From contig JAIQGI010000021.1 in assembly GCA_020072565.1 (NCBI GenBank), positions 62,001 through 126,000 of the forward strand: 64,000 nucleotides of DNA. Direction: 5' to 3'. The stretch comes from Terriglobia bacterium (GTDB lineage: Bacteria; Acidobacteriota; UBA6911). Position 1 is the first letter of the stretch. Each line of letters opens with the position of its first letter. Shown one piece after another: positions 1-64,000 of this stretch. The notes beneath the pieces were generated by a model. The model was not told where the DNA came from and made no database searches. It saw only the letters and a program-made list of their open reading frames with translations. Made by a program: the position numbers and the translations under genes.

Positions 1-1132
1 CCATGTCCTCGGCTACGCAGTTGCCGTTTTCCTTGCTGAAGATCGATGGATCGGCCGGTCCCGGCCTTATCGTATTGCCCTGAACCAGGGTTTTGAGGAG
101 GATGCTCTCGCGCTCGCGAATGCGCCGCGCAATCTCGGGCGCCGTCAGCTTCAAACCCTCGTTGGGATTCCCGGAGCAGCCGTAGTACTCTGAGATCCGG
201 AACAGCGTTCCCCGTGGGTACACCTTCCCGTTCGGCGCTTGTGTGCCGTCGCTCTCCGCCCACCAGCCGACGCTGAACGGTTTCGCACTGCCCCAGTCAA
301 ACGAGCGATCCACATACCACGTCTTTGGAACCGTGAACGGTTGGACCAAGTGAACATCGGGCCGCCAGAGGTCGTCCAACATGCCGCCGGCAACAATGTC
401 CCAAATGCCCCAACGCCAGGCTTTGAGTAGCGCCTCGTTGCCCGATACCGACTCCACAACGCGCTGCCAGTACTCGGGATCTGCCTCCAGGAGCTTCCTG
501 TTGTCTTCGAGCAGCGCCGGAATGTAGACGCGCTTTCTGATAGCAGTTGAACCATCGAGCAGCTTGATCTTTTGGACGTGTGGAATCAGCGGTGGCGCAG
601 GATCAACATAGCGGCCCTTCACCCAGGAATGTCCAGGTCCGCCCGGGTTCCCAGTGCACCGGAGAATCGTCTTGACACCCTTCGCGCTTCGCAGGGTCGC
701 CTTGATCTTGTCAATCGCGTACGGGCTGGCCCAGTTCGTAACCTCGTCGAACCCGGCCCACGTGTACGAATGGCCCTGGTATTCCTCAGCGTCAACGTCC
801 CGCTCGAGATGCCTGAGCTTCAACTGCGCCCCGTGCGTCCAAGCGAACGTCGGCGGGGACGTCTTCCACGTCACCCCCATCGGCAGGTATATCTCTTTTG
901 CCCGCCGGATGATTTCTTCGAACTGCTTGTACCGTTTTCTGAACAGGATGCCGTTTGCGTTTGGGCCATGCTGAATGACGTGATTCAGCCAGTCGCCCAG
1001 CAGGCTGTCGGTCTTGCCCCCGCCGCGTCCTCCGCCAAGGAAGACATCGGAAATTTTGCAGCTAATGAGCCAAGTTTGCGGCCCCGGCTGTGGCTCCCAA
1101 ATCGTTACTTCTTTGATTGCGCCGGCGCTCAT
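1..1132 (-). CDS. terL: Phage terminase large subunit, C-terminus cut by window edge
   Basis: This is the ATPase/nuclease motor that packages phage DNA. Translated from the ATG at 1132 (AGAGGA just upstream), the 377 visible codons show a terminase-type P-loop GGGRGGGKT at residues 33-41, a Walker B-like AGFDE at 126-130, a TGNPGG coupling-type motif and the start of an RNase H-type nuclease (SFDWGSAKPF). The frame is still open at base 1, so the C-terminus lies outside the window. It overlaps the end of the small-subunit gene by 71 nt, consistent with a packaging operon. The P-loop and nuclease motifs look intact, so the gene does not look decayed in the visible part. Confidence 0.9.
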   Translation of the reverse strand, partial: MSAGAIKEVTIWEPQPGPQTWLISCKISDVFLGGGRGGGKTDSLLGDWLNHVIQHGPNANGILFRKRYKQFEEIIRRAKEIYLPMGVTWKTSPPTFAWTHGAQLKLRHLERDVDAEEYQGHSYTWAGFDEVTNWASPYAIDKIKATLRSAKGVKTILRCTGNPGGPGHSWVKGRYVDPAPPLIPHVQKIKLLDGSTAIRKRVYIPALLEDNRKLLEADPEYWQRVVESVSGNEALLKAWRWGIWDIVAGGMLDDLWRPDVHLVQPFTVPKTWYVDRSFDWGSAKPFSVGWWAESDGTQAPNGKVYPRGTLFRISEYYGCSGNPNEGLKLTAPEIARRIRERESILLKTLVQGNTIRPGPADPSIFSKENGNCVAEDM

Positions 1133-1664
1133 ATTCCTCTTGGCTTCGTTTGGCCCATTCGTCGTCGTCCTCGACCGGCGTCGGCAGCCTCACCACTTTC
1201 ACCTCACCCGAATGATCCGCAGCCACGTTGTCTGTCGGCTCGCCCCTGGCCAAACGCTCAATTTTCACTCCCACCTCAAGCAACCGCGCAATCACGCTTG
1301 GCGTCATCTCAACGTCTTTCCTGACTTGCCCCTTCTCGTCGAGCAGGTTCTTGACGCCGCCCATCGCGATGTTTTGCAGCGTTGTTCCTTCCCTGGCCTG
1401 ACGCTCCGCCATTTCGATGCGGGCCTTTTCCTGCGCGGCCTGCTTCAATCGCTGCATGTGCAGGTCATAGGCTTCGGCCCGCTTCAGCCAGTCCCACTTG
1501 GAACTCAGATCCCACATCATGCGGACGGATCGCCCGACCTTCTCCGCAACCTTTTTGACCGAACGCTCCAGAGCTTCCATATCTCGATACAGGCAGAAGT
1601 ACGAATACGCCCGCATCGACTCAAACGGCTGCCGATCCCATTCCTCAATCTCGATCTTGGCCAC
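1062..1664 (-). CDS. Probable phage terminase small subunit
   Basis: 200 aa, GTG start at 1664. It lies directly upstream of and overlaps the large terminase gene, the usual place for the small subunit, which recognises phage DNA and loads the motor. The N-terminal third (AKIEIEEWDR...SVKKVAEKVGRSVRMMWDLS) reads like a helix-turn-helix of the small-terminase type, and the middle is a highly charged probable coiled coil. The C-terminus is rich in Arg, Asn and Ala. Assignment rests on position, size and helix-turn-helix character, not on a signature motif. Confidence 0.7.
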   Translation of the reverse strand: MAKIEIEEWDRQPFESMRAYSYFCLYRDMEALERSVKKVAEKVGRSVRMMWDLSSKWDWLKRAEAYDLHMQRLKQAAQEKARIEMAERQAREGTTLQNIAMGGVKNLLDEKGQVRKDVEMTPSVIARLLEVGVKIERLARGEPTDNVAADHSGEVKVVRLPTPVEDDDEWAKRSQEEYERRRNQRSNDLGATAGAANLAH

Positions 1665-2088
1665 GACACACCAACCGCTTCACTTCGTATGCGCTTCTTG
1701 CCGAGCTGCAATGATTCCTGCGACCGCTCTGCGTCGCCACCGGTCAAAGACCTCGATCTATCTTCATACTTTCCGTCGATGTTAGGTCGCCGACTGTCTT
1801 GGGGGCCATCGAGAGCTACGCGGATTGACCCTGCCGAGTCGATAGATGATGGAACATTGTCTGTCAGCGAATATCAAGGTCCAATCCGCCATACCGAGCG
1901 GAGCCGCGCTGGAAATCTCAAAAACTCCATGACCGACAACATCGTTTTCGTTGTAACATCAATTTGCAAATCCCATTGGGATTCGGGACAACGCGGTTGG
2001 GGCAGCATCCCGTTATCTGAAGGCTAAGTGGTTCACTTGCAGCCGAGAATGACCAGTGCCATACCTAGAGTTGGAGATGGTGTAATTT
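1665..2088. other. Intergenic region between terS and the GHKL gene
   Basis: 424 bases between two divergently oriented genes. I see no convincing gene, RNA or clean -35/-10 pair. The + strand start at 2089 has a GGAGA at about 2072-2076, somewhat far (12 nt) from the ATG. This is the right-hand edge of terS and the left edge of the inserted GHKL gene; no flanking direct repeat was recognised. Confidence 0.5.
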
Positions 2089-4140
2089 ATGCGACTCGAC
2101 GTTAAAGGCCGTATCCGCAATGTTTCGCTGCCGGCGAGCAGGCCGTTGCTACCGTTGTTCGAGGCCATCGTCAATTCGGTCCAGGCCATTGAAGACAGCG
2201 GCGAGGCGAAAGGAACTATTGAAATCTCTATTCTGAGAGACAATTGGAATTTGCTGAGCGATCAGGATCGCGCGTTTGGTGACATCATCGGGTTTGAGGT
2301 ATCAGATAACGGCATCGGCTTCACGGAGGAGAACTTTGCAGCGTTCGAGACCTCCGACACAACGTACAAGCAGAACCGGGGCGGTAAAGGCGTTGGCAGG
2401 TTCCTGTGGCTCGTGGCGTTTGCACGCGTCGAAATCGAAAGCCATTACCTGGCGAACGGACAAATGGAAGTCCGCCGGTTCGCCTTCGTACCGGAAGGCG
2501 AAGGCGTCCAAGACCCTGTTCGCGCTGCTTCCGACCGGGCGACACGGTCAACCACCGTTCGGTTGACGGGCTTTTTGCCAAAGTACAGGGAAACATGCCC
2601 AAAGAAGGCGGAGACCATCGCCGCGCACATCGTTGAACACTGCCTTGAGTTCTTCATCCGCCGAGATTGCCCTCGGATCATCCTGACCGATCAGCAGTCA
2701 GGAGACACCTTTGAACTTAACCGGATGTTCGACTCTGAAATGGTTACACATTCGAAGGCCGATGATTTCACAGTCAAGGAGAAACAGTTCTTCATCGTTC
2801 ATGTCCGTCTCTATTCCTCCCATGCGCGCGAGCATCTCGTCCATTACTGTGCTCATGACCGGATAGTGAAATCGGAGCGGCTTCGAGGTCGTATTCCTGA
2901 TCTGGCCCGCTCGCTCGAAGACGACGAGCACCATCCCTTCCTCTATGCTGCTTATGTCGAGTCCGACCTCCTTAACGATACCGTCAATCCCGACCGTAGC
3001 AACTTTGACATTGCCAGCGACCCACCCGATTTGCCCAGTGGCGAAATAACCTGGAAGGACATCAACGCGGCTGTCGAACAGCAATGCCGTTCATTCATTA
3101 CCCACTACACGCAGACAATCGCCCGTCAAAAGCAGGATCGCATCAACCGCTTTGTGGCCACCGAGGCTCCAATGTATCGGCCGATAATGAAGTACATTGG
3201 AGAGAAGATCGACAAGATCGATCCTGAAATCAAGGACGATGAATTGGACATCCGTCTCTATGAGGCCTATCACGCTCTGCAAGTGGAACTACATTCGGAA
3301 GGGCAGACACTCTTGCAAACTGAGGCTACCGCCGCTGATCTGGATGACTATGCCAGCCGGCTTCAGGCCTATTTCAACAAAGTGACCGACATTAACGCCG
3401 CCGATCTTGCCCGGTACGTCTGCCATAGGAAGGCTATTCTGGACTTTCTGCAAAAGCAACTTTCCATTGACGAGGAAGGCAAGTATCGTCGGGAAGAACG
3501 CATTCACAACATCGTCTTCCCGATGGGAAAGACTTCGGATGAGGTTCCACTTGAAGGCCATAATCTCTGGTTAATTGACGAAAAACTCGCCTACCACGCT
3601 TTCCTGGCTTCGGATAAGCAGCTCCGTTCCTGCCCGCAGTTGAATTGTACGAGTGGCAAGGAACCGGACATCATTGTGTTCGATATCGCCTGCGCCTTCG
3701 TGCCTTCCACAGATCCGCCGTATCCAGCGTTTGTAATCGTTGAATTCAAGCGGCCGATGCGGAAGGATTTTAATGAAGACAAGAATCCTTTCGTGCAGGT
3801 CCGTGAGTATATCACGGAGCTCCGCTCCAGGAAGGCCCGCACGCCTGAGGGCCGCGACATCCCAATCGACGACAACACCCCTTTTTACTGTTACATCGTC
3901 TGCGATAACGTCTCTTCGCTTGAGCAGCAAGCCAAGGACTTTGAGCTTCTGGACACGCCCGATGGACAGGGCTTTTTCGGCTTCAAGCGGCACTACAATG
4001 CCTACTTCGAGGTAATTTCGTATACCAAGATGGTGACGGATGCCAAAAAACGCAATGCTGTCCTGTTCCAAAAGCTGGGATTGCCCGCGCGCATCAACTT
4101 GAAGGATCCCACTCCTGCGCCGTCATGCGCGCAAGAATGA
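2089..4140 (+). CDS. GHKL ATPase fused to a PD-(D/E)XK-type nuclease, candidate defence protein
   Basis: 683 aa. The N-terminus carries a Bergerat-fold (HSP90/MutL/histidine-kinase) ATP site: N-box E25-A-I-V-N29, G1 box D73-N-G-I-G77 and glycine-rich lid G98-G-K-G-V-G103. The C-terminal third carries a restriction-endonuclease-like core: D527 in EPDIIVFD, then V-E552-F-K554-R-P and a following QVREY helix. The middle is long and helical. There is no kinase H-box, so a two-component role is unlikely. It is the only + strand gene in the packaging region and splits the HNH gene from terS, so it looks like transferred cargo. An ATP-gated nuclease fits phage defence or inter-phage exclusion; that role is inferred, and I do not recognise a named system. 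Confidence 0.75.
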   Translation: MRLDVKGRIRNVSLPASRPLLPLFEAIVNSVQAIEDSGEAKGTIEISILRDNWNLLSDQDRAFGDIIGFEVSDNGIGFTEENFAAFETSDTTYKQNRGGKGVGRFLWLVAFARVEIESHYLANGQMEVRRFAFVPEGEGVQDPVRAASDRATRSTTVRLTGFLPKYRETCPKKAETIAAHIVEHCLEFFIRRDCPRIILTDQQSGDTFELNRMFDSEMVTHSKADDFTVKEKQFFIVHVRLYSSHAREHLVHYCAHDRIVKSERLRGRIPDLARSLEDDEHHPFLYAAYVESDLLNDTVNPDRSNFDIASDPPDLPSGEITWKDINAAVEQQCRSFITHYTQTIARQKQDRINRFVATEAPMYRPIMKYIGEKIDKIDPEIKDDELDIRLYEAYHALQVELHSEGQTLLQTEATAADLDDYASRLQAYFNKVTDINAADLARYVCHRKAILDFLQKQLSIDEEGKYRREERIHNIVFPMGKTSDEVPLEGHNLWLIDEKLAYHAFLASDKQLRSCPQLNCTSGKEPDIIVFDIACAFVPSTDPPYPAFVIVEFKRPMRKDFNEDKNPFVQVREYITELRSRKARTPEGRDIPIDDNTPFYCYIVCDNVSSLEQQAKDFELLDTPDGQGFFGFKRHYNAYFEVISYTKMVTDAKKRNAVLFQKLGLPARINLKDPTPAPSCAQE

Positions 4141-4336
4141 AATCCTGATGATCCCTCAGGCTCCCTTTGATTGTTGAATGCTGCTGATTCCCCATAACAT
4201 CTCCTTGGACAGGTCCTCCGCAAGATATTGGATTGCCTCACCCTGCCTTCGAAAACTCCGCCAATTGGACGAGCTCATGCCTGATCTCCGTACAGACGTG
4301 GTGTGATTCGCTTCGCGCCAGGCATGCAAAGCACCC

Positions 4337-4771
4337 CTAGGCAGAAATGTGTTCGAAACTCTGATGTGCCGCTTCTTCACTTTCCAAATCCTCGAAGGCG
4401 GCGGATTCTGCAGTTGCTACCATGAGCATTCCCATCCTGATCCATTTCTGAATCTTCATTAGGTCTAGCTTCGAGATTTGATTTGCCCGCTTTGCGAGTG
4501 CCTCGTATCGTTCCTTGCCAATATGGATCAGCTTCCAGACCTTGTGCACGTTCGGGTGATGGTCCATGTACCAGTGGCATTGCCAACAAAGAGCCGCGGC
4601 ATTCTCCAGGTCGAAGCGCGTCGCCTTGTGCCGCCTGCTGTGGAAGTGACTACAATGGAGCATGTCTCGATTTCCGCTGAAGTTCCTGCCGCATCGGGCA
4701 CATTTCCAGTTTGCCCGGGTCCGAACCAGGACTGAGAACTCCCGGTCCAGCATTTCCAATCCCGTCGACAT
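4337..4771 (-). CDS. HNH endonuclease-like protein of the phage packaging region
   Basis: 144 aa starting at the ATG at 4771, 8 nt after the dnaN stop codon. It shows CARCGRNF, then HCSHFHSRRHKATRFDLENAAALCWQCHWYMDHHP: two CxxC knuckles around an H...H...N...H core, the arrangement of zinc-bound HNH nucleases (similar to NinG/RAP-type proteins). HNH proteins next to terminases commonly assist DNA packaging. Here the GHKL gene now separates it from terS. An upstream in-frame extension to 4897 exists but lies inside dnaN and is not needed. Confidence 0.75.
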   Translation of the reverse strand: MSTGLEMLDREFSVLVRTRANWKCARCGRNFSGNRDMLHCSHFHSRRHKATRFDLENAAALCWQCHWYMDHHPNVHKVWKLIHIGKERYEALAKRANQISKLDLMKIQKWIRMGMLMVATAESAAFEDLESEEAAHQSFEHISA

Positions 4772-4779
4772 CCAGCCCC

Positions 4780-5892
4780 CTACTGCTTCATGGGCATCAG
4801 CACGTACCGGTATTCGAACTCCGATTCGCCGACCGGCCTCAGTTCCGCCTGGGTTTCGCCATCCTTCAGCGCAACGGTCACGTTTGTCGACCCGCATGCA
4901 CCCAGAAAGTCCAGGATGTATTTCGGGTTAAATCCGATCTCGAGCGGGCTTCCCTCGTATTCCAGGGGAAGAACTTCGCAGGCTTCACCGATCCCGACTG
5001 AATTGGCGGTGACCATCAGCATTGCGGCATCCATCGCGAGCTTGATACACCGGATGCGGTCGTCGGTCATGATCCCGACACGCTTCACAGCCTTCGCAAG
5101 GTCTGCCACAGGAACCGCGATCAGCTTGTCGTTGGCCTTGGGGAGCACCAATTCGTAGTTCGGGAATCTCGCGGCAAGCATCCGGCTGGTAAGCCGCTTG
5201 CCCTCGACCGCGAAAAACTGCTTGTTCTCGCTTATCGCGAATCCAACGACTGGATCGCTACCGCCGATCAGCCCCTGAAGCTCGACGAGCGCCTTATACG
5301 GAATCATGATGCTGGTCTCGGATTCGACTTGGGTGAGGTCTGCATTCTTGGTCACGATTGCCAGCCGATGACCGTCAGTGGCCACCATGCGCATCTGCGT
5401 CGGGCTCAATGCGAGCAATGCCCCTGAAGTGGCATAAGCCGATTCTTCCCGGCTGACTGCGAATATCGTGCAGCGGATCATCTCCTTTAACGCCGCCCCG
5501 GGGAGCGCAACCACGCCATCGCACGGGAACGATGGGATCTGGGGAAAGCTCTCGACAGACAAGCCTGGCAGCTTGTATTCCGATTTCCCGGACTTCAACT
5601 GGATGAAATCGTTCTTGAGGAGCTTGATTCGGATCTCGGCGTCTTCCGGCTGAAGCCGCACAATGTCAAACAGGCGCTTCGCGGGGACGGTTGCCGCGCC
5701 TTGCTCCTCGGCCTGGACCTCGCAACTTGCCTGGATCGAAATATCGAGATCAGTACCGACGATGGTGAGCCTTTCGCCCTCGACTCGCAGAAGCACATTC
5801 GCCAGGATCGGGATCGTGCTTTTTTGCTCGGTTACGGCCTTTGCCAGGCCCAACGGCTCCAACAGATCGTTTCTTGAAACGATAAAATCCAT
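4780..5892 (-). CDS. dnaN: DNA polymerase III beta subunit (sliding clamp) homologue
   Basis: 370 aa, full length for a bacterial clamp (three domains). The N-terminus MDFIVSRNDLLEPLGLAKAV and the stretches ILANVLLRVEG, LFDIVRLQP, YKLPGLSVESFPQIP and ATDGHRLAIV are typical DnaN signatures. The clamp holds polymerase on DNA. It sits in a minus-strand run with HNH and terminase genes and not near dnaA or recF, so it is most simply an element-encoded clamp that recruits or replaces the host clamp. SD-like AGAGGG lies 8 nt before the ATG. The C-terminus is LMPMKQ rather than the usual LMPMRL/V. Confidence 0.95.
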   Translation of the reverse strand: MDFIVSRNDLLEPLGLAKAVTEQKSTIPILANVLLRVEGERLTIVGTDLDISIQASCEVQAEEQGAATVPAKRLFDIVRLQPEDAEIRIKLLKNDFIQLKSGKSEYKLPGLSVESFPQIPSFPCDGVVALPGAALKEMIRCTIFAVSREESAYATSGALLALSPTQMRMVATDGHRLAIVTKNADLTQVESETSIMIPYKALVELQGLIGGSDPVVGFAISENKQFFAVEGKRLTSRMLAARFPNYELVLPKANDKLIAVPVADLAKAVKRVGIMTDDRIRCIKLAMDAAMLMVTANSVGIGEACEVLPLEYEGSPLEIGFNPKYILDFLGACGSTNVTVALKDGETQAELRPVGESEFEYRYVLMPMKQ

Positions 5893-6019
5893 GCTGTCCC
5901 TCTCGGTAGCCGATTGTTTTGAGAGCTGGGTTCCCGGCAGAAGACCCTAGCACGCCGGACTCGCGCCGTTCGGTTTCTACGCCGGTCACCTGTGCGTTGC
6001 TTCCGCATTTCCTCGTGAG

Positions 6020-6259
6020 CTAATTCAGGCCAGGCCTGGCGCTTCTGACTGAGTTGGGGAAGAGCCTCCGGTCGGGATGGGGCATGGGGGGATCAGGCTT
6101 GGGTGCCTCTCCTGGTTTTGGCATTTGCCGCATCACGTTGCCGATCCCATTGAGTATCACCGAGACAATGCAAAGAATCCCGATGCCCAGGGGCCAACTC
6201 TTCGCGCCTACCGAAATCAGCACGCAGCCAGCAATCAACGTCAGAAGATTTGCGATCAT
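6020..6259 (-). CDS. Small two-helix membrane protein
   Basis: 79 aa from the ATG at 6259, chosen because AAGGAG lies 7 nt upstream. There are two adjacent hydrophobic segments (about residues 3-17 and 20-42) and then a proline-rich, charged tail. The size and topology would suit a holin or a small phage membrane protein, but no family is recognised and no lysis gene is adjacent. Confidence 0.55.
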   Translation of the reverse strand: MIANLLTLIAGCVLISVGAKSWPLGIGILCIVSVILNGIGNVMRQMPKPGEAPKPDPPMPHPDRRLFPNSVRSARPGLN

Positions 6260-6376
6260 CTCACTCTCCTTGCGGCTCCGCCTTGGGCAGCCAGTTGCGC
6301 CCAACGCATGCGCCCGCCACCGGCAAAAGTGCGTATTCGTGCCGGAGCGCCCCCGTTGGTCCTCCCCCGGGCCGGT

Positions 6377-6592
6377 TTAATCGCCGTCGATGAAGTCGGC
6401 GAGTTGCGCCAGAACGTGGAACGTGCCGCCGTTTTTCATTGAGATTTCCACGATTGGAGATTCGTCAGGGTCAGGGCGAATTTCTCGCATTGAGGAGATT
6501 TGATCGCCGGCAATCAGTGCCTCGCGGATATGTGGATCTTCCGCCCCATCGCCATAATCGAAGTAGTTCACTTGGTAAAAGGTTCGATCCAT
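6377..6592 (-). CDS. Small hypothetical phage protein
   Basis: 71 aa from the ATG at 6592, with AGGGGA upstream. Acidic, with many Asp, Glu and aromatic residues (DRTFYQVNYFDYGDGAEDP). No family recognised. It ends in TAA, showing that UAA is used as a stop codon in this cluster. Confidence 0.5.
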   Translation of the reverse strand: MDRTFYQVNYFDYGDGAEDPHIREALIAGDQISSMREIRPDPDESPIVEISMKNGGTFHVLAQLADFIDGD

Positions 6593-6695
6593 AACGCTTC
6601 CCCTAAAATGCCGAAGGCCGCCATTTCTGACGGCCTTGTTACTGCCCATGATGGGTTGACAGATCAGCGGTGTGGGAACTATAGCCGCATCGGAA

Positions 6696-7187
6696 TCACG
6701 CTTTAGCGGCAGTCGTGCCCAGGTTAGATAGCTCTGCAGCTGAGCTCTCGCCCCATGTATTGCTATTCCTTGTCATGCACTGGTGGCATTGCTGTCTCGC
6801 TCGACTGGATCTCCAGCAGCCGGGCAAGTCCTCGGTTTGCGCAATCGCTCTGGCTCCCGACAGAAATTCGGCGAACACGTATTCCAGGCCTTGCCATAGG
6901 TTTGTGTCGTCGATGTCGCCGTTGAGCTTCATCAGGTTCAGGGCCTGCTCGATCACCCCAGCAACGGCCTCGGGAACGTTCGCGGTCTTGAAGATCATTC
7001 GTAGTGGCACCCAATCTTCATGACTCTCTTTCGGGAGACGCTTCCGGCGCGGCCTCGCCTCTTGCCGATTCGCGCGTCCCAGAATCTCCTTTGCAATTGC
7101 TTGGTCCCTGGGGCAGAACAGCTTCAGAAGCGCCTCGTCATCCAGGCAACGATCTTCAGCATCATTTGTCGACGTTTCTTCGTCCAC
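6696..7187 (-). CDS. Hypothetical protein sharing a domain with the C-terminus of the ParB-like protein
   Basis: 163 aa, GTG start at 7187 preceded by GGGAGG, 3 nt after the upstream ParB-like gene. Residues about 58-112 (DWVPLRMIF...VPEAVAGVIEQALNLMK...LWQGLEYVFAEFLSG) align by eye with the last 55 residues of that ParB-like protein (NWVPLATIF...VPEAAAKVIQEAVDKMK...RWQAIELWAADCLAG). The gene is therefore probably a partial duplicate carrying only the C-terminal domain. The last 40 residues look low-complexity and unrelated. Function unknown. Confidence 0.6.
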   Translation of the reverse strand: MDEETSTNDAEDRCLDDEALLKLFCPRDQAIAKEILGRANRQEARPRRKRLPKESHEDWVPLRMIFKTANVPEAVAGVIEQALNLMKLNGDIDDTNLWQGLEYVFAEFLSGARAIAQTEDLPGCWRSSRARQQCHQCMTRNSNTWGESSAAELSNLGTTAAKA

Positions 7188-7190
7188 TCG

Positions 7191-8105
7191 TTACCTCCCG
7201 GCCAGGCAATCGGCGGCCCAGAGCTCAATGGCTTGCCAGCGATTTTTCTCGCCCACGTTTCCTTCAGCTTTCATTTTGTCCACTGCTTCCTGGATGACCT
7301 TTGCCGCCGCCTCCGGTACGGAATCGCCGTCGAAAATGGTCGCCAGCGGCACCCAGTTCTCCCCGGCTTCTGCCTCCCCTCGCTTCACGAGGTAGAAATG
7401 GACGATATCGAGCAAGCGCGCCAAAATCGCCGCGGCATTCACAACCTGATGCAGGCTGGATATCTTCTGGGCCGCATCCTTGAAACGGTCGAAATCCGCC
7501 TTGTCCGCGACGTAGATGTGAGCGTCAGACGACAGCAGTTCGAGCACTTCCTTGAACCGCTTAAAGTCGCGTTCCACGAAAAGGATGTTGACGAGCTCGT
7601 AGTCGATGTCGAACATCACCGGGTCGGCCTTGACGTCCACCTTCGGAATTTCGATGTCCAGATCCGTCAGCCCGCTTTCGATCTTGGCGTTGATGTCGTC
7701 GATCTCTTGGTAGAGTTGCGCCAGGATCTGCTTGTCGTCGTACCCGTTCAGGGAGTTATGCGCCAGCTGCTTGGCTACGACATCCGATCGCTTGAGCGGC
7801 GTCTGATCGTTCAGGACATAGATCTCTGTCAGACCGGCCTTCCTGCTCGCCCTGGTACGATGATGTCCACTCAAGATCATAAACTCGGAGTTTGAGTCCT
7901 CCGGATTCGTGTTGCATGTAAACGGCAGCGATTCCAGCCGGCCGCTCTGCTTGATGTTCTGCGCCAGCCGCTCAAATTTCTCGGGCGCCATGATCCGGGC
8001 GTTTTTGTCCTGCTCACGCAGGCAGTCGAGGTGGACTCGCCAAATAGACAGACCGCCCTCGAGGTCACAGACCTTCTGCCGCTTCGCTAGGTTTGGATGC
8101 GCCAT
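7191..8105 (-). CDS. ParB/sulfiredoxin-fold protein with extra C-terminal domain
   Basis: 304 aa. Residues about 20-120 form a ParB N-terminal-type domain: VHLDCLREQDKNAR, then FERLAQNIKQSGRLESLPF, then the nucleotide-binding G80-H-H-R83. ParB folds act as CTPases in partition, as nucleases or as regulators. The following region is helical, and the last 55 residues match the adjacent 163-aa protein. The start overlaps the upstream modification-enzyme gene by 41 nt, so they are translated together. No ParA is nearby, which argues against classical partition and for a DNA-modification or regulatory role. Confidence 0.75.
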   Translation of the reverse strand: MAHPNLAKRQKVCDLEGGLSIWRVHLDCLREQDKNARIMAPEKFERLAQNIKQSGRLESLPFTCNTNPEDSNSEFMILSGHHRTRASRKAGLTEIYVLNDQTPLKRSDVVAKQLAHNSLNGYDDKQILAQLYQEIDDINAKIESGLTDLDIEIPKVDVKADPVMFDIDYELVNILFVERDFKRFKEVLELLSSDAHIYVADKADFDRFKDAAQKISSLHQVVNAAAILARLLDIVHFYLVKRGEAEAGENWVPLATIFDGDSVPEAAAKVIQEAVDKMKAEGNVGEKNRWQAIELWAADCLAGR

Positions 8106-9537
8106 ATTTCGCTTTGAACTCCTCCAGGTACGCTCGCAGCGCTTCCTGAAAAGACTGGTCTCGGAACTCGCACTCGTACCGGATCTTGTAAAGCTCGTTC
8201 GATTCCTTTTCCCGGCTCACGAGCTTCAGCAATCCGCTGTTCAACTTCACGTGCCGGTACTTCGCCAGGCAGGTCGTCTTCAGTCCCGTGAGCGTGTAAA
8301 AGCGGTTGGCTTTCGACAGGTCCCGCCTCAACACCGCGCCCATGTCCCGGCAGGTTATGAGGTACATCAGCAGGCGGTTGATGTTCGGATATCGTCGCGA
8401 CGGAGCCGAAAATCCGAAGGTCTCCTCGATCTTGTCCGACTTCAGTCGGAGGAGGTTCGAGGCGTGAAACCCGACCGTGCCAAACACCTTGCCATCGATC
8501 AGGATGAGGTAATAGCGTTCCGACTTGGTCACGCCCAGGCGGTGAGCCCACAGCTCCCGATAGTACAGAGCCTGCGGCATCTCGACCGTAACGAACCGCA
8601 CGGTGCTTTCCGGGTGAAGCTCGTCGTCGGGCCCCCAGATGCGCAGGTTTTTGTGCGGCTTCAACTCCTTGTCATTCGTCCACGCAATTGTGCCCTTGAT
8701 ATCAAGGCCGTCGAGCAACTCGGGCTTGGTCAGGAGCCAGAAATCAAAACGGTCCTTTTTGTACCGCTTTGCGAACACGCAGTCGGCTCCGAGCCCATCG
8801 AGCGAATAGCCGAACTTGCCCCAGAAGGTCGGGAATGGATATTGCTTCGTCTGCGCGTAAAGGCGCAGGTATTCCTCCTTCATGTCGAACTGGGCAATAC
8901 CTGGGTCCCATCGGACGATCTGCTCAATCGGGCCAAACATCTTGTTGTACCCGCCTTTGTAAGCCGGCGGATTCACAAGGAGGATGGTCTTGTCCGTATG
9001 CGGCCGTGCGATCACGTCTCGCAGATCGGCAACTTCGTAGGACATCCCCTGATAGGTGGCGGCAGCCTTGCGTAAAACGTCCTCCAGGCCGGCGAGGTAT
9101 CTTTCCCTGTTTGCCAGAAGCTCGTCATGGACTACGCGCTCGTAATAAAGGTGCGTCCGCAGTTGCTTCAGCTTGATCAGCCAGAGCAGGTAGGAGGCTT
9201 TTTTGAAATCGTCATCAAGCGCCTCACAGCATTCCCTGACAGCCTCCTGCCTCGATCCCACCGACACCGATTCAGCGATTTCAAATCCCAGTGACCCCAT
9301 GGGCCGGCCGGAGTACAGACATCCGAGCATCGACGAAAACACGGAGATGTCGCTCGTCTCAATGCTCTTCGCGGGAAACCCGGCCTCGATCGCGCATTTT
9401 GGAAGGGTGAATTGCCCAGCCGCGACTACCACCATCCGGTCAAAGCCCTTCTCGCGGAGATGCCGAAGGGCCGCGATGATGAATTTTCGCTGCTCCGGCG
9501 GCGTGACGCCCAGAAAAACCTTGTCGAGTTGTTGCAT
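8065..9537 (-). CDS. Putative DNA-modification enzyme: methyltransferase-like N-terminus, Mom/GNAT-like C-terminus
   Basis: 490 aa from the ATG at 9537; an in-frame TTG at 9645 would add 36 residues but overlaps DUF488. The N-terminal part has a Rossmann-like strand (RMVVVAAGQF), a following acidic strand (SIETSDI) and V-N-P-P-A-Y at residues 188-193, like motif IV of amino-methyltransferases. The C-terminal half (ERYYLILIDGKVFGTVGF, then EETFGFSAPS...NINRLLMYLI) resembles the acetyltransferase-like fold of phage Mu Mom. Mom-type enzymes add bulky groups to adenine to block host nucleases. Methyltransferase and Mom similarity are my reading of motifs, not a database match. Confidence 0.55.
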   Translation of the reverse strand: MQQLDKVFLGVTPPEQRKFIIAALRHLREKGFDRMVVVAAGQFTLPKCAIEAGFPAKSIETSDISVFSSMLGCLYSGRPMGSLGFEIAESVSVGSRQEAVRECCEALDDDFKKASYLLWLIKLKQLRTHLYYERVVHDELLANRERYLAGLEDVLRKAAATYQGMSYEVADLRDVIARPHTDKTILLVNPPAYKGGYNKMFGPIEQIVRWDPGIAQFDMKEEYLRLYAQTKQYPFPTFWGKFGYSLDGLGADCVFAKRYKKDRFDFWLLTKPELLDGLDIKGTIAWTNDKELKPHKNLRIWGPDDELHPESTVRFVTVEMPQALYYRELWAHRLGVTKSERYYLILIDGKVFGTVGFHASNLLRLKSDKIEETFGFSAPSRRYPNINRLLMYLITCRDMGAVLRRDLSKANRFYTLTGLKTTCLAKYRHVKLNSGLLKLVSREKESNELYKIRYECEFRDQSFQEALRAYLEEFKAKYGASKPSEAAEGL

Positions 9538-9596
9538 AAGAATGAAAAAGGCCGGTGTTGCCAGCGGCCTCTCGAATTGCGGATTGAATATGTGGA

Positions 9597-10031
9597 TTAG
9601 AACAAACCCAATTGCGGGCTCCGTTTCGCTTGCTTTGCCGCCCAACTCGGACTCAGCGGCATCGCACCGTATGCAGGCACCTCGCGCCGGAGGAAGCCCA
9701 TCTCAGTGATCTCGATCCCGAGAGCGGCTTCCAGCCATTCGGCAACCAGGCGCCGGTGACACTTGTGCCAGTGCGGGGCAGGGTTCTCCCAGCAGAGCAG
9801 AATCGCGTCCATGCCGAGATCTTCGAACACCTTCCGCGGATCCAGGTTGGAAAGCAGTTCAGAATACATCCGATCGAAGCCCTCGTCGCCCGCCCGCAGC
9901 ATCTCGCGCGTCGGCCTCAGTGGCTCATAGACCTTGCCGTCGTAGAATCTCGGCAGGCCGCGCGAGATCGCCCACGCATCCGGATTGCCTTTCGTTCTGA
10001 AGAAATTGCTCGTCAGCATCCTTTCGCCCAT
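9597..10031 (-). CDS. DUF488-like protein
   Basis: 144 aa. The signature CWENPAPHWHKCHRRLVAEWLE (residues about 81-101) matches the Cys-containing CHRRLVAEWL segment of DUF488 proteins, whose biochemical role is not established. It is the first protein gene after the promoter at 10146-10175 and the tRNA-like gene, and it precedes the modification enzyme. The ATG at 10031 lies only 6 nt after the tRNA CCA and has no Shine-Dalgarno; an ATG four codons later is the alternative. It ends in TAA. Confidence 0.7.
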   Translation of the reverse strand: MGERMLTSNFFRTKGNPDAWAISRGLPRFYDGKVYEPLRPTREMLRAGDEGFDRMYSELLSNLDPRKVFEDLGMDAILLCWENPAPHWHKCHRRLVAEWLEAALGIEITEMGFLRREVPAYGAMPLSPSWAAKQAKRSPQLGLF

Positions 10032-10037
10032 TGAAGT

Positions 10038-10113
10038 TGGCTGAGGGGCGAGGTCTCGAACCGTCGGTTTCCGGGTTTAAGGCCCAGCGTCCTGCCCGTT
10101 AGACGACCCCTCA
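10038..10113 (-). tRNA. tRNA-like gene, apparent anticodon UUA (would read UAA stop)
   Basis: On the minus strand the 76 nt fold as a tRNA. The acceptor is TGAGGGG pairing with CCCCTCA, followed by discriminator G and encoded CCA. The D-arm is GTCT/GGAC with a GGG-containing loop, and the anticodon stem CTGGG/CCCGG holds loop CCTTAAA. The T-loop is TTCGAGA. The loop places UUA at 34-36, an ochre-suppressor anticodon. Two oddities: position 33 is C instead of U, and the T stem pairs fully (CGAGG/CCTCG) only if one C is bulged out (CGA-C-GG). G73 and the D-arm resemble tRNA-Gln/Glu. It lies about 30 nt downstream of a strong promoter. It may be functional, or it may be a decaying tRNA. Confidence 0.6.
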
Positions 10114-10145
10114 GAATAGTTGGACTTGAGACTTTCACAATGCCA

Positions 10146-10175
10146 ACTATACAACAGATGACAATGCATTGTCAA
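10146..10175 (-). promoter_or_regulatory. Promoter with palindromic operator, drives the tRNA-like/DUF488/ParB operon
   Basis: Minus-strand -35 TTGACA, 18 nt spacer and -10 TATAGT. The -35 lies within a perfect 16-bp palindrome TGACAATGCATTGTCA at 10159-10174, which recurs at other promoters of this element. Confidence 0.7.
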
Positions 10176-10597
10176 TTACATTGCAACGGACGCCGCGGCC
10201 TCCGCTCAGTTTGTTTGCCGCGCAGCCTTCGGATGCTGTCCGTGCTCGGCGCGGCGAGCCCTGATAGGTCAGAACCCAAGGTCGAAAGGATTACGTTTGC
10301 CCGGCCGCCGTCTCTCGGCGGGCCGCCTTCGCTACATCTCGCTGGATCGATCGCACGAGCTGCCGGCAGCGGCTTGAACTCCGGACCGGACTTCCACAAG
10401 TCCATCAACGATGCCGCCAGATTCGTTATCTGGTAAAGCCGTTGCCGCTTGTTCCAGACAATCGCCCTGATTATTTCGCCGCTGGCATGGTCTCGAATCG
10501 CATACCGAGCCAGCTTGTCGAACACATGATCGGTGATGAAAATGCGCTCGCCGCCGGGATTCAGGACCTCGCCGTTAAACCGATGTTTTGGACGCAT
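10172..10597 (-). CDS. Hypothetical phage protein
   Basis: 141 aa, ATG start with GGAG close upstream. The first 75 residues (HRFNGEVLNPGGERIFITDHVFDKLARYAIRDHASGEIIRAIVWNKRQRLYQITNLAASL, read in pieces) look like a compact alpha/beta domain; the rest is Arg/Pro-rich. The stop codon lies inside the operator palindrome of the next promoter. No family recognised. Confidence 0.5.
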   Translation of the reverse strand: MRPKHRFNGEVLNPGGERIFITDHVFDKLARYAIRDHASGEIIRAIVWNKRQRLYQITNLAASLMDLWKSGPEFKPLPAARAIDPARCSEGGPPRDGGRANVILSTLGSDLSGLAAPSTDSIRRLRGKQTERRPRRPLQCN

Positions 10598-10675
10598 AGC
10601 TCCGCCCTATCGCTCTCCGGGATTTTTGCGACTCCGGGGATGTCGTGCTGTTTGAAGATGGAGACGGCAGGTCGC

Positions 10676-11086
10676 TTAAGTGCGTGCCCTGCGGATCTTT
10701 CTCTCGATCATTGTCTGTATCCGGGCGAGTTGGCCGCGTTCCAGGTTGTAGAATTCCACAATTTCCTGGTGCGGCCACTCGTCCATGAGGGCGTCAAGTA
10801 TCTCCCGCTCGTCTGCGGTCAACCCGGCGCCCAGAACAAGCCGCTTTCTCGCAGCGTCGCGATCGCTCACCATGGCAAAGTTCTGGCCGTCCGTATCTGC
10901 CCAGTCGCCAAACCACCTCGCGAGCATCTGCCGGCGACTGACCTGCCAAGCCGCCAGTTTCTCTGCCTCAGCTACCAGATCTTCCTTGGGTGGGAGCATT
11001 TCCGGGTGCTTACGTAGCCATCGCTCTGCCTCCTCTTTTTCTTGTTTGTCTCTGAATCGATATCCTCGAGATTCCAGAAAATCCAT
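10676..11086 (-). CDS. Putative helix-turn-helix regulator, paralogue of the 11481-11903 gene
   Basis: 136 aa from the ATG at 11086. The N-terminus (GYRFRDKQEKEEAERWLRKH) matches the start of the 140-aa protein two genes upstream (GYVFNSEQEKVQAEKWFKKH). The C-terminus (LTADEREILDALMDEWPHQEIVEFYNLERGQL) looks like a sigma-70 region 4/LuxR-type helix-turn-helix. The two genes probably arose by duplication; one may bind the repeated promoter palindrome, which is inference only. Confidence 0.5.
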   Translation of the reverse strand: MDFLESRGYRFRDKQEKEEAERWLRKHPEMLPPKEDLVAEAEKLAAWQVSRRQMLARWFGDWADTDGQNFAMVSDRDAARKRLVLGAGLTADEREILDALMDEWPHQEIVEFYNLERGQLARIQTMIERKIRRART

Positions 11087-11093
11087 GGCGCTC

Positions 11094-11411
11094 TTATGGC
11101 CTCGCAAAATCTGCCGCAAGTGACGCGGCTCTTGGGAATCGACACATCCATCCAGCCGGCACTCTGGATCGGATCAGATGACGTTGAGGCGAGCCGTTCC
11201 AGCCTTCCATGATCTCCTCGGCCACATAGCGGAATCCTCGGCTCACATCATCGCAGTCCCGAAGGAATGCTTCATAGCGTGGCCTGCACCCAGCGCAGTG
11301 GCCCGATAGCGACCAATTGCGTGCGCGACTTCCGCCTCTCGGTACCTTCAAGGTCGCCCTGTGTGGCTTGCCGCATCCCAGGCATTTCGTCACCGCCAAT
11401 TGATTGGCCAT
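11094..11411 (-). CDS. Hypothetical zinc-ribbon-like phage protein
   Basis: 105 aa from the ATG at 11411. It has two cysteine knuckles (CLGCGKP near the start and CAGC about 25 residues later) typical of a small zinc ribbon, followed by an Arg/Trp-rich tail. It sits between the two paralogous helix-turn-helix genes. Function unknown. Confidence 0.5.
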   Translation of the reverse strand: MANQLAVTKCLGCGKPHRATLKVPRGGSRARNWSLSGHCAGCRPRYEAFLRDCDDVSRGFRYVAEEIMEGWNGSPQRHLIRSRVPAGWMCRFPRAASLAADFARP

Positions 11412-11480
11412 TGAATGTTTCGTTTCCCTCCCATCGGTACAAATTGCGGATCGACTTACAACGCATTGATTTTGCATTGT

Positions 11481-11903
11481 TTATGCCTCCCGAACCCGCA
11501 ATCCAATCTTCTTGGCGGCTGATTTCGTTGCCCGAATCACGGCAAAGGGAGTCATGTTTAGCGTCGATGCGATCTCCTTCTGCTTGGCGCCAAGCGCCGA
11601 CAGTGCCAGCACCCACGCCTGAAGCGGAGTCAGGTCGGCCTCGATCACGGCCTTTCTCAGCAATTGGTCCACAAGCGTGTTTCTGGATCCTTCGCCTTCC
11701 TCCAAATCGATTCCAACCGGGTTGGACAAAAGCGCCCTGAGTTGCCATTCTTCGGGAATGCCAAGGTAGATGATCGGATCGCCGTTGATCTTCAGGCCGG
11801 CATCCATGCTTGGAATTTCGTGCGCGTGCTTCTTAAACCATTTCTCGGCTTGGACTTTTTCCTGTTCGCTGTTGAAGACGTAGCCTTCCATCGGATCGGA
11901 CAT
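11481..11903 (-). CDS. Putative helix-turn-helix regulator, first gene of its operon
   Basis: 140 aa from the ATG at 11903, with GGAAGGAG 5 nt upstream. The C-terminal segment LTPLQAWVLALSALGAKQKEIASTLNMTPFAVIRATKSAAKKIGL is a clear sigma-region-4/LuxR-like helix-turn-helix (split here by eye into helices at about 95-108 and 112-135). The N-terminus is shared with the 10676-11086 gene. As the first gene behind an operator-bearing promoter it is a candidate regulator of this element. Confidence 0.55.
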   Translation of the reverse strand: MSDPMEGYVFNSEQEKVQAEKWFKKHAHEIPSMDAGLKINGDPIIYLGIPEEWQLRALLSNPVGIDLEEGEGSRNTLVDQLLRKAVIEADLTPLQAWVLALSALGAKQKEIASTLNMTPFAVIRATKSAAKKIGLRVREA

Positions 11904-12185
11904 CAAAACTCCTTCCGGTAACGGTCGGCTTGGTTTTTGGGGGATTAGCCCTGCGGAAAGGGAAAAGATACACCATGACCGACCACGTTAATCATTCGGG
12001 TTGTGGTCAGGCACGGTTTGTTCCGGTGGCCCGAGATCCCGGCGAGGGCCGGGGTCGGTTGCACTGTCCTCTCGGAACCGTCGCGGTTCACGAATGCGAA
12101 GAGAGCGCCTTGGTACTGCTAATGTACTGCCCAGATCATCGCGCGGTTTATTCCGGTGGCTCCGATCCTAGATTAAGGCGGACGC

Positions 12186-12215
12186 ACTGTACTCCCAGTC
12201 TCAATGCATTGTCAA
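12186..12215 (-). promoter_or_regulatory. Promoter with half-conserved palindromic operator
   Basis: Minus-strand -35 TTGACA, 18 nt spacer and -10 TACAGT. The palindrome copy here (12199-12214) keeps one half perfect and has two changes in the other. It drives the helix-turn-helix operon ending at about 10172. Confidence 0.6.
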
Positions 12216-12304
12216 CATAATCGCTAATAATATTTTGATTTTGCTGCAACGCGCTCGATTCCAACGGAATTCGAAACACATCGCGACGCCGATTTGAAAA
12301 AGTC

Positions 12305-12331
12305 TTGACAGGTTCTACTACAATATAGTAG
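12305..12331 (+). promoter_or_regulatory. BlaI/MecI-type operator and -35 element
   Basis: TTGACA at 12305-12310 is followed by the inverted repeat CTACTA-CAATA-TAGTAG (12315-12331), containing the TACA-like and TGTA-like half sites bound by BlaI/MecI repressors. It lies 26 nt before the BlaI start, so the operon is probably autorepressed. Confidence 0.7.
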
Positions 12332-12356
12332 TGTAGCACACACCATAGGAGGGCGC

Positions 12357-12752
12357 ATGGCGAGGAACAAATTCACCAGGCTCGAACTGCAAATACTGGA
12401 GGCGCTCTGGGTGAACGGGAAGGCCTCCATCCGCGAAATCCAGGAGGCGTTTCCCGAGCCTCGGCCGGCCTATACTACGATTCAAACCACCGTGTATCGG
12501 CTCGAAGGCAAGAAGGCCGTCCGCCGCGTCCGGAAGATCAGCAACGCGCACATCTTCGAACCGCTCGTTGCGCGCGATGTGACCCGGCGCAAACTGCTCG
12601 ACGAGATCCTGAGCTTCTTTGGCGGAAAGGCCCAGCCGATGATGGCGCAGCTCGCCGAAGCGGGAAAGCTCACACGCGACGATATCCGCGAGTTGGAGCG
12701 CATCATCAAGGAGCGCGAGGAACGGGAGCCCGATAAGGGAAGGAGGTCGTAG
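12357..12752 (+). CDS. BlaI/MecI/CopY-family transcriptional repressor
   Basis: 131 aa, ATG with AGGAGGG upstream. The N-terminus LTRLELQILEALWVNGKASIREIQEAF, followed by YTTIQTTVYRLEGKKAVRR, is the winged-helix DNA-binding domain of BlaI/MecI (described in parts), and the C-terminus is the dimerisation helix region. Such repressors are cleaved when the neighbouring BlaR1 peptidase is activated. Its stop overlaps the GTG start of the first BlaR1 gene by 1 nt, so the pair is translationally coupled. Operator at 12315-12331. Confidence 0.9.
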   Translation: MARNKFTRLELQILEALWVNGKASIREIQEAFPEPRPAYTTIQTTVYRLEGKKAVRRVRKISNAHIFEPLVARDVTRRKLLDEILSFFGGKAQPMMAQLAEAGKLTRDDIRELERIIKEREEREPDKGRRS

Positions 12753-14728
12753 TGATCGCCACTCTCATGAACCATCTCTGGCAGTCAACGCTCTTCGCGC
12801 TAGCGGCCGCGATTGCGGTGGCGGCGCTGCGGAAAAACGGCGCGCACATCCGGCACGGCATATGGGTGATCGCATCGCTGAAATTTCTGGCGCCATTCTC
12901 ATTATTAATGAGCCTGGGCTCGGCGCTGCCATCGTTCACGCAGGCAGCGGCTGTCATCCAGGACACGACGACGGCTGCCGCTCCCGCTTTGCCGCTCGCA
13001 GTCGATCGATTCGCGCAGCCGTTCACGGGCGATGACTTCGTGCCTGCGGCGACCGGGCGGGCAACGACAACAAACTGGATGCCGATGGCGCTGCTCGCCA
13101 TATGGACGATCGGACTGTTGGCCGTGGCGTTGGCGCGCCTCCGCGGCTGGCGGCGCATTTGTGCGGTCGTCCGTCAGAGTACGCCCATCGCGCTGCAATG
13201 CTCGATTCCCGTTCGGTCTTCGCCGGGCCTCCTCGAACCGGGTGTAGTCGGCATCCGGCATCCTGCGCTGCTCGTGCCGGCGGGCATCGAACAACGTCTC
13301 ACGCCTTCGCAGCTTAATGCCGTGTTCGCGCACGAGCTGTGTCACGTCCGGCGTCGCGACAACCTCACAGCCGTGATTCACATGGTCGTCGAAGCCGTGT
13401 TCTGGTTTTACCCGCTGGTCTGGTGGATCGGCGCCCGGATGGTCGAGGAACGCGAGCGCGCCTGCGACGAGTACGTGCTGCGCGCCCTCGGAGAGCCACA
13501 GGACTACGCGGAAAGCATCCTCAATGTCTGCAAGCTCTATGTCGAGTCGCCGCTACCCTGCGTCTCCGGCGTCAACGGATCGGACCTGAAGAAGCGCGTC
13601 GCAGCCATCATGGTCAATCGCATCGGCTCGCGATTGAACCTCGCTCGCAAGGCTGCGCTGGCGCTCGCGGCGATCCTTGCGATCGCGCTGCCGCTCCTCG
13701 TCGGGATGCTGACCGCGCCCATTGGCGCGTCGGCACTCGGCATGGCCCAAGATGTCGCAACAACGACGGGACAGTCTCCGTCCGCGAAATTCGATGTCGT
13801 CTCAATCAGAGCATGTTCTGAAGCCACTCGATCTGGGAGTGCTGTTCCGAGTACTACGCGCGGTCTCAGGGGCGGCGTGGCCCCCTGGGCGGCGCAGACA
13901 TCACCGGGCTATGTGTATTGGGACTGCGTAACATTGGCCCAACTGGTCGATCAGGCCTATGCAGGTAGCGACCATCCATTGCTCAACACCACTGCCGGCT
14001 GGCCGGGTTCGCCTTGGGATACTTCGTTCCGCTCCAAGCACGTCAGGGGCGGCCCCTCGTGGGTAGAAACCGACAAGTTCACGATCGAGGCCAAAGCCGC
14101 GGTCGCTATTACGGATGCAGGATTATCAGGAAGGCCAAGTCGGAACCTTGTAACGCTGCCCGGGGCCATGAGTCAGGCGCTGCGCGCTATGCTCGAAGAC
14201 CGATTCCAGTTGAAGGTGCGGCGAGAGCGGGAACAACAGGACTTGTACGCGCTGAAGGTTGCAAAGGGCGGATTGAACAAGCAGAAGATCACGAGCCCGC
14301 CCCCGGGTGACTGCATCACGATTGAGGAATACTCCGCGTTGGCCCGACAGGGGCGCGCGCCTGGAGACGAGCAGAGAATCTGCGGCCACATGCTCTCCAC
14401 GCTCGACCGCGGACTGATCTTCAGCAGTTTTACGCTGCAGAAACTGGCGGAGTACCTGTCGACCTCGATGGAACGCTACGTTGTCGACCAGACAGGACTC
14501 AACGGGCAGTTCAACTTTGTGCTGCAACTCGACCCGGATGACCACACGCGGGGTGATGATTTCTACATCAGGGCGCTTGAACGACTCGGGCTGAAGATTG
14601 AGACGACGAAAGGCCCGGCGGAGTACCTCCTCATAGAAAGCGTGCAGCGGCCGAAGCCGAATACGCCTGATGCGAGTGCACTCCAACCGCCACCCCACGC
14701 GCAGGGACCCGGGAGGAAGCCGCGATGA
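12752..14728 (+). CDS. BlaR1-type M56 peptidase fused to a TIGR03435 domain (copy 1)
   Basis: 658 aa, GTG start. The N-terminal half is a membrane M56 peptidase: hydrophobic helices near residues 10-55 and 110-125, zinc motif H194-E-L-C-H198, the following WWIGARMVEERERACDE segment and another helix at about 300-325. In classical BlaR1 the C-terminus is a penicillin-binding sensor; here it is replaced by a TIGR03435/DUF3738-type domain (from about residue 347, AKFDVVSIRACS) known mainly from soil Acidobacteria. The sensed signal is therefore probably not a beta-lactam. Strongly similar to copy 2 along its whole length. Confidence 0.9.
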   Translation: MIATLMNHLWQSTLFALAAAIAVAALRKNGAHIRHGIWVIASLKFLAPFSLLMSLGSALPSFTQAAAVIQDTTTAAAPALPLAVDRFAQPFTGDDFVPAATGRATTTNWMPMALLAIWTIGLLAVALARLRGWRRICAVVRQSTPIALQCSIPVRSSPGLLEPGVVGIRHPALLVPAGIEQRLTPSQLNAVFAHELCHVRRRDNLTAVIHMVVEAVFWFYPLVWWIGARMVEERERACDEYVLRALGEPQDYAESILNVCKLYVESPLPCVSGVNGSDLKKRVAAIMVNRIGSRLNLARKAALALAAILAIALPLLVGMLTAPIGASALGMAQDVATTTGQSPSAKFDVVSIRACSEATRSGSAVPSTTRGLRGGVAPWAAQTSPGYVYWDCVTLAQLVDQAYAGSDHPLLNTTAGWPGSPWDTSFRSKHVRGGPSWVETDKFTIEAKAAVAITDAGLSGRPSRNLVTLPGAMSQALRAMLEDRFQLKVRREREQQDLYALKVAKGGLNKQKITSPPPGDCITIEEYSALARQGRAPGDEQRICGHMLSTLDRGLIFSSFTLQKLAEYLSTSMERYVVDQTGLNGQFNFVLQLDPDDHTRGDDFYIRALERLGLKIETTKGPAEYLLIESVQRPKPNTPDASALQPPPHAQGPGRKPR

Positions 14729-14892
14729 ATCCTCCCACAGTCGTCATTGTCAGCCTGATGCTGGCGACTGCGCGAAATGCGCCGCGTCCGTCCGAAGCGG
14801 GAAAGCTCACCCGCGACGATATCCGCGAGCTGGAGCGCATCATCAAGCAGCGCGAGGAAAGGGAACCCGAAACGAGAAGGAGGTCGAAATGA
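14725..14892 (+). CDS. Chimeric small ORF: TonB-receptor leader joined to BlaI tail
   Basis: 55 aa. Its first 22 residues (MNPPTVVIVSLMLATARNAPRP) copy the signal-peptide region of the TonB receptor that starts at 16850. From residue 23 it continues in frame with the last 32 or so residues of BlaI (SEAGKLTRDDIRELERIIK...). It overlaps both BlaR1 copies through ATGA junctions. It is best read as the scar of a tandem duplication of a unit reaching from the end of blaI to the start of the TonB gene. Whether the peptide is made is unknown. Confidence 0.65.
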   Translation: MNPPTVVIVSLMLATARNAPRPSEAGKLTRDDIRELERIIKQREEREPETRRRSK

Positions 14893-16853
14893 TTTCCGCC
14901 CTCATGAACCATCTCTGGCAATCAACTCTTTTCGTGCTCGCGGCTGCGATTGTCGCGGCAGCGCTGCGGAAGAACGGCGCGCACATTCGGCACGGCGTGT
15001 GGGTTATCGCGTCGCTGAAGTTCCTGGTCCCGTTCTCTTTGTTAATTAGCGCGGGTTCGGCACTGACCGTGTTCAGGCCGCCGGCGGCCATCACTGCGGA
15101 CACGACGACGGCTGTCACGCCCTCACTGCCGCTCACGGTCGACCGATTCGCGCAGCCGTTCACGAGCGATGACTTCGTGCCGGCTGGCCCGATGCGCGCA
15201 ACGGCATCGACAACGAACTGGATACCAACGGTGCTGCTCATTATCTGGGGAGTTGGATTCCTGGCTGTGGCATGGAAGCGAATCCGTGACTGGCGACGGA
15301 TTTGCGCGGTTGTCCGTCAGAGTACGCCCGTCGCACTGCAAAGTCCCATTCCCGTTAGGTCTTCGTCAGGTCTTCTCGAACCGGGTATTGTCGGCATCTG
15401 GCATCCCGTGCTGCTCGTGCCGGCGGGCATCGAACACTGTCTTACGCCGTCGCAGCTCAACGCCGTTTTCGCGCACGAATTGCGTCACGTCCAGCGTCGC
15501 GACAACCTCACAGCCGCGATCCACATGGTCGTCGAAGCCGTGTTCTGGTTTTACCCACCGGTTTGGTGGATCGGTGCCCGGATGGTCGAGGAGCGTGAGC
15601 GCGCCTGCGACGAGTACGTGCTCGGTGCCTTCGGGGAGCCGCAAAACTATGCGGAGAGCATCCTCAACGTCTGCAAGCTGTATGTCGAGTCGCCGCTGCC
15701 ATGCGTCTCCGGCGTCAACGGATCGGACTTGAAGAAGCGCGTCGCGGCCATCATGTCCAGCCGCATCGGTGCGCGGTTGAACTTCGCGCGCAAGGCGGCG
15801 CTGACGCTCGCGGCGATCCTTGCGATCGCGCTGCCGCTCGTCGCCGGGATGCTGACGGCGCCCTTTCGCGCGCCGGCGCCCGGCCCGGCCACGGCGACGA
15901 CGGAACAATCGCCGCCGGCGAAGTTCGACCTCGTTTCGATCAGAGCGTGTTCCGGACCCACGCAATCGGGAAGTGCAGTTCCGAGTACGCCCGGTCTTCG
16001 GAGCGGCGCAACGCCCTCGGCGGCGCAGACATCGCCCGGCTACGTTTACTGGGACTGCGTGACGCTGGCCAAACTGGTCGATCAGGCCTATGCGGATAGC
16101 GACCATCCGCTGCTCAACAGCACCGTCCATCCGCAGCCGGATCCGATCACTCGTGTTTCGCGCCAGCCGAAGCGCGTAAGGGGCGGACCGTCGTGGGTCG
16201 AAACCGACATGTTCACAATCGAGGCCAAAGCCTCCGTCGACGTCACGGATGCGGGATTGGTTGGAAGGCCCAACCGGAACCTGACAACGCTGCCCGGGGC
16301 CATGAGTCAGGCGCTGCGCGCCATGCTTGAAGACAGGTTCCAGTTGAAGGTGCGGCGAGTGCAGGAACAGCAGGACTTGTACGCGCTGAAGATCGCGAAG
16401 GGCGGATTGAACAAGCAGAAGGTCACCAAGCCGACGGCGGGCGACTGCATCACGATTGAGGAATACTCCGCGTTGGCGCAACAGGGGCAGGCGCCCTACA
16501 TGCCAAAGATCTGCGGCCGCCTCCTTTCCGCGCACGAGGGATTGATCTTCAGCAGTGTCACGATGCATTGGCTGGCGGAGGTCCTGTCGTCATCGCTGGA
16601 TCGCTTTGTCGTCGACCAGACAGGAGTCGACGGGCTGTTCAACTTCGCGCTGCTCTACCCGGAGGACGGCCCGCGGGGCGATGAATTTTTCATCAGGGCG
16701 CTTGAACAGCTCGGATTGAAGCTCGAGACGACGAAAGGGCCGGCGGAGTACCTCCTCATCGAGAGCGTTCAGCGGCCGAAGCCGAATTCGCCTGATGCGG
16801 ATGCACTCCAACCGCCACCCCACGCGCAGGGACCCGGGAGGAAGCCGCGGTGA
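14889..16853 (+). CDS. BlaR1-type M56 peptidase fused to a TIGR03435 domain (copy 2)
   Basis: 654 aa from the ATG at 14889, which has a strong AAGGAGG 6 nt upstream. It has the same architecture as copy 1: membrane helices, zinc motif H196-E-L-R-H200, a transmembrane helix near 300-320 and a C-terminal TIGR03435 domain beginning AKFDLVSIRACS. The copies differ mainly in the linker and in the surface of the sensor domain, as expected if each now senses a different signal. No intact BlaI accompanies this copy, so both presumably act on the single BlaI upstream. The stop overlaps the GTG of the TonB gene. Confidence 0.9.
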   Translation: MISALMNHLWQSTLFVLAAAIVAAALRKNGAHIRHGVWVIASLKFLVPFSLLISAGSALTVFRPPAAITADTTTAVTPSLPLTVDRFAQPFTSDDFVPAGPMRATASTTNWIPTVLLIIWGVGFLAVAWKRIRDWRRICAVVRQSTPVALQSPIPVRSSSGLLEPGIVGIWHPVLLVPAGIEHCLTPSQLNAVFAHELRHVQRRDNLTAAIHMVVEAVFWFYPPVWWIGARMVEERERACDEYVLGAFGEPQNYAESILNVCKLYVESPLPCVSGVNGSDLKKRVAAIMSSRIGARLNFARKAALTLAAILAIALPLVAGMLTAPFRAPAPGPATATTEQSPPAKFDLVSIRACSGPTQSGSAVPSTPGLRSGATPSAAQTSPGYVYWDCVTLAKLVDQAYADSDHPLLNSTVHPQPDPITRVSRQPKRVRGGPSWVETDMFTIEAKASVDVTDAGLVGRPNRNLTTLPGAMSQALRAMLEDRFQLKVRRVQEQQDLYALKIAKGGLNKQKVTKPTAGDCITIEEYSALAQQGQAPYMPKICGRLLSAHEGLIFSSVTMHWLAEVLSSSLDRFVVDQTGVDGLFNFALLYPEDGPRGDEFFIRALEQLGLKLETTKGPAEYLLIESVQRPKPNSPDADALQPPPHAQGPGRKPR

Positions 16854-19798
16854 ATCTCTCCGCAGTCGTCATTGTCAGCCTAATGCTGGCGACTGCGCAA
16901 AATGCGACGCGCCCGTCTGATTTGTCTGGCCGCGTCGTGTTCTCGGACGCCGGCGTGCCGGGAGTGACGGTCAGCGCCGCACGCAGCATCGACTCGGATC
17001 CCCGCGCGGTCGGGCGGAGCGTGGCGACCCTCACGAATGAAGAGGGCGTCTTTCGGCTGGCCAATCTCGAGGACGGCACGTGGACGCTGCACGTCGAGAT
17101 GCGCGGCTTCGTCTCGATCGATCGCGATGTCGTTGTGCCGCTCACAGAGCCGCCGCTCGTCTTCGCGCTTAAGATGCGGCCGTTTGAAGAAATCGTACGG
17201 AGCGGCGGCGCGAGGGTCGCATCGGCAGACGCATCCCTTCCTCGCGCAGCCCCGCCCGTCGCCGCGCCACCCGACGAGCCCGGCATTATCAACGGCAGCC
17301 TCACCAACGGCGCCGCGACGCCATTCGCACTGCCACGCGCGATTGGCAACAACCGCCCGCGCCTTGGACGGCTCTACTACGGCAGTTTCACAAGCAACCT
17401 GGCGAATTCCGCGTTGAACGCGCGGCCCTATTCGTTTGGCGGCTCGGCCGTCGCTGCGGACACGAGCAATGTCCAACTCGGTTTCAATCTGGGCGGGCCG
17501 TTCAGGATTCCGTGGCTGATCGCGCACGGCCCGATGATGACGCTCGGGCTCGACTACGGCGCCAACAGCAACGCGACGGCGCAGTCCGCGTTCATGCCTA
17601 CTGGGGCGGAGCGCGCCGGCGATTTCTCGCAGTCCGCCACAATAGTCCACGATCCGCTGACAGGCCTGCCGTTCGCCGACAACACGATTCCCGCCGATCG
17701 GATCAGTCCGCAGGCGACGGCACTGTTCGCATATTACCCGTTGCCAAACACGACGACGGAGGGCGCGAACTTTCAGCGGGCGATCGCGACCGGGACGCGG
17801 CAGGGCTCGGCACGATTTCAGACATGGTACGCACTGACGCGGCGCGATCGGATACAGGGCGACGTCTCAGGACGGCGTTCCGTCGCCGAGTCGGTCAACC
17901 TGTTTGATTTCACCGATGCGCGGCGCCAGAATTCGTTCGACGCAAAAATCGACTGGACGCACACCTTCTCGCAGCGCCTGCAGATGACCAGCCGATACCG
18001 GTACATGCAATCAGTTGCAACGCTGACGCCGTTTTTCGCGAATCGGATCGACGTCTCGGCAGACGCCGGCATCGCGGGTAACGATCGGAGTTCAGTGAAT
18101 TGGGGACCGCCAACGGTCGCGTTTCCGACCATCGCCGACCTGGATGACGTTGAATATCAGCGCACTGTAACGTTTCTGCACGCCCTTGGCGTCTCGTTCC
18201 TGTGGAGGCGTGGCGGACACAACATGACTTTCGGTGGCGACGTCAACCGGACGGCGTTCGATCAGGCGGCGCAGCCGGATGCGCGCGGGACGTTGTCGTT
18301 CACGGGCGCGGCCACCGGCAACGCGCTCGCCGATTTTCTGTTGGGCATTCCGACAACCAGCTCGATGGCTCTCGGCACCACACACACCGTGCTGCGCGGA
18401 GCGACGTTCGACGCCTACTTCACCGACGATTTCCGGATCGCGACGGGCTTCACGCTCAATGTCGGCGCGCGTTGGGAGTACGAGTCGCCGTTCACCGAGC
18501 GGGAAGGCCGGCTCGCCAACTTCGATGTCGTACCCGGTTTTGCGGCCGTCAGTCCCGTGCTTGCGAGCGATCCCGTCGGATCGCTTACCGGCCGCCGCTA
18601 CCCGGCGTCGTTGCTGCGCGTCGACAAGCGCGGCATCGAGCCTCGCATCGCCGTCTCCTGGCGGCCGAAGCTCACGTCGTCTCTCGTCATTCGCGCGGGA
18701 TACGGCCTGTACCGTAATCTTGGCACGTACCAGTCGCTGGCGCTCCTCCTCGCGCAGCAGCCGCCGTTCGCGAAGACGTTCAGCATCCAGAACACACCGG
18801 CGACGCCGCTGACGCTTGCCAATCCGTTTCCCGCATCTCTACCGGCGAACTCGAACACGTTCGCAATCGATCCGGATTATCGCGCCGGCTTTTCGCATTC
18901 ATGGCAGATAACGGTGCAGAGCGAGCTCCCCGCGTCGATGACGGTGATCGCCGGTTACTTCGCGAATCGCGGCACGCATCTCATGCAGGCGTTTCTGCCG
19001 AACACGTACCCGGCAGGCGCGGTCAATCCATGTCCAGCCTGTCCAACCGGTTTCATCTATGTCACATCGAACGGCACTTCCAGCAGAGATGCGGCACAGT
19101 TCACGCTACGCCGCCGTTTGCACAACGGGTTCACGGCAGGCCTACAGTACACGCTCGCCAAGGCGACCGACGACGCGGCGACCTTCAACAATAGCGGGAT
19201 CGAGCCGGGCTCGCTGGCGATAGCGCAGGATTGGCTCAACCTTGCCGCCGAGCGCGCGCCGTCCTCGTCCGATCAGCGGCATCTGGTTTCGATCCAGTTT
19301 CAGTACGGCACCGGCAGGCGTCTGACCGGCGGCATGCTCGAGGACTCGAAGATGGGACGGATTTTCAACGGATGGACCGTCGACGGCCAGTTGAACGCCG
19401 GCAGCGGATTGCCGTTCACGCCGGTGGCATTCGTCGCCGTCAACGGCACAGGCGTCGTCGGAGTGCGGCCACGGCTCACAGGTGAATCGCCGGCGCCGAC
19501 GGCAGCCGGGGCGTACGCCAATGTGGCTGCCTACGCCGCGCCGTTGCCTGGCGCCTGGGGCGACGCAGGACGAAACTCGATTCGGGGACCGTCGCAGTTC
19601 ACGCTCGACATGTCGGTTGCAAGGACGTTCCTGCTGCCCCGTCGGTTGCGGATCGACTGGCGGGTCAACGCGACGAACGTCCTCAACCATGTCACGTTCT
19701 CGTCGATCAACACGGTGATCACGAGTCCGCAGTTCGGCTTGCCCACGCGCACAAACGCGATGCGGCGGATTCAGATGTCGTTGGTGTTCGGGTTCTGA
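16850..19798 (+). CDS. TonB-dependent receptor, Oar-like, with carboxypeptidase-regulatory-like domain
   Basis: 982 aa, GTG start overlapping the previous stop. Signal peptide at about 1-17 (MNLSAVVIVSLMLATAQ), then a CarboxypepD_reg-type beta-sandwich (SGRVVFSDAGVPGVTVSAA...GVFRLANLEDGTWTLHVEMRGF, described in parts). A long outer-membrane beta-barrel follows, ending in the usual aromatic C-terminus (VFGF). Such receptors are greatly expanded in Acidobacteria and usually take up or bind polymers. Co-transcription with BlaI/BlaR1 suggests a receptor induced by an extracytoplasmic signal. Substrate not predictable. Confidence 0.88.
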   Translation: MNLSAVVIVSLMLATAQNATRPSDLSGRVVFSDAGVPGVTVSAARSIDSDPRAVGRSVATLTNEEGVFRLANLEDGTWTLHVEMRGFVSIDRDVVVPLTEPPLVFALKMRPFEEIVRSGGARVASADASLPRAAPPVAAPPDEPGIINGSLTNGAATPFALPRAIGNNRPRLGRLYYGSFTSNLANSALNARPYSFGGSAVAADTSNVQLGFNLGGPFRIPWLIAHGPMMTLGLDYGANSNATAQSAFMPTGAERAGDFSQSATIVHDPLTGLPFADNTIPADRISPQATALFAYYPLPNTTTEGANFQRAIATGTRQGSARFQTWYALTRRDRIQGDVSGRRSVAESVNLFDFTDARRQNSFDAKIDWTHTFSQRLQMTSRYRYMQSVATLTPFFANRIDVSADAGIAGNDRSSVNWGPPTVAFPTIADLDDVEYQRTVTFLHALGVSFLWRRGGHNMTFGGDVNRTAFDQAAQPDARGTLSFTGAATGNALADFLLGIPTTSSMALGTTHTVLRGATFDAYFTDDFRIATGFTLNVGARWEYESPFTEREGRLANFDVVPGFAAVSPVLASDPVGSLTGRRYPASLLRVDKRGIEPRIAVSWRPKLTSSLVIRAGYGLYRNLGTYQSLALLLAQQPPFAKTFSIQNTPATPLTLANPFPASLPANSNTFAIDPDYRAGFSHSWQITVQSELPASMTVIAGYFANRGTHLMQAFLPNTYPAGAVNPCPACPTGFIYVTSNGTSSRDAAQFTLRRRLHNGFTAGLQYTLAKATDDAATFNNSGIEPGSLAIAQDWLNLAAERAPSSSDQRHLVSIQFQYGTGRRLTGGMLEDSKMGRIFNGWTVDGQLNAGSGLPFTPVAFVAVNGTGVVGVRPRLTGESPAPTAAGAYANVAAYAAPLPGAWGDAGRNSIRGPSQFTLDMSVARTFLLPRRLRIDWRVNATNVLNHVTFSSINTVITSPQFGLPTRTNAMRRIQMSLVFGF

Positions 19799-19799
19799 A

Positions 19800-21905
19800 A
19801 TGAAACTCATGATCGTGACACAGCTGGCATTATTAGCCGCAGCGGCGGGGCTCGGCCTGCCGGTTGTGGGACAGCAGCAGCCGCGACCGACGTTTCGCGC
19901 GTCCGTAAATCTCATCGTGCAGACGGTAAGCGTGAAGGACAAACAGGGCAAGCCTATCCTCGGCCTTACTGCCAAGGATTTCATTGTAACCGAGGATGGG
20001 CAGAGGCAGGAGATCGCATTTGTAGAGTACGAGGCGCTGGACACGACGCCGCTCGCGCCGTTGACCGTCCTGACGACGGAGACCGAACGCATGCCAAGCG
20101 CGCCGGTGACTTCGCTCCCGCCGCTGACGAAGGGGACGGTCGCAATTCCTTCGACCGCCAATACGAAGTACCTCGGCCGTCGGCTCGTGGTCCTGTATTT
20201 CGATCTCATCGGCATGTCGTTCTTCGATAAAGGGCGAACGTTCTCGAGCGCTGCCGAATATGTCGCGAAGCGGATGACAGCGGCCGACATGGTCGCCGTC
20301 ATGGTCTTCCAGGGCCGAGGCGTCGAGCTGCGAAAGGACTTCACGGATGATCGGATGGCGCTCGCCGAGGTAGTTCGGCAACTCGCGATCGAAGCAGACG
20401 ACGCGCGACAGAATCAGTTCTTGGCCGGTTTCGATCCAGGCGGCGCATTCGGCGAGGACAGCCCAACATTCAATCTCTTCGCCACGGATCGTCAACTAAA
20501 CGCGCTGCAGACGGCGGTCACCGATCTCGGACCGCTCCGGCAGGCGAAGACGCTGATCTATTTTGGCAGCGGATTGCGGGACACGGGCGGCTACGCGAAC
20601 ATCGCGCAGCTGCGCGCGACAGTGAACGCGGCCGTCCGCGCCAACGTGACCCTCAATCCGATCGACGCACGCGGACTCGAGGCAATTCCGCCCATGGGCG
20701 ACGCGACCCAATCGTCGGCGGGCGGCGCCGGCATGTTCTCGGGGACGATCGCGCAGATGGCGGTCTCGCGCGCAGACCGCGAGCGCGACCTGCTATATGC
20801 GATTGCGAAAGACACCGGAGGACGCGCGACATTCGATACGAACGATCTCGCACGCGGCATCGCGGACGCCGCGGGCACGATCGGCAGCTACTACACTCTC
20901 GGTTACTACTCGAACAATACTGCGACCGACGGAAGGTACCGCCGCGTGAAGGTGACGCTGGCCGATGGGGTCGCAGCGGAGCTGTCCTATCGACAGGGGT
21001 ACTACGGCGAAAAGGACTACAGCAAATTCAACGCCTTCGACAAGGAGCGCCAACTCTCCGAGGCGCTCAGGCTGGAGGATCCGATCACCGACGTCCCGAT
21101 GGCGCTGGAGCTAAATTATTTTCAGATCAGCAGCGTCGAGTACTTCGTCCCGATCTCGGTCCGCATGCCGGGCGGTGATCTGGCGCGGCTCCGGCCGGAC
21201 GGGTCGTCGAAGTCGCGCATCGACATGATCGGCGAGATCAAGGACGAATACGGCGTGACCATGCGGAACTGGCGCGATCTGATCGAGTTCTCGCTCGATC
21301 AGAACGAGGCCGGCCGTGTCGCGAGCCGGCCGATTCAGTACGAGACCGGATTTTCCCTGCTGCCCGGCAAATACACGATCAAGGTGCTTGCGCGCGACGC
21401 GACGGCGGGTCGCATCGGGACCTATCTGCACTCGTTCACGATTCCAAATCTCGAACAGGAACAGACGAAACTGCCCACGAGTTCGGTCGTCATCACCCAG
21501 CAGCGCGTGGCCGGCGCCGACGCGCTCTTCACCGTCAAGCAGAAGATTCCAATCGCGGTCGCCAATCCGCTCTTTCACGACGGCCAGCGGCTCGTGCCGA
21601 ACGTCACGCGCACTCTTCAAACCAACCGTCCCCTTTACGTGTTCCTGCAAGCATACGAGCGGAGTGCCGAAACGATGCGCCCCCTGGCGGCGTACGTGAC
21701 GTTCATCCGCGATGGCGTGAAGGTCTTGGAAACGGACACGCTCGAAATCAACGAATGGGATCCAAAACTCAAGGGCGTGCCCATCCGGTTCACCATTCAG
21801 CTCAGCAGCCTCGAACCCGGTCCGTACGACTGCCAGATCAGCGTGCTCGATCCCATCGGCAACCATGCCGCCTTCTGGCGAGCCCCGGTGATGATTGTGC
21901 GGTAG
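19800..21905 (+). CDS. VWFA-related acidobacterial (TIGR03436) exported protein
   Basis: 701 aa, starting 1 nt after the TonB-receptor stop. Signal peptide (about 1-25, ending VVGQQQ), then FRASVNLIVQTVSVKDKQGKPI...GLTAKDFIVTEDGQRQEIAFVE, the hallmark start of TIGR03436 proteins (described in parts). A von Willebrand factor A-like domain follows: LVVLYFDLIGMSF stands for the metal-site strand, although the canonical DxSxS is degenerate. The C-terminal 300 residues are beta-rich. Likely periplasmic or surface protein working with the receptor. Function of this family is not established. Confidence 0.85.
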   Translation: MKLMIVTQLALLAAAAGLGLPVVGQQQPRPTFRASVNLIVQTVSVKDKQGKPILGLTAKDFIVTEDGQRQEIAFVEYEALDTTPLAPLTVLTTETERMPSAPVTSLPPLTKGTVAIPSTANTKYLGRRLVVLYFDLIGMSFFDKGRTFSSAAEYVAKRMTAADMVAVMVFQGRGVELRKDFTDDRMALAEVVRQLAIEADDARQNQFLAGFDPGGAFGEDSPTFNLFATDRQLNALQTAVTDLGPLRQAKTLIYFGSGLRDTGGYANIAQLRATVNAAVRANVTLNPIDARGLEAIPPMGDATQSSAGGAGMFSGTIAQMAVSRADRERDLLYAIAKDTGGRATFDTNDLARGIADAAGTIGSYYTLGYYSNNTATDGRYRRVKVTLADGVAAELSYRQGYYGEKDYSKFNAFDKERQLSEALRLEDPITDVPMALELNYFQISSVEYFVPISVRMPGGDLARLRPDGSSKSRIDMIGEIKDEYGVTMRNWRDLIEFSLDQNEAGRVASRPIQYETGFSLLPGKYTIKVLARDATAGRIGTYLHSFTIPNLEQEQTKLPTSSVVITQQRVAGADALFTVKQKIPIAVANPLFHDGQRLVPNVTRTLQTNRPLYVFLQAYERSAETMRPLAAYVTFIRDGVKVLETDTLEINEWDPKLKGVPIRFTIQLSSLEPGPYDCQISVLDPIGNHAAFWRAPVMIVR

Positions 21906-22040
21906 TACTCTACCAATCGAAGAAGTCTTGTTCTGTGTTGTCACCAAGCGATTCTCCCTTGCCCCTGAATAGCAATGCTTATAAAGTTCTCGCCATAATA
22001 ACTGGCGGCTTCGCGTGGCTTTTCCTGCTCGGAGGACACC

Positions 22041-23741
22041 ATGTTGAGTTACGCACGACAGATGATTGCCTGCGTCATGACACTGTTTTGTCTCGCGGCA
22101 AGCCTGGGAGCCGCCCATCAGATTGGAACGGCCCAGCCTGCCACTCCACAAAGCGCGAAGACGACCGTTGACAACGCGATTGCGCTCTGGAACAAGGGCG
22201 AATTCGAGGCGGCGCTGGCCGAGTTTCGGAAGAGTATCGAAGCCGATGCCGGCAACCTGGCGCTTCACGCGAAATTCGCGAAGGCGGTTATGGGGGACCC
22301 ACGCGCTCGGCGCCCCGACGCTGCGGCGAAGGCGCTCGCTGATCTGCGGGGTCTCTACGCCCGCTGGATGACGGAAAACCCGGCGCGGGCAGTCTATCCC
22401 TATGCCGCTGCGCTGCTGCTGGATCGGACCCAGGCATCCAGGAAGGAACAACTGCTGCTGAAGGCGGCAGCACTGGATCGGAGGATTGTCGAGCCCTACG
22501 TGGAGCTCGTCAATCTCCACAGCGGATATGACGACGCGCTTGCGCTGACCTACGCGAAGAAGGCGCTCGAGATCAAGCCGGCCGACATTCCGTTGCAAGT
22601 CATGTACGCCAGAGTGTTGTGGTCGGTCGACCGGACCGCCGCGCGGCGATACTACGACGGCCTGCTCAAACGGGCGGCGGGCACCAAGGAAGGTGCTGTC
22701 GCGTTCCAACATTTGATCATGAACGTCGAAGACCCGGCCGAGACGGGTGCGCTGGTTGAACACTTCCGGCGCGATTTCCCCAATCAATGGACGCCGTCAT
22801 TCTATAAAAACCCCGATTTGTTCGCCTGGTATTTCACAAAGCAGCCAGAAAAGGGACTGGCATTCGCGACGGAAATGCTTGCGGCAGCCGACCAACCCCA
22901 ACCGACCGGAGCTCGCTCCCCGGTGAGCTGGTTCGACGAGCTCCTGACTATCTCCGGCGGCGACTTCAAGTCGGTTTGGCAGCGGATCCACGAGTACGCG
23001 CAGACCATCGTTGATGCGCAGAGCCTCATCCGCGGGAAAAAAGGCGCCGAAGCTCTTGCCCGGCTCGAGAAGGTCAGAACGCCGCTTCCCATTGAGGATC
23101 TGACACAGTTGACGCTGGTTCGTGCCCAGGCACTCGCCGTATCCGGCGATGTGCCCAAGGCGTACGAGATGCTGGCGGCAGAGTTGGAGCGCGAGGTCGT
23201 TCCCGAGTATCAGGAAGCCATTGTCAAATACGGGACGACGCTGGGCAAGTCTGCAAGACAGATCGACGCTGAAATCCGGATTCGCCGGGTGGCGAAGGCT
23301 GAGCCTTTCAAGGATTTCGACCTGTCGAAACTCGGAAGCCGAGAGCAGGTCAAGCTATCGGATCTCCGAGGCAAGGTTGTTCTGGTCGACTTCTGGTTTC
23401 CTGGCTGACACACTTGTTGTGTGGAGTTCCCACACCTCGAAGAACTGGTCAGGAAATACGGACGCAGGGGTTTCGTCATGATCACCGTGAACACGAGACC
23501 CGAGTCGAACGCCGATGGCGTCGAATTCATGGCTAAAAAACTCTACCACTTCACGAATCTGACCGCGGCGTCAAGCGGATGGGCGGCGAGCGAGTACAAG
23601 TTCTGGGGGGCACCCACGACGGTACTGCTGGATCAGCAAGGCCGAGAGATCATGCGGCACGTTGGATTCAGTCTCGCTGGCGTGCGCGCGATGGAAGCCG
23701 GAATCGACACGTTGCTGCGACAGGGAACGCGAACGAGGTAA
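22041..23741 (+). CDS. TPR-thioredoxin (TlpA-like) protein with in-frame UGA at the active site, probable selenoprotein
   Basis: 566 aa if the TGA at 23406-23408 is read through. GGAGG sits 5 nt before the ATG; signal peptide about 1-28. Residues 35-400 are helical and TPR-like. From about 430 a redoxin domain begins (KLSDLRGKVVLVDFWFPG), followed by the TGA (residue 456) and, in the same frame, H-T-C-C-V-E-F-P-H-L-E-E-L and a complete thioredoxin C-terminus. Family members have CxxC here; the TGA replaces exactly the first cysteine, giving UxxC. A hairpin suitable for SECIS follows. The alternative is a Cys-to-stop mutation (pseudogene), but the rest of the domain shows no decay. No selenium genes lie in the window. 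Confidence 0.7.
23419..23435 (+). promoter_or_regulatory. Candidate bacterial SECIS hairpin
   Basis: GTGTGG-AGTTC-CCACAC forms a perfect 6-bp stem with a 5-nt loop having G at its second position. The loop begins 16 nt after the TGA codon, at the lower edge of the spacing reported for bacterial SECIS elements. The 5' arm can alternatively pair with CACAC directly after the TGA. Confidence 0.45.
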
Positions 23742-23834
23742 GGCGCTCCGTTGCAGAGACCGCGGGTGTCAAGGGAAGGCGCGTATCGAAGCCCGTCCCC
23801 CACCGATCCCAATCAGGGCGGAACAGCGAAGTGG

Positions 23835-26546
23835 CTACTCGTTTCGCAACGCGAGCATGGGATCTACGCGAGTGGCCCGCCGCGCGGGCAGGTAGCACGC
23901 AGCAAGGGCGGCGATCGTTAAGAACATCGCCGCTCCTGCAAACGTCGCCGGATCGTTCGGCTTGACTTCGAAGAGCATGCCGCGCAGAACGCGTGTCAAG
24001 GCGAGAGCGCCAACCGTGCCGATGGCGATGCCGGAAACGGCGAGCCGCATCCCTTCTCTCAGAATCATGCGGAGGACGTCTGCCCGCTGCGCGCCGAGCG
24101 CCAAACGCACGCCAATTTCATGTGTCCGCTGGACGACGGAGTAGGAGATCACGCCGTAGATGCCGACGATCGCCAGGATCAATCCCAGGACGGCAAACGA
24201 TCCCACGAGCGCCGTCTGGAATCTCGGCTCCACCGAGGAATCTGCCAGGATCTGATCCACGGTTTCGATGTGAGTAACCGGCGCGTCCTTGTCCGCAGCC
24301 TGAATCACGCGCGTTATCACCGGGACCAGGGGCATTGGGTTTCCGGATGTCTGAACGATAATGTCCCACTGACTGCCTTCGGGTGCGAACGGGGTGTAGT
24401 ACTCCGGCATCGGCGATTCCTTCAGGGCGCGGTTGCGGACGGCATTTACGACACCGACGACTTCCATCCATTGGTGCCGTCCGTCCTTGTCCATCCTGAC
24501 GCTGAATCGCTTCCCGAGCGGATCCTCGGCAATATATTTGCGGGCAAAACTCTGGCTAACGATGGCCACCTGCGACCTCTCGTCTCCCGGTTCAAAATCA
24601 CGCCCCTTCAGTAGGCGGATTCCGAGGGTGGCGAAATAGCCTTGAGTAACGGAACCGCCGATTATCACCTGCTTGGCCGGCAGTTGATCACCCTCCCGGC
24701 CCTCGACGTACAGGCCGACGGGGCCTGAACCGGGGTAGCGAAATGTGGCGTAAGGTCCGCTGAACGGCCCGCCCAGGGAGAGCGCCGCGCGCTGTACTCC
24801 CGGAAGCGATCGGATCTCATGGAGCATCTCCTGGCCCGCCATCCGGCACTTCGTCGCCCCGTCCGTGCTGCTGCACGCCAAATCAGGAAACCTCGCCTTC
24901 ATGGTGAGAACGTGGTTCGAGTCTAGGCCGATGTCCGTGCTCATGAGCCGATAGAAGCTGCGCCCCATCAGCGCTCCCCCCACCACGACAATGACCGCCA
25001 GCAGCACCTCCATGATCACGAGCGCGCTTCGGAGGCGATACGGCCGCCTCATCGCAATTCCGGCAAACGAATCACCCAGGACGCCTCTCAGCGTGGCTCC
25101 CATGCGCCGGGACGATGCTTGTAAGGCCGGTGCCAGGCCGACCAGAACTGCCACCAGCAGCGAGATCCCCATTGTGAACCAGAGCACGCTGCCGTTCAGG
25201 TGGATGAGATCCACCCGCGGAGTATTCGGCGGGGCCAGGGCGCGCAGCAGCCGAACTCCCCACAGGGAAAGAAACAGGCCCAGTGCGCCGCCCGCCAGCG
25301 CGAGCAGGAGGCTCTCCGCCATGAGTTGCCTCAAGATGCGCGGGCGGGACGCGCCGAGCGCCTTTCGAATTGCTAGTTCGCGCTGGCGCGTCCATGACCG
25401 CGCCACCAACAGCGAAGTCACGTTTACGCAGGCCATCAATAGCACGAATCCCACCGCGCCCTCGAGAATCCACAGGCCGGTGCGCACGTTTGGATCGATT
25501 CCCAGATCAAGACTCTTGGCAGACAGGTTCATCAGTTCCGGACCCGCACGTTTGACATAAGCCTTCGGATAGGACTCCGCAAAACGGGCGGAGAGCGGTT
25601 GGAGCTGAGCATTGAGTTGGGCAAGGGTCGCAGCCTTTTTGAGCCGCGCAATGATGATCGAGTATCCTCCTTTTGACCCTTCCGCCGGAGACGAAACCTG
25701 GGGCACCCACATGCCGACGGCACTCCCGTCGTATTTCCCGGCCAGATAGGACAGATAGATGCCGGCGCCGAATTCTCTCGGCATTACGCCGAGGACGGAA
25801 TACGGCACATGATTGACGGAAATGTCGCGCCCGACAATACCAGGGTCGCCGCCGAACTCGTCCATCCAGAGACGGTAGCTCAGGACCGCCACGTGGTCAT
25901 TCCCGGCCTGAATGTCTTCGGCAAGGATGGGCCTTCCGATCAGGGGCCTGGTTCCCACGAGCGGGAAGAAATCGGCGGAAACGTGTGCAGCCGAGACCTG
26001 CGTCGGCGTCTTGCCTGCTCCAAGGGGCAGGCGGCCTAGTTCGTAGGTCGCGATGTGCTCCAGCGTGTTACATTGCTGCCGGATGGCGTTCAGCTCCGCG
26101 TAGGCTACATATATAGCCACCTGTTCCCGCCGTATCGTCACCAGGCTTGAGGAGTCCCGATAAGGCAGCGGCCGCAGGAGGATTCCATATACCGCGCTAA
26201 AAATCGCCGAATTGGCGCCAATGCCGAGCGCCAGGGTCAGGACAGCGATGGCGGTGAACCTAGGCGATTTGCGCATCATGCGCCAGCCGTAACCGAGGTC
26301 CCGCCTGAACTCAGCTGCCCATCGGATTGCGCACGTTTCCCGGCATGCTTCCTTCGACTGCTCTAGGCCACCCAAGGCAATGAGTGCCTGGCGCCGGGCT
26401 TCCTCGCGACTCATCCCCTGACGAAGGTTTTGTTCCATCTCCATCTGCAGGTGGAATTCCAATTCCTTGTCAAACGAGGACTCTGATTCTGAACGTCGCG
26501 CAAGGTGAATCACACGCCACACAAAAGCACGAATCGATGCCAGCAT
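23835..26546 (-). CDS. ADOP-family ABC transporter permease (MacB/FtsX-like), copy 2
   Basis: 903 aa from the ATG at 26546 (GGAGAG upstream; an in-frame TTG at 26570 is less likely). The N-terminus ([36 protein letters not shown], in parts) is the ADOP-specific leader. It is followed by the first membrane helix ([20 protein letters not shown]), a periplasmic MacB_PCD-like domain and two FtsX-like blocks of four helices, each beginning near LARSWTRQRELAIRKALGA or VQRTHEIGVRLALGAQ. Length is typical. ADOP genes usually lack an adjacent ATPase and lie next to PadR, as here. Transported substrate unknown. Confidence 0.9.
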   Translation of the reverse strand: MLASIRAFVWRVIHLARRSESESSFDKELEFHLQMEMEQNLRQGMSREEARRQALIALGGLEQSKEACRETCAIRWAAEFRRDLGYGWRMMRKSPRFTAIAVLTLALGIGANSAIFSAVYGILLRPLPYRDSSSLVTIRREQVAIYVAYAELNAIRQQCNTLEHIATYELGRLPLGAGKTPTQVSAAHVSADFFPLVGTRPLIGRPILAEDIQAGNDHVAVLSYRLWMDEFGGDPGIVGRDISVNHVPYSVLGVMPREFGAGIYLSYLAGKYDGSAVGMWVPQVSSPAEGSKGGYSIIIARLKKAATLAQLNAQLQPLSARFAESYPKAYVKRAGPELMNLSAKSLDLGIDPNVRTGLWILEGAVGFVLLMACVNVTSLLVARSWTRQRELAIRKALGASRPRILRQLMAESLLLALAGGALGLFLSLWGVRLLRALAPPNTPRVDLIHLNGSVLWFTMGISLLVAVLVGLAPALQASSRRMGATLRGVLGDSFAGIAMRRPYRLRSALVIMEVLLAVIVVVGGALMGRSFYRLMSTDIGLDSNHVLTMKARFPDLACSSTDGATKCRMAGQEMLHEIRSLPGVQRAALSLGGPFSGPYATFRYPGSGPVGLYVEGREGDQLPAKQVIIGGSVTQGYFATLGIRLLKGRDFEPGDERSQVAIVSQSFARKYIAEDPLGKRFSVRMDKDGRHQWMEVVGVVNAVRNRALKESPMPEYYTPFAPEGSQWDIIVQTSGNPMPLVPVITRVIQAADKDAPVTHIETVDQILADSSVEPRFQTALVGSFAVLGLILAIVGIYGVISYSVVQRTHEIGVRLALGAQRADVLRMILREGMRLAVSGIAIGTVGALALTRVLRGMLFEVKPNDPATFAGAAMFLTIAALAACYLPARRATRVDPMLALRNE

Positions 26547-26615
26547 CTTTGCTCTCCGCTTCGCGCTCAAAAATGACTCAGTGTTGTCCAGTTGCGACGG
26601 TATGAACGCACTACC

Positions 26616-29276
26616 TCATTCATTCCGTAGCGAGGCTATCGGATCCGTGTTGGTGGCGCGCATGGCAGGGAAAAAACCAGCCAGCGCAGTCACCAAAGCT
26701 ATTATCATGGTAACAGCGATCAGGGTCGGTGCGTCGTGCGGGCCGATACCAAAAAGAAGGCTCGCAAGGAATCGCGTCAACGCCAGGGATAACAGCAGGC
26801 CGGTGGCCAAGCCGAGAAACGCCGATGTCATTACTTGCGCCAAAATCATCCGGACGATTTCCGATGGACGCGCTCCAAGGGCAACCCGAATCCCTATCTC
26901 GCAGGTCCTGAGGCCGACAGAAAATGAGACCACCCCATACACACCGACTGCCGCCAGCAGGGTTCCCATCACTGCAAAGAGCCCAACCAGGGTGGAATAG
27001 AAACGGGGTTGATCCACTGATTCCCAAAGGATATCTTCCACGCGCTGGACCCGCTGGATCAGCGCTGTTTTGTCAACAGACAGAATTCGACTACGCATTT
27101 CCGGGATCAGCCTGGCCGAATCCGACCGGGTTTGTACTATCAGTGAAAAGTAGCTGCTTCCTCGATGCAGCCGGTAAAGGGTGAGACGCGGCGGTTGCTG
27201 CAACCCATGCTGTCTCACGTCCCGCACAACGCCGACAACCGGAACCCAAGGAAGGGAACGAGGACCCAAATGGAGCCGCTTGCCGATCGGATTTTCCCCG
27301 GGCCAGAGCATGCGAGCAAGCGACTCGCTCACAATCAACTCAGCCGGCCAATCGCGCTCAGATTCTACAAACGTCCTGCCTTTCAAAATCTCAAGGCCCA
27401 TGGTCCGGAAGTAGTCTGGGCTCACGCGTGCATCGTCAAGGTCTTCAATAGTATCCCCTAGACCCGCCGGAGGTTCCTGTTCTAACAAACCCTTCGTGCG
27501 CAACGAAGAAGAGCCTGCTACGCCGGTCAACGGCAACGAGCTGACTACGCATGAAGACACCACTTGGGGAAGAGCATTAATGCGGCGCAAGATGTCTTCG
27601 TAAGCCAATGGCGAGCCCTCCGGCCCTTGACCAAGCGAGAGCTGGAATATGAGCAGGTTTTTCCGCTGAAATCCCGGATCAACGCTTATTAGCCTCACGA
27701 AACTGTTGATCAACAGGCCGGCCCCAGTCGCTAGGACGAGCGCCAGGGCTATCTCGGAAATCATGAGCGCATTGCGGTATCGGCTATGCGGTTTTCCTCT
27801 ATTCCCATGTGCCCACTTCAAGGTCGAATTGAGATCGAGCCGCCAGGCGCGCAGCGCGGGAGCGAGCCCGAAAAGAACACTTGTCAAAATGGATAAGCCC
27901 ATGGCGAACGCGAATACTCGGAAATCAACATTGACTTCGAGGACGCGCGGAATCGTTTCCGGACATGCGGCGACAATCAGGTCGATGCCCCACCTCACTG
28001 CCAGGAAGCTGAGCACGCCGGCAACCAGGGCAAGAACTCCGCTTTCAGTCAACTGCTGCTTCAGAAGACGCATGCGGCCGGCGCCGACCACGGCTCGGAC
28101 TGCAAATTCCCTTTCTCGACCAAGCGCCCGGGCGAAAAACAGATTTGCGACGTTGGCGCAGGTGATTAAGAGCACAAGCCCGACTGCTCCAAGCAATAGC
28201 TTCATCGGGCCCTCAATATTACCGACGATTTCTTCCCGCAGCGGCACAACCGTGACGCCTGATTTCGCTACTCCGACGGGCCCGCGATTTTCCTGTGCCA
28301 GCCGGCTCGCGATCAAAACCATTTCAGTGTAAGCCCGGTCGAAAGGCACTCCAGGCATTATTCGCGCGACTACCTGCAGCCAGCTGGCTGCGTTGCTGAG
28401 CGATCTCATCTCTGGAGCTATTGGAACCCAAAGTTGAGGTTGCTGAAATGCATACTCCGGCCGTGTAAGCCCAGGGAGTACTGGCCTAAAATCAGGCGAC
28501 AAAACGCCTGCCACTGTATAGCTCTTCCCGTTCAGTTGGAGTCCGCGTCCGACGACGGAAGGATCCGATCCGAAGCGATCCCTCCAAAATTGATCGCTGA
28601 TGACAGCCACGGGTGCCGCGCCATTTTGCTCGTCTGAAGCAAGGATGGTTCTACCAAGGGCGGCATTGATACCAAGCGTCGTGAAAAAGGTGCCCGAGAC
28701 GGTGGCTCCCGGAATGATCTCTTTGGTGCCCGACTGGTCGAAGACGAAACCTCCGGAACTGTAGGCAGCGATATCCTCAAAGTTCGATCTTGCCGCCCGC
28801 CAATCGGAGAAGTTGAAATAGGAAACCCGCTGATTCGTGCCGCGCCGGATGTCCTTCTGCCAAATCATGACGAGTGAGCCGGGATCTTTATAAGGCAGCG
28901 GCCGCAAAATAACTGCATTGACCACACTGAAAATTGCGGTGTTGGCTCCAATTCCCAACGCCAGCGTGATGATAGCCACTATCGTGAAGCTCGGATTTCT
29001 TCGCAATATGCGGACTGTGTAACGCAGATCCTGTTGGAGTTCATCCAGTAAGCGGATTCGGCGGGTGTCGCGATATTCCTCCTTCGTTTGCTCCAAGCCA
29101 CCCAAAGCGATAAGCGCTTGCCGCCTGGCTTCTTCGGGACTCATGCCCTGACGCAGATTTTTTTCGACCTCCATCTGCAGATGAAACTCCAGCTCGTTCG
29201 CAAGAGTAGCCTCTGATTTGGTCCGGCGATTGAGATGAATAACCCGCCACAGGAACGCTCGAATGGATGCCAGCAT
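26616..29276 (-). CDS. ADOP-family ABC transporter permease (MacB/FtsX-like), copy 1
   Basis: 886 aa from the ATG at 29276, preceded by GGGAGG at good spacing. It has the same architecture as the downstream copy: ADOP leader with [23 protein letters not shown], first helix [20 protein letters not shown], large periplasmic domain, and two FtsX-type four-helix blocks. Identity to copy 2 is high in the leader and the permease cores and low in the periplasmic domain, suggesting an old duplication. The gene lies between PadR and copy 2 in one minus-strand operon. Confidence 0.9.
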
Positions 29277-29286
29277 CGCCGCCTCC

Positions 29287-29622
29287 CTACGCGCCCTCAA
29301 GTACCCTGTTGATGATTGCCATCATGCGCTCCCAGCTCTCCGTTTCCGCGCGGAGCTGTTTGCGCCCCGCCTTGGTGATGGAATAGAACCGCGCCTTGCG
29401 GTTCTGGTCGGATATTCCCCACTCCGCCGCGATCCAGCCGCGTTGTTCAAGGCGCAGTAGTGCGGGATAAATGGTGCCCTGGGTCAGTTGAAGGGCATCG
29501 TCGGACACCTGCTGAATGCGACGCGATATGCCCCAGCCGTGCATCGGTCCTATGGTTTCCAAGGTCTTGAGTACGAGGAGGTCGAGAGTGCCCTGCAATA
29601 CTTCGGATTTAGGTTGCGTCAT
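29287..29622 (-). CDS. PadR-family transcriptional regulator
   Basis: 111 aa, ATG at 29622. It shows the PadR winged helix: [25 protein letters not shown], then [19 protein letters not shown] and [12 protein letters not shown] (quoted in parts). In Acidobacteria this class typically sits in front of ADOP permease genes and represses them until a small-molecule ligand binds. It ends about 10 nt before the permease start, so the three genes form an operon. Confidence 0.92.
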
Positions 29623-29651
29623 GGCTCACTCCTGTAGACGGTCGTAAGCAC

Positions 29652-29680
29652 ACCTTAAAGCCCTGGCGAGCAACTGTCAA
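29652..29680 (-). promoter_or_regulatory. Promoter of the padR-ADOP operon
   Basis: Minus-strand -35 TTGACA (29675-29680), 17 nt spacer, -10 TAAGGT (29652-29657), 30 nt before the padR start. Confidence 0.65.
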
Positions 29681-29862
29681 TGAAAAACAGAATGTGAGAT
29701 TGGAATTTGACAAAGAATCGGCGTCTGAACAACAGTGGAGGCGTCCTTCCCGTTTTGACGGCGACGGGATTAACCTGGCTATGGTGCCGTCAAATACGAC
29801 ATACATGCTGCAGGCGGCGCCGTCGAGAACTGGCGTTCTGTTGCTGCGGCGTTTTCAAATTT

Positions 29863-30048
29863 TCATTCATGCGATTTCGCGACGTTGATATGCTCGATCA
29901 GCCAGTGGCGTCGCATGTGCCTGTTCCAACAGGTCTGCGCAGCAAAGCGCCGCGCCTCCCCCCAGCGGATGTTCCTCCGAATCTGGTCCTCGATCTTGGC
30001 CAGTTCGGCCTCCCATTTCACGACTCGCTCGGCTTTAGCTGTATTCAT
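29863..30048 (-). CDS. Small basic hypothetical phage protein, end of operon B
   Basis: 61 aa from the ATG at 30048, with GGAGG 7 nt upstream. Helical and rich in Arg, Trp and His (WEAELAKIEDQIRRNIRWGE). No family recognised. It is the last element gene before the chromosomal-type PadR-ADOP block. Confidence 0.5.
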   Translation of the reverse strand: MNTAKAERVVKWEAELAKIEDQIRRNIRWGEARRFAAQTCWNRHMRRHWLIEHINVAKSHE

Positions 30049-30210
30049 CCTTCCACCTCCCCTGAAATCCATGAATCTCATGCGGTCAGGGCTGAGCATC
30101 ATCTGTTCATGCTCGTGAGCGTTTGAATTTCTCAGTTGGATGCGCCCGCGCGGTCGGCTTCGATTTGCATCGGAGCTCGCGGAAGCCAGGCGCCCAATCG
30201 CACACCTTTT

Positions 30211-30822
30211 TTAGACCGCTGCTGATTCGTGGCGCTCCTCTTCTATAAGGACAGCGCAAACGCGTTCCGCAAGCTCCGAGGAAATCCAGCGCAGGCTAAT
30301 TTCCACCTCATTGGAGTACTCGCTGATTTTGATGTCTGCGTACCCATTGCTCAGATTGCGCGGATGAATCTGGAAATCGGAGCCGGCTCCATTGTTTTGT
30401 GAGACCCGGCAGCCGAGGATGTCGGCGAGTTTGCTGGCGATGCGCTCTGCCTCCGTCCGTTGTCGCTGACGCTCGGCAATGTCTTCGGCGGCCTTTTGGA
30501 AAGCCTCCCGATATTGGGGAAGCAGCCTGCGCTCGATCTCCTTGGCCACCGCCTTGGCTGGTCGAGTAGGCGCGACCGTGATCCTCAGGTTATCAGGCCA
30601 GCTGACGCTGAAATGATTGCCATTATTCTGTTGGGGCCTGCTCCCGATGATCGTGATCCGGCTGTGATCCCAATAACCGTTGTTCAGGTAAAGCTTCATC
30701 CCGTCCGGCCCTTGGATATCCGCGCTATCCCGTCTGTCCGATTCCCGATCGCAGTACGTCCAGCCCAGTTCTGCTGCCACCGCTCTGGCAAAGGATTGGA
30801 ATTCATCCGCTGGTAATGACAT
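30211..30822 (-). CDS. Hypothetical phage protein
   Basis: 203 aa from the ATG at 30822, with GGGGAGG upstream; a longer frame to 30939 has no ribosome site. Two similar-looking parts: residues about 20-105 (a YLNNGYWDHSRITIIGSRP core) and 140-200 (an ISEYSNEVEISLRWISSELAE core), joined by a charged helix (KAAEDIAERQRQRTEAERIASKLADIL, in parts). The two halves may be a repeat of one alpha/beta fold. Function unknown. Confidence 0.55.
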   Translation of the reverse strand: MSLPADEFQSFARAVAAELGWTYCDRESDRRDSADIQGPDGMKLYLNNGYWDHSRITIIGSRPQQNNGNHFSVSWPDNLRITVAPTRPAKAVAKEIERRLLPQYREAFQKAAEDIAERQRQRTEAERIASKLADILGCRVSQNNGAGSDFQIHPRNLSNGYADIKISEYSNEVEISLRWISSELAERVCAVLIEEERHESAAV

Positions 30823-30832
30823 GACGCCTCCC

Positions 30833-31030
30833 CTAGAAAAGCCCTCTGTTTTCAAACATCGGCGCCGATTTTTGCAGCCGCCGCTTTCGATCCAAGCCAA
30901 GCATGGTTCGTTTGCTCTGGTTTGGGGTTTCGGGCGCACGGAGCACCCGGTTGATGACCTCGTTGCGTACCGTTTCGCGCTGCCGGTTCTGTGCTTCGGT
31001 CATATCCTTTGCCAATTCGTCGAGTTTCAA
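30833..31030 (-). CDS. Small hypothetical phage protein
   Basis: 65 aa using the TTG at 31030, which overlaps the upstream stop (TTTGA) and has GGAGGAG 7 nt upstream. Helical and basic; Lys/Arg-rich C-terminus. No family recognised. Confidence 0.45.
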   Translation of the reverse strand: MKLDELAKDMTEAQNRQRETVRNEVINRVLRAPETPNQSKRTMLGLDRKRRLQKSAPMFENRGLF

Positions 31031-31698
31031 AATGGCTCCTCCATTTCTACCGGGTCGAAACATCCTTCTGCCCGGGTCAGGTTCTCGATTTGCTGCCGGA
31101 GCGTCTCGTTTTCCTTCAGCAGTTCGTTGATGCGCAGTTCCAGGTAGTCTTCATTCCTAATGTGTACTTCTTGCGGCTCTTGAGACCAGTTGACCTTCTT
31201 CTGGTCCTTCAGGTACTCGAGCAGGCTGTCGGCGTCCTGCACCGGGTAGCCGTATCCGGCAAGTTCCGTGGCGATCGAATCAACACTGTTCGTGCTGGCG
31301 TGCCGGAAAATGCGACGGCGGATGCTGGCCGACAGAAACTCATGGAATTCCGTCCACCAGCCCGCCCTGCGGAGCTTGCGTGGATTGATGCCGCCGAGAT
31401 ACTGAATCGCGCACAGGATGTTCTTGTAAGGATTGGGCAGAAACGGTTTCTTCTTGCCGGGCGACTTCAACAGTTTCGGTGTCGGCGGCGCCGGCAGATT
31501 CCTCATAAATTCCGTCGGGATTCCCAACTTGTGAGCCTTCATCACGCAACAGCGGCAGAGCGGATCTTCATTCAAGCTGGCTGGTGCGGTCCCGGTTCCA
31601 GGTATGTTGTCGCAAAGCGTTTTCGCGTCGCCGGTCCCGATCATGTGCGCCATTGACCGCTGCTTCTTCCGGTTCCACGAAATCAACTGCACTTGCAT
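31027..31698 (-). CDS. Hypothetical phage protein with C-terminal coiled coil
   Basis: 223 aa from the ATG at 31698, with GGAG upstream. Near the start is a cysteine cluster (DPLCRCCVMKAH). The C-terminal 60 residues (DYLELRINELLKENETLRQQIENL, in parts) form a leucine-zipper-like coiled coil. Function unknown. Confidence 0.55.
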   Translation of the reverse strand: MQVQLISWNRKKQRSMAHMIGTGDAKTLCDNIPGTGTAPASLNEDPLCRCCVMKAHKLGIPTEFMRNLPAPPTPKLLKSPGKKKPFLPNPYKNILCAIQYLGGINPRKLRRAGWWTEFHEFLSASIRRRIFRHASTNSVDSIATELAGYGYPVQDADSLLEYLKDQKKVNWSQEPQEVHIRNEDYLELRINELLKENETLRQQIENLTRAEGCFDPVEMEEPF

Positions 31699-31711
31699 GC
31701 TTGCTCCGGTC

Positions 31712-32041
31712 TTAGTGATCTCCAGCCGGCCCCATTCGGTAGCCTTCGCTCGTAACCACATAGGTCATCGTCCGAGTGTCCAGGCGAACCCAGGGAACCG
31801 TCGCCGTGAAATACTCGATTGCGGCACAGGCGCCCATCACCGCCTCGCCCGGCATCGTTGCTGCGATCGGGCCCTTCCAGTCCTGCGGGTCCGCCAGCTT
31901 CTCGAAAATCTTGCGAAGATCGGATACCCGGAAATCCTGATAGAACGTCCGGTCTTCCCAGCTGCGGTCATACGGACAGTCGGGCTGGTGCCCAGAATCT
32001 GACAGCCCGCACCACATACAGGTTTTCAATTCGCAGACCAT
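31712..32041 (-). CDS. Hypothetical phage protein with N-terminal zinc knuckle
   Basis: 109 aa, ATG with AGGAGG 7 nt upstream. The start MVCELKTCMWCGLSDSGH has a CxxC pair followed by a CPY cysteine, a probable zinc site. Otherwise unrecognised. An operator-like palindrome lies just upstream, inside the end of the previous gene. Confidence 0.5.
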   Translation of the reverse strand: MVCELKTCMWCGLSDSGHQPDCPYDRSWEDRTFYQDFRVSDLRKIFEKLADPQDWKGPIAATMPGEAVMGACAAIEYFTATVPWVRLDTRTMTYVVTSEGYRMGPAGDH

Positions 32042-32052
32042 GGCAGCACCTC

Positions 32053-32346
32053 CTATGTAATCAATGCATTGTCAATGCACGCATGTCCTAAAGAAACACA
32101 ACTCGGCGCGTGATCGCCACCCACGATGCCGCATTCCTCGCAGCCTGACTTCCTGGCACAGTCCGGGCACAGGTGGCCTTTACTGTCGAGAGCGACTATG
32201 CAGTACTCGCACATACGGATCCCACACTCTTCGCATCGTACCCATTCATAGTCTGTGTCCTTGCAGAAGGGGCAATATGCCGGAAGCTGCCCGGCCTCTA
32301 TCGCGATCTCATGCTTGTCAATTTCCACGTCGATTCTGGTCATCAT
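32053..32346 (-). CDS. Zinc-finger-rich hypothetical phage protein
   Basis: 97 aa with six CxxC-type pairs (CPFC, CEEC, CEYC, CPDC, CEEC and single Cys/His residues), suggesting two or three zinc ribbons. Its last residues (CIDNALIT) are encoded by an operator-like sequence TTGACAATGCATTGAT. Function unknown; zinc-ribbon proteins of this kind in phages may bind nucleic acids. Confidence 0.55.
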   Translation of the reverse strand: MMTRIDVEIDKHEIAIEAGQLPAYCPFCKDTDYEWVRCEECGIRMCEYCIVALDSKGHLCPDCARKSGCEECGIVGGDHAPSCVSLGHACIDNALIT

Positions 32347-32405
32347 CTTTTGGGCCTCATTATTTGCGCGTGTGCCGGGGTCGCCAATTCGAATGGCGAT
32401 GCGAG

Positions 32406-32609
32406 TCAGGCTCCCCAGATCGCCATGTGTCCCACCTTGTTTCCGTTGATGTCGCGCAACGCCTGGCTGTGGCCCGGCGAGAAATGCGGGTTACATTCGA
32501 TCCGGTTAGCAAGGTCCCGGAGAATCCGGGCCGCCTCGTGCCTCTCGGCTCCCGGACCATCCTCCGTAAATGCGGCATTTTCCATTTCAACCTCGATCTT
32601 CATCCTCAT
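32406..32609 (-). CDS. Small hypothetical phage protein
   Basis: 67 aa, ATG at 32609 overlapping the radC-like stop by 4 nt. The sequence (ERHEAARILRDLANRIE...GHSQALRDINGNKVGHMAI, in parts) resembles small phage proteins with a helix followed by a beta hairpin. Function unknown. Confidence 0.5.
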   Translation of the reverse strand: MRMKIEVEMENAAFTEDGPGAERHEAARILRDLANRIECNPHFSPGHSQALRDINGNKVGHMAIWGA

Positions 32610-33091
32610 TGCAGTCCCTCCATCTGCCCGAGCAGCCCCGCATCAGCGAAGCTGAAATAGTCAGACTCTCCGATGATGATGTGATCCAAGAGCCGGATGC
32701 CCAGCAGCTTGAATGCCTTCGCAAGCCTTTCGGTGCACTGTCTATCTTCCGTGGAGGGAGCGGCGTCCCCACTCGGATGGTTGTGGATTCCGATGACCGC
32801 CGCTGCATTGTGCACCACAGCAGGTTTGGCTGCCTCCCTGGGGTGCACGACCGAGGTGCTTATCGAGCCGACAGATACGGTGTTCATGCCGATCAGCTTA
32901 TTTTTCGAATCGAGCATGAGAACGATGAAGTGCTCACGATCAAATTCTCGCGTGAGCGGCCGCATGATTTCGAATACCTCACGGGAGTTGCTGAACCTCT
33001 GGTGCGGAGAAGCAACGAAGCCTTCACGTACCAAGGAGACTCTGTAACACGGAATGCGATACTGCTTCAGAACCTCGGTTTTGGCGTCCAT
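32606..33091 (-). CDS. RadC-family JAMM (MPN+) protein
   Basis: 161 aa. The metal site H103-N-H-P-S-G-D109 followed by PS-x-x-D116 is the JAMM signature of RadC/YeeS proteins. The N-terminal helix-hairpin-helix of chromosomal RadC is missing, as usual for short phage or plasmid copies. The true cellular role of RadC is debated; in mobile elements these proteins are linked with recombination or anti-defence. It is the first gene behind the strong promoter at 33139-33167. Confidence 0.88.
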   Translation of the reverse strand: MDAKTEVLKQYRIPCYRVSLVREGFVASPHQRFSNSREVFEIMRPLTREFDREHFIVLMLDSKNKLIGMNTVSVGSISTSVVHPREAAKPAVVHNAAAVIGIHNHPSGDAAPSTEDRQCTERLAKAFKLLGIRLLDHIIIGESDYFSFADAGLLGQMEGLQ

Positions 33092-33138
33092 GATTTCCCC
33101 TGGTTGTTTGTTTGTGTTTTTTGTTTCTTCACACTGCC

Positions 33139-33167
33139 AGTATAATGCATTGTCTGTGCGTTGTCAA
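33139..33167 (-). promoter_or_regulatory. Strong promoter of the radC-led operon
   Basis: Minus-strand -35 TTGACA, 17 nt spacer, -10 TATACT. The spacer contains GACAATGCAT, part of the repeated palindrome but moved next to the -10, so this is a variant operator layout. ATTAGA directly upstream of the -35 is shared with the promoters at 44441 and 48073. Confidence 0.75.
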
Positions 33168-33546
33168 TCTAATATGCGGCTGGTCCTGAAGTGAAAACCC
33201 ACGAAATTCCGGACGTCCGTCGTTACCAATAACTAGAGCGAGTCTGATTCTGTTAAATTCTAGGAGCCGCTCCCTTTCGGCGCAATTACATCATTGCCTG
33301 TTGAATCGGAAGTCGGACCGAAATGAACTCAGATGCTTTTGGCGTGCGGGCCAGCAGGATTCGCGGGATCCTCGTCAATGAAATTCCAGCGAAGAACAGG
33401 TACAATATCCGGAGCGCGCTCAGTCGCATACGGAGGTTGGATTCTGTGCTTGCTTGACAAAGCTCGCATAAACAGGCTATGCGACAGCACATCTGCTTGC
33501 GCAAGAGCAGAGGCATCAGGTGGGAAGATAGCCAAGGGCGGGTCAA
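33168..33546. other. Intergenic region left of the Shedu-like gene
   Basis: 379 bases between element operon B and a + strand cargo block. A possible + strand -35 TTGACA near 33453 precedes a weak -10 (CTATGC) at 17 nt spacing. Overlapping short frames on both strands look like shadows. No repeats or RNA recognised. Confidence 0.4.
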
Positions 33547-34737
33547 ATGCCTTGGATTCATGCGTTTGCACTCCCAAAGACCATTCCAGCTGAGGGTGTA
33601 GAACTACTTCGACATCTGTTATCGGACCCCACCACGCCGGAAGTCGATCTGGAACAATGGCTTCGGCGGTACCCGCAGGTCGTCAACAGCAGCCCCGAAG
33701 GGATATTCCCCAAGACAACCTTTCGACTACCCGGTGAATCCGAAAAACTCTGGACTCCGGACTTGCTGTATCGCGAGGTGGGATCGGAAGCTTACGATGT
33801 GATCGAATTGAAAAAAGTCAGTATGCCCTTGCTGCGCGGACAATCGGACCTTGGAGTAAGCCGATGGTCGCCGTCGTCCCCGCCCCGCCCCTCGAGCCAG
33901 CTGACACACGCTATGGGGCAATTGGAGTTGTACCTGATGTACTCCCATGAATACAGAGAGCAATTGGAGAGAGACCATGGGCTTTGCCTCTATTTGCCAA
34001 AAGGTACCCTGGTCGGTGGCACCTCACCAAAAGACGACCATGCGTTCAGGTTCGTCCAGCATCAGTTCAGAGGAGTCCAGTTGATGACATGGACTACTAT
34101 TCTCACACGAGCGCAGGCGATGATACCGGAACGCTTAGTCATAGCGTTTCCGTGTGTGCCGTCGCCGGCAACTCCAACGTTGGAACTCGCTCTTGACAGC
34201 CGAATCAGCAGGGTTGTCAGTGAAGTATTTTATGACTGGACCGGATTTTTCTTCGAGTTTATCAACCCCATGATAGAGTGGCAGCAATTGCTGGAAAACG
34301 CGAACCGCGAAGTCAGTGAGCTCGAGGATGACGGCACGGAAGAAGGCCACAACATATTTTCGACGCAGCGCGGGCGCATCTTGGAGATTGTTTATTATAG
34401 GCTCGGAAAATATTGTCCCCGCGCAGATCTACGTCGGCTACTTGCTGCACTGCCCGATGTGGACAACTATATCAGTCGGAGATCTTTTGTTAAGCTTGGT
34501 CAGCGCATCAAAGATGGTTTCGAGGACACGCAAAAGTGGATGCAGCTGGGGCGGGAAGCCAGTTCAGTCAGCGAGCTGGAGAGCGTGATTCGCCGGGCGC
34601 TCTCCCGGCCAAAAGACAAATACACGGAGCCTTGGGCTTACTACCCAAAAACAATGACTCTCGGCTTCCTCGAGAAACATCTCCTTGAGGGTGAACTGAG
34701 TCATCTCCTGCGGATCGCGCGCTGGACGAACGAATGA
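33547..34737 (+). CDS. Shedu-like (DUF4263-type) nuclease, candidate defence protein
   Basis: 396 aa. Residues about 25-125 carry a restriction-endonuclease-like core: LEQWLRRYPQVV, then a TPDLL strand, then YDVIELKK (the E-x-K of the PD-(D/E)XK motif), and later a helix GQLELYLMYSHEY. The order FL-x-x-P, PD, ELK, QL-x-x-Y is that of Shedu proteins, single-gene phage-defence nucleases. The C-terminal 250 residues are helical and not recognised. It is a stand-alone + strand gene at the edge of a cargo block. Confidence 0.5.
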   Translation: MPWIHAFALPKTIPAEGVELLRHLLSDPTTPEVDLEQWLRRYPQVVNSSPEGIFPKTTFRLPGESEKLWTPDLLYREVGSEAYDVIELKKVSMPLLRGQSDLGVSRWSPSSPPRPSSQLTHAMGQLELYLMYSHEYREQLERDHGLCLYLPKGTLVGGTSPKDDHAFRFVQHQFRGVQLMTWTTILTRAQAMIPERLVIAFPCVPSPATPTLELALDSRISRVVSEVFYDWTGFFFEFINPMIEWQQLLENANREVSELEDDGTEEGHNIFSTQRGRILEIVYYRLGKYCPRADLRRLLAALPDVDNYISRRSFVKLGQRIKDGFEDTQKWMQLGREASSVSELESVIRRALSRPKDKYTEPWAYYPKTMTLGFLEKHLLEGELSHLLRIARWTNE

Positions 34738-34907
34738 TCAGCCGTTACTTGCGTCTGAAAAACTCAAAGGGAAAACAACAAGACCCAGGGAGCTTCTTCT
34801 ATGATATATAAGTTGTCGGTCATGCGCTTCCGCGGCTATGCTCCGTTTTCGCTTTCCAAGACTAAGCCGCAATATATCGATCTCACTCATTGTACCCGAG
34901 GTGTCCA

Positions 34908-35735
34908 ATGAAAAAAAACCTGTGGTTTTGGCTCACCCTATTCGCTTCTCTCTTGTCCTTTGTACTCTCCGTGACTCGAGTAATCCTCCTGACCCCCGAC
35001 GGACTCTCGCAACTATCGTCATTGACGTTCATTTTACTTGCAACTCTCACCCCTTGGCTAGTGCGAGTTGTCTATATAACGGAAACTCTGCGCGTTCGAT
35101 CGCAGGACCAGATGGTTAATGAAGTGTTTTCGGTTACGCCAAAGGGGCCTAGACAATACTGTCAGATAGCAAAAGAATTGCTCACAGTGATGAGGGATCA
35201 GTATCAAGCGCTCTGTGAAGATGGCAGGGCAAGTATTAAAGGTCATCTTGAGAGCATCAATTTGTACACATCGTTCTTTCGCACGTCACGAGCAAGGAAC
35301 AACATTATACTTGCAACAAGTATGATAAGGACCTCTTCGTGGAATTGCGATCTGTATGAGTTGAACAAGAGGTTTCTTGAGCACGGGGGGAAAATACGGC
35401 GTATATTTATCTATGAATCGGAAGAACAAAGATGTGAATCCAATGTTGAGGCGATGCGCCAGTACGCCTTTTGTAAGAACTCGCCTAGTCTGGAGTTGTT
35501 TCTTTACGATCTAAAAAAGGCGCAAGATGCAATTCTTATGAATACGATTGTTGATTTTATAATAGATTGCAATCACAATATAGCTGTACAATTCGCGGTC
35601 TCATCAGGTCAAATCGCCGGTGGCACCCTTCTTGCAAATACAATGGAAGTTAAGGCTCTGATAAAATTGCATGCGGTGCTCCAAGCAGATTCTATCGCGG
35701 TTTCGTTAGATCAAAGCAAAAAAGCATCCAATTGA
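34908..35735 (+). CDS. Two-helix membrane protein with large cytoplasmic domain
   Basis: 275 aa from the ATG at 34908 (GAGGTG upstream). Two transmembrane helices (about 3-23 and 35-57) are followed by a soluble domain with NNIILATSMIRTSSWNCDLYELNKRFLEHGGKIRRIFIYESEE (in parts). The pattern of a helix, then -x-GG/HG-x-K-x-x-R-x-FI is shared with the membrane protein at 39979-41019, so the two are probably distant paralogues. Base composition is clearly more AT-rich than the neighbours, a sign of transfer. Function unknown. Confidence 0.6.
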   Translation: MKKNLWFWLTLFASLLSFVLSVTRVILLTPDGLSQLSSLTFILLATLTPWLVRVVYITETLRVRSQDQMVNEVFSVTPKGPRQYCQIAKELLTVMRDQYQALCEDGRASIKGHLESINLYTSFFRTSRARNNIILATSMIRTSSWNCDLYELNKRFLEHGGKIRRIFIYESEEQRCESNVEAMRQYAFCKNSPSLELFLYDLKKAQDAILMNTIVDFIIDCNHNIAVQFAVSSGQIAGGTLLANTMEVKALIKLHAVLQADSIAVSLDQSKKASN

Positions 35736-35829
35736 CTCTTTTGCGCGCGTGTTTTTAAACGCGGCGCATCGCGGCCGCAATTTCCTCGGGTTGGCCCATT
35801 CGTCCATGTAGATCGATCTGCGTAACAAT

Positions 35830-36081
35830 TTGGCGCGCGCCAAACGCTCCAAGAAGTCCCCAGAAGAGATCATTCAGCTGTTCACCCCATACTCAGAGGC
35901 AAGCGAAATTGGCCGGAAAAGCGCTGAATGGAAGCAGTACTCGCAGCCTGCCGATAAGCGGAACCGCGACCTCTTGGTTCAAAGACTTTCCCAAATGGAC
36001 CCGAAAGACCAGCCCACGAGGGCCGTCTCGTCCCGCAAACGGTATGTCGCTGTGCTTCCCCTACCAGAATACGGAGCGTAG
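35830..36081 (+). CDS. Possible small ORF or gene remnant
   Basis: 83 aa with a TTG start and no clear ribosome site. Sequence is basic and hydrophilic (ARAKRSKKSPEEIIQLF...) and the last 20 nt overlap the end of livF on the other strand. It could be the tail of a lost gene. The remaining sequence between 35736 and 36060 shows nothing else. Confidence 0.25.
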   Translation: MARAKRSKKSPEEIIQLFTPYSEASEIGRKSAEWKQYSQPADKRNRDLLVQRLSQMDPKDQPTRAVSSRKRYVAVLPLPEYGA

Positions 36082-36786
36082 TCGCTCAGCATTCCTTACA
36101 AGTTCGGACGCCAGTCCTGAATAAGTCACCTCGCCGCAACGGATAACGTATGCGCGTGATGCGATAGCCAGCACTTCGCGGACCTTCTGCTCGACTATCA
36201 ATACGGCGGTGCCCAACGAGCGACTTAACGACTGGATTTTTCTAATCGCCTCGCTCGCAGCTGGCGGTGACAATCCCAAAGAGGGCTCGTCCAAGAGCAG
36301 TACCCGCGGAGACAGGACCAACGCCATTCCAAGAGCCAGCATCTGCTTCTCGCCGCCAGACAAAGTGCCGGCTCTCTGGTCCGCCCGGGCACCGATCACC
36401 GGAAATGAACTAACCACGCTCTCAATCGCCTCGTGCATTCGCCTTCCATCACGTATCGTGATAGCAGCAAGCTCCAAGTTCTCGCGCACAGTTAAACCTG
36501 TAAACACCCTGCCGCCCTGAGGAACATATACACACCCAAGACGCAGAAGCTCCCTGGGGCTGAACCCGCGCCCCTGCTGGCCCAGGATGAATAGGCTACC
36601 GTTGTTTGCCGGAATCAAACCAAAAATCGCTTTTAACAACGTCGACTTGCCCGCCCCATTGTGGCCCACAATGGCGACGACTTCCGAGGCCGCAAGGCCG
36701 ACCGACACGCCATGCAGCACCTCCTTTCCCCCATAGCCGCAAACGAGGTCACGCACATCAAGAACTGGTCCGTTGGAGCTAGGCAA
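36061..36786 (-). CDS. livF: Branched-chain amino acid-type ABC transporter ATPase
   Basis: 241 aa from a TTG at 36786, which overlaps the livG stop and has GGAGA 7 nt upstream. Walker A GHNGAGKST, a Q-loop (VYVPQGGRVF, typical of LivF), signature LSGGEKQ and Walker B VLLLDEP are all intact. LivF and LivG form the nucleotide-binding pair that powers the LivH/LivM channel at the inner membrane. It is the last gene of the seven-gene operon. Confidence 0.92.
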   Translation of the reverse strand: MPSSNGPVLDVRDLVCGYGGKEVLHGVSVGLAASEVVAIVGHNGAGKSTLLKAIFGLIPANNGSLFILGQQGRGFSPRELLRLGCVYVPQGGRVFTGLTVRENLELAAITIRDGRRMHEAIESVVSSFPVIGARADQRAGTLSGGEKQMLALGMALVLSPRVLLLDEPSLGLSPPAASEAIRKIQSLSRSLGTAVLIVEQKVREVLAIASRAYVIRCGEVTYSGLASELVRNAERLRSVFW

Positions 36787-37525
36787 GGTAGGTCTCCACG
36801 ATATCTGGTCGGTCCAACACCTCTCCTGGTGCACCCGAGGCGATTACCCTGCCCTCGTCCATCACCACCACGGAATCCGCAACTCGCCTTACTGTCTCGA
36901 TATCATGTTCAATAAATACCAGCGTCTTCCCCAGCTCACGCAGGCGAAGCAAAAGGCGCACAATGCGCTCCCTCATCTCAGGATCGACTCCCGCAACCGG
37001 CTCATCAAGCAATAACACCCCAGCATTGCCAGCAAGGCAGGATGCAAATGTCAAGAGCTTTTGCTGACCATATGAAAGATCCCTGGCCCGCGCCCTCCCC
37101 AAACCGTCCAAGCCGACCAGGTCCAGAATGCGCTCGTGAACACTAAGCCCCCCGCCCGCCCACTCGCCACTCTCCCAGCACGGCACCCCCGCCGGGCCCC
37201 CGCTTCTTCCAGAGCCCGATTCTGACAGGAGCATGTTCTCCTTGACGCTCATTTCACGAATAAGTCGAACATCCTGAAATGTTCGTCGTATCCCAAAGGC
37301 CGCAATCTTGTGGGGCGCCAGGCGCGTTACATCTACACCAGCGAAGCGCACCCGACCAGAGTCCGGACGCAGAAATCCTGTCATTACGTTTAAGAGAGTA
37401 GTCTTGCCTGCCCCATTAGGCCCGATTATTCCCACGGCACCTCTCGACGGAAAGGCCAGAGACACGCTCGCTAAAGCCACGGACCCATCAAAAGACTTGC
37501 AGATCTGGACACACTCAAAACTCAC
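36779..37525 (-). CDS. livG: Branched-chain amino acid-type ABC transporter ATPase
   Basis: 248 aa, GTG start overlapping the livM stop (GTGA). Walker A GPNGAGKTT, signature LSYGQQK (the LivG form) and Walker B VLLLDEPVAGVDPE are intact, and IRRTFQDVRLI is the Q-loop. There is an unusual Gly/Ser-rich insertion after SESGSGRSGGPAGV. Partner of LivF. Confidence 0.92.
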   Translation of the reverse strand: MSFECVQICKSFDGSVALASVSLAFPSRGAVGIIGPNGAGKTTLLNVMTGFLRPDSGRVRFAGVDVTRLAPHKIAAFGIRRTFQDVRLIREMSVKENMLLSESGSGRSGGPAGVPCWESGEWAGGGLSVHERILDLVGLDGLGRARARDLSYGQQKLLTFASCLAGNAGVLLLDEPVAGVDPEMRERIVRLLLRLRELGKTLVFIEHDIETVRRVADSVVVMDEGRVIASGAPGEVLDRPDIVETYLA

Positions 37526-38403
37526 TGGATCCTACTCCCAAAACCAAATGTGCCCCGGAAACCCCGAGGCCGCCACAACATGAGCACTATCAACAGAAGG
37601 CCGTAAATGATCTGCCGCAAATTCGCGGCAACGGCACTCGGTAGGCCCAAAAAGCGCAAAGCTTCGGGAAGGCTGACAAGAACGCATGCCCCTACCACTG
37701 GGCCAGAAATGCTGCCTGCGCCGCCGACAATTACGATTGAAATAATGAAAATCGATTCGCTTAGCGAAAAACTGCTGGGGTCTATGAAGCTAAAATATGC
37801 GGCATAAACACACCCAGCCAACGATGCCAGGCTCGCGCTAATAGCAGTAATTACAATTTTGTACGAGGCAACATTGATACCTAACGACTCCGTAAACACC
37901 TCGTCCTCCCGAATGGCACGCAACACTCTTCCCGTGGAGCCCGACACAATCAGCCACGAGACTGCAATAACCATTAGGGCTGTCGCTCCAGTCAACACAA
38001 GGTAACCCGCCTTCGTCGTTACGACCCAGTTACCCACTGAAGCTTGGGCTATGTCGGTAAATCCCATGGGGCCGCCCGTCACGGATACTAGATTGTTAAA
38101 GACCGAAACCAAAACCACCTGAAGGGCAAGCGTTGTGATCGCGAAGTAATCAAGCCGTATCCGAAGACTAGGGTACCCAATTAGTGCACCTAGCAGTGAG
38201 CTGATCATCATTGCGAAAAACGTCGCAGTTAGAAAGTTGACATGAACTCGTGTAGCCAGTAGGGCGTATGAGTAAGCACCCACACCAAAAAAGGCAGCGT
38301 GCGCGAGTGACAACATGCCGGTATAGCCAGCCATCAGATCGAGCGAGACCGACAGTATGATGAAGATTCCAATGACGATGGCGATATGAAGAAAATAGTC
38401 CAC
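37522..38403 (-). CDS. livM: Branched-chain amino acid-type ABC transporter permease
   Basis: 293 aa from the GTG at 38403, preceded by AGGGGA; an earlier GTG at 38427 overlaps livH. About nine hydrophobic helices. Typical LivM features are the second helix followed by GYTGMLSLAHAAFFGVGAY and the cytoplasmic loop LRAIREDEVFTESLGINV that contacts the ATPase. Forms the channel with LivH. Confidence 0.9.
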   Translation of the reverse strand: MDYFLHIAIVIGIFIILSVSLDLMAGYTGMLSLAHAAFFGVGAYSYALLATRVHVNFLTATFFAMMISSLLGALIGYPSLRIRLDYFAITTLALQVVLVSVFNNLVSVTGGPMGFTDIAQASVGNWVVTTKAGYLVLTGATALMVIAVSWLIVSGSTGRVLRAIREDEVFTESLGINVASYKIVITAISASLASLAGCVYAAYFSFIDPSSFSLSESIFIISIVIVGGAGSISGPVVGACVLVSLPEALRFLGLPSAVAANLRQIIYGLLLIVLMLWRPRGFRGTFGFGSRIQ

Positions 38404-38414
38404 GGCCGTTCCCC

Positions 38415-39293
38415 TTAAAGACTCCACTTCGCGGGCCGCCTTCGTGCCAGACCCTCTGGTCTAATCAGGAGCAATGCAAGAAGCAATGCATAAACCACCG
38501 CCTCCTGCCACTCAGAGCTTAGCACCCATACCGCAGCCTGTTGTAGCACGCCGATTGCGATGGAGGCTAAAATCGTTCCGGACCGGCTTCCGATGCCTCC
38601 CACTATCACCGCAACGACGGCCAAGAGCAGTGGAGTCATTCCCATTGTCGGGGTGAGATTCACCTCCAGTGCAAACAGCAGCCCCGCGATTCCTGCAAGA
38701 AAAGAACCAATAACCGATGCGGCCAGTAGGACATGTGCGGAGTCAATGCCAATGATGATCGCAAGCTCAGGATTGTCTGCAACGGCTCGTAGCAATTTGC
38801 CGTACCGAGTCCAATGCAGGATCGCACATAGAACGCCAAGGACGACGACAGAGAGAGCAATTGTTGTCACTTGAAGTCCAGTAAGGCGGCCTCCGAGGAT
38901 TTCGATTGGCATGATGGAGGGCTTCCATTGAATCCTCTTGGTATCGTCCCCAAATCCGAGAGCAAGTGCATGTTGAATGACAATATACGCACCCATCGAT
39001 GCGATTAGCATAACCAAGCCCGTGGCGCCCCTTACGCGAAGCGGGCGATAAGCAACCAGCTCGAGCACTGCTCCGAGACCTGCCGCAATTAAGGGAGCTG
39101 CAGAAAACGCAAACCATGCAGGCATAGAGAGCAATTGTACGAGAAGGAAGGCTGTATACCCACCAAAGGCGAAAATGGCGCCGTGAGCGAAGTGGAAGAA
39201 CCGTCCGCATCCATAGATCAGGCCGAACCCGACACTCAGGAGCGCCAGGTGCGACGCAGCAATGAGCGCGTTCGCGACAAGCTGGGATATCAT
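38415..39293 (-). CDS. livH: Branched-chain amino acid-type ABC transporter permease
   Basis: 292 aa from the ATG at 39293, which overlaps the stop of the upstream methyltransferase gene (ATGA). Eight or so membrane helices; GLIYGCGRFFHFAHGAIFAFGGY and the loop LLRAVADNPELAIIIGIDS are characteristic LivH segments. A longer frame to 39449 runs inside the methyltransferase and is not needed. Confidence 0.9.
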   Translation of the reverse strand: MISQLVANALIAASHLALLSVGFGLIYGCGRFFHFAHGAIFAFGGYTAFLLVQLLSMPAWFAFSAAPLIAAGLGAVLELVAYRPLRVRGATGLVMLIASMGAYIVIQHALALGFGDDTKRIQWKPSIMPIEILGGRLTGLQVTTIALSVVVLGVLCAILHWTRYGKLLRAVADNPELAIIIGIDSAHVLLAASVIGSFLAGIAGLLFALEVNLTPTMGMTPLLLAVVAVIVGGIGSRSGTILASIAIGVLQQAAVWVLSSEWQEAVVYALLLALLLIRPEGLARRRPAKWSL

Positions 39294-39979
39294 TTGCGCT
39301 CCGGTCGCTTTGCGACCAGATAGAAACCAACCACGGGATCGGGCCTGCCCTGTACGAGTTCGACCTCCTCGAATTCCTGGATAGTGGCAGCCTCTAGGCC
39401 GGAAGACCGGCAAAGATTTAAGATCTCCTCGCGGTCGCGAAACCGCCACGGAATACCCTTGGTGACCTCATAACATCGCTCGCAGAGCTTACTGCCCTTC
39501 CCATAGTGGCGATCCCTCACCGAAACGAACGAAGCCACGACACGACCTTCCCGGCGAACTATCGCACCCATGGTACGCATAATCCTCAGCACTTCGGCAT
39601 CCGAGAACAGGTGCAAGAAATAATTGGCAAACGCGACGTGGTAGCGATTCGTATCGGCCTCATGACCGTACTGAAAAATATCCGCATTGATTATACGCAA
39701 ACCTGGAATCTTCCGCCGCGCGGTTTCAATGGCAGACGGGGATGCATCCAGGCCGCTAAGCTCAAGGTGGGCGAATACCGATCGGAAGAGTTCTAGATCC
39801 CTACCGTAACCGCATCCAATGTCAATAACCCTTCCTCTAAGTCCATCCGCTTTTGAGATCTCCGTTAAGGCCATGTGCGCAACCAAACTCGGTAGAGAAC
39901 CCCAACGCTGACCTTGCAATTCATAGATTGCGGTCCATCGCAAGATTCTGTCGCGCGCCGACGGAAACGAGTTAGGCAT
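39290..39979 (-). CDS. Class I SAM-dependent methyltransferase embedded in the liv operon
   Basis: 229 aa. Motif I is RVIDIGCGYGRD (residues about 50-61), followed by an acidic end of strand 2 (SGLDASPSAIETAR), motif III-like RIINADIF and a motif IV region RYHVAFANYFLHLF. This is a small-molecule-type fold resembling thiopurine or tellurite methyltransferases. Both ends overlap neighbours through ATGA, so it is tightly coupled to the upstream membrane protein and to livH. It may modify the transported solute; the substrate is unknown. Confidence 0.85.
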   Translation of the reverse strand: MPNSFPSARDRILRWTAIYELQGQRWGSLPSLVAHMALTEISKADGLRGRVIDIGCGYGRDLELFRSVFAHLELSGLDASPSAIETARRKIPGLRIINADIFQYGHEADTNRYHVAFANYFLHLFSDAEVLRIMRTMGAIVRREGRVVASFVSVRDRHYGKGSKLCERCYEVTKGIPWRFRDREEILNLCRSSGLEAATIQEFEEVELVQGRPDPVVGFYLVAKRPERK

Positions 39980-41019
39980 CAGTATTTCAACCTCGTGATG
40001 TGCTGCCCGATAGCCTGTTTTTCTGCCAAATATGATGCATCGGCCAGCTTCTCGAATTGATCGATCTTTTTCCGGTGGGTTGCAATCAACAACTCCGGCC
40101 TATCCCCAGCAACGACATTGTTCGGATTCTTGAATACCCGCAAAGCGGGCTGGAACAAGGCCGGATCTTTTTGAATTGTCTGGAGCTCGAAGAAATCGTA
40201 GTGGTATACACTCTGATTTAATCCCGAGACCCTTCCCAGCATCAAAATCTTGTCATCGATGAGTGCGAAGTCCTTAAGTAGCGCATCCTTGAGTTCTGGC
40301 TGCAGATCGAAATCGTCGACGATAATAAAATAGATCATAAAGCCTTCGGTCATCTGGCGGGTCACAATACTCAAAAAGCGGTCGCAGTCTTCCCTAACGG
40401 AATAGTCTGATTTGTGTAGAATGAATGTGCGCTTAACCTTTACACCGTGGGCAATAAGTTTTCGGACCTGCAAATCCTTGTAGTCCAGGAGTTCCTTGTT
40501 GCTGTCTATGGGGTTGAGTTCATCCCAATACTTGAGTGGTACCAGACTAGTGCACTCAACGCTGTCATGGGCGAAGTCGTAGAGATTGGCGCAGACCGAC
40601 CAGTAATTTGATTGAATCGTGACGACACCGTTTTGGAGCTTGGCCATGCAGACGGCCCAGTCCTGCAATAAATAAGTTAGGAACGCGCGGCTAACAACCG
40701 AGCTGTCGCGGCATTGTTCAAGCGCAGCCATAAATTGAGATTGGCGGCTATATTGGAGCTCACGGGAACGCATGTCCATAAAAAGGGTGACGATCTGGAT
40801 CGCGCAAGAGAAGGCAATGCTCACGAACGGTATAAGGATAACCGTCACAAGGAACCACATGGAGACATACTTAGTCCTCCACTCGTCAGCGGAAAGGATG
40901 TTACCGAGAAAAGAGAGAGTCGCAATCGCATAAAGAATGACGATGGACCATACAGCGAACCGCTGGTGGGGCGATAGTCTAATTGCAAAGATTTTGTTCA
41001 ATCCGCTACGAAAGGACAT
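39979..41019 (-). CDS. Two-helix membrane protein embedded in the liv operon
   Basis: 346 aa from the ATG at 41019 (GAGGG 7 nt upstream). Two transmembrane helices (about 22-42 and 55-80), then a 260-residue cytoplasmic domain with LQVRKLIAHGVKVKRTFILHKSD and YFIIVDDFDLQPELKDALLKDFALIDDKIL (in parts). The HG-x-K-x-K-R-x-FI segment resembles the protein at 34908-35735. It sits between the binding-protein gene (4-10 nt away) and the methyltransferase (ATGA overlap), so it works with the transporter. It could be a sensor or regulator of uptake; no family is recognised. Confidence 0.65.
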   Translation of the reverse strand: MSFRSGLNKIFAIRLSPHQRFAVWSIVILYAIATLSFLGNILSADEWRTKYVSMWFLVTVILIPFVSIAFSCAIQIVTLFMDMRSRELQYSRQSQFMAALEQCRDSSVVSRAFLTYLLQDWAVCMAKLQNGVVTIQSNYWSVCANLYDFAHDSVECTSLVPLKYWDELNPIDSNKELLDYKDLQVRKLIAHGVKVKRTFILHKSDYSVREDCDRFLSIVTRQMTEGFMIYFIIVDDFDLQPELKDALLKDFALIDDKILMLGRVSGLNQSVYHYDFFELQTIQKDPALFQPALRVFKNPNNVVAGDRPELLIATHRKKIDQFEKLADASYLAEKQAIGQHITRLKY

Positions 41020-41029
41020 GGCCACGCCC

Positions 41030-42181
41030 TCATTTTTGCCTTGGGGGATTGGATTCGGTGAATGGAGTGAAGTGGGCGTCCTTGATCGTCATGAATCTGG
41101 CGGCCTTGATGGGATCGCCGTTTTGGTCAATGCTTGTTTTACCCGCCACTCCCGGGAAGTCGCGGATCTCGTACAAAGCTTGCTTGACGCTGTCGGCGTC
41201 TGTGCCCCGTTTCCGCATCGCTTCAACGATGATCATCAGCGCATCGTAACCATGTGCGGACCAGACATCAGGATCTTTGCCGAATCTGCTCTTGAACGTG
41301 CTTATGAATTCATTGATTTTGGGGTCTAGCGATTCGGCGTCAAATATGGCGGACGAGTAGATTGTGCCTTCAACAGCCTTCCCTCCCGTGACGAGCGTCT
41401 CAGTGTCCTGGAAATTTACCGTCGATAGGAATTGTACCTCCAGTCCGAGTTCTCGGGCTTGCCGGACTATGGTGCCGAGCTCTTTGCCGTAGCCGACGAT
41501 AAAAACACACTTGGGACTCCGGCCTTTGATTTTTGTGAGTATTGTGCGATAGTCTCCAGATCCTTGGCTGTATTTGTCGTTCAGCAGAACTCTGCCGCCT
41601 TGATTTACATACGTCTTCAGGAAAACGTCGTTCAGCCCGTTTCCATAATCGTTGTTAATCGTCAGGATCGCGGCTGTAGAAAACCCGTGCTCAACAGCAA
41701 ACTGAGCCACTAAGCGCCCCTCCAGCTCATCTGAGGGATAATTACGGAAGATGTAGTCGCCCGCCGTCGTCAATTTGGGTGAGCTCGATGCAGGCGAGAA
41801 CAGGATTACTCTTGAGCGTTCGGCAATGGGGGCGATCGCAAGCGTAACGCTGGATGGCACGGCGCCTATGATGACCTGAACGTGGGCCATCGAGATCAAC
41901 TTCTGTGCTGCGGCGACGCCTTGTTTGGGCTCGCCCTTATCGTCCTCATACAAGATTGACAAGCGCCGCCCATTAACGCCCCCCGATCGATTCTCCTTGT
42001 CGACCGCCAACTCGATTCCTTGCTGAACGGCCACCCCGTACGACGCTACATCTCCCGTTAGTGGGAGTATGGCCCCCACCTGGATTTCAGAGGCAGTCCG
42101 CGGTTTCCAGTGGACGATCGCGAAAATTCCGGCGATCGCGGCAACCACAACCGCAATTCCGATCCACACTTTCGTATACAT
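41030..42181 (-). CDS. Periplasmic binding protein of the branched-chain amino acid type
   Basis: 383 aa, ATG with GGAGG upstream. An N-terminal hydrophobic helix (about 5-24) without a lipobox cysteine anchors or exports it. The mature part is a Peripla_BP_6 (LivJ/LivK) protein: VGAILPLTGDVASYGVAVQQGIELAVDKEN, then VQVIIGAVPSSVTLAIAPIAE and DYGNGLNDVF (in parts). First gene of the operon, so it delivers the ligand to LivH/LivM. Ligands of this class range from amino acids to amides, urea and aromatic acids; not predictable here. Confidence 0.88.
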   Translation of the reverse strand: MYTKVWIGIAVVVAAIAGIFAIVHWKPRTASEIQVGAILPLTGDVASYGVAVQQGIELAVDKENRSGGVNGRRLSILYEDDKGEPKQGVAAAQKLISMAHVQVIIGAVPSSVTLAIAPIAERSRVILFSPASSSPKLTTAGDYIFRNYPSDELEGRLVAQFAVEHGFSTAAILTINNDYGNGLNDVFLKTYVNQGGRVLLNDKYSQGSGDYRTILTKIKGRSPKCVFIVGYGKELGTIVRQARELGLEVQFLSTVNFQDTETLVTGGKAVEGTIYSSAIFDAESLDPKINEFISTFKSRFGKDPDVWSAHGYDALMIIVEAMRKRGTDADSVKQALYEIRDFPGVAGKTSIDQNGDPIKAARFMTIKDAHFTPFTESNPPRQK

Positions 42182-42784
42182 CGTCGCCTCCGTGTCTTAC
42201 GGTCGCGCCCGTTTTGTTCAGCTTTCGACTGATAGTCGAAATTTGCTGCGTTTCCGGATCGCAGCCGGGTGTGACTTTTAGCCTGCTTCTGATTTGGGAT
42301 GTGAATCAACTTTTTCGGGCCTCTCGGACTACTCCTGCGCCCGAAAATGTCCGCAACGACGCATCTTACACCAAAATCGCGTCGTGGGTGCGGAATTTGC
42401 ACACCTCGGCTTTGCGGAATGTCAGTCAGCTTCGTCGGCTCAAATAACCCCCTCGTGCTTTGAAATCGCAAACCCTAGTTGCGGGGGACATCCGCGAGGA
42501 ACGGGATAGTAATCCGAGGCGGTCAAAAAGCTTACCAATTGCCTCAGGCGGTTGGGTGGAGGCAAGTATTCGCATGTGGCGGATGTTGACACTGTTTCTG
42601 TGGGCTGTGACAGGGGAACCGCAGGTACGATGGCCTGCGGGTTTTGCTGCGGTGGTTTGGTGCGGGTTGGTGGTGGAAATTATTGCGCTCGGCCAGTTTG
42701 GTTCGTGGACCTCATTTCGATCATGAGTGCGATTGCCCACTCTGCGGTGGGCCAGAGTTTTGATCTGGCTGCCCACTTGCATCC
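42182..42784. other. Intergenic region between liv operon and element block C
   Basis: 600 bases. Besides the inverted repeat at 42223-42241 I see no gene. Overlapping short frames on both strands look random. This is the right edge of the 33.5-42.2 kb cargo block; no direct repeat matching the left edge was found by eye. Confidence 0.45.
42223..42241. promoter_or_regulatory. Perfect inverted repeat upstream of the transporter operon
   Basis: TTTCGACT-GAT-AGTCGAAA, 8-bp arms with a 3-nt centre, 41 nt before the binding-protein start. It may be an operator for the transporter operon or a leader hairpin. Confidence 0.5.
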
Positions 42785-43036
42785 TCAGCTCACGTAGGCC
42801 ACTTCCAGCCGCTTATGGCCCCATTGGAGGACGAGCGCGGAGTTGTGCCCGGGGATGATTTCGCGGGATTCGCCGAATTCGCCGCAGTAGATTCCGCTCA
42901 CGACGTCCGCCGCGTCCTCGCCCAGGTGCTTCTGGATGATCTCGATCGTTTGGCCGATGCCGCTCCCGAGGGTTGGATTCGTGCGGGTCAGGTCGAATAA
43001 CTCCCGGTTGATCTGCCTTCTTGTTCTTGCATCCAT
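42785..43036 (-). CDS. Small hypothetical phage protein
   Basis: 83 aa from the ATG at 43036. Sequence DARTRRQINRELFDLTRTNPTLGSGIGQTIEII (in parts) is helical; the end (SALVLQWGHKRLEVAYVS) looks like a beta hairpin. Last gene of the operon starting at 44412. No family recognised. Confidence 0.5.
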   Translation of the reverse strand: MDARTRRQINRELFDLTRTNPTLGSGIGQTIEIIQKHLGEDAADVVSGIYCGEFGESREIIPGHNSALVLQWGHKRLEVAYVS

Positions 43037-43046
43037 TTTTGTCTCA

Positions 43047-43250
43047 CTACCTCCGACCGCAGTAGGGGCAGAACCGCTCTTTCTGTGACGCCTCTTCTGC
43101 ATCTATCGCGAACCTGCCATTGCTGAGCATGTAGGGGCCGTAGATCAGGCCGGCCCGCCGGTCCTCGCGGAATCCACTGATACATTCAGGGTGGCAAAGT
43201 AACCGTCTGCCATGAACCTGGTATCGTCGTAAGCGGTTTAGTGCGGCCAT
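43047..43250 (-). CDS. Small zinc-binding hypothetical protein
   Basis: 67 aa from the ATG at 43250, with AGGAGG 7 nt upstream. It ends with FCPYCGRR, and an earlier LLCHPEC gives a second Cys pair, so a zinc ribbon is likely. Function unknown. Confidence 0.5.
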   Translation of the reverse strand: MAALNRLRRYQVHGRRLLCHPECISGFREDRRAGLIYGPYMLSNGRFAIDAEEASQKERFCPYCGRR

Positions 43251-43261
43251 CACTGCACCTC

Positions 43262-43477
43262 CTAAATGCTGTTGTAAAGCAAACCGAGAAGGGCCTTAAG
43301 GGCTGCCGGCTCCCCTTTGATGATGAGGGGGGCGCTGTCGCCCTGTCGCTTCGAGTAGAAGCAGATGTCGGCGTACTTCCCGTCCTCGGTGGCGAAGGTC
43401 ACGGCGCGTGCCACTTTGAAATATCCGTTGCGGCCCTTGGCCTCGACCTCCGTGACTGGATCAATTGCACGAATCAT
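43262..43477 (-). CDS. Small hypothetical phage protein
   Basis: 71 aa, ATG with GGAGGG. Compact mixed alpha/beta sequence with the core GYFKVARAVTFATEDGKYADICFYSKRQGDSAPLIIKG (in parts). The start overlaps the upstream gene by 4 nt. No family recognised. Confidence 0.5.
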   Translation of the reverse strand: MIRAIDPVTEVEAKGRNGYFKVARAVTFATEDGKYADICFYSKRQGDSAPLIIKGEPAALKALLGLLYNSI

Positions 43478-43833
43478 TCGCCCTCCATCCTGTCATGAAC
43501 CGGGATCGGCGCCACGGCCGGGAAACGCGAGTCCGACGACCAAACCCAATTGCCACCAAACATCCATTGATGCTGGAATATGGGAATCTTCCCGTTCGCC
43601 ACATGTCTGCCGCTGACTTCCTCGAAACCGATGGCCTCTTCCGGCACTGTCTTGTAGTGCCCGCACCACGGATAGACGTACAGAGCAGGGAGGTCCGGGC
43701 CAGCTTCGGCCAATCCCGGAATTCCGGCGCCAACCAGGACCGCCTCCTTGATCCGCGATGTCAGGCCGTGATTCGTACAGTCGTGGCCGTCGGCGTCTTT
43801 CAAGATTGAAACCAACATTCCTCTTGGCATCAT
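43474..43833 (-). CDS. Hypothetical phage protein
   Basis: 119 aa from the ATG at 43833 (GAGGGG upstream). Sequence SILKDADGHDCTNHGLTSRIKEAVLVGAG...GLAEAGPDLPALYVYPWCGHYKTVPEE (in parts); the regular spacing of aromatic and Gly residues suggests a beta-rich fold. No family recognised. Confidence 0.5.
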   Translation of the reverse strand: MMPRGMLVSILKDADGHDCTNHGLTSRIKEAVLVGAGIPGLAEAGPDLPALYVYPWCGHYKTVPEEAIGFEEVSGRHVANGKIPIFQHQWMFGGNWVWSSDSRFPAVAPIPVHDRMEGE

Positions 43834-43841
43834 GCCCCTCG

Positions 43842-44090
43842 TTATTTCGCCGCTTTCAGTTCTGCCTGCATCTCGCCGACTGCCTGGTTCACCGCTTCCC
43901 ACTCCGAGAACGACAGCCGGCCCTGTTTCACGTACTGACTCTCGCCGTTATTGAGCTTCACCGTGCGCGAGATTTGGATTTTGGGCTCGCCGCCGTTGTA
44001 TCGCTGGATGCACACGATCAGAGTGTTCGTGCCGTCGTTGAGCGCCACCCTGCTCGCAACCGTGATGTCTTTCTTCGCGTCATATGCCAT
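43842..44090 (-). CDS. Small protein, possibly PC4-like nucleic-acid-binding fold
   Basis: 82 aa from the ATG at 44090 (GGAG upstream). The pattern of beta strands with KIQISRTVKLNNGESQYVKQGRLSFSEWEAVNQAV (in parts), ending in a long helix, resembles the PC4/p15 single-stranded-DNA-binding domain. The match is by eye only and could be coincidental. Confidence 0.4.
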   Translation of the reverse strand: MAYDAKKDITVASRVALNDGTNTLIVCIQRYNGGEPKIQISRTVKLNNGESQYVKQGRLSFSEWEAVNQAVGEMQAELKAAK

Positions 44091-44130
44091 GTGATTCTCC
44101 GCAGTTGTATGCCACTCCGCTCGGCGTGTT

Positions 44131-44412
44131 TTAGGCCGCCGTACAGAAATAGAATTGGTCCAGGGCCACCGAGTCATTTCCGCGGCTGAGTTCGATGCGG
44201 ATCAGGTCGTCCATCGCGTCCGCGAACTGTCGGAAGCTCAGGTGCAAGGAGCGCAGGACCGACCGGAAGCGCCGGACAGTCAAAAATGCCGCCACCTCGC
44301 AGTCCATCCTATCGATCAGGTCAGCTTCGGCCATCATTAGCCTGTCAATCGCCTTGCGGGCCGCGCGAACCTTCTGATCTACCGTCATCTGTGGCGCCTG
44401 GGTGTTTTTCAT
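44131..44412 (-). CDS. Operon-leading small helical protein, paralogue 1
   Basis: 93 aa, first gene behind the promoter at 44441-44469. It shares its start (VDQKVRAARKAIDRLM), middle (VRRFRSVLRSLHLSFRQFADAMDDLIRIE) and end (DQFYFCTAA) with the leading gene of the other block-C operon at 47788-48045. All-helical, no known family. The promoter and gene were evidently duplicated together. Confidence 0.6.
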   Translation of the reverse strand: MKNTQAPQMTVDQKVRAARKAIDRLMMAEADLIDRMDCEVAAFLTVRRFRSVLRSLHLSFRQFADAMDDLIRIELSRGNDSVALDQFYFCTAA

Positions 44413-44440
44413 TGGCTTTGTCTCCTGATTTTATGAACTA

Positions 44441-44469
44441 ATTCTATCGTACTGACAATGCATTGTCAA
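44441..44469 (-). promoter_or_regulatory. Promoter with perfect palindromic operator, block C operon 1
   Basis: Minus-strand -35 TTGACA (44464-44469), 17 nt spacer, -10 TAGAAT (44441-44446). The perfect palindrome TGACAATGCATTGTCA occupies 44453-44468, covering the -35 and most of the spacer. Leading gene starts 29 nt downstream. Confidence 0.8.
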
Positions 44470-44489
44470 TCTAATAGAGCAAAAGAAAA

Positions 44490-44726
44490 TCATGCCCTGT
44501 CGTTTTTTTCTGCTCCCTCAGGCTGTTCTTCCGGCTCGAGTCCGTGAGCCCTCAGTTGAAATGCGATGGCCTCCAGGTTCTCGATTTCCCATTCCTTGTT
44601 CTGGTTCCACATTTCGATGTCTTCGCCCGGCCCCTTTGAATAGGTGATGTCGAGATATAGGATCTCCTGCACCGCACCGACGATTTCTCTAAGCTCGTCA
44701 ACCGTCAGATCTTCGACCTTCTTCAT
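44490..44726 (-). CDS. Small acidic hypothetical protein
   Basis: 78 aa, ATG at 44726 (GAGGCG upstream). Helical, acidic N-terminus (KKVEDLTVDELREIVGAVQE). Last gene of the operon that begins at 48045. No family recognised. Confidence 0.5.
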   Translation of the reverse strand: MKKVEDLTVDELREIVGAVQEILYLDITYSKGPGEDIEMWNQNKEWEIENLEAIAFQLRAHGLEPEEQPEGAEKNDRA

Positions 44727-44735
44727 GCGCGCCTC

Positions 44736-45086
44736 CTAGTACTCCCCAGGTTTCATCGCGGTCCATCCGCCGACTTCGTTCTCGATCAGCCATAATCCCG
44801 GCGGGAGCGTCCAGATGCCGCCCTTGCACCTTGCAAGTTGGAGCTTCATGCGCATTATCTTTCTCAGCTCCTGCATTGGAGTCGGCGCTTGAACTCCCGG
44901 GTAGGTGGTCTCGAAGGTGATGAAGGGTTGAAAGTCCTCCCACAAGCCGCAGGTCATGCGATTGAGTGGCCGGCCTTGGAATTCCAGTCCCAACCCTGAG
45001 ATATCCACGATGACGCCGTCTTCGATTGCCTGGCTGTCATCGTAGACCGAGATTATCTCCGCCGCTTCCCAATTGTCGTTGCTCAC
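44736..45086 (-). CDS. DUF6573-like hypothetical protein
   Basis: 116 aa, GTG start overlapping the upstream stop. DDSQAIEDGVIVDISGLGLEFQGRPLNRMTCGLWEDF (in parts) follows the DUF6573 pattern: a stretch ending in AI-x-DG-x-x-VD, then a PLN-x-MT-x-x-LW segment. Common in phages and plasmids, function unknown. Confidence 0.55.
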   Translation of the reverse strand: MSNDNWEAAEIISVYDDSQAIEDGVIVDISGLGLEFQGRPLNRMTCGLWEDFQPFITFETTYPGVQAPTPMQELRKIMRMKLQLARCKGGIWTLPPGLWLIENEVGGWTAMKPGEY

Positions 45087-45424
45087 GCGATCCCTCCTTT
45101 ATGGGCTTGTTTGTCGTCGTTTCCGGAGTCGTGCACGGCTACCCTTTTCGGCAGGCGCTTCGTACTTGCCAGCGCCAGTGCGTTGAGCACATTCTCAAGT
45201 TGCTCGTGGGCAACCGACATTACCCGGTAGGCCTCGTCGAGTTGTTCCTCCTTGGTTGCCTCCGGGTCGTGGGTTTCTTTGATTTCCCTGGCGATGAAGA
45301 CTGCCAATGAGTCGCCGACGAGCAACTCGTCAATGGAACCCGTTTCTGCCGCGAAGGCGCGTTCAACTGCCCCGTCGTCGCTATAGGCCTGATCTGCGAT
45401 TTTTATGATTTGTTTGAGTTTCAC
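45083..45424 (-). CDS. Small acidic hypothetical protein
   Basis: 113 aa, GTG start inside the upstream stop (GTGA overlap). All-helical with a KLKQIIKIADQAY start, an EATKEEQLDEAYRVMSVAHEQLENVL helix (in parts) and a hydrophilic tail. No family recognised. Confidence 0.5.
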   Translation of the reverse strand: MKLKQIIKIADQAYSDDGAVERAFAAETGSIDELLVGDSLAVFIAREIKETHDPEATKEEQLDEAYRVMSVAHEQLENVLNALALASTKRLPKRVAVHDSGNDDKQAHKGGIA

Positions 45425-45651
45425 GCTCTGCTCCCTCCTGTCATCGATTCGTACACCGTGAGGATTTGCTCACTGCTGATGTGGGCGCCGGCGTCCTTGA
45501 ACGCGTATGCCCAGTTCAATGCAATTCTCGAAGAGTCATCTAATTCGACGCCGACTTGCAGCCACTCCTGGCGCTGGATAAGATTTGCCTGCATCCACTG
45601 CCTCAGATTGATCTGTCTACCTTTCATGTGAGCCTCCGGGTTGTCCGTCAT
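45421..45651 (-). CDS. Small hypothetical phage protein
   Basis: 76 aa from the ATG at 45651, which overlaps the upstream stop (TGATG). A later ATG at 45627 has the better ribosome site GGAGG. Sequence INLRQWMQANLIQRQEWLQVGVELDD (in parts). No family recognised. Confidence 0.45.
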   Translation of the reverse strand: MTDNPEAHMKGRQINLRQWMQANLIQRQEWLQVGVELDDSSRIALNWAYAFKDAGAHISSEQILTVYESMTGGSRA

Positions 45652-45863
45652 CAGGCGGTCACCGTTTCGTAGAACCAGTCTTCGAAATCGGCGCAGACAG
45701 CAAAACCAGCGCATTCAAGCATTGCGACGCATGCCTTCACAGCCTCAATGTCTGGCAGCACCCGTTGACCGTAGTGGCTGATGTCAGCCGGCAGGCAATC
45801 TCTATCGGACGTGAGTTTGATCCGCCTGCCCCTCTCTTGATAGCCGCTGTGGACTATGATCAT
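45651..45863 (-). CDS. Small hypothetical phage protein
   Basis: 70 aa, ATG at 45863. Sequence DIEAVKACVAMLECAGFAVCADFEDWFYETV (in parts). No family recognised. Confidence 0.45.
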   Translation of the reverse strand: MIIVHSGYQERGRRIKLTSDRDCLPADISHYGQRVLPDIEAVKACVAMLECAGFAVCADFEDWFYETVTA

Positions 45864-45880
45864 GGGGAATCGGGCTCCGT

Positions 45881-46087
45881 TTAATAGACCAGGTCCATGC
45901 CCGGGTGCAGCTCACGGATGATCTTGATGGCGCTGGAGCTGGTGACTTCGTAACGGGCAATTTCTCGGGGATTCCGGCATAAAAACCACGGGCTGCCGTC
46001 CTTGCAGGCGGTGCAATCGCAGGGCTCGACGACCCTGACGATGTGCGTTTCACCTTCGGCCAAGTTAGGGAACTGGCTCATGCTCAT
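45881..46087 (-). CDS. Small hypothetical protein with Cys pairs
   Basis: 68 aa from the ATG at 46087; AGGAGG lies directly upstream, and a second ATG two codons later has better spacing. CDCTACKDG and a later Cys suggest a metal site. It overlaps the upstream gene's end by about 23 nt. No family recognised. Confidence 0.45.
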   Translation of the reverse strand: MSMSQFPNLAEGETHIVRVVEPCDCTACKDGSPWFLCRNPREIARYEVTSSSAIKIIRELHPGMDLVY

Positions 46088-46430
46088 TTCCTCCTGCACA
46101 CGACTCGGAGTCCGGGATATCGGGCTCTGGCTCCTCGGTGTAGACTTCAACTCCATCTGATTTGTCGTTGCTGATCACTTCCTGATGGCGGGCGTCGTAG
46201 TAAAAGGTAGAGCGCCTGTACTCCTCGTCGCCGACTTCGTCTACCAGGTAGTGCGAAATCTCATCGCCGAATTCGATATGTTCGATGCCGGACATGGGGC
46301 TCTCCCGATCGAACAAATCACCCAGGTCCGTCGCCTCTACTGCCTTCTTGATTGCGTCCCGATGCGAACCGGCCCCAATACCCGGCACCTTCACCCGGAC
46401 AACTGCAAAAATGTGAATGTTGTACCTCAT
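46065..46430 (-). CDS. Hypothetical acidic phage protein
   Basis: 121 aa, ATG with AGGAGG 6 nt upstream. The N-terminal part (RYNIHIFAVVRVKVPGI, then HRDAIKKAVEATDLGDLF) is alpha/beta; the C-terminal 25 residues are a Glu/Pro-rich acidic tail. Such acidic tails occur in DNA-mimic and anti-defence proteins, but that is only a possibility. Confidence 0.5.
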   Translation of the reverse strand: MRYNIHIFAVVRVKVPGIGAGSHRDAIKKAVEATDLGDLFDRESPMSGIEHIEFGDEISHYLVDEVGDEEYRRSTFYYDARHQEVISNDKSDGVEVYTEEPEPDIPDSESCAGGNEHEPVP

Positions 46431-46470
46431 CGCGTACCTCCTGGTCCCGCCGCCGGCGAGTGATTGATTG

Positions 46471-47775
46471 CTACAGCCCGAGGGCTATCGCCTCCTCGGC
46501 CGCCAGCATCTCCGTGTACTCCGGAACAACTGGTTTTGGCTTGACCTCAGCCACCCTGGTAAGGATCGTCTGCTGGATGCCCTGGTAAAGCTCGTGCTTT
46601 TTCACGGTCGCCTTCACCTTATGCGTCTCCCCCATTTCGAACCAAGACGGCCGGCCTGAGGCAAACCAGGTGGCTACGTTTCCGTTCTGGTCGCGGAATT
46701 TCACAAGCGTCATCAATCCGTAATTGCTATCGATTTCCTTGGTAAAGGTCACGGTCAGTTCGTAGACGGCCCGCTTGCCGACCTCGCCGAAAAACCGACT
46801 GTCCTTGTCGCTCTGAAACCGCTTGCGGCGCTCAATCTCGCGCTCCATCGCTCGCCGATAGCTCACAATCAGCGAGCATACGATCCCGGCGGATCTGGCG
46901 GTAACGTAATCGCTGGAACAGGCAACCCGAAGATTCCATAGGTAATCGCTGCTGAGATCCGCAGGCAGGTTTCGCGCCCACTCGATTGCGGCCTTGGCCT
47001 CGGCGCAGTCGGAATTAATCACCTCCGCCCGCTTCCCCCGATATCGCGGGTCCACGTGATCGAGCACCCGGCCGACCGTCGCGGTCAGCATCTTGACGTC
47101 CTGTTCCTTCCTGCTGACCCAGCCCTCCGTTCGGATGTAGGCCACGGTGATCGCCACCCACGTTTCAATCGACCACGACCGCGCAACCGGCTCGCAGCCG
47201 CCCATCCAATCGTCGTCGCCGGCGCTCGTGCACAGATCGCCGAGATCAATCAGGATTTCCGCGAATTCCGCAAGCTGGTGCGGGTTCGCATGGCCCATAA
47301 AGTCCTTCAGGCAATTGCGGCCGACCTGCTTCCAAGACCCGTCGTCGTGGCGGACCAAGTAGGTGTCCTTCCAGCCCCGGTCGATCTTGCAGTAGTCGCA
47401 CCACCTTTGTGCCGTCCGGTACTGCTGAGGGATCTCGCCCTCGAATCCCGGCACGGTCCGGAGGATGTTGCCGGCTTCTTCGTGCTGGATAGCGGCTACG
47501 AATTCCCAACCTTCGTATTTGGGCGTCTCGCCTTCGACCTCGAGCTCAAAGACGCGGCGGACGATTTCGACCATCGATCCGCCGGCGCCGCCCCAAAGGA
47601 TCTCATCTTCAGTGAAAGGGCGGGGGACGAACTTCTTCTCGACCACCATCTCCTCGCCGGTCAACGTCAAAGTGATGTGAGGCATGCCGATCAGAGCGCA
47701 TCGCCGGTTCAGCTTCTCAATCCTGTCTCTCAATTCCTCCAGGTTCTGTTCCGGGATCTTGTAGGTAGCTTTCAT
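46471..47775 (-). CDS. Hypothetical mobile-element protein with zinc knuckle and OB-like C-terminus
   Basis: 434 aa from the ATG at 47775. A zinc-type motif WCDYCKIDRGWKDTYLVRHDDGSWKQVGRNCLKDFMG (in parts; CxxC plus a later GRNC) occupies residues about 125-165. The middle is helical. The last 110 residues (ELTVTFTKEIDSNYGLMTLVKF...THKVKATVKKHE) look like an OB fold. The combination suggests a nucleic-acid-binding protein. Similar proteins of unknown role are common in phages and plasmids of soil bacteria, from memory. Confidence 0.6.
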   Translation of the reverse strand: MKATYKIPEQNLEELRDRIEKLNRRCALIGMPHITLTLTGEEMVVEKKFVPRPFTEDEILWGGAGGSMVEIVRRVFELEVEGETPKYEGWEFVAAIQHEEAGNILRTVPGFEGEIPQQYRTAQRWCDYCKIDRGWKDTYLVRHDDGSWKQVGRNCLKDFMGHANPHQLAEFAEILIDLGDLCTSAGDDDWMGGCEPVARSWSIETWVAITVAYIRTEGWVSRKEQDVKMLTATVGRVLDHVDPRYRGKRAEVINSDCAEAKAAIEWARNLPADLSSDYLWNLRVACSSDYVTARSAGIVCSLIVSYRRAMEREIERRKRFQSDKDSRFFGEVGKRAVYELTVTFTKEIDSNYGLMTLVKFRDQNGNVATWFASGRPSWFEMGETHKVKATVKKHELYQGIQQTILTRVAEVKPKPVVPEYTEMLAAEEAIALGL

Positions 47776-47787
47776 GGATTGCACCCC

Positions 47788-48045
47788 TCAGGCTGCCGTG
47801 CAGAAAAGGAACTGATCAAACGCAGAGGAGTAGGCGTCGTGCGCAAATTCAACCCGGATGATCGAGTCCATCGTCTCCGCAAAATCATGAAAGGGAAGGC
47901 GAAGCGTACGCAGCACCGACCGGAACCGCCGAACGAAATTGGCATCAATTTCAAAGTTGTTGACCTCTAGCGGTACCGTTTCCATCAACTTGTCGATCGC
48001 CTTCCGTGCCGCCCTGACTTTCTGTTCAATTGTCATTTCGTTCAT
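47788..48045 (-). CDS. Operon-leading small helical protein, paralogue 2
   Basis: 85 aa from the ATG at 48045 (AAAGGA upstream). Clear paralogue of the protein at 44131-44412: shared EQKVRAARKAIDKLM, VRRFRSVLRTLRLPF and DQFLFCTAA. It is directly downstream of its own copy of the palindromic promoter. All-helical, family unknown. Confidence 0.6.
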   Translation of the reverse strand: MNEMTIEQKVRAARKAIDKLMETVPLEVNNFEIDANFVRRFRSVLRTLRLPFHDFAETMDSIIRVEFAHDAYSSAFDQFLFCTAA

Positions 48046-48072
48046 TTGGTTTTTCCTTTCAATCATGCGCAC

Positions 48073-48101
48073 ATCTTAACGAACGGACAATGCATTGTCA
48101 A
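48073..48101 (-). promoter_or_regulatory. Promoter with palindromic operator, block C operon 2
   Basis: Minus-strand -35 TTGACA (48096-48101), 17 nt spacer, -10 TAAGAT (48073-48078). The palindrome at 48085-48100 is perfect except for one base in the promoter-proximal half. ATTAGA lies just upstream of the -35, as at 33139 and 44441. Confidence 0.75.
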
Positions 48102-48413
48102 TCTAATAATGCACACAACTCCTTATTTGGCAGACACATAGCGTCACAAACAGACATGGTCGGGAAAAAAGACCGAATCGAAGCTTTAGGGGGAATGAAG
48201 AATCAACTTAAGTTCCAATCATGCAATGCTCGCAGGGGTGCAGTGGAGATGGATCCCCCCAGTCACAAGTGCTGGCGGGTCACTTTCGCCAAGCAGAGCC
48301 TAGCATTCTTGGGTAGGGCCGAAGGGAAATGCCGATACTGCGGCCAGCCGCCCTAAGACAGGGAGCGTCTCGCCTGAGGTGCTCACACAGCTAATCTGGT
48401 CTGAGAATCGTTC
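48102..48413. other. Junction between element block C and the defence island
   Basis: About 310 bases without a convincing gene. A + strand frame ending at 48356 codes for a tail with GKCRYCGQPP, which may be the remnant of a zinc-binding protein. CTGAGAA-TCG-TTCTCAG (48401-48417) is a perfect 7-bp hairpin overlapping the Argonaute stop codon; it lacks a T-run, so it is at best a weak terminator. Confidence 0.4.
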
Positions 48414-50687
48414 TCAGCGATCCGGCTCAACGTACAAGTCGCGAAGCATGTCATCAGCCCACCGGATCGTAACAGGTGCATTAATCTCGATGTCTGGTGC
48501 GCTCCAATTGAGTTGGGTCAGAAAAAAAACATCACGCGCCACATCTTCAATTGAGAGAACACCAGGATTATGAGCCAGCTGAACGAGGATCGTTCCTGCG
48601 GTCCTGCCTTGTTCATCCCATTCACTCGGCCTGCCAGTTGAGGTCAGGACCGCGCGGTTCCGGTCGAGTACGAGATAGCAACCAGGAAACGGATTCCTAA
48701 AAGTCGGCCGCCCAGCCTTGTACTCAGTGCTAAAAATGCGGATGGGAAAGTGTGATTTGTGTATTTCTGCAACAGCGTAGCGCACATCTAAAGGAAGAGT
48801 CTGCTGATCGTCGCCTTTCAAGAAACTAACAGCCTCTTCCAGAGCCTCAGTCTCTTTTGGCCACCAACGTCCATCCCGGTGAATGATGAAGCTGTTTACC
48901 TCTACTCCAAGGGAGTGGACACGCGTGATGCCGGAAATCAGCTTCTCTCGTAGGAGGCGTGTCTTGATAAGTTCGTCGCCACCGGAGTGACCTCGATCGC
49001 GGAAAATATCGCGGCCACCCTGTCCATAAAGGAGAGTGTATGCAACTTGATCAACGAGGACGTCGAGGCCAATATGCAAGTCGACATGCAGTGGTGTTGC
49101 AAGAACCCAGGGTTTAGATCCTAGGGCCATCATGACGCCGAGCGCGAAATTTCGACGTTTAGCACGGAGCAGCGTTACTTCGCGGACGTTCTCTTCTTTG
49201 ACGCACTGGGAAAATAAGTCTTCGCATTCGGTCTTGAACCGGTTGTGCACGTAATCGTCAAATGAACGAGAGAGGATGCAGACTGCTAGCGCGTGTGCTC
49301 CATGCTTTTGTTTTAGTTCGTTCGTCTTGACAAGGAGATCATGGCCATTTACGTCGGCGGCATAGGACGTCTGTTTTGTAAATGTCGGAGATGACCCACT
49401 GGCTTGAATTGACAGTTCTTTTTTAATCGCCTGGATGAATTCCTCTCGGGTCCGACGATCTAAGCCTTCGGGATAGAGAAGAATTGTAGGGGGAAATTCT
49501 TCCTGAAAATACGGCCCAGCTTGAATAAGAGACCGCATTTTTGATGCCCCCCATGCATCAACAGGATAATCACCTTTGGTCCGTCGCAAATCATTGATGT
49601 CGAGCGTGTATCCTTGGCCAAATTCTAGCCTCGGAACAGGGAAGTACGTGTCCTGGGAAGTAAGCAACCGATCGCTGAGCTCGAGTTCAATTCCGCCGTA
49701 TCGCACTGAACCAAAATCGTGAATTAATCCCCTAATTACCTGCTGGCGTTCGTCGGGGGCCAATTGTGGTAAAACTGAGCAGTGCCGGCGAAAACCTGGT
49801 TCAAACTGGAAGATCGGAAACAGTCGGCTTGCTGGAGCGGGCACAGGGTCTTCGTCCTTCTTATTGCGAGCACAGAAAACAGCTGGATCTGAGGGCTCCA
49901 ATAGCTGAGCGATCTTGGGGAACTTCTGCTGGTAGTAGCCCAAAACCGTCATATCCAGCTCTTCTATGTAGTACTCACCGATTGATTTTCCGGTTTCCCC
50001 TGCATAGATGCACCTGTATTTAGCGGAGCCATTATCGCGCAGAAACCATCTGCGCTTCCCAAACGGCACCGAGCAGTGCTGCTCAAGCAACGATTCACGA
50101 TTCTGTGCTCGGTACTCAGCCAAAGACAAACGGCCCACATACCTGGTCAAGACGTCGAAGGCGAGATAGATCTTTTCGGGTGGCATCGGCACAACGGAGA
50201 ACGAGATGCCTCGAAAGGCATTGAGTGTATCACTGGCGTGCGAAGCGTTTTCGGCCTTCATCCTGAAGAAACGCGTCCAAGTGTCCCGCCAGAAATCTTG
50301 TCCCCTGGACGAGAGCCGATCGGAGAACGGTCGCTCTAGCATTCGCGCGAGGAGCTCAACCTCTCGCGACGTCGCAGTGGGGAGAGCGATCTCTCGGTAT
50401 TCTTCCGTTGGGTCAGCATGGTATGTGAAGCACGGTACGTCCACGTAGCTAAGATCCACGCCATCTAGGCCGATGTCGGCCGGAATGAGGAAGAAGGCGT
50501 CCTTTCCCTGCCTCATGGGGAAAACGGGGCAGTGCAATCGGCGGCGCCAAAGTTCGTCCGCCCACTGCTGGAGCCTGATCGGTTGACGAGCATCATCGGG
50601 GAGCGGCTCGCGCACCTTAATAAGGCGATATCGAAACGAGAGTTGCTGAGCATTGACGATTTCGAATAGCGTATAGGCAATATTCAT
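48414..50687 (-). CDS. Prokaryotic Argonaute (PIWI protein)
   Basis: 757 aa from the ATG at 50687, which overlaps the nuclease stop (ATGA). The C-terminal 300 residues form MID-PIWI: RAKRRNFALGVMMALGSKPWVL, DLHIGLDVLVDQVAYTLL, SFIIHRDGRWWPKE and LNWSAPDIEINAPVTIRWADD (in parts). Three aspartates of the catalytic D-E-D-D/H tetrad are visible: D542 (LDV), D605 (RDG) and D745 (WAD); the glutamate is not assigned with certainty. So guide-directed cleavage may be retained. Size and the N-terminal region suggest a long-type pAgo. pAgos use nucleic-acid guides against invading DNA; the adjacent Cas4-like nuclease is probably its effector or guide-generation partner. Confidence 0.85.
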   Translation of the reverse strand: MNIAYTLFEIVNAQQLSFRYRLIKVREPLPDDARQPIRLQQWADELWRRRLHCPVFPMRQGKDAFFLIPADIGLDGVDLSYVDVPCFTYHADPTEEYREIALPTATSREVELLARMLERPFSDRLSSRGQDFWRDTWTRFFRMKAENASHASDTLNAFRGISFSVVPMPPEKIYLAFDVLTRYVGRLSLAEYRAQNRESLLEQHCSVPFGKRRWFLRDNGSAKYRCIYAGETGKSIGEYYIEELDMTVLGYYQQKFPKIAQLLEPSDPAVFCARNKKDEDPVPAPASRLFPIFQFEPGFRRHCSVLPQLAPDERQQVIRGLIHDFGSVRYGGIELELSDRLLTSQDTYFPVPRLEFGQGYTLDINDLRRTKGDYPVDAWGASKMRSLIQAGPYFQEEFPPTILLYPEGLDRRTREEFIQAIKKELSIQASGSSPTFTKQTSYAADVNGHDLLVKTNELKQKHGAHALAVCILSRSFDDYVHNRFKTECEDLFSQCVKEENVREVTLLRAKRRNFALGVMMALGSKPWVLATPLHVDLHIGLDVLVDQVAYTLLYGQGGRDIFRDRGHSGGDELIKTRLLREKLISGITRVHSLGVEVNSFIIHRDGRWWPKETEALEEAVSFLKGDDQQTLPLDVRYAVAEIHKSHFPIRIFSTEYKAGRPTFRNPFPGCYLVLDRNRAVLTSTGRPSEWDEQGRTAGTILVQLAHNPGVLSIEDVARDVFFLTQLNWSAPDIEINAPVTIRWADDMLRDLYVEPDR

Positions 50688-51628
50688 GAGAACTCCTGAC
50701 AAACGCGTTGCAGCGGACACCTCCGGCACGTGCTGACGTACCGCGTATAATTAAAATCGCGGATATTCGGGCTTCGAGTATCCACTAAGGAAGTGAGCAC
50801 ACTGATGAGATCGGAGCTGCGATGCACCGCTGCCAAACGGTAATACATTCCAGGCTCGGTCAATTGATATGGCGAGCAGGTAGCCGTATAGAGAGAAACC
50901 TCATGTGCGGATATCGACTTTAACGGATAGCCGAGCGAGACGTGAGCCCACAAAATATAGAGTTCGAGTTGCGACGTAGCATCTTCCGATGTCTTTCCCG
51001 TCTTCCAATCAAAGATTTCGTAGTGACCATTCCTCCTCGCAATTGACAAATCAACTTTCACGGTTACCCGGATACCGGGTATTTCAAAGATCGTAGCGCC
51101 ATTTCCCCAGGCGGGAGGTTCAACCAGCTGGTCGTGACCTTCGACGAAGGCGGCAGAAATGCCCTCTTGGGCATCGATCTGGAAGAAGTTCGCAATGCAC
51201 TTCCGGATATGGCTCAAAGCTTCGTCCAATGATTCGGCGTCACCGATGTTGTACTCGTGTTCGAACAATGCAGCGAATGCCTTCCCCGCTCGATTGCGGC
51301 CCTGAGTGCGGTAACGCCTCGCTAGCGAAAAAGCCCACTGCGGCTTCGCCAGCCGTTCGGCGAACTCGATAACATCGGCCAGAAGGAGGCGTCGACCGAG
51401 TGTGAGATTGCGAAAGTATTCTGCAATCGCTTGGTGCACAATGTCGCCCTTCCACATTGCGACAGGCTTGACCTGTTTAAGGAGGAACAGGTCTCGCATG
51501 CGAAGGTCGGGGTGGTCCCAACGGGCCCCAGCACAGTAAGTGAAATAAAACTGACGCTGGCAGGTCGCCATTGTCTTTGCTCGGGAGTGCGACCAGGCTT
51601 GAAACGCGTTCACTATCTTGATGGCCAT
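50684..51628 (-). CDS. Cas4-like PD-(D/E)XK nuclease with probable iron-sulfur site
   Basis: 314 aa. The N-terminus (AWSHSRAKTMATCQRQFYFTYCAG) is the entry helix and first cysteine region of Cas4/AddB-type nucleases. The catalytic core is VTVKVDLSIARR...YEIFDWKTGK (D, then D-x-K) followed by a QLELYILWA helix. The C-terminus CRRCPLQRVC supplies the remaining cysteines of a 4Fe-4S cluster. All key residues are present. It is translationally coupled to the Argonaute gene. Associated nucleases of this type act as effectors of inactive pAgos in other systems; here the Argonaute itself still looks active. Confidence 0.8.
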   Translation of the reverse strand: MAIKIVNAFQAWSHSRAKTMATCQRQFYFTYCAGARWDHPDLRMRDLFLLKQVKPVAMWKGDIVHQAIAEYFRNLTLGRRLLLADVIEFAERLAKPQWAFSLARRYRTQGRNRAGKAFAALFEHEYNIGDAESLDEALSHIRKCIANFFQIDAQEGISAAFVEGHDQLVEPPAWGNGATIFEIPGIRVTVKVDLSIARRNGHYEIFDWKTGKTSEDATSQLELYILWAHVSLGYPLKSISAHEVSLYTATCSPYQLTEPGMYYRLAAVHRSSDLISVLTSLVDTRSPNIRDFNYTRYVSTCRRCPLQRVCQEFS

Positions 51629-51652
51629 GCTCAGGAGTCCTTAGCTAAATCT

Positions 51653-52795
51653 TCATATCGTGAATAACTTTCCGGTGATTTTCTGCTGCCAGGCAGAAAA
51701 GTCACTTGGCGCGAAAATGAGGTTTACCGCTGCCACGTTCACGAGTTCTTGGAGGTCATCGATTCTTTCGTACGTCAGGCTATCCGGCGGTAAGGGAAGA
51801 GTTGAGCGAAACACCGGAAAGCCGCGATGCCCAATCTCGGCTTGGGCAACCCGCACGATATCCATGATTAGCAAAAATGGGCATAGTTGGTCGAACAAAG
51901 GAGGTTTTGTGCGTGGATTGAGGAAGTCCTCCCATAATCTGCAGATTGATCTCCTGAGCGGGGCATCAGCATAGATTTCGTCGAGCGCGAGCATGCAGGC
52001 TTGTGTTCGCGCAGCGTTTGGAGGGTGCTCATCAGCGGGGTCGAATCGATAGGGGTCCCGCGGGCTTGTCAGGGAAATGTCGACCCAGGACATAAGGTGC
52101 GCCGGTCCAGCGACAACCGTCGCGAAGATATCGCAGAATAACTCCTCCAAGCGGTACTTATTCCAATAGAGCAATGTCTGACGAAGGCGTTCAGCTCGCT
52201 TGTCAAGTTGACTCGTAGAAAGGGCAGGCGCATGACGCAGTTGGCGCTGGCAATATAAGAGCACCACATTCGAGAGACTCCCGCCGATCTCCGGAAATTT
52301 CTGGTGTACCGCATGGCCGATTTCATGGTAAAGGCCTGTCCAATCCAACAAGGTTGCGCGTGTGTATCGAGGCATGAAGAAAATCGGGTGCTCCGGCACG
52401 CCCGGATACATCGACAGCGCTCTGCTAAAAGACACAACTTGATCTGCCAAATGCGGTACGTGAAGTTGATCCAACAAACGGGAAATGATCCGGCTGACAG
52501 CCCGCTCCTCGTCGCCCTCTTGTAGGAGGGTGGGCAAGTACCACTCTTCCAAGAATTCCAGCCGAGCGCGGATGCGAACGAGATCAACTTGGTGACGCCG
52601 AAACAGCTGAGGCAGGTTTAGAGCAAGTGTCCTCCGAGTCCGCACGAGCAATTGCTCGGCCTCTTGGCACACTGTGCGCAGGTGTGCTATGACGCCAGTA
52701 TGATCTCCACGAGCTGCGATGTTGGTGAGGACCATCTTCTGGTTTGCAAGCTTATCGCCGAATTCGATAACCTTGGCTTCGATATAGTTCCGCAT
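51653..52795 (-). CDS. HExxH zinc metalloprotease in the Argonaute operon
   Basis: 380 aa. The zinc site is H157-E-I-G-H161 within LDWTGLYHEIGHAVHQ, and E217/E218-LF-C-D222 in RLEELFCDIFATVVAG gives the third ligand of a gluzincin. The N-terminal 100 residues are helical, and no signal peptide is present, so it acts in the cytoplasm. Domestic phage-type systems pair an XRE regulator with a related protease (ImmR/ImmA), but this protein is much larger than ImmA. In this operon it could cleave the XRE protein or process another component. I know of no described Argonaute system with it. Confidence 0.65.
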   Translation of the reverse strand: MRNYIEAKVIEFGDKLANQKMVLTNIAARGDHTGVIAHLRTVCQEAEQLLVRTRRTLALNLPQLFRRHQVDLVRIRARLEFLEEWYLPTLLQEGDEERAVSRIISRLLDQLHVPHLADQVVSFSRALSMYPGVPEHPIFFMPRYTRATLLDWTGLYHEIGHAVHQKFPEIGGSLSNVVLLYCQRQLRHAPALSTSQLDKRAERLRQTLLYWNKYRLEELFCDIFATVVAGPAHLMSWVDISLTSPRDPYRFDPADEHPPNAARTQACMLALDEIYADAPLRRSICRLWEDFLNPRTKPPLFDQLCPFLLIMDIVRVAQAEIGHRGFPVFRSTLPLPPDSLTYERIDDLQELVNVAAVNLIFAPSDFSAWQQKITGKLFTI

Positions 52796-52803
52796 TCATA
52801 CCT

Positions 52804-53244
52804 TCACGCTTTGCTCAGGGCAACAAGATCCTGTGCGAGCTCGGTATCCAAAAAGTCGATTAGCTGTTCGAGCAAGGCCCAATCTGCAGCTTCGATCGGA
52901 GCCTCGACTCTCAATCGCTGGATGGCTTCGCCGATATCCTCGACCCAGTCTTCGCGAGGTTTCCCTTGCTCATCAAGTCGTGAGAGTATGTTCTCGGCCG
53001 CCAGCTCTGCCTGCGTCCTGCCGTCCGATAGCTCCCTACGCTGAGCGCGACCAATCACATTCGCGAGGATGTCAAGAAACTCGCACAAAATCTTCCGACT
53101 TGCCTCCAAGTCTTCGTTTTTGTATCCCAGTTCTGAGGCCTTGCCTGCTGCTTCAAGCTGCAGCTGCAAGAGTGCATCGTTAATCTTGCCAAGGAATTCT
53201 TCGTCGTTGGCTGTCTTCGCTGCCAAGGCTGCAAGAACGCTCAC
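52804..53244 (-). CDS. Small helical protein of unknown function in the Argonaute operon
   Basis: 146 aa, GTG start with GGAGG 6 nt upstream, 8 nt before the protease gene. All-helical and acidic (EEFLGKINDALLQLQLEAAGKASELGY, in parts). No recognised domain. The operon position suggests a structural or adaptor role. Confidence 0.55.
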   Translation of the reverse strand: MSVLAALAAKTANDEEFLGKINDALLQLQLEAAGKASELGYKNEDLEASRKILCEFLDILANVIGRAQRRELSDGRTQAELAAENILSRLDEQGKPREDWVEDIGEAIQRLRVEAPIEAADWALLEQLIDFLDTELAQDLVALSKA

Positions 53245-53293
53245 TCCGCACCTCCTACGGTCGGATTCAGGTTACGTACTCCACGGTAGAAAT

Positions 53294-53644
53294 CTACTTA
53301 CGTTGGCGTCGCTCCACGCGCAGATAGCCGACGAAATCTCGGACGCGCTCCAGTTCCTCTCTTGTGAGGTCTTCAAGTAGCGCCGAAGCCAGCTCTCGAT
53401 TGGGATCCGACGCATTGCGCTCGTCGGATTCCGTCGGATAGCCCGCCAATTTCATCAGCAACGATAAGGGGACACCGTAAAAATTGGCTAGCTTAAACAG
53501 GATTTCGGGAGAAGGACTCTTTATCCGGTCGTGTTCCAACAAGTTTAAATAGCCGTTTGAGATACGAGCCTTTTCTTCAAGGTCACGGAAGGTTAGCCCT
53601 CTCCCCTGCCTTAGTTCCGCGAGATATTCTCCCAGGGTTGACAT
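53294..53644 (-). CDS. XRE-family transcriptional regulator of the Argonaute operon
   Basis: 116 aa from the ATG at 53644 (GGGAGG upstream; a longer frame to 53707 lies in the promoter). LGEYLAELRQGRGLTFRDLEEKARISNGYLNLLEHDRIKSPSPEILFKLANFYGV (in parts) is a complete helix-turn-helix of the Cro/C1 type. It is the first gene of the minus-strand operon and presumably binds the inverted promoter pair just upstream. Confidence 0.85.
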   Translation of the reverse strand: MSTLGEYLAELRQGRGLTFRDLEEKARISNGYLNLLEHDRIKSPSPEILFKLANFYGVPLSLLMKLAGYPTESDERNASDPNRELASALLEDLTREELERVRDFVGYLRVERRQRK

Positions 53645-53674
53645 GTCACCTCCCAAATGAACCAATGAATCAAT

Positions 53675-53703
53675 AAGATACAGCCGGCTGCTTTCTTTGT
53701 CAA
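53675..53703 (-). promoter_or_regulatory. Promoter of the XRE-Argonaute operon
   Basis: Minus-strand -35 TTGACA (53698-53703), 17 nt spacer, -10 TATCTT (53675-53680). The stretch CTTGACAAAGAAAGCAG is repeated, with one change, at the opposing promoter. Confidence 0.75.
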
Positions 53704-53763
53704 GCATAATATTTTGATCTAAACCTGATTCATAAGATTATGCTATTAATCAAAAGCATGTGC

Positions 53764-53792
53764 TTGACAACGAAAGCAGAGCGGTGTATGGT
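53764..53792 (+). promoter_or_regulatory. Promoter of the ubiquitin-like operon
   Basis: + strand -35 TTGACA (53764-53769), 17 nt spacer, -10 TATGGT (53787-53792). CTTGACAACGAAAGCAG is the near-identical inverted partner of the Argonaute-operon promoter, about 60 nt away, so one regulator can bind both. Confidence 0.75.
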
Positions 53793-53822
53793 GACTCTAG
53801 CTCCAAAGGAGGGAGCGATCGA

Positions 53823-54308
53823 ATGAAAGTTCTTATTGAAGTTATCGAGGATCAGGACAAGGTTATCCGCTTTGTTGAGTGTGAAGCTTCCACCGAGGAA
53901 TCAATCGAGGACCTCGCCAATCGCATCGCAGGTCAGCTTGAATTGGAGGCGGAGGACCTGGCTGCCGACTTAGGAGTCAATGGCCTCAACTTTGATCGAG
54001 ACTCTAAAGTTGGGGATTGCGTCAGGCACGGCCAACGTTGGCGTCACCGCCGAGTCTTCATTGACCTGCATTTTGAAAGCGAGAGCCAGACTCACCATTT
54101 TCCCCCTCGCTCGACTTGGGCACGGGTGCACCGTTGGGGGTGTCGCCATTTTCATGTCGCCGCCGATGCGTGCGTCAACCTCGAGTTACGGGAGGGATCC
54201 CCGAGCGGGCCGGCGCTTAACGAGAGCACCGAGATCGGGCTGCATTCTGGTTGCAGGACTGTTTGGCTGGTCAAGCCGGGGCCGGAGCCTAATGGCGTTG
54301 CCGATTGA
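53823..54308 (+). CDS. Ubiquitin-like protein of a bacterial conjugation operon (multiubiquitin-type)
   Basis: 161 aa from the ATG at 53823 (GGAGGGAG upstream). The second half, FIDLHFESE... then WARVHRWGCRHF, ACVNLELREGSP, NESTEIG and CRTVWLVKPGPEPNG (in parts), resembles the multiubiquitin-type beta-grasp proteins found in E1/E2/JAB operons. The N-terminal 80 residues may be a second, diverged copy. The C-terminus (GPEPNGVAD) lacks a terminal Gly-Gly, so activation would need trimming, for example by the JAB protein, or a different chemistry. First gene of the + strand operon. Confidence 0.6.
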   Translation: MKVLIEVIEDQDKVIRFVECEASTEESIEDLANRIAGQLELEAEDLAADLGVNGLNFDRDSKVGDCVRHGQRWRHRRVFIDLHFESESQTHHFPPRSTWARVHRWGCRHFHVAADACVNLELREGSPSGPALNESTEIGLHSGCRTVWLVKPGPEPNGVAD

Positions 54309-54756
54309 AAAACTCACCACTGACTTGAACTCCCCTGAGTTCTTGCATGGCACCGGACAGCGGTTCTGGGAGCTGGTAGAGCAGTCGGGAATGGTGATTT
54401 TTATCTGCCTATACGCAGCGGACAAACGCGGATACATTGCCAGATTTGACTGTGACTCTTACGGTGCGGAACCGATCGCCTGCAGGTTTGTGGACACCGC
54501 AACACGGCAATGTGTAGCCTCGGCTTGGCCTCAGGGGAATTCGACTTTTGAGCAATGGGTGAAATTCCGCGAGGGCAACCTGTTCATCTGTTGGGACCAG
54601 GACCGACTCGGAATCTCACATCACCCGGATTGGAGATGTCGAAAAGCATGGAGCAAACATCCAAACCAAATCGTTTCATACCTGGATTTCTTACGGCGTC
54701 TGTTGCATCTGCCAATTCTGGGTTACCTTCAGCAGACTCCACCCCATCATGCCTAG
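54292..54756 (+). CDS. E2-like (ubiquitin-conjugating fold) protein
   Basis: 154 aa from the ATG at 54292, overlapping the Ubl gene by 17 nt. The core GMVIFICLYAADKRGYIARFDCDSY...EPIACRFVD, followed by GNLFICWDQDRLGISHHPDWRCRKAW (in parts), fits the prokaryotic E2-like family: a central sheet and a conserved His-Pro, with cysteines as candidates for the thioester site. It would accept the ubiquitin-like protein from the E1-like enzyme. Assigned partly from operon context. Confidence 0.65.
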   Translation: MALPIEKLTTDLNSPEFLHGTGQRFWELVEQSGMVIFICLYAADKRGYIARFDCDSYGAEPIACRFVDTATRQCVASAWPQGNSTFEQWVKFREGNLFICWDQDRLGISHHPDWRCRKAWSKHPNQIVSYLDFLRRLLHLPILGYLQQTPPHHA

Positions 54757-54758
54757 AG

Positions 54759-55217
54759 GTGCCGCGAAACCTTTTCTTCAAGACGATGGGGGCACTAGAA
54801 AAACGTAGCGACGGATTGAGAGAAAGCGCGGGAGTATGGGCTGGGCAAGTAATCGGGGAGCTTCGATGGCAACCCAAACGACTTTATTTGCATCACAAAC
54901 TCTACGCAGACCGGGCCGGTCCACTTTCTCTAGAACTCACGGAAGCGGCTAAGTTGCAGCTTTATGAACAGCTTGCACGACAGCACCTCCGTCTTGTTGC
55001 CCTCATTCATACCCATCCGCAAGCATGGGTCGATCTCAGCGAGATCGATCGAGCCAATCAGCTCTCTTCGAGAGTTGGCTTCTGGTCGATCGTTGTCCCC
55101 TGGTACTCCAGCAGACCGTGGCGAGTGGATGCGATCGGTTTCCACGTTCGGACTGAAACAGGGTGGCACCGATTGACTGCGTCTGAGGTCAAGTGGCGCG
55201 TCTCAATCTTGGAATAG
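54759..55217 (+). CDS. JAB/JAMM-family deubiquitinase-like peptidase
   Basis: 152 aa from a GTG at 54759, 2 nt after the E2 stop; in-frame ATGs at 54636 (120-nt overlap) and 54786 are alternatives. The complete JAMM zinc site is visible with GTG as residue 1: E22 in RESAGVW, H84-T-H86-P, S94 and D97 (LSEID). YLHHKLYADRAGPLSLELTEAAK is typical of the JAB proteins in bacterial E1/E2 operons. It would process or remove the ubiquitin-like protein. Confidence 0.85.
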   Translation: MPRNLFFKTMGALEKRSDGLRESAGVWAGQVIGELRWQPKRLYLHHKLYADRAGPLSLELTEAAKLQLYEQLARQHLRLVALIHTHPQAWVDLSEIDRANQLSSRVGFWSIVVPWYSSRPWRVDAIGFHVRTETGWHRLTASEVKWRVSILE

Positions 55218-55220
55218 CCT

Positions 55221-56471
55221 ATGGAACTCTATGAAGATCGCATCATAAACGGTGTACTGAAGTCTGATCTCGTGTGTGACCCCGAAGTAGCTCGTTCGCT
55301 GCTGTCCCAAGACATAGAAATTGTCGCCGCAGCGGACCGAGCAAATTCGGATGATCTGTGGCCGTGCATCTGGGCCTTAGCTTCTGTTCTGCAACGCCAA
55401 TTTTCCGGGAATGTTTTCATGCGTTGCGGCCGGAGGAGCACCTTGAATTGTCCTGCTCAATTGGGAACCCGGTGTCGCTTTGTGGAGGCACCCATAAGAG
55501 GGGCGACCCGAATTTTCATCGGTGCGGAACCAGATCCAGAGGACTTCACGGCCCTCTGGGGCGATGCACGTGGGGCGCACATTTCCTATCAGTCACTTGT
55601 CGAGGGAGGAGAAGCGGCTGACCCAATCGCTTGTTTCGCCCTCGCGGGCTATCTCGGCTTTGCCGCACTGGCCACCACTGTGCGAATTCCGCCCTTTCGA
55701 AAGGATCTCGCTATTCGCTTTTTAGAACTTCCGTTTTCCCATGGAAGACCGTGGAACCTGCCTCAGGATGGTCTAACGCTGGTTGGATTGGGACAACTCG
55801 GTCAAGCATACCTTAGTTTGCTCTACTTTCTTGCACAGAACAAAGGCGAAACCCCGGCAATAATGTTGTTGGACAAGGGTTCTTTTGAACACCCAAACTA
55901 CTCAACTCAGATTCTTCTTGAGGATGGTGATGCGTGGGAAGGGAGGGAGAAAGCAAAGCTGTTGGCGACGAAAGCGCAAGGCTGGAGATGGCGTGTTGAG
56001 GGCGAGGTGACAGAACTCAAGTGGAATTGGAAGCGCCCCGCGAATCATCCGCGCCTTGCAGTACTCGGTCTAGATGATTTTGATGTGCGTCGAATGGCTG
56101 TCGCAGCAGGTTATGAATGGCTGATTGAAGCTGGTCTGGGAACATCGTTCCTTGCGCCGCGTCTTTCGTGGCACTCCCTCTCGCCCGAACCAATGCTCGC
56201 TCGGAAGCTATTTGTCGCCGGGCAAGGGAGTGACACAACCGCTCCACTCAAAAATACCGCGTTTGTACGCCACCTAAAAGAAACGCCGGGTGGATGCGGT
56301 TGGGTGACATTCCAGAATGTCCAGGCTTCGGCCCCGGCACTGGGATTAGTCGCAGCAGCGTACGTCTGGTGTGAGATTATCCATGTTCTCAGCGGTAATC
56401 GTGTGCCGATCCAGGGCCGAGCATGCGCTTGGAGTCCATTCCTTCCATTTTTTCGTCAGGCAATCAATTAG
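55221..56471 (+). CDS. E1-like ThiF-family adenylating enzyme
   Basis: 416 aa, ATG 3 nt after the JAB stop. The nucleotide-binding loop is G189-L-G-Q-L-G194, followed by the strand IMLLDKGSFEHPNYSTQILL that binds ATP and positions the substrate (the usual D/N-R equivalents). The N-terminal 180 residues are an extra domain absent from ThiF. Cysteine-containing segment KETPGGCGWVTF is a candidate for the thioester site. It would adenylate the Ubl C-terminus and pass it to the E2-like protein. Confidence 0.8.
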   Translation: MELYEDRIINGVLKSDLVCDPEVARSLLSQDIEIVAAADRANSDDLWPCIWALASVLQRQFSGNVFMRCGRRSTLNCPAQLGTRCRFVEAPIRGATRIFIGAEPDPEDFTALWGDARGAHISYQSLVEGGEAADPIACFALAGYLGFAALATTVRIPPFRKDLAIRFLELPFSHGRPWNLPQDGLTLVGLGQLGQAYLSLLYFLAQNKGETPAIMLLDKGSFEHPNYSTQILLEDGDAWEGREKAKLLATKAQGWRWRVEGEVTELKWNWKRPANHPRLAVLGLDDFDVRRMAVAAGYEWLIEAGLGTSFLAPRLSWHSLSPEPMLARKLFVAGQGSDTTAPLKNTAFVRHLKETPGGCGWVTFQNVQASAPALGLVAAAYVWCEIIHVLSGNRVPIQGRACAWSPFLPFFRQAIN

Positions 56472-56487
56472 TGGAATCTTTTCAAAG

Positions 56488-56763
56488 ATGCAGAACCGGC
56501 CCCCTTCCTCCGACCTTGAGCAGGTCGTGGCCTACGCGGAAGCGAAGGGATGCAAGAACGCCGCCTTGATTTATCCTGCATCCTTATCATCACCTGTCCG
56601 GGGAATGTGGGGCAATATTTACGTAGAGTTTCTCACGTTTCCTCTTGATGGCGACCTCGAGCGAGATAGGCTCCAGCTGCTGGAACAGCGGTTATCGAGG
56701 ATTGTGAAATCTCATGATACCGGAGATTTGTGGTTTTGCAGGGCGGCTTCGCTTTCCGACTAA
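56488..56763 (+). pseudogene. C-terminal fragment of an McrC-like restriction component
   Basis: 91 aa starting MQNRPPSSDLEQVVAYAEAKGCKNAALIYP, which resembles the C-terminal nuclease helix and last strand of McrC (usual form: DLYQM-x-AYA...LLYP). The rest of McrC and its McrB partner are missing, so it is a remnant or a partial import. It lies right after the E1 stop. Confidence 0.5.
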
Positions 56764-57023
56764 AGGTCGATGCCCGAAGAGGAACAACCTGGACACAGCC
56801 AGCTGCAGAGTGTGCGGCGGATGCATCCTCCGAAGGTGCCGAGGAACCTCCAGTCCTGTGTTCCCTCAGGTCTTACCCTCTCAGGGGGCACCGGCTGGCG
56901 CAGTTGGTTTTCGTCGACTTTCATAGAGTTACGTTTGTTCTTGTGCCACTTCGTTGATGGTGGTAGCTTGGTTGTACGCTGACCAGGCGCAAGCCTAACA
57001 GTGGGAAATTCCAGAGCTTAGCC
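56764..57023. other. Intergenic region between McrC remnant and HTH gene
   Basis: 260 bases with only short random frames on both strands. Nothing recognised except a normal start site for the following gene. Confidence 0.4.
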
Positions 57024-57242
57024 ATGGGAAAGACAATGCCTGAACCTTGGGTTGCTGTTGACAAAGTTGCGCGTCACCTCGGTGTGGCCAAGGACTCGGT
57101 CTATCGTTGGATCGAGACCAAGGGCCTGCCAGCCCATCGAGTGGGAAGGCTCTGGAAGTTTAAGCTGTCGGAGATCGATGAGTGGGTTCATGCTGGCGGC
57201 GCCGGTCAGGATGGCACCAGCAGAGGCAAGGAGAGATCCTGA
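57024..57242 (+). CDS. Excisionase-type helix-turn-helix protein
   Basis: 72 aa. VAVDKVARHLGVAKDSVYRWIETKGLPAHRVGRLWKFKLSEIDEW (in parts) is the winged helix of the excisionase/HTH_17 family. Genes of this type commonly precede hsdM in type I restriction operons, and a truncated hsdM start does follow here through a TGATG overlap. Confidence 0.8.
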   Translation: MGKTMPEPWVAVDKVARHLGVAKDSVYRWIETKGLPAHRVGRLWKFKLSEIDEWVHAGGAGQDGTSRGKERS

Positions 57243-57328
57243 TGGCACCCAAGGTGGAAAACGGCGCAGATTATTTAGCCAAGGTCGGTTACGAGTCGCG
57301 GCTCTGGCAAATGGCTGTTGTGCTCTGA
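57242..57328 (+). pseudogene. Truncated 5' end of a type I restriction methyltransferase gene (hsdM)
   Basis: 28 codons, MAPKVENGADYLAKVGYESRLWQMAVVL, then TGA. The GYE-x-x-LW-x-MA segment matches the opening of HsdM proteins (usual continuation: DALRGNMDAAEYKH). The remaining gene is gone, and the SNF2 helicase begins 88 nt later, so an internal deletion replaced a type I system. Confidence 0.55.
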
Positions 57329-57415
57329 GAGCTGTATGAGAGTGCGCCGGGCTCAACGGGACAATAGCTGACACAGTTAGCCGATCAGTATGAACGCCCG
57401 CATGGGAGTTTCTGC

Positions 57416-60400
57416 GTGAGATTCGTCTCCAATACAGGCACCGACCGTATCATCGACCTTGTCCGGCAGGGGCTTGCTTCGGATCATCAGCTCGATGTCG
57501 TGACCCCGACCATTTCGCTTTTTGCCTTTGCTGAAGTCATTCGTGAGGCGGCCAAACTATCGCGATGCCGCCTTATAATACCACCAGCAAATGCGGAACT
57601 GGGGATTCTAGGTTCGTCTGCCGACCGGCCAGCTCGCAACCGTTTGCTGGCCCGCTGGCTCGCGATGCGCCTGGTTGAGTGGATTCATGACAAGGCCGAA
57701 GTACGTCGCGCTATGGGCCAAGTTCCGCAGGGCTCCTTCGTCCTGCGTGATGGTAATGCTCGCCCCATGCAAGTGTTTCTGGGATCGCTTGCCTTCAGCA
57801 CCGACGGATTCGGATTAACTCCTGGCAATCCCATGAGTCTCATCCAAGCATCCGAGACTTTCGAAGAGGCCGCGCTGCTCAGTCAGTGGTTTGATACCCA
57901 ATGGTTCGCCCTTGCGGCTGATACTGGTGCCAAGGCGGCGCTGATCGAGATCCTGCAATCCCTCGCTCAGCATCGCGCTCCTTCCCTCGTCTATACGCTC
58001 ATCCTGTACCACCTCTTCCGCCACCGTGGCGACGACCTTGACGAAGAACGCATAGTCAAATCAGAGACCGGTATCCGTAAAACAGTGGTCTGGAAGAAGC
58101 TATACAAGTTCCAGCGCGACGGGGTCGTCGGCGCGATCGACAAGCTTAACCGCTTCGGCGGATGCATCATCGCAGACAGCGTCGGCCTCGGGAAAACGTT
58201 TGAAGCGCTTGCGATCATCAAGTATCACGAGCTCCGCAACGATCGCGTGCTGGTGCTCTGTCCTAAGCGCCTGCGTGACAACTGGACGCTCTACAAAGCG
58301 AATGACCGCCGCAACTTCCTTGCCCCCGATCGTTTCAACTACGATGTCCTGAACCACACGGACCTGTCTCGCAACGGCGGTTTGTCCGGTGACATCGACC
58401 TCGGGCACGTCAACTGGGGCAACTATGACCTTGTCGTCATCGACGAATCGCACAACTTCCGCAACAAGAAAACGCCTCGCGTCGGCAGCGAGACTCGCTA
58501 TGACCGTCTGATGCGCCAAATCATCAAGGAAGGCATCAAGACCCGCGTGCTCATGCTCTCGGCCACGCCAGTCAACAACCGCATGGCCGACCTGCGCAAC
58601 CAGATCGCTTTTGCCACCGAGGGTGACGACACCGCCCTGCTCGATCATGGCATCGGCAGCATTGACAGCACAACGCGGCTCGCGCAGAAGCAGTTCAACC
58701 GTTGGCTCGATCTCGACGACGCTGAACGGACGTCGTCGCGCCTCATCGAGATGCTGGGCTTCGACTATTTCACCCTCCTCGACTTGCTCACCATTGCCCG
58801 GTCGCGCAAGCACATCGAGAAGTACTACGGCATCTCCGAGACGGGCCGGTTCCCCGACCGCCTGAAACCCATCAATATCAAGGCCAATGTGGATCGCGCC
58901 GGCGAGTTCCGGTCAATCCGGGACATCAACCTCGAGATCCGCCGCCTCAATCTGGCCGCCTACGCGCCACTTCGCTACGTGCTGCCTCATAAACAGGCTG
59001 CATATGACAAAAAGTACAGCACCGAAATCCGCGGTGGCGAGGGTTTCTTCCGTCAGGTGGACCGCGAGGAGAGCCTGATCCACCTGCTGCGCGTCAACGT
59101 GCTTAAGCGAATGGAAAGCGCGGTGCCTTCATTCGCGCTCACGGTGGGGCGGCAACTTCATGACGTGGAAGCCACCCTGGCACGCATCGAAGCGCACGCC
59201 GAAGAGGTGGAGGAAATCGAGATCCAGGACGTGGATATTGAAGACCCTGCCTTCGAGAGCCTGCTCGTCGGGCGTAAGGTTAAGGTGCTGCTAAAGGATG
59301 TGGACCTTATCCGCTGGAAACAAAACCTGATCGAGGATCGCAACCGGTTGGCCACTCTGCATGCTGCAGCCACGCAAGTGGACGCCGCACGCGATGCCAA
59401 GCTCGCCGCTCTGCGCAAAGTGATCGAGCACAAGTGCCAGAACCCGATCAATCCCGGCAACCGCAAGGTGATTGTATTTACAGCCTTTGCGGACACCGCC
59501 CACTATCTCTACGAGCAGCTCGCACCATGGGCGCAGTCCGTGCTGGGTCTTCACTCCGCCCTTGTCACCGGCGCCGGTCACAATAAGACGACTCTCCCTA
59601 ATCTTCGTAAGGATTTCTCCAGTATCATCACCACCTTTTCCCCGCGCTCCAAGGAACGGCCTGAGGACCTTGCTGCCGAGGGGGAGATCGACTTGCTTAT
59701 CGCCACCGACTGCATCTCCGAAGGCCAGAACCTGCAGGACTGTGACTGGCTCATCAACTACGATATCCACTGGAACCCGGTGCGCATCATCCAGCGCTTC
59801 GGCCGCATCGATCGCATCGGTTCGCTCAACGAGCGTATCCAGCTCGTCAACTTCTGGCCCAACATGGAGCTGGAGGAATACATCAACCTCGAGCAACGGG
59901 TGAGCGGCCGCATGGTGTTGCTTGACATCTCAGCCACCGGCGAGGAGAACTTGATCGAGCAGCAGTCCGGCAACCAGATGAACGACCTGGAGTACCGCCG
60001 CAAACAACTGCTCAAACTGCAGGACGCCGTCATTGACCTGGAAGACCTTTCGAGCGGCGTGTCAATCGCCGACCTGACCCTTACCGACTTCCGCATCGAT
60101 CTGGCCGAATATCTCAAGGCGCATCCTGGTGTACTCGAAGCGTTGCCGCTGGGCACCTTCGCAGTCACTACGACGACCGAGGCGGAGGTGCCGCCGGGCA
60201 TCATCTTCTGTCTGCGAGCGGAGGGAGAGGCGGCCGGGCGTGCGTTTGAGCCAGGCTATCCTCTGGCGCCACACTATCTCGTGCACGTTGGCGATGACGG
60301 CGGCGTCCTGCTGCTCTTCCCCCAGGCCAAGCAGATTCTCGATCGCCTGAAGCGCGTCTGCGTTGGCCGCGACCTGCCGGATGCCGCCTCCTGCGCCCGC

Positions 60401-60652
60401 TTCGATAAGGCCACGAAGCAGGGCGAGGACATGCAACAGGCGCAGCGCCTGCTCGCCGCCGCCGTTGCCTCCGTTGTGGGCAAAACCGAGGAGCGCGCAG
60501 TCGCCAGTCTCTTTTCGCCGGGCGGCACGCATGCGCTTAAGGGCGAGTTCGCCGGGAGCAACGACTTCGAGGTGGTGGCCTTCCTTGTAGTTCTCCCGGG
60601 AACTCCCGACAACAACTGCAAGCCGACGATCGGATCAGAGGCCACGAGATGA
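57416..60652 (+). CDS. SNF2-type helicase with N-terminal PLD-like domain
   Basis: 1078 aa, GTG start. Residues 1-150 resemble a PLD-like domain without clear HKD motifs (DVVTPTISLFAFAEVIREA). The motor begins with Walker A ADSVGLGKT (K260) and the DEAH-box variant D343-E-S-H346, then LSATPVNNR. Motifs of the second lobe are visible (VIVFTAFADTAHYL, IATDCISEGQNLQ and IIQRFGRIDRIGS). Helicases of this layout occur in defence systems near restriction genes (for example DISARM DrmD is an SNF2 protein). It overlaps the next gene by ATGA, so the two work as a pair. Confidence 0.8.
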   Translation: MRFVSNTGTDRIIDLVRQGLASDHQLDVVTPTISLFAFAEVIREAAKLSRCRLIIPPANAELGILGSSADRPARNRLLARWLAMRLVEWIHDKAEVRRAMGQVPQGSFVLRDGNARPMQVFLGSLAFSTDGFGLTPGNPMSLIQASETFEEAALLSQWFDTQWFALAADTGAKAALIEILQSLAQHRAPSLVYTLILYHLFRHRGDDLDEERIVKSETGIRKTVVWKKLYKFQRDGVVGAIDKLNRFGGCIIADSVGLGKTFEALAIIKYHELRNDRVLVLCPKRLRDNWTLYKANDRRNFLAPDRFNYDVLNHTDLSRNGGLSGDIDLGHVNWGNYDLVVIDESHNFRNKKTPRVGSETRYDRLMRQIIKEGIKTRVLMLSATPVNNRMADLRNQIAFATEGDDTALLDHGIGSIDSTTRLAQKQFNRWLDLDDAERTSSRLIEMLGFDYFTLLDLLTIARSRKHIEKYYGISETGRFPDRLKPINIKANVDRAGEFRSIRDINLEIRRLNLAAYAPLRYVLPHKQAAYDKKYSTEIRGGEGFFRQVDREESLIHLLRVNVLKRMESAVPSFALTVGRQLHDVEATLARIEAHAEEVEEIEIQDVDIEDPAFESLLVGRKVKVLLKDVDLIRWKQNLIEDRNRLATLHAAATQVDAARDAKLAALRKVIEHKCQNPINPGNRKVIVFTAFADTAHYLYEQLAPWAQSVLGLHSALVTGAGHNKTTLPNLRKDFSSIITTFSPRSKERPEDLAAEGEIDLLIATDCISEGQNLQDCDWLINYDIHWNPVRIIQRFGRIDRIGSLNERIQLVNFWPNMELEEYINLEQRVSGRMVLLDISATGEENLIEQQSGNQMNDLEYRRKQLLKLQDAVIDLEDLSSGVSIADLTLTDFRIDLAEYLKAHPGVLEALPLGTFAVTTTTEAEVPPGIIFCLRAEGEAAGRAFEPGYPLAPHYLVHVGDDGGVLLLFPQAKQILDRLKRVCVGRDLPDAASCARFDKATKQGEDMQQAQRLLAAAVASVVGKTEERAVASLFSPGGTHALKGEFAGSNDFEVVAFLVVLPGTPDNNCKPTIGSEATR

Positions 60653-63600
60653 GGAAAGAACAATTAGGCCGACTGGTTTACTCCCCAAGCGAACTCGTCC
60701 GCTATCCTGCCTCACCGTTCGCGTCCTGGATGGACCGATACTACTTGGAAAATCCCGGCGCGGTCACTCCAGACCCACAAACCGAGGATGAAAAACTCAT
60801 CGTAGAGACCGGCAACGAACACGAGCGCACGGTGCTGAAGGAATTGAAGTCATCTGCGCCGACTTTGGTGAAAATTCCAATATCCGATGCAGGGGCTGCT
60901 CGAACGATGACGCTCTCTGCCTTGAATTCAAAGGCCCCCATTATCTATCAGGCGGCCTTGGAAGATGCGCGGTTCGCTGGGTTTGCCGACTTTCTTATTC
61001 TCGATGAATCCGGGCGATATCAGGTGTGGGACACGAAACTCGCCCGCTCGCCCAAGCCTTATTATGCTGTTCAACTGTGCTGCTATTCAGAAATGCTCGC
61101 CGCGATGACCGGCGCACTGATGTCAGAAAGATTTGGGATCATCCTCGGCACCAAGGACAGGGTTGAATTCCGGGTCGAGGACTTCATTCACTATTATCGC
61201 AGTATCAAGGCGAGTTTCCTCGCCATGCAGGACGCCTTCACCGGGAAAATGACAGATCGTCCGGAGCCGCTCCCTCGAGCTGATCACGGCCGTTGGACTT
61301 CCCATGCAGAAAAGTATTTCCACGATACGGACCACCTTGTGGGGGTTGCTGGAATAAGTGTCAGCCAGATCAAGAAGCTTAAGAGGGCCGGTATTGCAAC
61401 TGTGTCTGACCTCGCTGCAGCCTCAGGCAAATCGATTCGCAAGCTTGCGAGCGAGTCATTGGAAAAACTCATTGCCCAGGCTCGCCTCCAGTGCCAGACG
61501 CGTGTGGACCGCATCGAAAACCCAGATGCCGCACCGCGCTTCGAGATTCTACCTCACACCGGAGCCAATGGTGAACCAAGGGGTCTCGCCGCGCTTCCAC
61601 CCGATCATCAAGGAGATGTCTTTTTCGACATGGAGGGTTACCCGTTAATTTCTGGCGGACTGGAATACCTGTTTGGTATCTGCGCGCGGAATGTGGAGCC
61701 AGGTTCATTTGACTACAAGGACTGGTGGGCACACGACCGTCAGGAAGAAAAGCTCGCATTCGAGGGTTTCGTGGATTGGGCATTCAACCGATGGAAGCTC
61801 AACCCCGGCATGCACATCTACCATTACGCCGCCTACGAGGTTGGCGCGGTGCGGCGATTGAGCACGCGCCACGACACACGACAGGACGAAGTGGATGAGC
61901 TTCTCCGGAACCAAGTCTTTGTCGATCTCTACCAGATCGTCCGCCACGGACTGCGCATCGGCGAGGACAGCTACTCGCTCAAGACAGTTGAGCGCCTCTA
62001 TCGGCCGAAGCGCGCAACTGAGGTCGCCACGGCCGTTGACTCAATCATCCAATATGCGCACTGGATCGAAAGTAGGGAACCGCGTGATTGGAAGGCCAGC
62101 ACCATCCTCAAGAACATCCGCGATTATAATGAAGACGACTGTAAATCCGCGGCGGAGCTGTTGCATTGGCTTAGGAAGGTGGCGGGTGAAAACAAGATTG
62201 CTGCAGCGCGCCTGGTTCCAGTGCCGGCGCCATTCACGCCACAAGATTTGCCCCCCGAGGTTTTCGCGCGACTGGACACGGCGGCGAAACTTCGCAAGCC
62301 CAGCAACGGGGTCTCGGTGGTCCTCGCTGATTTGATCGACTTCCACCGCCGTGAAGAAAAGCCCATGTGGTGGCGGATGTTTGACCGCGCCACAGCTACA
62401 CCCGAAGAACTCCGCGACGACCCAGGTTGCATTGAGGGTGTTCAAGCCGTCGGATCTCCCGCATCCGAAAAACAATCGTTCGTACAACAATACCGGTTCG
62501 ATCCCGCGCAGGAATGCAAGCTGGCGCCCGGTGATAGCTCCCGGGTGATGTTTACCCACAATCTGAAGGCAAAGCTCACGCTCTCGAAGCTGGATACCTC
62601 CGTGGGCAGTCTGGGGCTCAAGATTGGCAAGAGAGTATTGAACGAGAAATTTTCAGGGGCGTTCCCCCTGCAGGGTTCTCTGCTTCCGGACGAGTATGTC
62701 TCGGCGGCGCCAATTCAGGTGGCCTTGACCGAAGTCGCAGTCAGGCACCTGTCAGGACAACTCGACGCGCCGGTGACCGCGCTCTTGAACCGTGTGCCAC
62801 CCGCGATGCCACTTCAAAAAGCAGGTGAGTCCCCAACTGATGCTGCCATCCGCATTACCGCCGCGATGTCTGGGGAGTGCCTTGTGGTCCAAGGGCCACC
62901 AGGCACCGGGAAGACCTACACCGCCTCGCGGGTCATCACGACGCTTCTCGCTGCTGGCAAGAAGGTCGGAGTCACTTCCAACAGCCACAAAGCAGTGGTG
63001 AACCTTCTCCTTGCTTGCGGCGAGGCCGCCAGAAAAGGCGGCGGTTGTCTCCACGGGTTGAAAGTAGGTGGAGACGTCGAGGATCAGTTGTTTTCGTGCA
63101 ATCCCGGCCTGAAACACGTCCAAAACACCAGCGACGCGCACAATGCTTATACAGGGGGTGTCGTAGGGGGAACAGCCTGGTTATTTACCCGGCCGGAGTG
63201 GGAGGGCGCGCTCGATTTCCTTTTCATCGATGAAGCCGGGCAGGTCTCGCTGGCCAACGCCGTGGCGATGGCCCGATGCGCAAAGAACCTCATTCTTCTC
63301 GGCGACCAGATGCAGCTCGAACAGCCCGTACAAGGCTCCCATCCCGGAGATGCCGGCCTCTCTGTTCTGCAATATGCCCTCAAGGACACGGCGGCTAGCC
63401 GGCCCGATTCACCCGTTTTCCACGCTGTGGTGCCCGTGGACTATGGGCTTTTCCTTGGCGAGTCTCACCGGATGCACCCGTCAGTCTGCCGCTTCATCTC
63501 CGAGAGCATCTACGAAAGGCGCCTCGGTTCGCACTCAGACTGCGCCAGGCAGAAGATCGCAATTCCGTCGGGATCCAATGGCCTCATCACCAGCGAAAGT

Positions 63601-64000
63601 GGGATTGTTTTTAGCGGCGTCGAGCACGACGGAGACATCCAGCAAAGTGACGAGGAGGTTGAACGGGTCAAAGCGATCTACCATGAACTGCGCGGACGTT
63701 CCTATACAGCCAAGGATGGCACGACCAAGCCGCTGGCGCTGGAAGACTTTCTTTTCATTGCCCCCTACAACGCCCAAGTCCGCGCGCTTCAGGTTTCCCT
63801 CCCCGCCGGCGCACGCGTTGGGAGCGTAGACAAGTTTCAAGGGCAGCAAGCCCCTGTCTGTATCCTTTCCTTCTGCTCCAGTTACGGTGAATATGGTTCC
63901 CGCGGCCTTGCCTTCATTCTTGACCGCAACCGCGTCAACGTTGCCATCTCCCGCGCCCAATGCTTAGCAGTGGTTGTTGCTGATCCTCGCATTGCAGGCG
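60649..64000 (+). CDS. RecB-like nuclease, RNase H-like domain and UPF1/DNA2-like helicase, C-terminus cut by window edge
   Basis: At least 1117 aa, ATG overlapping the upstream stop. N-terminus: TM0106-type RecB/Cas4 nuclease with WD128-T-K130 and a QLCCYSEML helix. Middle: an RNase H/DEDD-like region beginning GDVFFDMEGYP and containing YHYAAYEVGA and YNEDDCKS. C-terminus: SF1B helicase with Walker A GPPGTGKT (K755), D861-E-A-G-Q and motifs GDQMQLEQ, SHRMHPS, VDKFQGQ and NVAISRA near the edge. These proteins combine end-processing with unwinding. Here it is coupled to the PLD/SNF2 helicase, probably as a two-gene defence or repair module. The frame is open at base 64000. Confidence 0.85.
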   Translation, partial: MRKEQLGRLVYSPSELVRYPASPFASWMDRYYLENPGAVTPDPQTEDEKLIVETGNEHERTVLKELKSSAPTLVKIPISDAGAARTMTLSALNSKAPIIYQAALEDARFAGFADFLILDESGRYQVWDTKLARSPKPYYAVQLCCYSEMLAAMTGALMSERFGIILGTKDRVEFRVEDFIHYYRSIKASFLAMQDAFTGKMTDRPEPLPRADHGRWTSHAEKYFHDTDHLVGVAGISVSQIKKLKRAGIATVSDLAAASGKSIRKLASESLEKLIAQARLQCQTRVDRIENPDAAPRFEILPHTGANGEPRGLAALPPDHQGDVFFDMEGYPLISGGLEYLFGICARNVEPGSFDYKDWWAHDRQEEKLAFEGFVDWAFNRWKLNPGMHIYHYAAYEVGAVRRLSTRHDTRQDEVDELLRNQVFVDLYQIVRHGLRIGEDSYSLKTVERLYRPKRATEVATAVDSIIQYAHWIESREPRDWKASTILKNIRDYNEDDCKSAAELLHWLRKVAGENKIAAARLVPVPAPFTPQDLPPEVFARLDTAAKLRKPSNGVSVVLADLIDFHRREEKPMWWRMFDRATATPEELRDDPGCIEGVQAVGSPASEKQSFVQQYRFDPAQECKLAPGDSSRVMFTHNLKAKLTLSKLDTSVGSLGLKIGKRVLNEKFSGAFPLQGSLLPDEYVSAAPIQVALTEVAVRHLSGQLDAPVTALLNRVPPAMPLQKAGESPTDAAIRITAAMSGECLVVQGPPGTGKTYTASRVITTLLAAGKKVGVTSNSHKAVVNLLLACGEAARKGGGCLHGLKVGGDVEDQLFSCNPGLKHVQNTSDAHNAYTGGVVGGTAWLFTRPEWEGALDFLFIDEAGQVSLANAVAMARCAKNLILLGDQMQLEQPVQGSHPGDAGLSVLQYALKDTAASRPDSPVFHAVVPVDYGLFLGESHRMHPSVCRFISESIYERRLGSHSDCARQKIAIPSGSNGLITSESGIVFSGVEHDGDIQQSDEEVERVKAIYHELRGRSYTAKDGTTKPLALEDFLFIAPYNAQVRALQVSLPAGARVGSVDKFQGQQAPVCILSFCSSYGEYGSRGLAFILDRNRVNVAISRAQCLAVVVADPRIAG

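Follow-up and report, generated by a model that had tools for sequence, protein, structure and literature searches.

Results

A thioredoxin-like gene with an in-frame UGA

The DNA analysed here, referred to as the window, is a stretch of 64,000 nucleotides from a Terriglobia bacterium. On its forward strand, positions 22041-23741 form a single reading frame, whose sole internal stop is a TGA at 23406-23408 (codon 456, from translation of 22041-23744). Past this TGA the frame continues for 110 codons and ends at the TAA at 23739-23741. With the UGA read as selenocysteine (Sec), the whole gene (22041-23741, + strand) would encode a selenoprotein of 566 residues with Sec at residue 456. When the TGA was translated as Cys, this read-through protein matched Redoxin (PF08534) with 44.9 bits (gathering cut-off 26.6) and AhpC-TSA (PF00578) with 40.8 bits (cut-off 26), both matches spanning the TGA. 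The halves before and after the TGA, taken alone, gave none above any Pfam cut-off. Translation and the read-through matches confirm the frame proposed in the first-pass annotation, which runs from 22041 over the TGA to 23741 and retains an intact thioredoxin C-terminus. The GC content at the three codon positions is 0.66/0.44/0.72 before and 0.57/0.47/0.70 after the TGA, and such likeness on both sides is expected if the downstream part is coding. TGA also ends 15 of 25 other long open reading frames picked in the window, where it is an ordinary stop.

The UGA codon (23406-23408, + strand) takes position 1 of a UxxC motif, an assignment that rests on the occurrence of Cys or TGA in this column of the homologues, with 21 TGA against no TAA or TAG. 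The codon of the resolving Cys, residue 459, lies at 23415-23417 (+ strand), and its column is invariant in the family alignments. The active site reads UHTCC, so that an extra Cys (residue 460) directly follows the resolving one.

The genes before it encode a BlaR1-M56/DUF3738 protein, an outer-membrane beta-barrel protein and an acidobacterial VWA protein. At 12752-16853 two adjacent genes each join a BlaR1-type M56 peptidase to DUF3738 (TIGR03435). A conserved gene neighbourhood around the distant full-length homologues was looked for and none was apparent; function was therefore not deduced from neighbouring genes.

Domain architecture of the predicted protein

A probable export signal, MLSYARQMIACVMTLFCLAASLGAAH (22041-22118, + strand), was recognised by eye from its short N-terminus, hydrophobic helix and small residues; the helix (residues 2-19) has low confidence in the AlphaFold model. 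This model, built on a 10-sequence alignment (mean pLDDT 84), shows helical hairpins over residues about 36-419 (22146-23297, + strand), followed by a thioredoxin fold at residues about 421-566 (23301-23738, + strand). In Foldseek searches the helices matched TPR solenoids, among them SPINDLY and O-GlcNAc transferase, with large rmsd, and profile searches gave weak TPR-family matches in two homologues (L139 and L145). The solenoid stretch of the window protein itself has no Pfam match. The earlier designation as a TPR protein has some support from the predicted helical solenoid and the weak homologue matches, but none from a Pfam TPR domain in the window protein.

The second part is assigned as a ResA/TlpA-like thioredoxin domain from the Redoxin and AhpC-TSA scores and from structural matches to ResA, DsbE and CcmG-like proteins, with TM values reaching 0.90 of the target. 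In the model the first active-site helix of the thioredoxin fold begins at the redox pair, with residue 456 sitting just before helix 457-476. Taken together, the fold, the family and an N-terminus like an export signal make a periplasmic thiol-disulfide oxidoreductase the likeliest role.

The TGA column in other genomes

When 149 genomes of the phylum were searched with the read-through protein, some homologues proved to encode Cys at the Sec column and others to carry one TGA in its place. The alignment of homologues, which the first-pass annotation had suggested as a check, thus places the TGA at the first Cys of the family CxxC, as had been claimed. The pattern FWxxx-TGA-xxC-xxExP gave 21 matches in 18 of the 149 genomes (about 0.5 expected from base composition), and TAA or TAG at the same position gave none (about 0.9 expected). 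Two pattern matches in unusual contexts (L100, L101) were not counted as homologues, and L105 was left out.

A stricter pattern run over GTDB species genomes returned at least 119 matches, where about 3.5 would be expected by chance. In this wider scan, the 81 sites read in 80 loci all fall within frames that encode a thioredoxin-like motif and remain open beyond the TGA. By their labels, the records come from Acidobacteria, Planctomycetota, WOR-3, Armatimonadetes, Eisenbacteria, Krumholzibacteria, KSB1 and others, though individual labels could be in error, most of these records being metagenome bins. Five of the proteins, from records labelled Acidobacteria or Acidiferrales, can be aligned with the window protein along almost all of its length, the N-terminal half included, with 27-28% identity.

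A conserved hairpin downstream of the UGA

After the TGA come 10 nt, GTGTGG (23419-23424), an AGTTC loop (AGUUC in the RNA, 23425-23429) and CCACAC (23430-23435). We assign this segment (23419-23435, + strand) as a putative SECIS hairpin, since it is conserved, covaries and fits the bacterial SECIS (bSECIS) model in loop, stem and spacing. The 6-bp hairpin with a G in its loop and the loop at 16 nt, noticed in the first pass, is present as described. In the bSECIS model (PMC13188914) the stem measures 4-16 bp and the loop 3-9 nt, a G occurs within the first two loop positions, and the loop lies 16-37 nt from the UGA. The hairpin shows a 5-nt loop with G second, a 6-bp stem and a distance of 16 nt, the minimum of the published range. 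Single-sequence folding of the region was unremarkable (z = 0.24 against shuffles), so the hairpin becomes significant only by comparison among homologues.

The hairpin was always present with the TGA, both in the 21 phylum homologues, which take in five from the source genome (the window gene included), and at the 81 sites of the wider scan. At the stem offsets, 19 of the 21 TGA homologues pair 6/6 and the other two 5/6, whereas none of 32 Cys homologues reaches five pairs (maximum 4/6). In an alignment of 42 sequences drawn from several phyla, the stem is 96.8% paired (shuffles 80.0 +/- 1.5), and 51 cells are changed on both stem sides, against 17.6 +/- 3.2 in shuffles. Covariation scores 0.498, compared with 0.173 for shuffles and no more than 0.130 for the slid controls. 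The search pattern had fixed part of the motif in most of these sequences but imposed nothing on stem position 4 or on the outer 3' arm; the free positions still covary, base pair 4 being C-G, A-U, U-A or G-C/G-U.

Selection after the UGA and altered copies

Relaxed evolution after the TGA had been named beforehand as a finding that would speak against a selenoprotein. We looked for it and found constraint instead in 13 close pairs of Sec homologues, with dN/dS after the TGA of 0-0.25. This value was lower than that before the TGA in all but one pair where both were computable. The set holds no close orthologue of the window gene, and purifying selection is therefore shown for the family, on other members.

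Two 3'-end relics of the window gene, with 82-83% DNA identity, lie on contig C5 (L056 3515-3688 and 17027-17205). The first of them directly follows a paralogue of the VWA gene that precedes the window gene. They were rejected as further selenoprotein genes, being 3'-end relics that do not contain the UGA region. A full-length intact paralogue on contig C20 (L055 4626-6308), about 27-30% identical to the window protein, has Ser at the Sec column, encoded by TCA, which differs from TGA by a single base, and carries no SECIS stem. Both the relics and the Ser paralogue show decay or change among copies of the family.

Selenocysteine machinery of the source genome

A search for selA, selB, selC and selD in the same genome, also proposed in the first pass, showed that all four are present. 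The assembly (7.46 Mb, 98% complete, 3.8% contamination) encodes two copies each of SelA (452 and 451 bits), SelB (387 and 283 bits, cut-off 242) and SelD (396 and 353 bits, cut-off 125). One tRNA-Sec with anticodon UCA was detected with 73.5 bits by Rfam (cut-off 47) and also by ARAGORN. The two copies are 32% identical for SelB, 43% for SelA and 49% for SelD.

We thus observed two diverged full selA/selB/selD sets and only one tRNA-Sec (L061 6743-11947 on contig C19; L063 on C23; L064 on C3; L065 on C13). On C19 the sel set is clustered and its SelD has an AhpD-like C-terminus; on C13 SelD is preceded in one frame by a cysteine-desulfurase-like part. The SelB from C19 has closer relatives in G006 (40%) and G012 (39%), of the same family.

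Across the phylum, selB was above the cut-off in 17 of the 18 genomes with the TGA pattern and in 92 of the 131 others (Fisher p = 0.02); because most genomes have selB, its presence is a weak discriminator. The TGA-pattern genome with selB below the cut-off, G111, is 75% complete. Moreover, some of the 18 genomes yielded no selA, and every one of these is incomplete.

Further candidates in the same genome

Eight of the 23 AhpC-TSA places in the source genome, the window gene among them, carry one TGA. Four more TlpA-like genes have a TGA at UxxC and the same hairpin (L057 2944 on C100, L078 1749 on C72, L084 1749 on C26 and L090 1606 on C39). Three PrxQ-like genes have an in-frame TGA (L075 1624 on C20, L076 1767 on C8 and L080 1624 on C11), which lies at the apparent peroxidatic Cys (SG-U-T or PG-U-T); their downstream structures differ from the TlpA-like hairpin.

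Discussion

Overall, our sequence comparisons argue strongly that the window gene is intact rather than broken and encodes a selenoprotein in which UGA is read as Sec, and we put the probability of this reading at about 0.96. The suggestion of a candidate selenoprotein made in the first pass is supported by the sel genes, the TGA column, the covarying hairpin and the constraint after the TGA in Sec homologues. In the mechanism we propose, a SelB of the source genome, carrying Sec-tRNA(Sec), would recognise the hairpin, whose loop lies 16 nt past the UGA, and selenocysteine would be inserted at residue 456, as suggested by the machinery genes, the position of the UGA and the covariation. The product would probably be exported to the periplasm. 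There, to judge from fold and family, the Sec-His-Thr-Cys pair may act as a thiol-disulfide oxidoreductase cycling via a selenenylsulfide, while the TPR-like solenoid may hold a partner or substrate protein. The predicted structure thus points to a protein that is probably a periplasmic Sec thiol-disulfide (selenenylsulfide) oxidoreductase with a partner-binding solenoid.

One could argue that the TGA is a recent nonsense mutation, making the gene a pseudogene, or a miscalled TGC or TGT in an ordinary CxxC gene. The 3'-end relics at two places on C5 show that copies do decay. However, neither event accounts readily for a TGA that recurs in the same column, each time followed by the hairpin, in 21 phylum homologues and at 81 wider-scan sites, nor for a column in which TAA and TAG never occur and a codon-position composition that is alike on both sides of the TGA. 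We consider this explanation very unlikely.

There is likewise little probability that the hairpin is a by-product of the protein motif C-x-x-E-F/L-P-H and no SECIS at all. The stem overlaps this motif, and GAG-TNN-CC brings the inner G-G/C-C pairs along; moreover, the wider scan fixed part of the motif and the hairpin alone is not unusually stable. Yet the Cys homologues have much the same motif and no stem, the stem positions left free in the search pattern still covary, and the slid controls fail. Under a changed code, or with a suppressor tRNA, the UGA might instead be decoded as some other residue, such as Cys or Trp, and the open frame on both sides would agree with this. We regard it as exceedingly improbable: TGA otherwise acts as an ordinary stop in the window, the column is Cys and not Trp, and there is a complete Sec pathway along with a SECIS that covaries.

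Under the selenoprotein reading, a gene that annotation would call truncated becomes an intact one. Acidobacteria of this group appear to maintain a set of Sec-dependent redoxins whose SECIS class is compact and strongly conserved, and this class of the UxxC redoxins would be common to several phyla. Together with UxxC, the hairpin can serve directly as a search key, and the compensatory variants that occur in nature provide a ready panel for tests of SelB-SECIS recognition.

The presence of two sel sets allows a further, rather doubtful speculation. Two diverged Sec-insertion systems might share one tRNA-Sec, where one SelB would read the SECIS class of the UxxC redoxins (GG-AGUNN-CC) and the second SelB another class, for example that of the candidate Sec peroxiredoxins. 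If this is true, the gene studied here would be one client of a two-channel selenocysteine code. The sel set on C19 could also be contamination of the genome bin, for which a contamination of 3.8% is given. Among the papers searched, nothing was found on two SelBs, on Vicinamibacter selenoproteins or on TlpA selenoproteins of Acidobacteria.

Among known systems, ResA, TlpA and DsbE (CcmG) have the fold and the active-site place of the window protein (TM about 0.9 of the target), but they carry Cys where it has Sec and do not have the TPR-like half. Its scores stay below the NCBIfam cut-offs for ResA, TlpA and DsbE (46.6 vs 170, 44.3 vs 230 and 33.1 vs 123), and no NCBIfam model reaches its cut-off on this protein. 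Judging from the structural model, the window protein would work like ResA, TlpA and DsbE, yet it stands outside these named NCBIfam families. The ResA-like WAxxUGC selenoproteins of NF041054 also have Sec in a ResA-like domain; however, their spacing is U-x-C instead of U-x-x-C, and with 19.4 the window protein stays below the family's cut-off of 300.

Selenoproteins of Acidobacteria were already counted in 2006 (PMC1794560), and reviews of 2022 and 2026 (PMC9312934, PMC13188914) catalogued UxxC selenoproteins predicted for the redoxin (PF08534) and Prx-like (PF00578) families. With the predicted Prx-like thiol:disulfide oxidoreductases (UxxC/UxxU) the window protein has AhpC-TSA and UxxC in common, but it differs from this family, as known from the review tables, by the long TPR-like solenoid before the domain. 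No published description of a fusion of a TPR-like solenoid with a Sec redoxin was found in our literature search. The predicted redoxin selenoproteins have the same best Pfam domain and the UxxC motif, a likeness by tabulated domain and motif, as the tables (PMC13188914, PMC9312934) give no architecture. The window protein and these catalogued PF08534 proteins very possibly belong to the same broad family. Since UxxC selenoproteins of the redoxin and Prx-like families are already catalogued, the window protein adds to a known kind.
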